The position numbers and the translations under genes were made by a program. Shown here piece by piece: positions 1 through 34,597 of a DNA stretch of 34,597 nucleotides. How positions within the stretch are numbered: position 1 is the stretch's first letter; every line of letters begins with the position of its first letter. The stretch lies in NCBI GenBank assembly GCA_021812985.1, contig JAKAMG010000031.1, positions 1-34,597 of the forward strand, given 5' to 3'. This stretch comes from Bacteroidota bacterium (GTDB lineage: Bacteria; Bacteroidota; Ignavibacteria; Kryptoniales; JAKASW01). The notes beneath the pieces are model-generated. The model did not search any database. It saw only the letters and a list, made by a program, of their open reading frames with translations, and was not told the origin of the DNA.

Positions 1-777
1 ATATCGCTGATAATCACTATCGGCATCATAGCCCGTTTCCCCAATGCCATCCTCGATGAATACCAGCTTATTAGTTCGGGAACAAGAAGTTTTATCTCTG
101 AGATTGTCATCGTCGCGCTCATGGTTGGAATAATCGCGGCGATCGTTTACGTCACCGAAGGGACAAGAAAGGTCCCGGTTCAGTACGCGAAAAGAGTTGT
201 CGGGCGAAAAGTTTACGGCGGGGTCACGCAGTATATTCCGATCCGCGTGAATACGGCTGGAGTCATGCCGATTATATTCGCGCAGTCCATTATGTTTGTT
301 CCGCAGACGGTACTCACGTTCTTCCCGAACAATGAGTTCATGCAGAGCATAGCGGGATATTTCTCGTTCACTTCGTTCGTGTACTCGTTTGTCTACGCTT
401 TGATGATCATCTTCTTCACGTACTTCTATACCGCCATCGCGTTCAATCCGACGGATGTCGCGGACAACATGAAGAAGCAAGGCGGTTTCGTCCCTGGAAT
501 CAGGCCGGGGCAGCATACGGCTGATTTCATCGACAACATCCTGACGAAAGTGACACTTCCCGGCTCGATTTTCCTGGCTATTGTTGCCATACTTCCGGCA
601 TTCATGGTGAGGTTTGGAGTCAGTCAGAGTTTCGCTTCGTTCTTTGGCGGTACGAGTCTGCTTATCATCGTCGGTGTTGGACTTGACACGGTTCACCAGA
701 TCGAGTCCCAGCTTGTGATGCACCACTACGACGGCTTCATGAAGACCGGGAAGCTGAAAAGCCGCCGTTATTCTTGA
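1..777 (+). CDS. secY: Protein translocase subunit SecY (5'-truncated)
   Basis: This is the C-terminal part (258 residues) of SecY, the pore subunit of the SecYEG channel in the inner membrane. The reading frame is open from base 1, so the gene starts outside the window and the ATG at 121 is internal. Several long hydrophobic segments are visible. The stretch KVPVQYAKRVVGRKVYGG followed by YIPIRVNTAGVMPIIFAQS is the highly conserved cytoplasmic loop and following helix of SecY. The protein ends with the usual short basic tail (KTGKLKSRRYS). map follows after 6 bases without an intervening adk gene, the arrangement typical of Bacteroidota-type ribosomal operons. Identity is certain; the N-terminal half cannot be judged. 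Confidence 0.97.
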   Translation: MSLIITIGIIARFPNAILDEYQLISSGTRSFISEIVIVALMVGIIAAIVYVTEGTRKVPVQYAKRVVGRKVYGGVTQYIPIRVNTAGVMPIIFAQSIMFVPQTVLTFFPNNEFMQSIAGYFSFTSFVYSFVYALMIIFFTYFYTAIAFNPTDVADNMKKQGGFVPGIRPGQHTADFIDNILTKVTLPGSIFLAIVAILPAFMVRFGVSQSFASFFGGTSLLIIVGVGLDTVHQIESQLVMHHYDGFMKTGKLKSRRYS

Positions 778-783
778 GTTTCA

Positions 784-1551
784 ATGATCACTGTTAAGAC
801 CGCACGCGAAATAGATTTGATGCGTGAGGTGGGCAAGGTGGTAGGCGGCATACTTGTGGAAGTTGCCAAGTACGTAAGACCCGGAGTTACCACCGAAGAG
901 CTCGATCGGATCGCAGAAGATTACGTTCTTTCACAAAATGCTAAACCCGCGTTCAAGGGTTACGGTTACGACAAGAGGAACCTGTTCCCCGCAACTATCT
1001 GTCTTTCTATCGATGACCAGGTGGTGCATGGCATTCCCGGCCCCCGAAAATTGGAGGAGGGGCAGTTGCTTTCAGTCGACGTCGGCGCGATAAAGAACGG
1101 CTACTACGGCGACGCGGCAAAGACTTTTGCAGTCGGCGTAGTCTCGGAAGAGAAGAAGCACCTTATGGAAGTGACTGAAAAAGCGCTTTACCTCGGTATA
1201 GAAAATGCGCTTCCTGGAAACCACGTGGAGGATATATCACAGGCAGTCCAGGAGTACGTCGAATCGAACGGATTCTCGGTTGTAAGAGACCTCGTCGGCC
1301 ACGGAATTGGGACCAAGCTTCACGAGGACCCGGCTGTTCCGAACTTCGGGAGAAAAGGCAAGGGCCCGATCTTGAGGAGTGGAATGACGGTGGCGATCGA
1401 GCCGATGGTCAACGCGGGAACATACAGAGTTTATACTGCAAGGGACGGTTGGACCGTTTATACATCGGACGGCAAGCCGTCGGCTCATTTTGAGCATACT
1501 GTTGCAATTACAGATGGAAAACCGGAGATACTGACAGCTTCAAATGGCTAA
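784..1551 (+). CDS. map: Type I methionine aminopeptidase
   Basis: Removes the initiator methionine from nascent proteins in the cytoplasm. The 255-residue length fits the short type I bacterial form with no N-terminal zinc-finger extension. The five metal ligands can be placed as D99, D110, H173 (in VGHGIG), E206 (in AIEPM) and E237 (in HFEHT). H82 (VVHGIP) matches the conserved substrate-binding histidine. All lie within two positions of the E. coli numbering. No strong Shine-Dalgarno precedes the ATG, and the gene begins 6 bases after secY, which suggests translational coupling. It overlaps infA by 8 bases, so both are expected on one ribosomal operon transcript. Confidence 0.97.
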
Positions 1552-1762
1552 ACAGGGACAGATTAAAGTCGACGGTACTATCGGCGAGACATTGCCCAAT
1601 GCGACGTTTCGTGTCAAGTTGGATAACGGACATGAGATACTCGCGCATATCTCGGGAAAAATGAGAATGAACTTTATCAAGATTCTGGTCGGGGACAAGG
1701 TGACGGTGGAGCTGTCGCCTTATGATCTCAGCAAGGGCAGAATCGTTTATCGTTACAAGTGA
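1544..1762 (+). CDS. infA: Translation initiation factor IF-1
   Basis: A 72-residue S1-like OB-fold protein that binds the A site of the 30S subunit during initiation together with IF-2 and IF-3. Length and sequence match the family throughout, including [18 protein letters not shown], the [11 protein letters not shown] region and the C-terminal [10 protein letters not shown]. The ATG lies inside the end of map (8-base overlap), so translation is probably coupled to map. rpmJ follows 9 bases later. No unusual residues were seen. Identification is firm because the family is short but very conserved. Confidence 0.97.
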
Positions 1763-1771
1763 GGAACTGAA

Positions 1772-1888
1772 ATGAAAGTCAGAGCATCGGTGAGAAAGCT
1801 TTGTGACAACTGCAAGATTATAAAGCGCAAGGGCGTTGTCCGAGTGATATGCAAGAAGAATCCGAAACACAAACAGCGCCAGGGCTAA
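1772..1888 (+). CDS. rpmJ: 50S ribosomal protein bL36
   Basis: A 38-residue ribosomal protein of the large subunit. Translation from the ATG at 1772 begins [16 protein letters not shown] and ends [11 protein letters not shown]11, C14, C27 and H33 form the classical bL36 zinc ribbon, so this is the zinc-binding (C+) form; cysteine-free paralogs used under zinc limitation lack these residues. A GAGGA Shine-Dalgarno at 1761-1765 overlaps the infA stop codon. Position between infA and rpsM is canonical. The gene is short and easily missed by automatic calling. Confidence 0.96.
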
Positions 1889-1903
1889 TAAAGGAGAATA
1901 AAG

Positions 1904-2287
1904 TTGGCGAGAATTTCTGGAGTAGATTTACCGAAGAATAAGCGGGCCGAGATCGGCTTGACGTACATTTACGGCATTGGCCGGGCATCCGCTCTCGACA
2001 TACTCGAAAAGGCCGGCGTTGATCCGGCGAAGCACGTCGGCGAGCTCACCGATGAGGAAGTCTCGAAGATCAGGCAGGTCATCACCACTGAGTACAAAGT
2101 GGAAGGTGCCCTGAGGAGCGAGAATCAGATGAACATCAAGAGATTGATGGACATCGGTAGCTATCGCGGGCTGCGGCATCGCAAGAGTCTTCCCGTGAGA
2201 GGCCAGCGCACGCGCACGAACTCGCGCACGCGCAAGGGGAAGAGACGCACTGTGGCAGGCAAGAAGAAAGTCGCGGCTAAGAAGTAA
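1904..2287 (+). CDS. rpsM: 30S ribosomal protein uS13
   Basis: A 127-residue protein of the 30S head that contacts the large subunit. It starts [20 protein letters not shown], includes the helix-hairpin-helix-like [14 protein letters not shown], and carries the conserved [20 protein letters not shown]. The C-terminus is a lysine-rich tail. The start is a TTG at 1904, chosen because AAGGAG at 1891-1896 lies 7 bases upstream and the family begins exactly with ARI at this point. The gene sits in the canonical rpmJ-rpsM-rpsK order. Confidence 0.97.
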
Positions 2288-2306
2288 AGCATAGGAGGTT
2301 TTTGAG

Positions 2307-2693
2307 TTGTCAAAGGTTGCAGGCAAGAAACGGAAAAAGACGCAGGTCGATGCCCACGGCATCGCGCACATAAAGGCGACGTTCAACAATACCGTCGTCG
2401 CGCTAACGGATATTTACGGCAATGTCGTATCGTGGTCGTCGGCAGGCAAGATGGGTTTCAAGGGCTCCAGGAAGAGCACCCCGTTTGCGGCACAGACCGC
2501 GGGCGAAGCGGCTGCAAAGGAAGCGGCAAGCCTCGGAATGAAAAAGGTCGAGGTGCTCGTGAAAGGACCCGGGTCCGGTCGCGAAGCCGCCATCAGATCT
2601 CTGCAGACCGGCGGACTCGAAATCACGAGCATAAGGGACGTCACGCCGATCCCTCACAACGGCTGCAGGCCGCCTAAGAGACGAAGAGTTTAA
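2307..2693 (+). CDS. rpsK: 30S ribosomal protein uS11
   Basis: A 128-residue platform protein of the 30S subunit. Conserved blocks include [50 protein letters not shown] and the C-terminal [18 protein letters not shown]. The start codon is TTG at 2307 with AGGAGG at 2293-2298 eight bases upstream, the second consecutive TTG start in this operon. It is followed by rpsD after 23 bases. Nothing unusual apart from the start codon. Confidence 0.97.
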
Positions 2694-2716
2694 TAAAATT
2701 TTCTTTGGAGTTATAA

Positions 2717-3349
2717 ATGGGAAGATATGTAGAAGCGAGTTGCAGACTTTGCAGAAGAGAGAGACAGAAACTGTTCCTGAAGGGCGTCAAGTGTTACACT
2801 GACAAGTGCCCGCTAGAGAAGCGGAACTACGCCCCCGGTCAGCACGGTCTCCGCAGACGCCAGAAGGTTAGCGAGTACGGCGTGCAGCTCCGCGAGAAGC
2901 AGAAAGTCAAAAGGATGTACGGCGTCTACGAACAGCAGTTCAGGAACTACTTCGAGATGGCCACGCACCAGAAGGGGAGAACCGGAGAGAATCTCCTGAA
3001 GCTTCTCGAACGCCGGTTGGACAATGTCCTGTTCCGGTTGGGCTTTGCACCGTCGAGAAAGGCCGCCCGGCAGCTCGTGCTGCACGGTCACTTCCTCGTC
3101 AATAACAAGTCTGTGGACGTCGCATCTTATCTCGTCAAAGCGGGCGACGTGATAAAGGTGGCCGAAGGGAGCAACCAGCTCGACACGATACACTCTTCCC
3201 TGAAGAGAATCAAAGATGGGATGCTTCCATCGTACCTTCAGCTCGACAAGGCGCAACTGACAGGCACGTTCCTGCAGGTTCCGGAGCGCTCGGAGATCCC
3301 GCTCCCAGACGTGAACGAGCAGCTGATAGTTGAGTTGTATTCGAAGTAG
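2717..3349 (+). CDS. rpsD: 30S ribosomal protein uS4 (zinc-finger form)
   Basis: A 210-residue primary 16S rRNA-binding protein and early assembly factor of the 30S subunit. The N-terminus holds four cysteines, C9, C12, C26 and C31, the zinc-binding form known from thermophile S4 and absent from E. coli S4. The conserved KRNYAPGQHG follows. The S4 RNA-binding domain lies at about residues 100-165 (RRLDNVLFRLGFAPSRKAAR and the HGHFLVNNK stretch). In several bacteria S4 represses its own operon; the structured 89-base gap before rpoA might be relevant, but that is not shown by sequence alone. Confidence 0.97.
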   Translation: MGRYVEASCRLCRRERQKLFLKGVKCYTDKCPLEKRNYAPGQHGLRRRQKVSEYGVQLREKQKVKRMYGVYEQQFRNYFEMATHQKGRTGENLLKLLERRLDNVLFRLGFAPSRKAARQLVLHGHFLVNNKSVDVASYLVKAGDVIKVAEGSNQLDTIHSSLKRIKDGMLPSYLQLDKAQLTGTFLQVPERSEIPLPDVNEQLIVELYSK

Positions 3350-3375
3350 AATTCAACGGCGTGATTGAAGGCTTT

Positions 3376-3402
3376 GCCCTGGAGCTTCGAAGCGAATCGG
3401 GC
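3376..3402 (+). promoter_or_regulatory. Inverted-repeat hairpin in the rpsD-rpoA gap
   Basis: The 89-base gap between rpsD and rpoA contains the perfect 10-base palindrome GCTTCGAAGC at 3384-3393, nested within a GCCC (3376-3379) and GGGC (3399-3402) pair. It is not followed by a T tract, so a terminator is unlikely. It could be a processing site or a structure in the rpoA leader. Function is unknown. Confidence 0.3.
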
Positions 3403-3438
3403 CGAGCATTAGAGAAATTTAATTGAGGTGAAAAGCTA

Positions 3439-4428
3439 ATGAGCGCTGTGAAATTGCAAATGCCAGAAACAATTGTCTTGGATCAGTCCAGTTATAGTAA
3501 TACGTTCGGTCGTTTCATTGTTGAGCCGCTTGAGCGCGGCTACGCGACGACGCTGGGAAACTCCTTCAGAAGAGTCCTCCTGTCGTCAATACCAGGGTGG
3601 GCCTTCACGCATTTCAGAATTCCAGGCGCGCTGCATGAATTTTCCACGATAAAGGGAGTGTCCGAAGATTTGGTTGACTTTACGCTGAATCTCAAGGGCG
3701 TCCGAATAAAACTGATCGACAAGAAGATCAACAAGATAACACTGAAACTTAAGGGGCCAATGGATTTTACTGCCGAAGAAATTCAAAGGCAGCATCCCCA
3801 AGTTGAGGTGCTGAATCCGGAGCACCACGTGGCTACTCTGAGCGACCCGAAGGAAACGGAGGTCGAGTTGAGGATCAGCCGCGGAAAAGGGTACGAGCCA
3901 GCGGAAGATCACAAGCTTCCCGAGTCCCCCGAGGATTTGGTCTCCATTGACGCACTCTTTTCCCCGATCAAGAATGTTAGGTTCTTTGTCCAGCCCACCG
4001 GAGTTGGGGAGAAGACGACGCTCGAAAAGCTGACGCTCGAGGTCGAGACCGATGGCTCCATTACCCCTGAGGACGCAGTCACGACTGCAGCGAAGATGAT
4101 TCAGGATCATATCCAGTTGTTCCTAAACCTTGGCATTCATCAGGAAGCCTCGGAAGAAGGATCAGCCCAGGAAGAGGAAGCAGCCCGTGTGCGGAAGCTT
4201 CTGAAGATGTCCGTCGACGAGCTCGAGCTTTCGGTCAGGGCACACAATTGCCTTAAGGCAGCTAATATACACACGATATCAGAGTTGGTTAACAAGGACG
4301 AAGCTGAGCTCCTTAGGTTCCGCAATTTTGGACGTAAGTCGCTCGCGGAACTTGCCGAGAAGATCGGAAGCATGGGTTTGAATTTCGGCATGGACATAAG
4401 CAAGTATCTGAAAGAAGAGAACGAGTAA
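3439..4428 (+). CDS. rpoA: DNA-directed RNA polymerase subunit alpha
   Basis: A 329-residue alpha subunit that dimerises to nucleate RNA polymerase assembly. The N-terminal assembly domain carries RFIVEPLERGYATTLGNSFRR and the LSSIPGWAFTHFRI region. A short acidic linker (ASEEGSAQEEEAA) leads to the C-terminal domain at about residues 250-315, with the paired helix-hairpin-helix stretches of alpha-CTD (SVRAHNCLKAANIHTI and RNFGRKSLAELAEKI). This domain contacts UP elements and activators. ATG at 3439 has a GAGGTG-like Shine-Dalgarno at 3425-3430. Length equals the usual family length. Confidence 0.97.
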   Translation: MSAVKLQMPETIVLDQSSYSNTFGRFIVEPLERGYATTLGNSFRRVLLSSIPGWAFTHFRIPGALHEFSTIKGVSEDLVDFTLNLKGVRIKLIDKKINKITLKLKGPMDFTAEEIQRQHPQVEVLNPEHHVATLSDPKETEVELRISRGKGYEPAEDHKLPESPEDLVSIDALFSPIKNVRFFVQPTGVGEKTTLEKLTLEVETDGSITPEDAVTTAAKMIQDHIQLFLNLGIHQEASEEGSAQEEEAARVRKLLKMSVDELELSVRAHNCLKAANIHTISELVNKDEAELLRFRNFGRKSLAELAEKIGSMGLNFGMDISKYLKEENE

Positions 4429-4444
4429 CCGGAGTTTTTGAAAA

Positions 4445-4909
4445 ATGAGACATCTGAATTCGGGAAGAAAATTAAAGCGGACCGCGTCGCACCGTAAGGC
4501 CCTTAAAGAATCTTTGGCGACGAGTCTGATACTATACAAGCAGGTCAGGACGACTCTTGCGAAGGCGAAAGAAACACGCGTCTTCATAGAGCCTCTGATC
4601 ACTAAAGCGAAGAAGGACAGCGTCCCTGCCCGTCGTCATGTCTCGCGTTTCATCAAGAACAGAGAGGCGTTGCGAGTTCTCTTTTCTGAAATTGCACCGA
4701 AGGTCCAGGACAGGCCGGGTGGCTACACTCGCGTGGTGAAGCTTGGGCAGCGACATGGGGACGGCGGTGAAGTAGCCATCATCGAACTTGTCGACTTCAA
4801 TGCGGCAGACGAGGCGGAGAAACGCCGCAAGCCTGCAAAGGAAAAGGAAGCCGTCACTGAGAAGGTCGAGGAGAAGGAAGCAAAGGCAGATTCAGCTTCA
4901 GCGAGCTGA
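4445..4909 (+). CDS. rplQ: 50S ribosomal protein bL17 with charged C-terminal extension
   Basis: A 154-residue large-subunit protein lying near the peptide exit. The core (residues 1 to about 117) is typical: MRHLNSGRKLKRTASHRKAL, an IEPLITKAKKDS stretch, and the GGYTRVVKLGQRHGDGGEVA end. The remaining roughly 37 residues are a lysine/glutamate/alanine-rich, probably disordered tail (KEKEAVTEKVEEKEAKADSA). Such tails occur in Bacteroidota bL17 and make it longer than the 120-130 residue E. coli type. A GGAG Shine-Dalgarno precedes the ATG. This is the last gene of the ribosomal operon; a hairpin follows at 4965. Confidence 0.96.
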   Translation: MRHLNSGRKLKRTASHRKALKESLATSLILYKQVRTTLAKAKETRVFIEPLITKAKKDSVPARRHVSRFIKNREALRVLFSEIAPKVQDRPGGYTRVVKLGQRHGDGGEVAIIELVDFNAADEAEKRRKPAKEKEAVTEKVEEKEAKADSASAS

Positions 4910-4964
4910 CACCCTTCTCGCCGGACTTTCTTGCAACATTATTCTGTTGAAAGAAAATTCATCG

Positions 4965-4998
4965 GAGCCGCGGGCGCGTAGCGCTTCGCGGCTCTTTC
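4965..4998 (+). terminator. Probable terminator after rplQ
   Basis: GAGCCGCG (4965-4972) pairs perfectly with CGCGGCTC (4987-4994), and an inner GCGC/GCGC pair extends the stem. Only a short T stretch (CTCTTT) follows, so efficiency may be moderate. Its position 55 bases after rplQ fits the end of the ribosomal operon. Confidence 0.5.
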
Positions 4999-5029
4999 AT
5001 TCTGTCGCCGCTCCATCACTTCGCGTGAA

Positions 5030-5058
5030 TTGAGATTAATCCCATAATTTATTAATTT
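5030..5058 (+). promoter_or_regulatory. Predicted sigma-70-type promoter for engB
   Basis: TTGAGA at 5030-5035 and TAATTT at 5053-5058 are separated by 17 bases in an AT-rich stretch. The predicted start of transcription is about 5065, leaving a leader of about 35 bases with GGGGA at 5086-5090 before the engB ATG. Confidence 0.45.
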
Positions 5059-5099
5059 TAGTCGTTCAATTAACAAGAATAAGACGGGGACATGAACTT

Positions 5100-5696
5100 A
5101 TGAAAATCGAAGCAGCGAAATTTGTCACGAGTGCTGTTGATTATTCGCAGGTTCCCGACACAGACCTGCCCGAGGTGGCTTTTATCGGAAGGTCGAACGT
5201 CGGTAAATCTTCGCTCATAAACAAGCTGTGCAACAAGAAGAATCTCGCTCAGGCGAGCTCCACGCCGGGGAAGACCAGATCGCTTAATTTCTTTCTGATA
5301 AACGATGAGCACTATTTCGTAGATCTGCCAGGATACGGCTATGCAATCGCGCCAGAGCACATGAAGTCAAGCTGGGCAAAACTTGTAGAGACTTATCTCC
5401 AGGAGAGAAAGCAACTCAAGCTCGTCATCCAGATACTCGATGCGCGCCACGAGCCGATGGAGCTCGACAAGATTATGATAGGGTGGCTGGAATTTTATAA
5501 GATACCGTATGTCATAGTGATGACGAAAGCAGACAAGCTTTCACAGAACAAGATGAACACTCACATGGCACGCGCAAAGGCGCAGCTCCCCAATTTGAAG
5601 TATTGCCAGTGCTTTCTTCCGTTCTCTGCAGTTTCCGGACAGGGGCGCCCCGAACTGGTGAAGCTTGTGGATGACTTCACTCAGGCCAAGGACTGA
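5100..5696 (+). CDS. engB: Ribosome biogenesis GTP-binding protein EngB/YsxC
   Basis: A 198-residue TrmE-Era-EngA-EngB-type GTPase needed for late 50S assembly. All G motifs are visible: G1 GRSNVGKSS at 30-38, G2 region TPGKT at 55-59, G3 DLPGYG at 75-80, G4 TKAD at 142-145 and G5 SAVSG at 176-180. Length is normal for the family. The ATG at 5100 has GGGGA nine bases upstream. The gene appears to stand alone: a promoter-like element and the rplQ hairpin lie upstream, and a strong terminator lies directly downstream. Confidence 0.96.
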   Translation: MKIEAAKFVTSAVDYSQVPDTDLPEVAFIGRSNVGKSSLINKLCNKKNLAQASSTPGKTRSLNFFLINDEHYFVDLPGYGYAIAPEHMKSSWAKLVETYLQERKQLKLVIQILDARHEPMELDKIMIGWLEFYKIPYVIVMTKADKLSQNKMNTHMARAKAQLPNLKYCQCFLPFSAVSGQGRPELVKLVDDFTQAKD

Positions 5697-5722
5697 TCCT
5701 TATCCAATCTTACTGATTATTC

Positions 5723-5758
5723 AGCGGGCAGGAATCAGATCCTGCCCGCTTTTCTTTT
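5723..5758 (+). terminator. Strong rho-independent terminator after engB
   Basis: AGCGGGCAGGA (5723-5733) and TCCTGCCCGCT (5740-5750) form an 11-bp perfect stem with a 6-base loop, followed by TTTCTTTT. It ends engB transcription 27 bases after the stop codon and separates it from the convergent oxidase genes. Confidence 0.92.
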
Positions 5759-5778
5759 CGCAGGGTTAATCGAGTCGG

Positions 5779-6912
5779 CTAGGCTTTAGCGGCCTGTTTC
5801 TCCACGGCCGCGATTTTCGCCACCATCCAACCTACTACCGCCAATCCGATGAGAAACAAAACTAAGAACGATATCATAGGACTCCACTGAATGTCCACGG
5901 GGAGTTTGGATACGTCTTCGTACCTGAATATCTCCACGTTCTGGACCCACTGCCTGCTGATTGCGTTGAGCGTCAGGACAATGAACTGTAGAATGGATGC
6001 GGTGACCACGGCGCCCCCCCTTACCCCTTTCCGCTGGCCGAAGAGAACGAGGAGAACGAAACCGGGCGAGATGGCAGTAAGCGCGAACAGCAGGAGCCCA
6101 AGCGGCTGACCCGTGACCGCATTGAGTGTCGATTTCTCCAATGCGCCGAATATGTACCAGCTTCCCATCGCCGCAAACACAATCAATCCGACAGCATAGA
6201 GGCGAAAAGCGAATTTGCCGGCCCATTTTCTATATTCATCTGAGGTGGCGTTCTTTTTGAAGAACGAGGCATCGAAGGCTATGAAGACGGCCGTCGTCGT
6301 GATTGCCAGGCCAAACATCATCAGCCATCTCGGAATGAGCGTGGGATCTCGGAGGTCGAGTGCCGTGCCTGTCACTGCTCCGGCGATGTTCGTCTTGTTG
6401 AATATGTTTATCCAGTTAGGCACGTTTACCATCAGGCTGAAATTGTTCGTGAAGAGGAAGCCGATGAAGATGAACGCGATTGAGCTCACCCAAGCCGAAG
6501 CGAGGGCGAACTTCGTACTCTTGTTCTTCTTGACACTCAGCGAGTAGACATAGACACCGTAGTACGCAAAGATCAGTATGGCTATCACGCTGAACCAGGC
6601 CTGGGCCATAAGTATCCCCGCAGGATAGTAGAACTGATAATATCCTACCTGCGTAAAGAGGAGGGGCACTATACCGAGATTTACGCCCAACGCGACGATT
6701 ATTGGCATCGTGCGAGAGAGACGGTGTGCCAGCTCCAGTTGGTGGTTCTTTCCGAAGGTCGCGAAGATCGCGACAAGGAGCATCCCTGCGTACCAGATGT
6801 TCATCGGGATCATGTGCAGTATGAAGCCGAGTACCTTGAAGAAGGTGATGAACCAGAAGGGTGCGGGGTTGCCGAGCGGAGACACCGGGCCGATTAAATC
6901 TTGGGGATTCAT
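5779..6912 (-). CDS. Membrane subunit II of a cytochrome bd-like oxidase complex
   Basis: A 377-residue integral membrane protein with about nine hydrophobic segments. It is encoded directly behind a CydA-like cytochrome c fusion, with a 4-base ATGA overlap (6909-6912). By position and architecture it should be the partner subunit of that enzyme, equivalent to CydB or a divergent CydA-like second subunit. Histidines in or near membrane segments (H33 in ILHMIPMNIW, H63) could bind heme, but I cannot assign ligands. No CxxCH motif and no signal peptide were found. The short C-terminus is alanine/lysine-rich. The family assignment rests mainly on its neighbour; a direct profile comparison was not possible. 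Confidence 0.65.
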   Translation of the reverse strand: MNPQDLIGPVSPLGNPAPFWFITFFKVLGFILHMIPMNIWYAGMLLVAIFATFGKNHQLELAHRLSRTMPIIVALGVNLGIVPLLFTQVGYYQFYYPAGILMAQAWFSVIAILIFAYYGVYVYSLSVKKNKSTKFALASAWVSSIAFIFIGFLFTNNFSLMVNVPNWINIFNKTNIAGAVTGTALDLRDPTLIPRWLMMFGLAITTTAVFIAFDASFFKKNATSDEYRKWAGKFAFRLYAVGLIVFAAMGSWYIFGALEKSTLNAVTGQPLGLLLFALTAISPGFVLLVLFGQRKGVRGGAVVTASILQFIVLTLNAISRQWVQNVEIFRYEDVSKLPVDIQWSPMISFLVLFLIGLAVVGWMVAKIAAVEKQAAKA

Positions 6913-8342
6913 TTGCTTACCTCCTCTCCTTCAATTTGGTTCGCGAACGTATGGTCGCTTTTGGCGTTAACGCTGCTGAATCTCATCCCGCTGGGACTCG
7001 GAGGAGAGAGTGAAACCAGATATTCGGTGAGGAGCGTGGCCTCGGCCTGCGTTCCGCACCACGGAGGCATGAAGAAGTGCGCCTTATCCAGATGCGTGAC
7101 TACTGTGCCGATCATGTCCTTGCTCCAACCCCTTGTGAGCTCCACTATGCCTGAGAATCCGTTTACCGAGTGGCAGTCGTTGCAGTGATACTGGAACAGA
7201 ACTCGTCCAAGGTTGATCTGGTCCTGAGGCGGAAGCTGAAGGAGCTTTGAGTCCGCTATGTTGCCGTCGGCTCCCATAACCTGCGGGTAGTGGGCCTTGA
7301 CGAAAGCCTTTGTCCACGTTCCTCCGTTGAGATATCCGGTTGACTGCATCTTAGGGATGTCCGACACGACAACGTTGTTACCGGTCACGTAGTTGTAAAT
7401 GATATAAGGCTTGCGCACTCCTTCGCGGATAAATTCCCCGGTACCGGTAGCGGCAATACCGAGAAGGAAATAAAGTATCGCGAAGCCAGGATTGATCCAG
7501 CCGGGGTTCCGGTAGGGACCGAAATAGAGCATGAAGAAGACGACAGCCGAGGAAGCGAACACGAGTATCGAGAGGATGTTCAGGGCGCTTGCTCCCGCGA
7601 GAGCGGCTCTAGCGCTGTCCGGAAGGTTAATGAACCACCAAGCCCCGCCCACTGTCACGAGCGCGGCGCCCGCCATTGCCCATCTTGACGTTCGGTTTTC
7701 AACAAGTGCGCGTAGCTGATGGTCGCCCTTGAGCTTGAAAGCCGCGTGCAGATATATGTACAGGGAAGCAAGCAGGAGCGAAGCTCCCGTTCTTGCTATG
7801 ATCTGAGGGAACGTCTGCGGATTGAAGAACGCGACCCACATCCCCTTGTCGGGGGTCCAATTGCCGATGTCAAGCTGGAAGGCCGTTATCCCTGTGATGA
7901 GGACGAGGCTGATGTATGCCGCCACAGCGTATATCCAACCGATGAGCCTGTGGGTCTTTGGGTCCAACCGTCCCCAGTAATAGTGAAAGATAAATGCCGA
8001 GATGACTTCGAGAACGAAGAACACATATTCCATTGCCCAGCCGAATACGAAGATATGAATCAGCGACTCTGTTGCGAGCGGGGAGGAGAGTGCAATTGTC
8101 CACCATATGCCGACGCCGGTTATTGCCCCGAAGACGACAGTCAGGAGTATGAAGAAAAGTGTGTGGGATCTTAGATAATCGAGAAGAGATTTGTTATTGA
8201 CTTTGTAAGCGAAAGAAGTCTCCCCCGCCAGCACAATGCCGCCGCCCACAGCGTAGAGCGACACAAACACGTGCACGGTAGCTATCATCGCGATAAGCAT
8301 CGGCGAGGTGAGGTTGGGAACATACCACCATGGATAATGCAT
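6909..8342 (-). CDS. CydA-like oxidase subunit I with fused C-terminal cytochrome c
   Basis: A 477-residue membrane protein. Residues 1 to about 330 resemble CydA of the cytochrome bd superfamily: H24 in the first helix (cf. b595 ligand H19 of E. coli), E105 and E112 in one helix (cf. E99/E107), and GEFIREGVRKPY at 302-313 where CydA has a Glu before GRQPW. The long quinol-binding Q-loop of CydA is not evident. The tail (about 375-445) is a cytochrome c domain with CNDCH at 387-391 and a likely distal Met at 425 (FFMPPW). This suggests electron delivery through heme c rather than quinol, as proposed for non-quinol bd families. Shine-Dalgarno GGAGGG lies just upstream (8348-8353). It overlaps the next gene by ATGA. 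Confidence 0.8.
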   Translation of the reverse strand: MHYPWWYVPNLTSPMLIAMIATVHVFVSLYAVGGGIVLAGETSFAYKVNNKSLLDYLRSHTLFFILLTVVFGAITGVGIWWTIALSSPLATESLIHIFVFGWAMEYVFFVLEVISAFIFHYYWGRLDPKTHRLIGWIYAVAAYISLVLITGITAFQLDIGNWTPDKGMWVAFFNPQTFPQIIARTGASLLLASLYIYLHAAFKLKGDHQLRALVENRTSRWAMAGAALVTVGGAWWFINLPDSARAALAGASALNILSILVFASSAVVFFMLYFGPYRNPGWINPGFAILYFLLGIAATGTGEFIREGVRKPYIIYNYVTGNNVVVSDIPKMQSTGYLNGGTWTKAFVKAHYPQVMGADGNIADSKLLQLPPQDQINLGRVLFQYHCNDCHSVNGFSGIVELTRGWSKDMIGTVVTHLDKAHFFMPPWCGTQAEATLLTEYLVSLSPPSPSGMRFSSVNAKSDHTFANQIEGEEVSK

Positions 8343-8406
8343 TTAACCCTCCAGGGAGATTTAGTTTATCTCTTTTATGCTCAGGGGAAGGGTGAAGAAA
8401 CGATAG

Positions 8407-8490
8407 CGGAGGGTGAGGGACTCGAACCCCCAAGCCCCGAGGGGCGCCGGTTTTCAAGACCGGTGCATTAGCCAATTCTGCCAACCCTCC
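8407..8490 (-). tRNA. tRNA-Ser (anticodon UGA)
   Basis: Read on the minus strand, the acceptor stem GGAGGGT (8490-8484) pairs with ACCCTCC. The anticodon arm CCGGT-CTTGAAA-ACCGG gives anticodon TGA. A long variable arm (CCCCTCGGGG) and T arm with GGTTCGAGTCC follow. The long variable arm and G discriminator at 8407 are typical of tRNA-Ser. The 3' CCA is not encoded. It lies 64 bases upstream of the CydA-like gene on the same strand with no obvious terminator between them. Confidence 0.95.
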
Positions 8491-8503
8491 AGCTCGTCGT
8501 ATA

Positions 8504-8532
8504 AATTTAAGAAGTTCGCCGTCGAGATTCAA
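8504..8532 (-). promoter_or_regulatory. Predicted promoter of tRNA-Ser
   Basis: On the minus strand TTGAAT (8532-8527) and TAAATT (8509-8504) are 17 bases apart. The tRNA 5' end follows 13 bases after the -10 box, a normal arrangement for a tRNA gene. Confidence 0.5.
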
Positions 8533-8592
8533 AGCTGATAACGCGTTCAGATTGGAGAGGACCGCCGACGCTGTCCTCCCCCGATAGCACTC

Positions 8593-9222
8593 TCAGTGTC
8601 TTTGAAAGATCGCGAAATAGGGTCCGAGCGGAAGCGGTGCAGTGAAGTCGCCCGATTTCAGCGACCGAAGCTCCGCCTGGATCTCGTCGGGATACCTGTG
8701 GATGTCGACATTGCCGACATGACCGTTCGTGACTCCATGAATTTCTGAAGCGCATATCACCGCGAGCGAGTCAAAGGCCGCGCCCGCTTTCAGCAGTCGG
8801 TATGCTGTGTCCGCCTTTGTAAATGTCGCGAATGTCATCTGGGAGAGATCCATCATCACTGGCTGGGTCGAGACCACCCTGGCCGTTTGGATGATCCTCA
8901 TCTGGATCGGTTTGTCGTTGGCGAGAGCCGGTGAATATTTCCACTGCATGATTCTCTCAATGGCGGCAGCGTCCCACTCCCTGTCGCCTGTCGCCTTGGT
9001 GAGCGTGACATGCCTGACAGATCCATCAACACCGATAAGGAGTTCCATTCGGATGTAGAAGTCCTGGGAGGCAAAGCCCTGCGGTGGAGGCGGAAGAGGG
9101 GCCTTCTCGATGAGAGTTGGCGGAACGACGCTTGACTCCAGCCCATCGAAGGAAGCGCATCCCGCAACAAGGACTGCCAAGCCTACAATCGCCAATGACA
9201 AAATACGTTTTGGCCTCAGCAT
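8593..9222 (-). CDS. Lipoprotein with TonB C-terminal-like and parvulin-like domains
   Basis: A 209-residue predicted lipoprotein. The N-terminus has basic residues, a hydrophobic core and the lipobox LVAGC with C22 as the lipidated cysteine. A proline-rich spacer (APLPPPPQG) leads to a TonB C-terminal-like domain at about 55-117, with the family's GxVxxVxLxKxTGDxxWDxAAIxxxxxWKYxPA pattern. Residues about 130-208 resemble the PpiC/parvulin rotamase fold: a helix with LLKAGAAFDSLA, a GxVGNVD turn, then LKSGDFTAPLPLGPYFAIF, which matches the usual GevS-Pv-t-GyhI ending. The rotamase half looks short and may be inactive. Probably anchored in the envelope facing the periplasm. The partner is unknown, as no TonB receptor or ExbB/D is nearby. 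Confidence 0.7.
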   Translation of the reverse strand: MLRPKRILSLAIVGLAVLVAGCASFDGLESSVVPPTLIEKAPLPPPPQGFASQDFYIRMELLIGVDGSVRHVTLTKATGDREWDAAAIERIMQWKYSPALANDKPIQMRIIQTARVVSTQPVMMDLSQMTFATFTKADTAYRLLKAGAAFDSLAVICASEIHGVTNGHVGNVDIHRYPDEIQAELRSLKSGDFTAPLPLGPYFAIFQRH

Positions 9223-9457
9223 GAAACACCCCCTGTTTCTTATGAGTTGAACATCACCACGACTTTACGAAATAACGGTTTCAAAAGCAACCTGACGATC
9301 CTCTGATGTATTTCCCTTTGAGATTAGCCCGCCGCTTAGGTGTTCAAAGCTGGGAAACACATGGAATTTGCGCGAAATTGATTAAAAAAGGGGGAGCTGA
9401 GACCTCCTCCTTACGAACCCGTGGGACGCGTTTCTCCACGAGACGAGGCCCGCAGGG

Positions 9458-9486
9458 TTGAAAAAGTGACTTGCGACATTTATATT
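9458..9486 (+). promoter_or_regulatory. Predicted sigma-70-type promoter of the rimP-nusA-infB operon
   Basis: TTGAAA at 9458-9463 and TATATT at 9481-9486 with exactly 17 bases between them. The expected transcription start is about 9493, so the leader before rimP would be only about 45-50 bases and would be occupied by the hairpin at 9505. Confidence 0.6.
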
Positions 9487-9504
9487 TCACGTGTCTCGGA
9501 CGAT

Positions 9505-9533
9505 TAGCCCGGAATTTCTGGGCTATTTTTTTT
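9505..9533 (+). terminator. Terminator-like hairpin in the rimP leader (candidate attenuator)
   Basis: TAGCCC (9505-9510) pairs with GGGCTA (9520-9525), and eight consecutive Ts follow (9526-9533). The rimP Shine-Dalgarno AGGA begins at the next base. No plus-strand gene lies between the engB terminator (5758) and this site, so there is no upstream transcript that obviously needs terminating; premature termination of the operon's own leader is the natural reading. Confidence 0.65.
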
Positions 9534-9540
9534 AGGAATG

Positions 9541-9999
9541 ATGGAAAAAGCAGAGAAAATAGAGAAATTGCGCGCATTGCTCGATCCCCCGATCCGCAAT
9601 CATGGAGCATTTCTGGTAGACCTGACACTCAGAGGAGATGGGAGAAAAGAACTTCTTGAGGTCTATTGCGAAACTGAGGAAGGGATCAACATCGGTCAAT
9701 GCGCGGATATCAGCCGCGACATAATTCCCATTATAGAGGCATCGGGAATAGTCGGTGAGAGTTTCAGGCTCGATGTTTCGTCGCCGGGAGTCGGAGTTCC
9801 TCTGAAGGACAGACGGCAGTACAAGAGCAATGTCGGAAGGCTGATGGCGGTGGAGTACAGAGACGGCGAGGAGATTAGGGAGGCTGAGGGTGACCTCACC
9901 GGACTCGATGAAGAAAAGATAACTCTGAGAGCTGAGAAGTCGTCGGTTCAGATCCCATTCGAATCGATAATTGAAGCCAGAGTAAAAATTAGATGGTGA
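9541..9999 (+). CDS. rimP: Ribosome maturation factor RimP
   Basis: A 152-residue 30S maturation factor that binds uS12 during assembly. Two ATGs stand in tandem at 9538 and 9541. AGGA at 9534-9537 touches the first ATG, leaving no spacer, but lies 3 bases from the second, so 9541 is preferred. Typical features are DLTLRGDGRKELLEVYCETE, GINIGQCADISRDI, the FRLDVSSPGVGVPLKD motif, and a C-terminal Sm-like domain ending PFESIIEARVKIRW. nusA follows after 11 bases. This rimP-nusA-infB order is widespread, and the three genes should be co-transcribed. Confidence 0.94.
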   Translation: MEKAEKIEKLRALLDPPIRNHGAFLVDLTLRGDGRKELLEVYCETEEGINIGQCADISRDIIPIIEASGIVGESFRLDVSSPGVGVPLKDRRQYKSNVGRLMAVEYRDGEEIREAEGDLTGLDEEKITLRAEKSSVQIPFESIIEARVKIRW

Positions 10000-10010
10000 C
10001 AGGAGGATAA

Positions 10011-11318
10011 ATGCACGCAGAGAAGAATGACATAATATCTGCAGCCGCGGAGATAGCCAAAGAAAAAGGGATTGACAAAGAAGTCGTATCGGAAATTCTT
10101 GAAGAAGTCTTTGCGGGAATTGTAAAGAAACAATACGGCGACGACGTTGAGACGGACATTGTTACGAACGTCGACCGCGGAGAGATCGAGATATTCGTCA
10201 TCAGGCAAATTGTCGAGCACGTCGAAAATCCCGCAAAAGAGATCAGCCTCGAGGCGGTAAAGCAGCGCGAGCCGGACGGTGATTTTGAGGTAGGCGACCA
10301 GTATCCCGTTGAAATTTCTCCCGAGGAGCTCAACAGGCGGCTCGTCGTATTTGCGCGCCAGACGTTCCTTCAGCGCCTCCATGAGTACGAGAAGAATGTA
10401 ATCTACGACGAGTACAACAAGATGATCGGCGAGATCGTTGTCGGAGAAATATATCAGGTCAAACGTGACTTTATCCTGGTGAACCACAACAGGCGTGAGC
10501 TGTTCCTCCCGAGATCTGAACAGATTTCGAACGAACACTACAGGAAGAACTCGACAGTCCGTGCCGTAGTGAAGGAAGTCCGGAAAGGGACGTCAGGACC
10601 GCAGGTGATAATCTCCAGGGCCGATCCGATGTTCCTGAAGAAGCTTTTTGAGATGGAGATACCGGAGATTTTTGACGGTGTCGTAGAGATCAAGGCGATC
10701 GCGCGCGACCCAGGCAAACGTGCGAAGGTCGCGGTGCTTTCGACGGATTCCAGGATCGACGCCGTAGGAGCCTGCGTCGGCATGAAGGGAGTCAGGATAC
10801 ATTCCATTGTGCGCGAGCTTAACAATGAGAACATAGACGTGCTCCTTTACTCTGAAGAGCCGGGTCTCTTCGTGGAACGCGCACTCACCCCGGCGAAGGT
10901 AACGAAGGTCGAGGTGGACCTCGAAAACCGCAAAGCGCAGGTTTGGGTTGACAACAACCAGGAATCGATCGCTATCGGCAAAGAAGGAATCAACGTGAAG
11001 CTCGCCTCGAGACTCACGGGTTTTGATATTGACCTGATGAGAGAGGGAGTTGTTCCTGAGGCGAAGGGAGAGGGTCAGACCAGGGAGCAGGCAGAGATGT
11101 ACGACATCGATCTTTCCGAATTCAAGGAAGAGCTTGGTGAGACACTTCTTACCACTTTCCTCGATGCCGGATACCTGACGGCCCGAAACGTGCTCGATGC
11201 TACGGAAGAAGAAATTGAATCGGACATCAAGCTCCCGATGGAGGAGATCCGCAAGATAAGGGAGATGATGCGGAAAGAGCTTGAAGAAGAGCCTGAGAAC
11301 GAATCTCAGGACGAATAG
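10011..11318 (+). CDS. nusA: Transcription termination/antitermination factor NusA
   Basis: A 435-residue RNA polymerase-associated factor controlling pausing, termination and antitermination. The N-terminal domain (about 1-130) is followed by an S1 domain from about 138, then two KH domains. KH1 includes AVGACVGMKGVRIHSIV and KH2 includes the family signature IGKEGINVKLASRLTG near residue 322. A helix-hairpin-helix-like C-terminal segment (about 365-425: LDAGYLTARNVLDATEEEI) resembles one acidic repeat, giving a length between B. subtilis NusA (no repeat) and E. coli NusA (two). The ATG has AGGAGG directly upstream. NusA commonly regulates its own operon, which matters for the hairpin before rimP. 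Confidence 0.96.
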   Translation: MHAEKNDIISAAAEIAKEKGIDKEVVSEILEEVFAGIVKKQYGDDVETDIVTNVDRGEIEIFVIRQIVEHVENPAKEISLEAVKQREPDGDFEVGDQYPVEISPEELNRRLVVFARQTFLQRLHEYEKNVIYDEYNKMIGEIVVGEIYQVKRDFILVNHNRRELFLPRSEQISNEHYRKNSTVRAVVKEVRKGTSGPQVIISRADPMFLKKLFEMEIPEIFDGVVEIKAIARDPGKRAKVAVLSTDSRIDAVGACVGMKGVRIHSIVRELNNENIDVLLYSEEPGLFVERALTPAKVTKVEVDLENRKAQVWVDNNQESIAIGKEGINVKLASRLTGFDIDLMREGVVPEAKGEGQTREQAEMYDIDLSEFKEELGETLLTTFLDAGYLTARNVLDATEEEIESDIKLPMEEIRKIREMMRKELEEEPENESQDE

Positions 11319-11343
11319 GTCGTAAAGAAAGGTTACTCTCAGC

Positions 11344-14136
11344 ATGGCTGAAACAGCAGCGAAGAAAAAACTCGTAACGAAGGTCGCCTCCGAATTTCAG
11401 GTGTCCGCTGACCAGATCGTCGATTTTCTCAAATCGAAGGGTCATGACAAGGTCAAACGGACGTCTTCCGTTGACGAGCAGATGTACAATGAGCTGGCCG
11501 CACATTTCAGGAAGGAACTGGATCAGGTAGGAAAGCGGCAGAAGATAAAGGAACAGCTTTCTGAGAAACAGGAAGAGAAAGTTGCCGTAAAGAAGCTTGT
11601 TGATACGGTGACAATCGAGAGGCCACACCCGGTAGAAGCGAAGGTTGAACCTCCCGCGGTGAGTGCTGCGCCTTCAGTTGAGGAGGTAGGAGGGGCTTCA
11701 GAGAGTGCCGCGCCTGCCGAGGTCGAGCCTGTAACGCTCGAGTCTGCGGAAGCGCAGGTCGTCGAAACGCCTGGTCCGCAGGAACCGCAGATTCCCGTCG
11801 AGGAAAAGCCTGTCGAGATGCCTGCGACAGTGAAGCCGGTCGCTGAGGAGCCTGTCTCGAAGGTCGTCGGTGAGGTGGCACCCGAGCCCGTCGCTAAACC
11901 TGTTGAAAAACAGGAAGTCGCTCCGCCTCCTCCTCCTAAGAAGGAAGAAGAGAAGGGGCTCAAGATTCGCGGGCGAATGGACCTGCGTACGGGCAGACTC
12001 ATCACCGAAGAGGAAATGCAGCTTCGCAAGGAGCTTGAAGAGGCCCAGAAAAAGACCAAGGAAGCTGAGGCGCAGCTCGAAGCCGAGTCTCAAACCCAGA
12101 AGAAGAAAAAGAAGAAGAAAAAGAAAATCAGGGAAGCTGGTACGGTCACCGAGACCGTTGTTCCAGTTGAGACTGTCACAGAAGAGGACCTCAAGAAGCG
12201 GAAGAAGAAAAAAGGAAAACACGTTGAGGTCAATCAGGCGGAAGTCGATCTGGCATTCCAGCGCACGATGGCGAGCATTGGAGATGCAGGCGAATCTGAC
12301 CGGGCGGCTATCAGAAAAAAGAAGAGAAAAGAGAAATTCGAAGCGGCACAGATCGAAATAGAGAAAAAGGAAATTGAAAAGAGGAAACTCCGGCTTTCCG
12401 AGTTCGTTTCAGTAGGTGAATTGGCCAAGCTCATGAACGTGGATGTGGGTTCGGTTATCTCGAAGTGCATTTCGTTCGGATTGATGGTGTCCATCAACCA
12501 GCGCCTCGACCTGGAGACTATCACCCTCCTCGCAGACGACTTCGGCTACGAAGTGGAGCTCCAGCAGGAATACACCGACGAGGTTCTTGAGGACAAGGAG
12601 GATTCAGCCGAGTCGATGACGACAAGACCTCCGGTGGTCACCATCATGGGGCATGTCGATCACGGTAAGACTTCGCTCCTTGATTTCATAAGGCAGGCGA
12701 ATGTTGTCGCTGGAGAAGCAGGCGGAATAACCCAGCACATAGGTGCTTATCAGGTCAGGCTCCCAAACGGGAAGCAGATAACTTTTCTCGATACTCCCGG
12801 TCACGAAGCCTTTACGGCTATGCGTGCGAGAGGCGCGCAGGCGACGGACATTGTCATACTTGTAGTTGCCGCGGATGACAACGTGATGCCCCAAACGATC
12901 GAAGCGATAAACCACGCCCGTGCGGCGAACGTTCCGCTCATCGTCGCCATAAACAAAATGGACAGGCCTGAGGCGAATCCCGACCGTATAAGAAAGCAGC
13001 TTTCGGAGCACGGGGTCCTGCTTGAGGAGTGGGGCGGCAAGACGCAGTCTGTCGAGATTTCGGCGAAGAAGGGAACCAACGTAGACCTCCTTCTTGAGAA
13101 GGTGCTTCTCGAATCAGATGTGCTCGATCTCAAGGCCAATCCTGACAGGCTGGCACGCGGAGTCGTGATTGAATCGACTCTGGACAAGGGAAGAGGCGCC
13201 GTCGCGACCGTCCTGGTTCAGAAGGGGACTCTAAAGATCGGAGACGCTTACGTTGCCGGTACGAGCAACGGTAAAGTGAGAGCGATGACAGATGAGCGCG
13301 GGAACAAGCTTGAGTCCGCGGGACCTTCGATGCCTGTTCAGGTTGTCGGGTTCGACGAGCTTCCCCTCGCAGGTGATGTGCTTGTGGCAGTCGCAAACGA
13401 AAAGGTGGCCCGCGACATCAGCAACCGGAGAAAGATTGTTAAGCGCGAGCAGGCGATGCGAGGAACGCAGCACCATGTCACGCTCGAGGACATATCCAAA
13501 GAAATCAAGGAGGGTATGATCAAGCAGCTGAGCGTGGTGGTTAAGGGCGACGTTGACGGTTCCGTGGAAGCTCTGAGCGACTCGCTGGCGAAGCTCTCCA
13601 ATGAGGAAGTAAGAGTGCAGGTTATCCACAAAGCCGTCGGCGCGATCTCTGAATCTGACGTGCTTCTTGCGGCGGCCTCCAACGCGATCATACTTGGCTT
13701 CCACGTGAGGCCCAGCGCGGCCGCCAGAAAGCTGGCCGAGTCTGAATCTGTTGATATCAAATTGTATAGCATCATATATGACGCGATCGAAAATGTGAGG
13801 AAGGCCCTCGAAGGGTTGCTGAGCCCTGAAATCCGCGAAGATGTAGTCGGCTCGCTCGACGTTCGTCAAACCTTCAAGGTGCCAAAGTTTGGCACGGTGG
13901 CCGGCTGTTACGTTACCGAAGGAAAGGTTACTAGGAACAACCGCGTCCGGCTGATTCGCGATGGAATAGTCGTGTTCGAAGGAGGGATAGCCTCGCTGAG
14001 GAGATTCAAAGACGACGTGAGAGAAGTGGAAGAAGGGTACGAGTGCGGCGTCAGTCTCGAGAATTACAATGACCTAAAGGTGGGCGACACGATCGAGGCG
14101 TTTACGATAGTCGAGACCCAGCGGACGCTCGCGTAG
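11344..14136 (+). CDS. infB: Translation initiation factor IF-2
   Basis: A 930-residue GTPase that places initiator tRNA on the 30S subunit and promotes subunit joining. Residues 1 to about 50 form an IF2-N domain. Then comes a long variable Pro/Glu/Val-rich linker (about 70-200) and a charged region with an uninterrupted lysine run near residues 252-261. A second IF2-N-like segment ([20 protein letters not shown]) precedes the G domain: G1 GHVDHGKT at 436-443, G3 DTPGH at 483-487, G4 NKMD at 537-540 and G5 SAKKG. The C-terminal domains are complete (the [20 protein letters not shown] stretch). The lysine tract is encoded by mixed AAG/AAA codons with the frame intact on both sides. Confidence 0.97.
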
Positions 14137-14172
14137 GTCAAGGATTTGAGACCGGAGAGAAGAGAGAGATAG

Positions 14173-14550
14173 ATGTCGGTCAGGACTGAAAAAGTCGGTA
14201 ATCTTATCAAGGAAGAACTGGGCGGGCTTATCGAGCGCGACTACAGGACGTCCGAGATGGGATTCATGACGATTACAAAGGTATCGATGTCTCCCGATCT
14301 GAGGCTCGCGAGGATCTACATAAGCGTCTTTGGAACACCGGAGGTCAAGGAAAGGACCCTCTTTCTTTTGAATGAGGCCAAGAAAGATATCCGTCAGTTT
14401 GTTGGCTCAAAAGTCCGGCTGAGGTACACTCCTGAAATAGCCTTTTTCCTGGACGACACGATGGATTACGTGGCAAATATTGAAGGCCTTCTGAAGAAGA
14501 CGCATGCCGCTGACCGGAACAGTCACGAGGAAAACAACGATGGCGAATGA
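14173..14550 (+). CDS. rbfA: 30S ribosome-binding factor RbfA
   Basis: A 125-residue cold-shock-related factor that binds immature 30S subunits and helps process the 5' end of 16S rRNA. The KH-like fold is recognisable from RTEKVGNLIKEELGGLI at the N-terminus, the TITKVSMSPDLRLARIYISV strand-helix core, and IRQFVGSKVRLRYTPEIAFFLDD. The polar C-terminal tail is variable in the family. It follows infB by 36 bases and its end overlaps truB by 11 bases, in the conserved infB-rbfA-truB order. No odd residues noted. Confidence 0.95.
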   Translation: MSVRTEKVGNLIKEELGGLIERDYRTSEMGFMTITKVSMSPDLRLARIYISVFGTPEVKERTLFLLNEAKKDIRQFVGSKVRLRYTPEIAFFLDDTMDYVANIEGLLKKTHAADRNSHEENNDGE

Positions 14551-15202
14551 GGGTGGAAGCATACTCCCGGTGAACAAGCCGAAGGGGGTGACCTCGTTCG
14601 AAGTCGTGCGCGCCGTCAGGCATGCGCTTCGCCTTAAGAAAGTCGGTCATGCGGGTACCCTCGACCCATTAGCTGAAGGCTTGCTCATAATTCTTACCGG
14701 AAACAAGACGAAGCTTATGAGTGATTTCCTTAAGCTCGACAAAGAGTATCTGGCAACGCTGAGGCTCGGCGTGACGTCGAAGAGCCATGATCTCGAAACG
14801 GAACTTGTGACGCGGGATTCCGATGTGGATTTGCCCATTGAAAGAATCAACGAGGTCCTTGTGAAGTTTACGGGGACAATCGAACAGGTACCGCCTGAGT
14901 TCTCGGCCGCGTGGGTCGGGGGCAAGAGGGCCTATTCGCTCGCGAGGCGCGGCGTGGAATTTGAACTCAAGCCAAAGAAGGTGACGATCACGGAGCTGGT
15001 CTGCGAGAGTCTTGAGGCGGAGCGTCTGAAGCTTCGTGTTGTCTGCACGAGCGGCACTTACATCAGGAGCCTTGCGCGCGACATAGGCGAGGAGCTTGGA
15101 TGTGGTGCGGTCCTCGAGGACTTAGTCAGAACAAGAATCGGGTCTTACTCGGTGGAAGAGGCCGCGAAGCTGAATGACTTCACGGTGAGGGACGCCGCAT
15201 GA
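14540..15202 (+). CDS. truB: tRNA pseudouridine(55) synthase TruB
   Basis: A 220-residue enzyme that isomerises U55 in the T loop of tRNAs. The N-terminus ILPVNKPKGVTSFEVV and the catalytic block GHAGTLDPLAEGLL identify it; the catalytic aspartate is D42. A PPEFSAAWVGGKRAYSLARR segment and GTYIRSLARDIGEELG also match. The frame extends upstream to 14504, but the ATG at 14540 is chosen because family homology starts there and a GAGG lies about 10 bases upstream. This gives an 11-base overlap with rbfA. The protein is shorter than E. coli TruB (about 314) and seems to lack the C-terminal PUA domain, a common reduced form. Confidence 0.95.
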   Translation: MANEGGSILPVNKPKGVTSFEVVRAVRHALRLKKVGHAGTLDPLAEGLLIILTGNKTKLMSDFLKLDKEYLATLRLGVTSKSHDLETELVTRDSDVDLPIERINEVLVKFTGTIEQVPPEFSAAWVGGKRAYSLARRGVEFELKPKKVTITELVCESLEAERLKLRVVCTSGTYIRSLARDIGEELGCGAVLEDLVRTRIGSYSVEEAAKLNDFTVRDAA

Positions 15203-16140
15203 TTCGCAACTCGATCGACGATATCCGCTTCGATCCTAATTCCATTGTCACCGTCGGAACATTCGACGGAATGCACATCGCTCACTGCCGGATAATCGAC
15301 GCGCTCAAGGAGAAGGCCAGCGCCACGGGGAGCAGAAGCGTAGTCATAACATTCAAGCCTCATCCCCAGGAGATTATCGGACGAAAGAATGTTCAGCTCC
15401 TGATGACGGAAGAGGACAGGGTACAGGCGATAAGCGACGCCGGGATTGACGAGGTCGTTCTCCTCAAGTTCGATAGGGATTTCTCCCTGGTCACGGCCGA
15501 GGGTTTTCTCGTAAACATGATCCATCGGAAAGTCGGCCTAAGGGAACTGGTCCTCGGTTACAACCACACTTTCGGCCATCGGGCGGAGGGGACCGTGGAG
15601 TTCGCCCGTGAGGTCGGGAAGAGAGTCGGTTTCGGTGTCGATTACATCGAGGCTGTCGTGGTCGAAGGCGAGAAGGTTTCAAGCAGCGCGATAAGGAAGA
15701 ATCTCCTCGCTGGTAAGCTGTCACTGGCAAACGACATGCTCGGGCGACCATATGCGGTCGAGGGTTTTGTGATTCAGGGGAACCAAAGGGGAAGGCTTCT
15801 CGGATATCCGACGGCCAACCTCAAGCTCGTCGACAGTCGGCTTCTTGTCCCCGCGTTCGGCGTATACATTGTGGAGGTGACGGTCGAAGGGAACCGCATG
15901 CCGGGGCTGGCGAGCCTTGGCATCAGGCCGACCTTCGAGGACGACGGGGCTCCCATGGTAGAGGTGTGGATTTCTGACTTCGACCGGGACATTTACGGAA
16001 GGCAGATCAAGGTTACCTTCATGAAGCGTCTGAGAGACGAGATGAAATTTGATTCCGTGCAGGAGTTGATCGCGCAGATGGATCGGGACAAGCGCGAGAT
16101 GAACGAGTTTTTAGTTAAAACGATTAACAAACAAAGATAG
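15199..16140 (+). CDS. ribF: Bifunctional riboflavin kinase / FAD synthetase
   Basis: A 313-residue enzyme making FMN from riboflavin and FAD from FMN. The N-terminal nucleotidyltransferase domain carries [10 protein letters not shown] at 20-29; the family usually has GNFDGVHxGH, so the second histidine of the HxGH motif is kept but the glycine is alanine. The [17 protein letters not shown] and [13 protein letters not shown] segments follow. The C-terminal riboflavin kinase domain (from about residue 180) shows [18 protein letters not shown] and [10 protein letters not shown]. The start overlaps the truB stop codon (ATGA). The gene sits between truB and rpsO, as in many bacteria. Confidence 0.95.
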
Positions 16141-16151
16141 GAGTTTTTGTA

Positions 16152-16421
16152 ATGCCTCTGACAAAGGATCAGAAACAGGAAATTGTCAAGAAGTACGGCA
16201 AGACCGGAAAAGATTCCGGCAGTCCGGAAGTACAGGTCGCTATTCTTACCGAAAGAATAAACGAGCTGAGCTCTCATTTCGAGACTCATAAGAGAGACCA
16301 TCATTCACGCATGGGCCTTCTGAAGATGGTGGGCAAACGCCGCCGTCTTCTTGAGTACTTGCAGTCGAGGGACATCGAGAGATACAGAAAGATCGTAGAG
16401 GAACTCCACCTCAGAAAGTAA
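16152..16421 (+). CDS. rpsO: 30S ribosomal protein uS15
   Basis: An 89-residue protein that binds the central domain of 16S rRNA. It matches the family over its whole length: [59 protein letters not shown] and [25 protein letters not shown] lies about 7 bases before the ATG. pnp follows 14 bases later, the conserved rpsO-pnp pair, in which uS15 often represses its own translation. Confidence 0.97.
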
Positions 16422-16435
16422 AAGAAGAAGGATAA

Positions 16436-18604
16436 ATGATGGCTGAAGTAATAACAAAAGAAATTGAAATAGGCGGCAGGAAGCTTTCCATAGAGACAGG
16501 AAAGCTTGCGAAGCAGGCCAGTGGCGCCGTGATGGTGCGTTACGCGGACACGATGGTGCTCGCAACAGTGGTGGCAGCCGAAGAGGCGAAGGAAGGTATT
16601 GATTTCCTCCCCCTTTCCGTTGAATACCGCGAGAAGACAGCGGCCGCCGGAAAAATTCCGGGCGGCTTCCTGAAGAGAGAGGGAAAGCCCAATGAAAAGG
16701 AAGTCCTCTCCGCTCGCCTGATAGACAGGCCCATCCGCCCCCTGTTCCCGAAAAAGTGGAACTTCGAGACGCAGGTCGTCGCGACTGTATTCTCATTCGA
16801 TGGCGAAAACGACCCCGATATTCTCGGGGCTATCGGCGCTTCTGCGGCGTTGGCGGTATCGGACATTCCGTTTGACGGCCCTATAGCCGAAGTACGAGTC
16901 GGCAGGGTTGAGGGACAGTACGTTGTCAACCCGACAGTGTCACAGCTTGAGAACAGCGATATGGATCTGACAGTCGCCGGGACGGACGACTCGATCGTCA
17001 TGGTTGAGGGAGAATCGCGCGAGGTTTCGGAAGCCGATTTGCTCGGGGCGCTCAATTTTGCGCACGGATATGTCAAGCAGATCGTAGCACTGCAGAAGGA
17101 GCTGGCTTCGCTCGTCAGCAAGCCGAAGCGGGAAGTCCCTGCCGAAGATGCAGACGAGGCTCTCGCCACGGACGTGAAGGCACTTTCGTATGCCCGGATC
17201 CATGATCTGAACAGAAAGATCGTCAAGAAGGCGGAACGCAGCGAGGAGTCCAAGAAAATAAAGGCGGATGTCCTGGCCGCGCTCGCGGAGAAATACCCCG
17301 AGAAGGAGGCGAAGATCGCCGAGCTCCTCCACGATATCGACAAGGACGATATGCGTCAGATGATATTGAAAGAGGGAAGAAGGCTCGATGGTCGCGGGTA
17401 CAAGCAAGTCCGTCCCATCACGATTGAAGTGGGCATTCTTCCTAGAACCCACGGCTCGGCTCTCTTCACGCGAGGCGAGACACAGAGCCTGACGTCGGTC
17501 ACGCTTGGAACGAAGCTCGACGAGCAGACGATCGATGGATTGCTGCCCGAATGGACGAAGCGGTTCATGCTCCACTATAATTTCCCAGGCTACAGCGTCG
17601 GGGAGGTAGCGAGGTTGTCCGGTCCCGGCAGAAGAGAGATCGGTCACGGAAACCTGGCTGAAAGGGCGTTGAAGAATCTTATCCCCGGTGAAAAGGAATT
17701 TCCTTACACCGTGCGGGTGGTATCTGATATCCTGGAGTCGAACGGTTCGTCATCGATGGCTACGGTCTGCGCGGGTTCGCTCGCACTCATGGATGCCGGT
17801 GTACCGCTCGGAAGGTCGGTGGCCGGAATCGCCATGGGCCTCATAAAAGAGGGAGATGACGTCGCGGTAATCACGGATATACTTGGGAACGAGGACCATC
17901 TCGGCGATATGGACTTCAAGGTTGCCGGGACGAGAAATGGAATAACCGCGTTCCAGATGGATATCAAGATCCGCGGAATATCATTTGAGATCATGGAAAA
18001 GGCGCTCGCCCAGGCAAAGGAAGGGAGAGAGCACATACTCGGAATTATGGAAGCGGCAATATCCGAACCGCGGAAGGAATTGTCTCCCTTCGCGCCGAGA
18101 ATGACTTCCATGAAGATACCTGTGGATATGATCGGTGCTGTCATCGGACCGGGTGGAAAAATGATAAAGAGCATCGTCCAGGCGACCGGTGCGGAGGTCA
18201 ATATCGAAGACGACGGCTCCGTCGTAATCGCTGCGGTTTCTGCCGAGTCGAGCGACAAGGCGAGAGAGATGATAGAGCGTCTCGTGGAATTACCGGAGGT
18301 CGGAAAGGTTTACAAGGGCACCGTAAAGAGGTTGATGGACTTCGGAGCCTTCGTAGAATTCCTCCCTGGTAAAGAGGGACTCCTCCACATCTCCCAGATC
18401 GACCATAAGAGAGTAAACAAGGTCGAGGACGTGTTCAAGATCGGCGATCCAGTCGAAGTGAAACTGATGGAGGTCGACGATATGGGAAGATACAATCTCA
18501 GCAGGAAGGTTCTGATAGAGAATCCCAATCCGGACGCGATGCAGGAAGAGTATCGTCCTCAGCACAGGCATTCGGACAGACCGAGAAGGGGCCCGCGCCA
18601 CTAA
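16436..18604 (+). CDS. pnp: Polyribonucleotide nucleotidyltransferase (PNPase)
   Basis: A 722-residue phosphorolytic 3'-5' exoribonuclease of mRNA decay, active as a trimer. Two RNase PH domains flank an alpha-helical domain. The first begins GGRKLSIETGKLAKQASGA. The second (from about 320) contains LDGRGYKQVRPI, GETQSLTSVTLG and the catalytic-region GNEDHLGDMDFKVAGT with NGITAFQMDIKI. A KH domain (IGAVIGPGGKMIKSI, near 566-580) and an S1 domain (about 623-690) complete it. The tail is basic (HRHSDRPRRGPRH). Two ATGs stand in tandem (16436, 16439) behind AAGGAT; the second gives the better spacing, so the start may be one residue later. Confidence 0.97.
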   Translation: MMAEVITKEIEIGGRKLSIETGKLAKQASGAVMVRYADTMVLATVVAAEEAKEGIDFLPLSVEYREKTAAAGKIPGGFLKREGKPNEKEVLSARLIDRPIRPLFPKKWNFETQVVATVFSFDGENDPDILGAIGASAALAVSDIPFDGPIAEVRVGRVEGQYVVNPTVSQLENSDMDLTVAGTDDSIVMVEGESREVSEADLLGALNFAHGYVKQIVALQKELASLVSKPKREVPAEDADEALATDVKALSYARIHDLNRKIVKKAERSEESKKIKADVLAALAEKYPEKEAKIAELLHDIDKDDMRQMILKEGRRLDGRGYKQVRPITIEVGILPRTHGSALFTRGETQSLTSVTLGTKLDEQTIDGLLPEWTKRFMLHYNFPGYSVGEVARLSGPGRREIGHGNLAERALKNLIPGEKEFPYTVRVVSDILESNGSSSMATVCAGSLALMDAGVPLGRSVAGIAMGLIKEGDDVAVITDILGNEDHLGDMDFKVAGTRNGITAFQMDIKIRGISFEIMEKALAQAKEGREHILGIMEAAISEPRKELSPFAPRMTSMKIPVDMIGAVIGPGGKMIKSIVQATGAEVNIEDDGSVVIAAVSAESSDKAREMIERLVELPEVGKVYKGTVKRLMDFGAFVEFLPGKEGLLHISQIDHKRVNKVEDVFKIGDPVEVKLMEVDDMGRYNLSRKVLIENPNPDAMQEEYRPQHRHSDRPRRGPRH

Positions 18605-18649
18605 GGTGGGTGTTGCTTTTTCAGGTTCTGTTATCTAACTTTTCGCCTG

Positions 18650-18734
18650 GCCGAAGTGGTGGAACTTGGTAGACACACTGTCTTGAGGGGGCAGGGCCCG
18701 AAAGGGCGTGCGGGTTCGAGTCCCGCCTTCGGCA
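18650..18734 (+). tRNA. tRNA-Leu (anticodon GAG)
   Basis: The acceptor stem GCCGAAG (18650-18656) pairs with CTTCGGC (18727-18733), followed by A73. D arm GTGG-TGGAACTTGGTAGAC, anticodon arm CTGTC-TTGAGGG-GGCAG (anticodon GAG), a long variable arm (GGGCCCGAAAGGGC) and T arm GCGGGTTCGAGTCCCGC are all present. The class II variable arm and A discriminator agree with tRNA-Leu. CCA is not encoded. It lies 45 bases after pnp and probably shares its transcript up to the terminator at 18759. Confidence 0.95.
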
Positions 18735-18758
18735 CAACCCCTCATCGAAATGAAGTCG

Positions 18759-18787
18759 AAGCCGTCCCGGACCTGGGACGGCTTTTT
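18759..18787 (+). terminator. Rho-independent terminator after tRNA-Leu
   Basis: AAGCCGTCCC (18759-18768) pairs with GGGACGGCTT (18775-18784) around a 6-base loop and runs into TTTTT. It closes the pnp/tRNA-Leu transcript and isolates the following small gene. Confidence 0.88.
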
Positions 18788-18848
18788 CATGTGGGGCTGA
18801 GCTAAGACCAGCACGCGCCTTCCGAAATCCTTAGTCGATTCGTTCCGC

Positions 18849-18862
18849 CCATGGTACCATGG
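18849..18862. promoter_or_regulatory. 14-base perfect palindrome upstream of the HTH gene (candidate operator)
   Basis: CCATGGTACCATGG is a perfect 14-base palindrome, centred about 90 bases before the predicted transcription start of the downstream HTH gene. The core TGGTA/TACCA recurs split around the gene's ribosome-binding site (TGGTA 18943-18947, TACCA 18961-18965). A dimeric DNA-binding protein could recognise it; autoregulation by the HTH protein is only a hypothesis. Confidence 0.4.
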
Positions 18863-18909
18863 AGCGCTGTCCCCTTAGCCCTTCTGCTGGTGCGCCGGCA
18901 CATTGAGTG

Positions 18910-18938
18910 TTGACAAATACAGCGGGCTGACTTATAAT
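18910..18938 (+). promoter_or_regulatory. Perfect consensus sigma-70 promoter
   Basis: TTGACA at 18910-18915 and TATAAT at 18933-18938 with the optimal 17-base spacer. Both hexamers match the E. coli consensus at all 12 positions. The predicted start is about 18945, giving a leader of about 20 bases that contains GAGGAG (18951-18956) and the TGGTA/TACCA repeat around it. Confidence 0.8.
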
Positions 18939-18964
18939 ATCGTGGTAACAGAGGAGATTGTACC

Positions 18965-19165
18965 ATGATGAGCGATGTCCAGAAAAGAATGAAGGTCGTG
19001 GAGACTTACAAGAAGCTCTCCAGCCTCAGAGGAGCCGCTGCCAAGCTGGGAGTTAACGTTAAGACGGTGAAGAAATGGGTGGACAGGTTCGCGAAATATG
19101 GGAAAAAAGGGCTCACCGATAAGAGGTTTAAAGCGCCGGTGAAGTCCAAAGGCAGATCCAGATAG
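18965..19165 (+). CDS. Orphan small helix-turn-helix protein (transposase-type HTH)
   Basis: A 66-residue, strongly basic protein (15 Lys, 6 Arg). Residues about 8-45 form a homeodomain-like helix-turn-helix: KVVETYKKLSSLRGAAAKLG, a GVNVKT turn, and TVKKWVDRFAKYG as the recognition helix. KKGLTDKR follows, as in the N-terminal HTH of IS481/IS630-type transposases, where it precedes a DDE domain. No DDE domain or insertion-sequence end is seen downstream; the next 107 bases lead into yicC. GAGGAG lies 8 bases before the ATG, and a full-consensus promoter drives it, so it is probably expressed. It may be a domesticated transposase HTH or a small nucleoid/regulatory protein; the function is unknown. 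Confidence 0.75.
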   Translation: MMSDVQKRMKVVETYKKLSSLRGAAAKLGVNVKTVKKWVDRFAKYGKKGLTDKRFKAPVKSKGRSR

Positions 19166-19272
19166 TCTGTACGCCTGATCTCGGTTAAGACAAGCTACGG
19201 GTTCCCGTCAAGGGTTATATCTGTCCTTTTCAATCCACAACTAACAAAGCACCTCACAGGAAAATTTCTAAG

Positions 19273-20148
19273 ATGATTCAGAGTATGACCGGTTTTGGCA
19301 AGGGCGAGGCCAAAGTCGGCGGATGCACCGCCGCGGTTGAAATCAGAAGCGTTAACAGCAGGTACCTGGAGCTGAATGTCAGGCTTCCCCAGTCTCTTTC
19401 ATCGCGTGAGATGGAGATACGCGAGATGGTGAGACAGTCAATCGGACGTGGGAAGCTGTCAGTCACCGTTTCCACAACGGTAGGCGAAAAGTCCAACGAG
19501 CTTTCTATCGATCCGGAATCTGTAAAGGAAGTCGTCGGGCTCCTAAAATCGTTGAAGAAATCGGCGAATATTTCGAGCCCAATCAAGCTCGAACACATCC
19601 TATCCTTCAAGGATCTTATCAAGGGGGTAACACCCGAGAGTCCGGAGGGAGAAGAATGGGAGGCCGTCAAATCGGCAGTGGAGGCCGCGCTTCGACAGCT
19701 CCAGGAGGCCAGGACTACAGAGGGGATTTCGCTGAGGAAGGATCTGGGCGAAAGAATTTCCAAACTCGAGTCTGCGTTGACGAAGATGGGAGAGCTCGCG
19801 AGATTACGGACCGAGGAAGAGAAGTCGAGGCTCAGGCAAAAGGTCAGCGAGGTGCTGAACGGCAAGGAGGTCGATCCTTCGCGCATCGAGATGGAAATTG
19901 TCCTCCTGGCGGACAAGCTTGATATAACTGAGGAGGTCGTTCGCTTCAGGACGCATAACCAGTTCTTCATGCAGCTTCTGGTTGGCGAGGAGTCCAATGG
20001 AAGGAGGCTTAACTTCCTTCTGCAGGAGATGAACCGGGAGGCAAACACGATGGGATCGAAAGCGTTCGACGCGGAGATGGCTCATCTTGTCGTGGAGATG
20101 AAAGAGGAGCTCGAGAGAATCCGGGAACAGGTGCAGAACCTGGAATGA
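19273..20148 (+). CDS. yicC: YicC-family endoribonuclease
   Basis: A 291-residue protein of the YicC family, recently shown in E. coli to be an endoribonuclease involved in small-RNA turnover. The N-terminus MIQSMTGFGKGEA and the EIRSVNSRYLELNVRLP stretch are the YicC-N signature. The C-terminal DUF1732 domain shows VDPSRIEMEIVLLADKLDI, EEVVRFRTHNQFF and GRRLNFLLQEMNREANTMGS. Length is normal (E. coli 287). It overlaps gmk by ATGA (20145-20148), an arrangement that recurs in many bacteria. No promoter was clearly seen in the 107-base gap after the HTH gene. Confidence 0.95.
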   Translation: MIQSMTGFGKGEAKVGGCTAAVEIRSVNSRYLELNVRLPQSLSSREMEIREMVRQSIGRGKLSVTVSTTVGEKSNELSIDPESVKEVVGLLKSLKKSANISSPIKLEHILSFKDLIKGVTPESPEGEEWEAVKSAVEAALRQLQEARTTEGISLRKDLGERISKLESALTKMGELARLRTEEEKSRLRQKVSEVLNGKEVDPSRIEMEIVLLADKLDITEEVVRFRTHNQFFMQLLVGEESNGRRLNFLLQEMNREANTMGSKAFDAEMAHLVVEMKEELERIREQVQNLE

Positions 20149-20735
20149 AGAAACGGGGAATGCTGCTCGTTGTTTCGGCTCCGAGCGGTGCGGGGAAGAC
20201 GACGATCGTGAAGGAGATCCTGCAACAATACCCGCGATTCGGATTCTCGGTGTCGGCAACGACCAGAGACAAGAGACCCGGAGAGGTCAACGGGAATGAT
20301 TACTTTTTCCTCAGCAGGATGGAATTTGAGAAGAAGATCGCCGCGGACGAACTCGTCGAGCATGAGGAGATCTATTCCAACTACTACGGGACATTGAAAA
20401 GCGAAGTTGAAAAGTCCCTATCCGACGGAAAGGACATAATCTTTGACGTCGATGTGAAAGGGGCGCTCTCGATCAAATCAAAATACCCTGAAGCCGTCCT
20501 GATCTTCATAAAGCCCCCCTCGGTTGAAACGCTAAGGAAGAGGCTGGAAGGGCGTGGAAGTGAGACCCTCGAGCAGATTGACAGGAGGATGGCCCGGGTC
20601 CGAATGGAGCTTGAGAAAGGGGAGTCGTTTGACTATATTGTTATCAATGATGATCTAAAACGTGCCGTAAATGAAGTTTTTGACATCATAAACAAGAAAC
20701 TTAAGGAGTTTTCAAGTGGGCCTGAAACCTATTGA
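20145..20735 (+). CDS. gmk: Guanylate kinase
   Basis: A 196-residue enzyme phosphorylating GMP to GDP with ATP. The P-loop APSGAGKT lies at 12-19. The GMP-binding region is recognisable in SVSATTRDKRPGEVNGNDYFF and the following ELVEHEEIYSNYYGT. IFDVDVKGALSIKSKYPEA and the lid arginines (RRMARVRMELEKG) are present. The start overlaps the yicC stop codon (ATGA), and the end overlaps rpoZ by 20 bases, so yicC-gmk-rpoZ is a tightly coupled unit as in many bacteria, where gmk-rpoZ links nucleotide supply with transcription. Confidence 0.96.
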   Translation: MKKRGMLLVVSAPSGAGKTTIVKEILQQYPRFGFSVSATTRDKRPGEVNGNDYFFLSRMEFEKKIAADELVEHEEIYSNYYGTLKSEVEKSLSDGKDIIFDVDVKGALSIKSKYPEAVLIFIKPPSVETLRKRLEGRGSETLEQIDRRMARVRMELEKGESFDYIVINDDLKRAVNEVFDIINKKLKEFSSGPETY

Positions 20736-21012
20736 CATAAGGCAGTTGGACATTGTGACAGGAAACGCATACGAAGCGATCGTTGTCACCTCCCGCAGGG
20801 CGAGACAGATCAGCGATGAGAGAAAGGTTGAGTTCAGCCAGCGTCTTGAAGGAATTAAGCAGATCCAGGAATCGCTGGAGGAAGATGAGAAGGTGAATCC
20901 CGAACAGGTCGAGCTGAGCAAGGAATTCGACAAGCTCGAGAAGCCGACCGAGCAGGCGCTGGGCGAGCTCCTTGACGGTAAGATCGTCTATCGCTACAAA
21001 TCGACACTGTAA
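20716..21012 (+). CDS. rpoZ: RNA polymerase omega subunit (RpoZ/Rpb6-like)
   Basis: A 98-residue subunit that stabilises beta-prime in RNA polymerase. The start is GTG at 20716 with AAGGAG at 20703-20708 seven bases upstream, inside the end of gmk. The conserved omega core is recognisable in NAYEAIVVTSRRARQIS, and the later KPTEQALGELLDGKIVYRY matches the C-terminal helix region that is often annotated as an Rpb6-like family in Bacteroidota. A charged middle insert (QESLEEDEKVNPEQVEL) is lineage-like. The gmk-rpoZ-coaBC order supports the call. Confidence 0.88.
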   Translation: MGLKPIDIRQLDIVTGNAYEAIVVTSRRARQISDERKVEFSQRLEGIKQIQESLEEDEKVNPEQVELSKEFDKLEKPTEQALGELLDGKIVYRYKSTL

Positions 21013-21032
21013 TAAACCTTCCTTCAGCATGC

Positions 21033-21076
21033 ACGCTGGCGCCTTCGTTCGCATAAGACAGGGATAAGGCCAGCGT
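21033..21076 (+). promoter_or_regulatory. Hairpin covering the coaBC ribosome-binding site
   Basis: ACGCTGG (21033-21039) pairs with CCAGCGT (21070-21076), and CCTT (21042-21045) with AAGG (21066-21069), leaving a 2-base bulge and a 20-base loop. AAGG is the best-placed Shine-Dalgarno (8 bases before the ATG at 21078), so folding would hide it. This suggests translational control, but only folding or structure probing can show it. Confidence 0.4.
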
Positions 21077-21077
21077 C

Positions 21078-22292
21078 ATGAACTCCATCTCCGGCAAGAA
21101 AATTATACTCGGCGTTTGCGGAAGCATCGCCGCATACAAAAGCGCATTTCTCCTCCGTGAGCTCCAGCGAGCTGACGCGGAAGTGAGGGTTGTTATGACT
21201 CCTTCCGCCGCAAACTTCATCGCGCCGTTGACATTCTCCGCGCTTTCCCGCAGTCAGGTATACATGGATATGTTCCCCGAAAAATCAACTTCGATGGGTA
21301 CCTGGCACATCGATCTTGGTCTCTGGGCCGACGCTATGATCATCGCGCCGGTTACGGCCTCCACGATCGCAAAGCTGGCACACGGGATTGCTGACAACTT
21401 CCTTACTTCTTTGGTACTTGCTCTAAGAGCTCCTCTCGTAATCGCACCCGCCATGGATGTTGACATGTTCGTGCACCCTGCGACCGCTTCAAACATCGCA
21501 AAGTTGATGGAGCGTGGTGTGCACGTCATCCAACCGGAAGAAGGGGAACTCGCGAGCGGACTTTCAGGAAAGGGGCGGCTCCCGGAGGTCGACACTATAA
21601 TGAAGTATATGAACGATTTCTTTCTCGGTTACCATCGTGATCTCGCCGGAAAGAAAGTCCTGGTAACAGCCGGCCCCACACAGGAGCCAATTGACGCCGT
21701 TAGGTTCATATCGAACAGGAGTTCGGGGAAGATGGGATTCGCAGTCGCGGCTGCCGCGGCGAACCGCGGTGCGGAGGTAAGACTGATTACTGGCCCGGTC
21801 GGGCTAGAGACACCGCAGAACGTCAGCAGAGAAAACGTCGGCACTGCTGAGGAGATGTTCACGGCCCTCGAGCGAAACGTCGACTGGTGCGATGTCCTTG
21901 TGATGACCGCGGCGGTGTCGGACTATCGCGCCGAGAATATTCCCGACCGGAAGATAAAGAAAGACGAGTTCGCCGGCGGCAAGGCAAGCGTCTCACTCGT
22001 GGAAAATACGGATATACTCAAGGCGCTTGCGCCGAGAAAAGGGAATCGCCTGTTCGTGGGCTTTGCGCTAGAAACTGATAACGTTATCGACAACGCGAAG
22101 AGGAAGTTGAAGTCCAAATCCCTGGATGCCATCGTGGTTAACAACCCACGCGTCGAAGGGGCCGGCTTCGGCACGGAGACCAACAAAGTGACAATAATTT
22201 CCGGCCGGGATGAGTCCCAGACAGATTTACCTATGCTTTCAAAATACGAGGTGGCAGATAGGATCTTCGATCATATCCTGACCTTGCATTAA
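21078..22292 (+). CDS. coaBC: Bifunctional CoaBC (PPC decarboxylase / PPC synthetase)
   Basis: A 404-residue enzyme carrying two steps of coenzyme A synthesis: coupling 4'-phosphopantothenate to cysteine (CoaB) and decarboxylating the product (CoaC, FMN-dependent). The N-terminal flavoprotein domain has GSIAAYK, active-site H77 (TWHIDLG) and PAMD at 124-127. The family usually has PAMN at that motif. The segment ELASGLSGKGR (157-167) has S160 where E. coli CoaC has the catalytic Cys158. Both replacements look like the Bacteroidota version. The CoaB half starts near 188 with KKVLVTAGPTQEPIDAVRFI and NRSSGKMG. The ATG is at the end of a stable hairpin that includes the Shine-Dalgarno. Confidence 0.93.
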   Translation: MNSISGKKIILGVCGSIAAYKSAFLLRELQRADAEVRVVMTPSAANFIAPLTFSALSRSQVYMDMFPEKSTSMGTWHIDLGLWADAMIIAPVTASTIAKLAHGIADNFLTSLVLALRAPLVIAPAMDVDMFVHPATASNIAKLMERGVHVIQPEEGELASGLSGKGRLPEVDTIMKYMNDFFLGYHRDLAGKKVLVTAGPTQEPIDAVRFISNRSSGKMGFAVAAAAANRGAEVRLITGPVGLETPQNVSRENVGTAEEMFTALERNVDWCDVLVMTAAVSDYRAENIPDRKIKKDEFAGGKASVSLVENTDILKALAPRKGNRLFVGFALETDNVIDNAKRKLKSKSLDAIVVNNPRVEGAGFGTETNKVTIISGRDESQTDLPMLSKYEVADRIFDHILTLH

Positions 22293-22376
22293 CCTCCGGC
22301 TCCTCGCCCGCTCGAGTTATCTTCCTCAAGTATCTCCAGTCCTGCTTTACCTATAAGAGTCTCATTGGTGGAATTA

Positions 22377-22405
22377 TTGCATCGCCTTCGTTTTCTTTAT
22401 ATGAT
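22377..22405 (+). promoter_or_regulatory. Predicted promoter of the MscS-type channel gene
   Basis: TTGCAT (22377-22382) and TATGAT (22400-22405) are 17 bases apart. The leader then contains a small GAGTT/AACTC hairpin (22415-22428) and AAGGAG at 22436-22441. Confidence 0.45.
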
Positions 22406-22450
22406 GAAAGAGAGGAGTTCAAAAACTCAAATTCGAAGGAGTTGATAGCC

Positions 22451-23521
22451 ATGGGACAATCTTTGATTCTCTGGGAAGGGTGGTTGTGGTCCGTTGGAAT
22501 TCTGGCCGTCTCTGCAGCGGGAGGGCTCCTGGTACACAGGCTGTTTTTCGCGGTTGCGTCGCGGTTAGCGAAGCGCACGCCCAGCGCGATTGATGATTCC
22601 CTCGTAAACAACTCGAGGAAACCCGCGGCCCTGCTCTTCCCGACAATCAGCACGCTCCTGGTAATGCCGTTCCTGCGCCTCCCGGATTATTTGCACGGAG
22701 CGGCAAGTCACTTCCTTGGTCTGCTCATCATTGCGAGCATCGCTTGGCTGTCCATCGCTCTTACCCAGGTGCTGTCAGACGTTATCGCTTCGAAGTACGA
22801 TATCAATGTCAAAGATAATCTGACGGCGAGGCGGGTGCGGACACAAGTGCATGTCCTTCGAAGGATATTCATAGTAGTAATCGTGACGATCACAGCCGCG
22901 ATAATGCTCATGACTTTTCCCGAAATGAGAAGCATAGGGACTGGTCTTTTCGCGTCGGCCGGGATTGCAGGACTCGTCATTGGAATGGCCGCCCGGCCGG
23001 CACTGTCTAACCTAATCGCCGGGATTCAGATGGCACTCACCGAACCGATAAGGCTTGATGACGTAGTGATAATCGACGGTGAATGGGGGAGGGTGGAGCA
23101 AATCGGCACCACTTACGTCGTCGTTAAGATATGGGACTTACGCCGGCTTGTCGTACCACTTTCGTATTTTATTGAGAAGCCGTTCCAGAATTGGACCCGT
23201 GAATCTGCGGACCTGCTTGGCACTGTTTTTATTTACACCGATTATTCTGTGCCGGTGGGTGAAATCAGAGGCGAATTGCATTCTATACTCAAAGCTTCCG
23301 CGCTTTGGGACGGGAAGGTGTGGGGTTTGCAGGTGACGAACGCGACGGAGCGGACGGTGGAACTGAGGGCGTTGATGAGCGCCAGGGATTCAGGTCAAGC
23401 GTGGGATTTAAGGTGCGAGGTAAGGGAAAAACTAATATATTATCTTCAACGGCAATACCCTGACGCCCTCCCCAGGGCCAGAGTCGAGATAAATACGACT
23501 AAAACCGGGCAGGTCCCTTGA
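22451..23521 (+). CDS. MscS-family mechanosensitive channel
   Basis: A 356-residue inner-membrane channel expected to open under membrane tension during osmotic downshift. Four or five hydrophobic segments occupy the first 190 residues. The pore-lining TM3 is visible as SAGIAGLVIGMAARPALSNL, followed by the beta-domain start IQMALTEPIRLDDVVIIDGE and EQIGTTYVVVKIWDLRRLVV. The C-terminal domain ends LQRQYPDALPRARVEINT. The open frame extends to a TTG at 22442, but AAGGAG at 22436-22441 would then have no spacer; the ATG at 22451 gives a 9-base spacing and is preferred. It stands alone with its own promoter. Confidence 0.9.
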   Translation: MGQSLILWEGWLWSVGILAVSAAGGLLVHRLFFAVASRLAKRTPSAIDDSLVNNSRKPAALLFPTISTLLVMPFLRLPDYLHGAASHFLGLLIIASIAWLSIALTQVLSDVIASKYDINVKDNLTARRVRTQVHVLRRIFIVVIVTITAAIMLMTFPEMRSIGTGLFASAGIAGLVIGMAARPALSNLIAGIQMALTEPIRLDDVVIIDGEWGRVEQIGTTYVVVKIWDLRRLVVPLSYFIEKPFQNWTRESADLLGTVFIYTDYSVPVGEIRGELHSILKASALWDGKVWGLQVTNATERTVELRALMSARDSGQAWDLRCEVREKLIYYLQRQYPDALPRARVEINTTKTGQVP

Positions 23522-23669
23522 TGCTTTTAGGTGTAAAGTCAGAAGGGCCTCGATCGGTTCACGGGAGAGTATCTCCCTACGGAACTTAAGTGTGCCAGAC
23601 CTTGTTGAAAAGTTGACTGCAATCAGTACCAATAACTAAACAGAGATGCCATAAACCGATGAAAACCGC

Positions 23670-24545
23670 TTGACACTTCTCCTCTCCTTCTGGCTGATGA
23701 TTTTTCCGAGTAGCCGAACTGCCGTGGTGGCCGGGACGATCTCCAAGAATGATACCACGGCTTCAAAGGTTGTTTCACTGGCGGCGCCAGCGAAGGTGAA
23801 TGCGGCAGTCAAGACAACAAGGCCGGTCGTTATCCTCCCCACAAGGAAACCTCTCCTGACCCCGGCTGAGATGATCGGCGGGGGCCTCGCAATCACCTAC
23901 GGGTTATTTAAGTCAGACGATGAAGTCTACGAGACCCTCAGGGGGATCAGGATGCGAAGCTCGGTGCTCTCAACGGTGAGTCCGGTTATCAGCACGATGG
24001 GGCTGGGTACTTTTTCCATTGGGCTCTTCAGTGGTTTCTATCTATATCATTTTGTCACAGGTGATGAAAGGTCGCTCCAAACCGCCAATTTGGGGATGGA
24101 GACGTTTCTGTTCAGCGGAATCGCGACTCAGATATTGAAGAACACTTTCGGCCGCGAAAGACCAAGCATGAGGACAAAAGAGGGGGGGAGATGGAATGGC
24201 CCTCTGTCCTATTTTGAGCACAGGGATAACGGAAGCAAGAGTATAGCCAGCTATGACGCGTTTCCGTCAGGTCATACGGCTACGATCTTCGCAGCCGCGG
24301 CTTCGATTGCCGACAGCTACAATGAGAAGTGGGTCTCCTATGCCGCGTACGGAACCGCTACGATAGTGGGAATCTCGAGGATAATGGAAAGCGCACACTG
24401 GCCGAGCGATGTATTCGTCGGTGCTATCATAGGTATAGGCAGTACCAAGATCGTCGAGAACCTTCCCTTCAACAAGCACGGAGCTATTGTCCAGCTTGGT
24501 GTGGTAAACCATTCTCTCGGAGCGACTCTCTCTCTCAATTTCTGA
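23670..24545 (+). CDS. Exported or membrane PAP2-family phosphatase
   Basis: A 291-residue type 2 phosphatidic acid phosphatase-like protein. All three catalytic motifs are present: K157-x6-R164-P165 (KNTFGRERP), PSGH at 199-202 (nucleophile region, H202) and SRxxxxxHxxxD with H243 and D247. Hydrophobic segments flank them. Substrates could be undecaprenyl pyrophosphate, phosphatidic acid or a similar lipid phosphate; sequence alone does not tell. The start is uncertain: TTG at 23670 begins a hydrophobic signal-like segment, but lacks a clear Shine-Dalgarno. An out-of-frame ATG at 23659 (MKTA then stop) would give a better signal peptide if one base were missing here. Confidence 0.82.
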   Translation: MTLLLSFWLMIFPSSRTAVVAGTISKNDTTASKVVSLAAPAKVNAAVKTTRPVVILPTRKPLLTPAEMIGGGLAITYGLFKSDDEVYETLRGIRMRSSVLSTVSPVISTMGLGTFSIGLFSGFYLYHFVTGDERSLQTANLGMETFLFSGIATQILKNTFGRERPSMRTKEGGRWNGPLSYFEHRDNGSKSIASYDAFPSGHTATIFAAAASIADSYNEKWVSYAAYGTATIVGISRIMESAHWPSDVFVGAIIGIGSTKIVENLPFNKHGAIVQLGVVNHSLGATLSLNF

Positions 24546-24868
24546 ACCGGGGCATTTCGGCCGCGCCCATCCAACGGGGGCGTCCGCTTTCCTTGTGCTT
24601 GTTCCATCAGTCTCTCCACGTCATCCCAGCGTCAGGAATTCATTGCGAGTGGCTGTTCGCTCAGCCATCGGCGGCAATGATCTCAGGCAGAGTATCTCGT
24701 ACAGGTGATCGCAGTGCGTGAACGAGAACTGAGCGCGTGCAACTCTCCCTCCATCTTGTCTGCAACTGTACCACTTTGCTTGACATTTAGAAAGAAACCA
24801 TTATATTAAACGCAAATGATGGGCGCTTCGCCAACATACTTGAAGTCGGACATGACGCAGGAACATGT
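24546..24868. other. Intergenic region before the ATP-grasp cassette
   Basis: A 323-base gap. It holds a weak stem just after the PAP2 gene (CGCCC 24564-24568 with GGGCG 24578-24582, poor T tract) that may end that transcript, and the promoter at 24780-24807. Nothing else was recognised; no ORF here resembles a known protein. Confidence 0.6.
24780..24807 (+). promoter_or_regulatory. Predicted promoter of the ATP-grasp/aminomutase cassette
   Basis: TTGACA (24780-24785) and TATATT (24802-24807) with a 16-base AT-rich spacer. The expected transcription start is about 24814, leaving a leader of about 55 bases before the first ligase. Confidence 0.65.
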
Positions 24869-25933
24869 ATGAATGTTGCTCTTGTCTTTAACCAGAAAAG
24901 AGAGAGCATCTTCTTCGACAACACCGAATCTCCTTCCCACACATCTCCCCTTAAGACAGTAAACGCACCAGAGAAGGCAGCGGACTTGTACGCCGAATGG
25001 GATACGCCAGAGACGATCAACGCGGTCGCGCGGGCATTGTCCCTCTACCACGAGGTTACTCTCGTCGAAGCTGACGAGTTTGCCTACGAGAAGCTGAGGC
25101 TGGGCGAGTTCGATATCGTCTTCAACATTGCCGAGGGGATGAATGGGGTGAGCAGGGAGGCTCAGGTTCCCGCCATGCTGGAATTCCTTGGGATACCGTA
25201 CACCGGTTCGGATCCCCTTACACTCGCAACTTGTCTCGACAAGGCGAGGACAAAGGAGATACTTGCCTACCACGGCATCCCGACGACAAGGTTTGTTGTC
25301 GCGCGTTCATCTGAAGAAGCGGCAGCTGCTTCTCTGCGTTACCCACTCTTTGTTAAGCCGCTGCACGAAGGCTCGAGCAAGGGCATATACAACTCATCGT
25401 ATGTGACCTCCCCTCAGGCCCTCAAGTCTGAAGTTGAACGAATACTTGATAATTACGAACAGCCGGCCCTCGTCGAGGAATACCTTCCCGGAAGAGAGTT
25501 TACCGTCGCACTGCTTGGTAATGGGAGCGAACTGAAAGTTCTGCCACCGGTGGAACTCAACTTCAGTTCATTGCCATCAGAGGCACTGCCTGTTTACTCC
25601 TATGAAGCCAAATGGCTCTGGGATACGAAGGACTCGCCGATTGAAGTCTTCAAATGTCCCGCCGATATAGATGAAAGCATGGGTGGGAAGATTGAAGAGA
25701 TTTGCCGGAGAACTTTTGAAGTGCTCAACTGCCGTGATTGGAGCAGGATTGATGTGAGGCTCGATGCTGCTGGGACGCCCAACGTCCTTGAAATCAATCC
25801 CCTCCCAGGGATTCTCCCTGATCCGGAAGAGCACTCATGTTATCCGATGGCCTCGCGGGCGGTCGGAATGGATTATGACCTTATGATCAATTCCGTCCTG
25901 AACGCCGCGATCAAACGGCTTGGATTAGTGTAG
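24869..25933 (+). CDS. ATP-grasp ligase, D-Ala-D-Ala ligase-like (first paralog)
   Basis: A 354-residue cytosolic ATP-grasp enzyme expected to form an amide bond through an acyl-phosphate. Visible elements are VFNIAEG at 84-90, PYTGSDPLTLATCLDK (110-125), the ATP-binding lysine in FVKP (161-164), a glycine-rich loop EGSSKG (167-172), VEEYLPGREF (202-211), RIDVRLD (293-299) and the metal-binding LEINPLPG (307-314). The layout is that of Ddl, but the substrate pocket region differs, and the N-terminal half is longer and poorly conserved. The product is unlikely to be cell-wall D-Ala-D-Ala, because the neighbours are a second paralog, an acetyltransferase and an aminomutase. AGGA lies upstream of the ATG. 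The real substrates are unknown. Confidence 0.82.
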   Translation: MNVALVFNQKRESIFFDNTESPSHTSPLKTVNAPEKAADLYAEWDTPETINAVARALSLYHEVTLVEADEFAYEKLRLGEFDIVFNIAEGMNGVSREAQVPAMLEFLGIPYTGSDPLTLATCLDKARTKEILAYHGIPTTRFVVARSSEEAAAASLRYPLFVKPLHEGSSKGIYNSSYVTSPQALKSEVERILDNYEQPALVEEYLPGREFTVALLGNGSELKVLPPVELNFSSLPSEALPVYSYEAKWLWDTKDSPIEVFKCPADIDESMGGKIEEICRRTFEVLNCRDWSRIDVRLDAAGTPNVLEINPLPGILPDPEEHSCYPMASRAVGMDYDLMINSVLNAAIKRLGLV

Positions 25934-25974
25934 CTCGTAACTGACGGTATTTGTTTAACTTATAGAGGCTGGTC

Positions 25975-27045
25975 ATGCCAAGGAAGAAAAAAATCACCAT
26001 CGTCTACGACGAGGCGGCGCTCGATATAACCTCCGAGTTGGAGAAGGCGTTCAGCGGCAGATCTGACGGAAACACGAAGCCTGAGTCTCAGGACACCTCG
26101 ATGACAAGCGTGGTCGAACAGGTGGATGCAATCGCCGAAGCTCTCTCTGACGCCGGGTATAACGTCCAGACGGTCATGACCAGCCCCACAATCGAAAACC
26201 TCATAGAGAAACTCCGCGAAGAGAAACCCGACCTCGTTTTTAATTTCTGTGAATCAATAGAAGGGGATTCTTTTCAGGAGATGAACGTCGCTGGATTGTA
26301 TGACCTCCTCAGGATTCCTTATACGGGGAGCGGTCCGCTCACCCTCGGGAGTTGCCTTGATAAGGTGAGGGCCAAGGAGATATTGACGTTCCACAAACTG
26401 AACGTCCCGGCCTTCCGCGTCTTTACAAGTCCGGACGAGGTCTCCAGAAAGAAGCTGACTTTTCCGGTCATTGCCAAGCCGATTCATGAGGACGCGAGCG
26501 CAGGAATTTCCAATGCTTCGGTAGTTTATGATAGGGAACATCTCCAGACCCTTCTCGCTGATATGCTTAAGAAGTTTAAACAGCCGATACTCGTCGAACA
26601 ATATGTCGACGGAAGGGAATTCAACGTGGCGATAGTCGGCAACGAGGAACTGGTGGCGCTTCCGGTGTCGGAGATAGATTTCAGCACTATGCCGGATGGT
26701 TACCACCACATCGTTTCCTACGAGGCCAAATGGATGCCTGATTCAGTTGAGTACAAATCAACTGTTCCGATTTGTCCGGCAAAGATAAACCAAAGGTTGC
26801 AGCAGAAGATACAGAACACCGCCATCAGAGCTTACCAGGTAATGGGGTGCCGCGACTACGCGAGGGTGGATATGCGGGTCGACAAGGCGGGGCGGGTGTA
26901 CGTACTCGAGGTAAATCCGAATCCTGATCTTTCTCCCGGCGAATCGGGATTTGCCCGAAGCGCGAAGGCGTTCGGCTGGACTTACGCCCAGCTGATAAAT
27001 AATATTGTTGAATCAGCCTTCAAGAGGAGCGTTGGTACGTATTAG
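25975..27045 (+). CDS. ATP-grasp ligase, D-Ala-D-Ala ligase-like (second paralog)
   Basis: A 356-residue paralog of the preceding gene, aligned over the full length: VFNFCES against VFNIAEG, PYTGSGPLTLGSCLDK against PYTGSDPLTLATCLDK, VEQYVDGREFNVAIVGN against VEEYLPGREFTVALLGN. Differences at key places suggest another substrate: EDASAG (172-177) replaces EGSSKG, and LEVNPNPDLSPGESG replaces LEINPLPGILPDPEE. The invariant Glu and Asn of the metal site (E312, N314) are kept. The N-terminus is very basic (MPRKKKITIVYDE), with a polar insert at about 25-45. It starts 41 bases after the first ligase and overlaps the GNAT gene by about 14 bases. Confidence 0.82.
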   Translation: MPRKKKITIVYDEAALDITSELEKAFSGRSDGNTKPESQDTSMTSVVEQVDAIAEALSDAGYNVQTVMTSPTIENLIEKLREEKPDLVFNFCESIEGDSFQEMNVAGLYDLLRIPYTGSGPLTLGSCLDKVRAKEILTFHKLNVPAFRVFTSPDEVSRKKLTFPVIAKPIHEDASAGISNASVVYDREHLQTLLADMLKKFKQPILVEQYVDGREFNVAIVGNEELVALPVSEIDFSTMPDGYHHIVSYEAKWMPDSVEYKSTVPICPAKINQRLQQKIQNTAIRAYQVMGCRDYARVDMRVDKAGRVYVLEVNPNPDLSPGESGFARSAKAFGWTYAQLINNIVESAFKRSVGTY

Positions 27046-27511
27046 ACCTACGGTCAGGGCAGATCACGCCCCGATTCTTGACATCCTGAAGAGAACAGAC
27101 TACTTCACAGAACCGGAAGTTGAGATTGCCGACGAGCTTCTCAATTCCTACTTCGATAAGTCTGCCGAAAGCGGATATTGGACATACACTGCCGAGACAG
27201 ACAGAGTCGTCGGCTATGTCTGTTATGGCCCCACTCCGCTCACTGTCGGTACATATGATATTTACTGGATCGCGGTCTCGCCTGAAGAGCAGGGCAAGAA
27301 GATCGGTACTGAGCTTTTGACTTTTGCCGAGAGAGACATAGCCGGTCATCGCGGAAGGCTGATAACGGTTTACACAAGTTCGCAAGAGAAATACGGCTCT
27401 ACAAGGAGTTTCTATTTGAGGCGGGGATATAGCGAAGGTTGCCGGATAAAGGACTACTACCGGCCCGGCGATGACCTCGTAGTGTATGTTAAACAAATAT
27501 CGGAGGACTAG
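27032..27511 (+). CDS. GNAT-family N-acetyltransferase
   Basis: A 159-residue acyl-CoA-dependent N-acyltransferase. The acetyl-CoA site is recognisable in IYWIAVSPEEQGKKIGTELL (QxxxxG variant of the Q/RxxGxG/A motif) with the preceding VVGYVCYGPTPL strand, and the C-terminal part STRSFYLRRGYSEGCRIKDY is the family's final strand-helix. The frame extends to 27005, but the TTG at 27032 is chosen because family homology begins at VRIRPTVRADHAP; a GAGGAG lies very close upstream. It overlaps the second ligase and ends 3 bases before kamA. It is shorter than the beta-lysine acetyltransferase AblB, so a role on beta-lysine is inferred only from context. Confidence 0.85.
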   Translation: MVRIRPTVRADHAPILDILKRTDYFTEPEVEIADELLNSYFDKSAESGYWTYTAETDRVVGYVCYGPTPLTVGTYDIYWIAVSPEEQGKKIGTELLTFAERDIAGHRGRLITVYTSSQEKYGSTRSFYLRRGYSEGCRIKDYYRPGDDLVVYVKQISED

Positions 27512-27514
27512 TAT

Positions 27515-28699
27515 ATGGAACTGTGGCAGCAGATGCTGAGGCAGAGTATAGACAGTGCTGATGACCTCGTCAAGCGCTTCAACTTTGACAGAGAAACTGC
27601 CGAAAGGCTGAATGGCCTTTTCCACATCAGAATCAACCCGTACTATTTAAGCCTTATTCGCCATCCGGGAGATCCCATTTGGCTTCAGTGCATGCCTGAC
27701 GCAAAGGAGCTGGAAGAAGATAACCTCCCAATGGATCCCTTGAATGAGGATCATGATAGCCCGGTTCCAAGCATTACACACCGATATCCGGATAGAGTCC
27801 TGTTTCTTGTAACCAGCCAATGTTCAATGTACTGCAGGTTCTGCACGAGGAAGAGGAAAGTCAGCGATTCAAGCAAGATAAGCATGAAGTACATCCAGGA
27901 TGGGCTCGATTACATCAAGGCTCATCCTGAGGTGCGTGACGTGATAGTGTCGGGGGGCGACCCGCTCATGTTGACTGACGTCATGTTGGAGAAAGTGCTG
28001 AAAGGCCTCCGCGAGATCCCGCATGTGGAGATTATCCGGGTTCACACGAAGATGCCCTGCGTCCTTCCTCAGAGGATTACTCCACAGCTCGTGGATATGA
28101 TGAAGAAATACCAGCCGCTCTACGTGAACGTGCACTTCAATCATCCATGGGAAGTAACTCCGGAGGCCAAGCAGGCTTGCGATCTCCTTGCGGATGCCGG
28201 GTTCCCGCTTGGCAACCAGATGGTACTCATGAAAGGGGTGAACGACGATCCTGAGGTAGTGAAGGAGCTGAACAGAAAGCTCCTCATGATGAGGGTACGG
28301 CCCTACTATATTTATCAGGCAGACATGGTTAAAAGCACGAACCATTTCCGCACGCCGATCAAGACCGGCCTGGAAATCATGGATAAGCTCCGGGGCCACA
28401 CAAGCGGTCTCGCCGTTCCTTACTTTGTCATCGACGCTCCCGGTGGCGGGGGAAAGATACCTATCCTTCCCCAGTATGTCCTGTACCACGACGATGAGAA
28501 GATCGTGATCCGGAACTACAAGTATGAGGTATTCGAATACGACGAGATCACCGGCGAATCACGGCCGGGTGAGGCGGATATCGACGGTAGGTTCCTCAGA
28601 AAGCAGCCGGTCATAATAAGAGAGAGAAAACGGCGGGCCTCCAAACCGAAGCGCCACGCTGCGGTCAAGGTAGCCGCTGATAAGCCCGCGGAAGAATGA
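27515..28699 (+). CDS. kamA: Lysine 2,3-aminomutase (KamA-type radical SAM, PLP)
   Basis: A 394-residue radical SAM enzyme that moves the alpha-amino group of an amino acid to the beta position using a 4Fe-4S cluster, SAM and PLP. The cluster cysteines are C103, C107 and C110 (CSMYCRFC). The PLP lysine is K314 in DAPGGGGK. D270 (YQAD) and D307 (VIDAP) align, with a constant offset of 23, to D293 and D330 of the Clostridium enzyme, which hold the lysine side-chain amine. Glutamate aminomutase replaces these, so L-lysine is the likely substrate. HFRTPI and RGHTSGLAVPYFVIDA also match. GGAGGA lies upstream. The C-terminal 30 residues are Lys/Arg/Ala-rich. Last gene of the cassette. Confidence 0.9.
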   Translation: MELWQQMLRQSIDSADDLVKRFNFDRETAERLNGLFHIRINPYYLSLIRHPGDPIWLQCMPDAKELEEDNLPMDPLNEDHDSPVPSITHRYPDRVLFLVTSQCSMYCRFCTRKRKVSDSSKISMKYIQDGLDYIKAHPEVRDVIVSGGDPLMLTDVMLEKVLKGLREIPHVEIIRVHTKMPCVLPQRITPQLVDMMKKYQPLYVNVHFNHPWEVTPEAKQACDLLADAGFPLGNQMVLMKGVNDDPEVVKELNRKLLMMRVRPYYIYQADMVKSTNHFRTPIKTGLEIMDKLRGHTSGLAVPYFVIDAPGGGGKIPILPQYVLYHDDEKIVIRNYKYEVFEYDEITGESRPGEADIDGRFLRKQPVIIRERKRRASKPKRHAAVKVAADKPAEE

Positions 28700-28708
28700 C
28701 AGTAACTG

Positions 28709-28752
28709 AGTTCGCCCGGAGTTCATGCGATTCCGGGCGGACTTGGCATTTT
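28709..28752 (+). terminator. Terminator-like hairpin after kamA
   Basis: AGTTCGCCCGGA (28709-28720) and TCCGGGCGGACT (28732-28743) form a 12-bp stem with one G-U pair and an 11-base loop. The following TTGGCATTTT is an interrupted T stretch. It lies 9 bases after the kamA stop codon and likely closes the cassette. Confidence 0.55.
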
Positions 28753-28779
28753 GACACGGTGGGGACTGTAAAGTAGATG
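28751..28779 (+). promoter_or_regulatory. Possible promoter downstream of kamA
   Basis: TTGACA (28751-28756) and TAGATG (28774-28779) are 17 bases apart. The -35 box is perfect, the -10 box is weak. Transcription would start near 28786, at the first arm of the inverted repeat at 28785. Confidence 0.35.
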
Positions 28780-28784
28780 CGCCA

Positions 28785-28812
28785 CGTGCTTCCAGCACGG
28801 AGGCGAAGCACG
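28785..28812. repeat. Competing inverted repeats
   Basis: CGTGCTTC (28785-28792) can pair with GAAGCACG (28805-28812), an 8-bp stem, or its first six bases can pair with AGCACG (28794-28799), a 6-bp stem with a 3-base loop. The two folds are mutually exclusive. Confidence 0.5.
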
Positions 28813-28882
28813 ATCGTTCAAGGGATAGTAGAGTTGCCGGATTCAAGACCAACTCGTATAGTTCCAACTAAACCAATAATAA

Positions 28883-29173
28883 TTGAGTCTCCCATTTCAC
28901 GAAGGGGGGAGACTCGTTGAAACTACGAAGCTGGAGGCAGACTTGGGATGGAATGAGGTCGAAGGAAGGCTTGTCAAGCAATCCGGGATGGAATTCGTCT
29001 CGTGCAACGGGTGGAAAGAGAGGCAGGCTATTAGTGAAGCTGTCAGGGAAGAATTCCTCGAAATCTCCGGTCCGCGCGTAGATGAGGCCGTGACATTTTG
29101 CTGTGCTGCCACGAGGCGGCAGAGAGTCCTGCGGGAAATAGTCGACTGCCTTCGCCGACAGCTCGGCGGGTAA
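28883..29173 (+). CDS. Doubtful small ORF, unrecognised
   Basis: A 96-codon frame beginning with TTG at 28883, with an internal ATG at 28988. The amino-acid mix is plausible for a soluble protein (EEFLEISGPRVDEAVTF, RRQRVLREIVDCLRRQLGG), and the C-terminal part could form helices, but I recognise no family. No Shine-Dalgarno is seen for either start. The first 30 bases lie in a 9-bp inverted repeat (28885-28915). Long frames also run on the opposite strand here. It may be a remnant or chance frame. Confidence 0.22.
   Translation: MSLPFHEGGRLVETTKLEADLGWNEVEGRLVKQSGMEFVSCNGWKERQAISEAVREEFLEISGPRVDEAVTFCCAATRRQRVLREIVDCLRRQLGG
28885..28915. repeat. 9-bp perfect inverted repeat
   Basis: GAGTCTCCC (28885-28893) and GGGAGACTC (28907-28915) with a 13-base loop. 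There is no T tract on the plus strand; on the minus strand an AT-rich stretch (AATTATTATTGG) follows, so a weak minus-strand terminator is possible, although no minus-strand gene is recognised here. Confidence 0.55.
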
Positions 29174-29389
29174 CATCGAATTAACATCCGGTCCTTGGCG
29201 GCGATACGCCTTACTTCGCATCTGCCGGCTTGTGCCCGTGTTCTGCCGATAGGGTCTCTCCCGCGATCAGTAATTAAAATTTCTCGCTATTTTGATTTTG
29301 GCTTCTTATCTTAATCGACCAAGCTATTCCGGCCGGCCCTATCGGGAATTGGGCCAGGTCTCCCGGATCGGACGGCAGAATCCGGGCCT

Positions 29390-29395
29390 TATAAT
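29390..29395 (+). promoter_or_regulatory. Possible -10 box upstream of the DUF192 gene
   Basis: TATAAT lies 66 bases before the ATG at 29462. No good -35 box was found at 16-18 bases upstream; that place is occupied by the inverted repeat CCCGGAT/ATCCGGG (29362-29386), which might bind a regulator instead. Confidence 0.3.
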
Positions 29396-29461
29396 GTGAG
29401 TATTATCGACAGGAATTTATGTAATGGTGAAATCGCCTCATTATCGGACTGCTATTGGCTA

Positions 29462-29956
29462 ATGAAGTCGGGCAGGAAAATAATATCGGTAATGATGGCG
29501 GTCGCGGCGATTCCGCTTATCGCGGTTGGCTACTCTCCACAGCGAGCGAGTCAGACTCAGGGCGGGCCCGCTTTTCGCGACGACGGGCAGTTGGTCTTTT
29601 TGAAGGAATCAACGAACGCCGCGATAAGAATGATACAAATTGAAATTGCCGACAATGATGCCGAAAGGACTCAGGGCTTAATGTACAGGCACTATATGCC
29701 TGAGAATGATGGGATGCTCTTTATATTTGGCAAAGAGGAAGTACAGGCGTTTTGGATGAAGAACACGTTTATCCCCCTTGACATGGTTTTTGCGGACAAG
29801 TCGGGAAAAATCGTGAGCATATATCCTGATGCGCAGCCTCTTACGGAAACCACAATCACTTCCGGTAAGCCGGCGAAATACGTCGTGGAAGTGAACGGCG
29901 GGTTCTGTGCCGCGAATGGCGTCGACGTCGGTGACAAAATCGTTTACGAAAGATAG
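29462..29956 (+). CDS. Exported DUF192 protein
   Basis: A 164-residue protein whose N-terminus (MKSGRKIISVMMAVAAIPLI) is a good signal peptide or membrane anchor. The rest is a DUF192 domain: IQIEIADNDAERTQGLMYR, DGMLFIFGKEEVQAFWMKNT, PLDMVFADKSGKIVSI and PAKYVVEVNGGFCAANGVDVGD, all standard blocks. The family is small, often exported, and of unknown function. The open frame extends to a GTG at 29396, but the extra 22 residues are not signal-like, so the ATG at 29462 is chosen; no clear Shine-Dalgarno helps. The M23 peptidase gene follows after 6 bases and is probably co-transcribed. Confidence 0.85.
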   Translation: MKSGRKIISVMMAVAAIPLIAVGYSPQRASQTQGGPAFRDDGQLVFLKESTNAAIRMIQIEIADNDAERTQGLMYRHYMPENDGMLFIFGKEEVQAFWMKNTFIPLDMVFADKSGKIVSIYPDAQPLTETTITSGKPAKYVVEVNGGFCAANGVDVGDKIVYER

Positions 29957-29962
29957 AGAACG

Positions 29963-30901
29963 GTGCTCAAATTTTTTTATTTCTCGGGATCAGATCTTAG
30001 ATACAGAAAACTGGGTTGGAGGCCGATAGCCTCTTTCGTGATCATTCCCGTGATTCTGTCGGCGGTACTTACACTCGTCGGCTCGCGTTTCGGATTTGAT
30101 CCGTTTCGGTTGGAGAACCTGAGGACTGCTAGCATGTCCCGCGAGAATTCGACGTTGAAGTCGCGGCTTGCTTCGTTGAACGGAAAGCTGAACGATATGC
30201 AGGCTTATATGAACCGGCTCGGGAACAGCGATGATCTTCTGAGAACTTCCGTCGACCTCCCCTTTATTCCACCAGACCAGCGAAAGGCCTCCATCGGTGG
30301 TGTGGCAGAAAATCCGGACTACGGAGTTTCATCCTCTGCAAACACTCTCATATCAGATGCGTCGAAATCACTTGACGCGCTGGAAAGGGAAGCGAAGCTT
30401 CAGGAAGGGAGCTACGCTGATATAATGAAGAAGTATAAGTCAAATCAGAGGCTCTTTGGACATATTCCGGCTATTGATCCAATCCAGGGAGGAGGGATCA
30501 TAGACGGATTCGGAATGAGGTTCCATCCAATACTGCACGTTAGAATCATGCACGAGGGAATTGATTTGGACGCGCCCTTCGGTAGTCAGGTCCATGCCAC
30601 CGGCGACGGGGTTGTGACTTACGTTGGCCGTCGGGGTGGTTACGGCAAACTTGTTGAAATCGACCATGGATTCGGTTACACCACCCTGTACGCTCATCTG
30701 AGCAAGTACCTGGTGAGGGAAGGTGAGAAAGTGAAGCGTGGTCAGGTCATCGCTCTCAGCGGTGATACGGGCATGTCAACCGGGCCGCATCTTCACTACG
30801 GGGTCGAGAAGGACGGCGTCTTTGTGGACCCGACTCATTATTTCTTTGACGGTCGGCAATTCGATTCGCCAAAGTTCTACAGCCAGCTCGCCGGAAAGTA
30901 A
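29963..30901 (+). CDS. Membrane-anchored M23 (LytM-type) endopeptidase
   Basis: A 312-residue protein of the peptidoglycan hydrolase family M23. It starts with GTG at 29963, has a basic cytoplasmic stretch (YRKLGWR), one membrane segment (about 22-42), and a coiled-coil-like region (about 55-90, 130-162). The peptidase domain (about 180-290) has zinc ligands H197, D201 (HEGIDLD) and H278 (HLHYG), plus H245 (YAHL) and H276. All catalytic residues are present, so it should be active rather than an EnvC/NlpD-type activator. It likely cuts peptide cross-links in the periplasm during growth or division. It lies 6 bases after the DUF192 gene. Confidence 0.92.
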   Translation: MLKFFYFSGSDLRYRKLGWRPIASFVIIPVILSAVLTLVGSRFGFDPFRLENLRTASMSRENSTLKSRLASLNGKLNDMQAYMNRLGNSDDLLRTSVDLPFIPPDQRKASIGGVAENPDYGVSSSANTLISDASKSLDALEREAKLQEGSYADIMKKYKSNQRLFGHIPAIDPIQGGGIIDGFGMRFHPILHVRIMHEGIDLDAPFGSQVHATGDGVVTYVGRRGGYGKLVEIDHGFGYTTLYAHLSKYLVREGEKVKRGQVIALSGDTGMSTGPHLHYGVEKDGVFVDPTHYFFDGRQFDSPKFYSQLAGK

Positions 30902-30914
30902 ACACACCTGAAAC

Positions 30915-30956
30915 GGCGGCGTGGACTCATCGTGTCCGTGCCGCCATCCATTTTAA
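30915..30956 (+). terminator. Probable terminator between convergent genes
   Basis: GGCGGC (30915-30920) pairs with GCCGCC (30940-30945), extended inwards by GGAC (30923-30926) with GTCC (30934-30937) and two G-U pairs. ATCCATTTT follows on the plus strand. It lies between the M23 gene and the convergent EamA transporter gene, and the stem could serve both. Confidence 0.5.
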
Positions 30957-31831
30957 GGATACCTGGGATGTAATTCCATCTGGGTTATGACTACTCCGCA
31001 AATTGTCACGAGCGCCCCAAGCGTGAACATGAGGCTGATGCTCTGTCCGAGGAAGACATAAGCCATTACCGCCGTCATGACGGGCTGTCCGTTGGTGAAT
31101 ACCGCGACCCTCGCCGCTTCGACCTTTCCCAATGCATAGTACCACAAGACGTATCCTACGATCGAAGTGATGAGCGAAAGATATAGAATCTCCATCCATT
31201 GCGCCTCGGACAGCGCTGAGTATCCGTATCCAAATGAGGACCACAGCCCTATCGGCAGGAACATGAGAGAGCCTGCGAGCGCGGTGTAAATAGTGCTGTT
31301 TATGGCCCCGTGTTTCAGGACTAGTTTCCTTCCAAGCGTCGTATAGAGCGTCCATGCTATGACCGCGAGGAAGACGAACAGGTCTCCCTTCAAATGCGTG
31401 ACACCAAACTTGAAACCCTTGTCGAGTATGATTATCGTGACGCCGGCGAAGGCCATCACTGTTCCCGCAAGCTTTACGAGCGTGATTCTTTCCTTCAGAT
31501 AAAAGCCTGACAGAAGCAAGACGAGGACGGGGGTGGTCGAATACAGCATTGCCGCCTCTGTGGCGGTCGTGAACTTCACGCCGTAGAGAAAGGCATACTG
31601 GTTGATTGGGACGGAAAGAAGACCAAGTACGAGGAGAAGCGTCAGGTCCTTCCCACGGTATTTGAAAGGAAGTTTCGAGTAAAGCAGATATGCGAGGTAG
31701 ATTGCACCTGAGATCAGCGTCCTCAGGAATGTTAGGTTGGCCGCGGGAATGGTTTGAGTAGCAGCGTTGGCTATGATGTAGGTCCCGCTTGAAAAAAGAA
31801 TCTGTACTACAAGAATGATGTAAGGATTCAA
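30953..31831 (-). CDS. EamA/DMT-superfamily transporter
   Basis: A 292-residue inner-membrane protein with about ten hydrophobic segments in two EamA repeats. The first repeat contains the NLTFLRTLISGAIYLAYLL and PINQYAFLYGVKFTTATEAA segments; the second has FVFLAVIAWTLYTTLGRKLV and SIVGYVLWYYALGKVEAARV, ending with the family's FLGQSISLMFTLGALVTICG. Members export metabolites, amino acids or lipid-linked sugars; the substrate here is unknown. It overlaps the upstream deacetylase gene by ATGA (31828-31831), so the two are translationally coupled, which hints at a cargo related to glycan or cell-envelope chemistry. Confidence 0.9.
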   Translation of the reverse strand: MNPYIILVVQILFSSGTYIIANAATQTIPAANLTFLRTLISGAIYLAYLLYSKLPFKYRGKDLTLLLVLGLLSVPINQYAFLYGVKFTTATEAAMLYSTTPVLVLLLSGFYLKERITLVKLAGTVMAFAGVTIIILDKGFKFGVTHLKGDLFVFLAVIAWTLYTTLGRKLVLKHGAINSTIYTALAGSLMFLPIGLWSSFGYGYSALSEAQWMEILYLSLITSIVGYVLWYYALGKVEAARVAVFTNGQPVMTAVMAYVFLGQSISLMFTLGALVTICGVVITQMELHPRYP

Positions 31832-33237
31832 CTGAACTGTTCGATGACCCCCGCGAGTGTCCCGGCAGTGAATGCGCCCTTCTTTACTTCCCTAAGGACT
31901 TCCGAGTAGATTCCCGTGTAGCCGGGGAAGTCTATGGGATCGGCGATTGAATTGTGGAACAGTATTGCTGCCGCACCGCCAGCGAGCTTCGTCTCGGCGA
32001 TGAGACTTTTCATCCGCCTCAGTGCCTGGTCGTTCGTTATTGTCTTGTTCTCCGAAAGCGTGCCATCCATAATAATAAGCGGGAGCTCCGTCACCGAGGA
32101 GATCCGGTCTTCGGCAAAGTTGAAAAGCGGGTAGGGGAAAGCGAGGCTGTTTCTGAATCCGACTTCTCTCGAAAAACCGAGTGTGGAATCGTACTTCATC
32201 CCGGCCTTCTCCCAAACATCCAGGGTCTTGCCGGCCGTGAATCTGAGGTAATGCTGTCTCACGGAATTGATCTCATGGCCGATAGCGTCCCGCAGCATCT
32301 TTCTCTCACGTATGAAGGCGTTCCCGTCCACGTAAGTGTTCATGCTGGGATGTATGCCGATTTCGAAACCTGCGTCGTTTAGAGATCTGAAGAAGTCCTT
32401 CAGCCAGGGAGAGGTGAGACTATACGGTATATCCTGTTTGCCGGTCGCCCCTCCTTTGAAGAAGAACGTGGAACGCACTCCCTCGCGCCTTTCGGCGTCC
32501 CTGAGGAAGCTCAACCCAATCCTCGGATAATCACGGCCGAAAAGGGCGTAGACGGGGAAAAGAAGTTTCGCGGCCCTGTCAGTCGGTATCAGCCGGTGAC
32601 GGTTGAGTATCGCGATGCCAAACATCTCTCTCCTGATCATCCTGAAATTCAGGAATGTCGTGAAATCTACATCATGTGTCAGCGCAATTGCACAGTCGGA
32701 ATTCCCATAGCGTTTCGGCTCGATTTGTATTCCGAAATACTCCTCAATCTTTTCCTTAAGATAGCGCGAGTAATAGTTGACGACAGGAAAGCCGAGGACA
32801 CCTAATTTGTACTGGAGCGAGTCCATGGCGCGGAGTCTGTCGAATTCATCTCTCTCAAGGCTTATGAGGTCCTGGAAGTCCGAAGCGAGGATGAAGGCTG
32901 CGGCAGGCATATCGAAATCGATGGCCGGGTTCAGCGGATTCGGAGAGCCGAAAAGCTTCGGAAGCCTCTTCCCACCAAACTCGAGCCAGCCAACATCTGA
33001 TGTGTCGGGAAGTTTTGACTGGCGAACGCATTCCTTAAAGCCATCGGATGCCCTTATCCAAAGGACCTTTTTCGAATCGTTCGGAAACTGCCTGCCATAG
33101 AAGATGTTCGGGGAGTCGGGCGATATGGTTCTCGAAAATTCGACCTCCACTCTGAAAGGGTGGAAGAGAAGCGTGAACCCGTACTTTATCTTCTGTCTGA
33201 TCCTGTCATCGGCACTGACGATGATGTTGATCTTCAT
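31828..33237 (-). CDS. Polysaccharide deacetylase-family protein
   Basis: A 469-residue protein with no signal peptide. The N-terminal half (1 to about 175) is the type found before deacetylase domains in Bacteroidota proteins. The carbohydrate esterase-4-like part shows ALTHDVD (185-191; D189 and D191 as possible metal and catalytic acids), STFFFKGG, the metal-binding pattern in IGIHPS (293-298), RQHYLRF (327-333), a YDSTLGFSREVGFRN stretch and ILFHNS (425-430). It should hydrolyse N- or O-acetyl groups on a sugar, possibly a lipid-linked cell-surface glycan, but whether it is catalytic needs testing. It starts 15 bases after the reductase gene and couples with the EamA gene. Confidence 0.82.
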   Translation of the reverse strand: MKINIIVSADDRIRQKIKYGFTLLFHPFRVEVEFSRTISPDSPNIFYGRQFPNDSKKVLWIRASDGFKECVRQSKLPDTSDVGWLEFGGKRLPKLFGSPNPLNPAIDFDMPAAAFILASDFQDLISLERDEFDRLRAMDSLQYKLGVLGFPVVNYYSRYLKEKIEEYFGIQIEPKRYGNSDCAIALTHDVDFTTFLNFRMIRREMFGIAILNRHRLIPTDRAAKLLFPVYALFGRDYPRIGLSFLRDAERREGVRSTFFFKGGATGKQDIPYSLTSPWLKDFFRSLNDAGFEIGIHPSMNTYVDGNAFIRERKMLRDAIGHEINSVRQHYLRFTAGKTLDVWEKAGMKYDSTLGFSREVGFRNSLAFPYPLFNFAEDRISSVTELPLIIMDGTLSENKTITNDQALRRMKSLIAETKLAGGAAAILFHNSIADPIDFPGYTGIYSEVLREVKKGAFTAGTLAGVIEQFS

Positions 33238-33252
33238 AATCGGAAGTGGTTT

Positions 33253-34419
33253 TCAGGAAAAGAAAAGCTTCATCACATCGAGTATGAGCGTCGGGTGTTT
33301 TATGACGGCCTGCTTGAAAAGCGCGCCGAGTGTCTGTTGGCTTTCCGGCATCCTGGATATCTCTGTGGCTATTGAGTTGAGATCCGAGTCCTTAAACTTG
33401 TAAATCACCTTTTTGATCTTGTAGTAACGATGATGACGAGTCCCGAGTGAATCATCCCATTCCTTCTCGTACTTGCCGAGTAGACTCATGTCGTTCCGTT
33501 TCACTATGTCTGCCGCCACGGTACCGGCTATCTTGCCGCCTATCATGCCGCTGATGATTCCCCCTCCAGAGACGGGGTTCACCTGATGTGCGGCATCCCC
33601 GACGAGCATCAGACCTGGCATTGTCATCTTATCGAGCGTCTCAGCGCACGGGACACCGCCGGCAAGTTTCGTGAGGACGGAAGCTTTAGGGAAGTTTTCC
33701 TGCATGAACTCGTCTAAAAATTTCAGCGCGTGCTTGCGTTTGCTCATGTCGGCGGCGACCGCGAGTCCTATGTTCGCAGTCCTGTTCCCCTTCGGGAATA
33801 CCCAGAGGTATCCGCCCGGTGCATACTTCTCCCCGAAATAGAAATAGCAGGTGTCCTGTTCTACATCTATGTTGGCCGCAGTTACCTGAGCCGCAGATTC
33901 CATGTCATGCATCGAGACTGTGGTGTCGATGCCGGACCATCTCCCGACCCTGGACTCCACGCCATCGGCACCAATCACAAGCTTGCTTTTAAGGAGCAGA
34001 CGCTCGCCGTGGTATTGGACGTGAACGCCCGTGACGCTGCCATCTGTCTTCTCAACTCCATCCACGTAGGCCTTCGTAACGACCTCAGCACCCTGGTCCG
34101 CCGCGATGCGCGCGAGTTCGTAATCAAAGACCTTTCGGTCGAGGACGTATCCGAGTCCGCCTATGTTAGGTTTGACCACCATGCCGTTCGGCGCGACGAG
34201 CTTGAAGTTTCTGATTTCCGCCGCGATGAATTTTTTGTCCGGCTTCAGGAAAGGGGAAAGACCCTCGTCGTCCACTGCTTCTCCGCATCTTACCGGGACG
34301 CCGATTTCCCTGTCCTTTTCCAGTACGAGAACTTTTGCTCCGCCCATTGCCGCGTATCTCGCCGCCGTCGTTCCGGCGGGCCCGCCTCCAACAACTATTA
34401 TATCGTATGTATCTCTCAT
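33253..34419 (-). CDS. Geranylgeranyl reductase-family FAD oxidoreductase
   Basis: A 388-residue flavoprotein. The Rossmann motif GGGPAG lies at 11-16; VRCGEAV (43-49) with C45 is the conserved family stretch near FAD. VIGADGVESRVGR (148-160), GYLWVFPKG (203-211) and LVGDAAHQVNPVSGGGI (272-288) complete the geranylgeranyl reductase signature. Members saturate isoprenoid chains: archaeal ether lipids, chlorophyll phytol, or menaquinone side chains. It overlaps the ferredoxin gene by ATGA (34416-34419), and that ferredoxin is the natural electron donor. No other isoprenoid gene is in the window, so the substrate is open. Confidence 0.88.
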   Translation of the reverse strand: MRDTYDIIVVGGGPAGTTAARYAAMGGAKVLVLEKDREIGVPVRCGEAVDDEGLSPFLKPDKKFIAAEIRNFKLVAPNGMVVKPNIGGLGYVLDRKVFDYELARIAADQGAEVVTKAYVDGVEKTDGSVTGVHVQYHGERLLLKSKLVIGADGVESRVGRWSGIDTTVSMHDMESAAQVTAANIDVEQDTCYFYFGEKYAPGGYLWVFPKGNRTANIGLAVAADMSKRKHALKFLDEFMQENFPKASVLTKLAGGVPCAETLDKMTMPGLMLVGDAAHQVNPVSGGGIISGMIGGKIAGTVAADIVKRNDMSLLGKYEKEWDDSLGTRHHRYYKIKKVIYKFKDSDLNSIATEISRMPESQQTLGALFKQAVIKHPTLILDVMKLFFS

Positions 34420-34597
34420 GCAGTCTCTTTCACACTGGCCCTATCATTCTGGAATTCAAACACCTCGAAGGGGCAGGCCCATTCGCACTTTCTGCAGTCG
34501 GTGCAGATTTCATTCACTATCGAAATGCGGCTCTCCGTCAGATCAATGCAATTCTCAGGGCACACCCCGACACAGCAGCCGCACAGATCGCATTTGT
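34416..34597 (-). CDS. 2[4Fe-4S] ferredoxin (5'-truncated)
   Basis: The last 59 complete codons of a ferredoxin, entering from the window edge on the minus strand; its start is outside. Two full cluster motifs are visible: CDLCGCCVGVCP and CTDCRKCEWACP, each CxxCxxCxxxCP. The C-terminus is FEVFEFQNDRASVKETA. The stop codon overlaps the start of the reductase gene (ATGA), so both are translated from one message. It presumably supplies low-potential electrons to the reductase; a longer iron-sulfur subunit cannot be excluded because the N-terminus is missing. Confidence 0.9.
   Translation of the reverse strand, partial: KCDLCGCCVGVCPENCIDLTESRISIVNEICTDCRKCEWACPFEVFEFQNDRASVKETA

Follow-up and report, generated by a model that had tools for sequence, protein, structure and literature searches.

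Two non-quinol families of the cytochrome bd superfamily, OR-C and OR-N, were reportedly defined by Murali, Gennis and Hemp in 2021; OR-C is said to be named for a C-terminal cytochrome c domain, and OR-N to be defined by a CydA without a fused c heme. As far as the literature surveyed says, non-quinol bd-type oxidases are widespread and biochemically uncharacterised. Subsequent publications repeat this classification and also that OR-N probably uses cytochrome c (PMC10839748, PMC13189123), and fusions of CydA to multiple c-type cytochromes in more than 50 deltaproteobacteria were noted in 2015 and set aside by the authors (PMC5322542).

The gene pair described here lies in a window of 34,597 nucleotides (the whole stretch of DNA that was analysed) from a Bacteroidota bacterium. 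The first-pass annotation had read it as a bd-like oxidase with a fused cytochrome c and no apparent quinol loop; both open reading frames were recovered at the coordinates it gave:

6909..8342, minus strand: subunit I, 477 aa, CydA-like with a cytochrome c domain
5779..6912, minus strand: subunit II, 377 aa, best called a CydA' paralogue

From the residues and structural models set out below, we consider it likely that the pair encodes a two-subunit, cytochrome-c-driven bd-type oxygen reductase, the fused heme c of which is fed by a quinol:cytochrome c oxidoreductase.

The two genes overlap by 4 bp (ATGA), the start codon of subunit II lying on the stop codon of subunit I, with a tRNA-Ser gene just upstream of the pair, and no other locus of the 3.5 Mb source genome matches PF01654. 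The neighbours here and in congeners (ribosomal protein, rpoA, engB, tRNA, nusA and infB) are housekeeping genes and say nothing about function. Also conserved beside the pair in the genus is a TonB C-terminal-like protein, a TonB-like lipoprotein with a weak PpiC/rotamase match (8593-9222 of the window, minus strand).

Subunit I is composed of eight transmembrane helices (residues about 13-309) followed by a cytochrome c domain (about 326-450), and is matched by Pfam Cyt_bd_oxida_I over residues 16-231 (E 6.5e-10) and by the CBB3 cytochrome c family over residues 376-442 (E 4e-5, just under the curated cut-off). The heme c site comprises CNDCH at 387-391 (C387, C390, H391) and Met425, all invariant in 57 aligned rows of relatives, as are, among others, H24, E105, E112, H131, E303, R306, E307, R310 and K311. 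On alignment with E. coli CydA and 30 canonical CydA proteins of the same phylum, H24, E105, E112, H131, E307 and R310 correspond to H19, E99, E107, H126, E445 and R448, and an independent alignment to the sequence of the Geobacillus bd structure gave identical correspondences. The terminal cytochrome c and the CydA-type ligands first proposed from the letters alone (H24, E105/E112 and E307) are therefore upheld. Every one of the 19 relatives and 11 sister proteins keeps all six E. coli residues, along with P450; H19, E445 and E99/E107 are likewise present in 30/30 canonical CydA.

The quinol site presents the opposite picture. Canonical CydA proteins of the comparison set carry H186, M393 and K252 (30/30) and E257 (29/30), whereas the b558 ligands H186/M393 and the quinol residues K252/E257 are absent from all 19 relatives and all 11 sister proteins checked, as is the Q-loop. 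An intact Q-loop or quinol site, which would have spoken against the original reading, was sought in this alignment and was absent. An invariant arginine, R184, adjoins the H186 position, and W441 and Q449 (E. coli numbering) are replaced by an invariant Glu and an invariant Lys, respectively. R184, E303 and R306 are invariant charged residues around the lost b558/quinol site. H60 and H199, near the cytoplasmic ends of the helices, are likewise invariant, although of these two only H60 persists in the sister groups.

The two subunits were modelled singly. A joint model templated on L060, a locus in which subunits I and II are joined in one 860-residue protein, was ruled out, as the mixed alignment built on that fusion misplaced the subunit II rows. 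The subunit I model (mean pLDDT 81.9) comprises eight helices and then the cytochrome c domain, with low confidence in the first 11 residues, the Met425 loop (pLDDT under 50) and the C-terminus. Its residues 7-324 match CydA with a best Z of 30.2 (rmsd 2.9, 315 aligned), ten CydA chains falling at Z 26.5-30.2 and the next group at Z 19. By analogy with the canonical N-out topology, the helix count and the Lys/Arg content of the loops on the two membrane sides (2 against 9, read by the positive-inside rule) would place the fused cytochrome c on the periplasmic side.

Searches of subunit II against Pfam and NCBIfam returned no match, and a PF02322 search of the source genome for CydB was likewise negative. 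The model of this nine-helix protein (pLDDT 93.7) nevertheless finds its best fold match in each bd entry in the CydA chain (Z 25-28; 5doq_A, Z 27.9), and its Foldseek TM-score is 0.70 to Geobacillus CydA as against 0.48-0.60 to the CydB chains among the matches listed. Because its predicted fold is closer to CydA than to CydB chains, subunit II is best called CydA', not CydB. The catalytic glutamates are missing from it, and H33, R195 and D214 are invariant or nearly so. The almost invariant H33 lies in helix 1 with a methionine four residues on (M37), and the CydA' subunit may itself bind a heme.

A scan of 84,980 species genomes yielded 65 loci in about nine phyla: Bacteroidota/Kryptoniota, Acidobacteriota, Chloroflexota, Planctomycetota, Bipolaricaulota, Armatimonadota, Zixibacteria, Fischerbacteria and Sumerlaeota. 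Within the genus of the source, 12/13 genomes match, some as fragments only. Subunit II directly follows subunit I at 52 of the 55 loci whose downstream sequence is long enough to show it; the three without a detectable subunit II downstream (L049, L052 and L055) all belong to one planctomycete clade. In the tree, this group and its sister groups split from canonical CydA with support of 100/100, and the separating branch is long. One sister protein (L118:2381-3943) has two tandem cytochrome c domains where the others have one, so the number of c hemes varies among sister proteins. A very divergent CydA-c relative (L122:2248-3666, branch 2.6) returns no Pfam bd match and keeps the active-site residues.

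Genomic context bears on the electron donor. In a sister subfamily of four genera, all from one family of the same phylum (L114-L117), the genes are arranged A' - Rieske - cytochrome b - A in one apparent operon (L114:1244-5462 at the first of these loci), on one strand and with gene ends close or touching; L115 and L116 are truncated on the A' side. The operon contains no separate cytochrome c or cytochrome c1 gene, an arrangement which suggests that electrons enter from a bc-type complex via the fused heme c, and the four genes may constitute a one-operon quinol:O2 chain without copper. This linkage belongs to the sister subfamily and not to the window locus. The source genome does have paired Rieske and cytochrome b genes, next to which no c-type cytochrome is encoded; its cytochrome b is 42% identical to that of the sister operon, and the genome also has the start of an alternative complex III. 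Cytochrome b was found in 20/22 genomes with the pair as against 21/39 of the others compared, a difference for which kinship alone could account, and this phylogenetic profile was rejected as evidence as being too confounded by relatedness. A Qrc/alternative-complex-like module, with pentaheme, monoheme and tetraheme cytochromes c and an NrfD protein adjoining, was observed at about 138-147 kb of G000:C6 (L073).

Elsewhere, the genes directly upstream of the pair encode pyruvate:ferredoxin oxidoreductase, an oxygen-sensitive enzyme, and a dihydroorotate dehydrogenase-like protein (L010, L012, L058, L032, L040 and probably L061). These loci come from two phyla, in Acidobacteria and Thermogutta-type planctomycetes, and the association may hint at a function in O2 protection. 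HlyD/RND-type efflux genes lie downstream of the pair in planctomycetes.

The first-pass annotation further supposed that the pair would link a cytochrome c pool to oxygen without a heme-copper oxidase, which is not a claim that can be made here. A COX1 search of the source genome matched an NO-reductase-like protein only, and a COX2 search returned no match. However, contig C49 of this genome (G000) ends 2 bases after residue 972 (of about 1036) of an actB gene, reached via a homologue of a gene found ahead of the alternative complex III-caa3 cluster in a congener. Since C49 ends in actB, and in congeners the caa3 genes come after the alternative complex III cluster, the missing heme-copper oxidase is probably an assembly gap with the caa3 genes inside it, and the idea that the genome has no O2 reductase besides the pair was rejected.

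In the route that we propose, the Rieske/cytochrome b pair or alternative complex III would supply electrons to the fused periplasmic heme c, either directly or via a soluble cytochrome c. As heme b558 and the quinol site have been lost, these electrons would pass from heme c straight to the retained two-heme site of subunit I (ligands H24 and E307), where the sequence is compatible with heme d and heme b alike. The fused heme c would stand in for heme b558 and the quinol site together, O2 would be reduced at the two-heme site with cytoplasmic protons arriving via the retained E105/E112/H131 region, and the CydA' subunit would take the place of CydB as structural partner, in a role that could be microaerobic respiration or O2 scavenging. 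A bolder version, which we hold only tentatively and think unlikely, has the fused heme c replacing cytochrome c1, such that Rieske/cytochrome b and the bd-c pair form an obligate copper-free quinol:O2 supercomplex; on the same doubtful reading, this would be encoded by one operon of four genes in the sister lineage but by two separate loci here.

Should the enzyme still be a quinol oxidase, quinol would bind elsewhere, near heme b595 or in CydA', and heme c would be an extra relay or an exit. Archaeal CydAA' is said, in the work of Murali in 2021, to be active with quinol, which counts for this alternative. So do the non-Q-loop menaquinone site near b595 of mycobacterial bd and the binding of quinone by E. 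coli CydB (PMC8951039). However, K252, E257, both b558 ligands and the Q-loop have been lost together while the c heme is fixed, and the sister operon has a quinol-oxidising Rieske/cytochrome b of its own, making continued quinol oxidation quite improbable. Instead of O2, the acceptor might be a different small ligand (NO or peroxide, for example), or the enzyme might serve mainly in O2 detoxification as opposed to energy conservation. The pyruvate:ferredoxin oxidoreductase neighbours would fit O2 protection, and congeners possess caa3 oxidases, therefore the pair need not be the main respiratory oxidase; yet the residues of the CydA O2 site are invariant and the source genome already has a dedicated NO-reductase-like protein, and we judge this explanation to be improbable. 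That the protein is a non-catalytic electron-transfer or sensor derivative of a bd oxidase is hardly credible, for although its partner is without catalytic glutamates and neither b558 ligand survives, the two heme ligands of the active site and the residues of the proton path are fully kept over nine phyla. We thus favour the cytochrome-c-driven oxygen reductase, and the pair and the sister operon would together offer a concrete, copper-free path for electrons from a bc-type complex to O2. If so, a cytochrome c chain could have a copper-free end and, via the bc-type complex, more charge would presumably be moved per electron than by a quinol bd oxidase.

The pair resembles several known systems to differing degrees. 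With canonical CydAB (qOR) of E. coli and Geobacillus it has in common the subunit I fold and H19/E99/E107/H126/E445/R448; it differs in being without the b558 ligands, Q-loop, K252/E257 and CydB, in its added cytochrome c, in the change of GRQPW to (V)RKPY, and in the new invariant residues E303 and R306. The deltaproteobacterial CydA-cytochrome c fusions (PMC5322542) also have no cydB, but carry several c hemes where the pair has one. The OR-N CydAA' of Nitrospira and Nitrospina (PMC10839748, PMC12342949, PMC3578206) is like the pair in its missing quinol residues, proposed oxidation of cytochrome c and association of CydA with a CydA-like partner. Unlike the pair, it has no fused c heme described, the Nitrospina protein has 14 predicted helices, and its genes lie beside those for nitrite oxidoreductase or alternative complex III. 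The c heme of the pair is invariant, which sets it apart from a family distinguished by a CydA without one. The expectation that the pair would fit the non-quinol bd families is borne out by the kept diheme site, the lost quinol site, the putatively periplasmic cytochrome c and the sister Rieske/cytochrome b operon. By its residue and domain features, as distinct from clade placement, it appears to match the OR-C type, with which it reportedly shares the CydA core, diheme ligands, lack of a quinol site and C-terminal cytochrome c, no difference being known to us. What this study adds, no description having been found in the literature searched, is the identification of subunit II as CydA', a residue signature and the sister Rieske/cytochrome b operon; enzymes of the same general kind have already been described, and the pair is one more.
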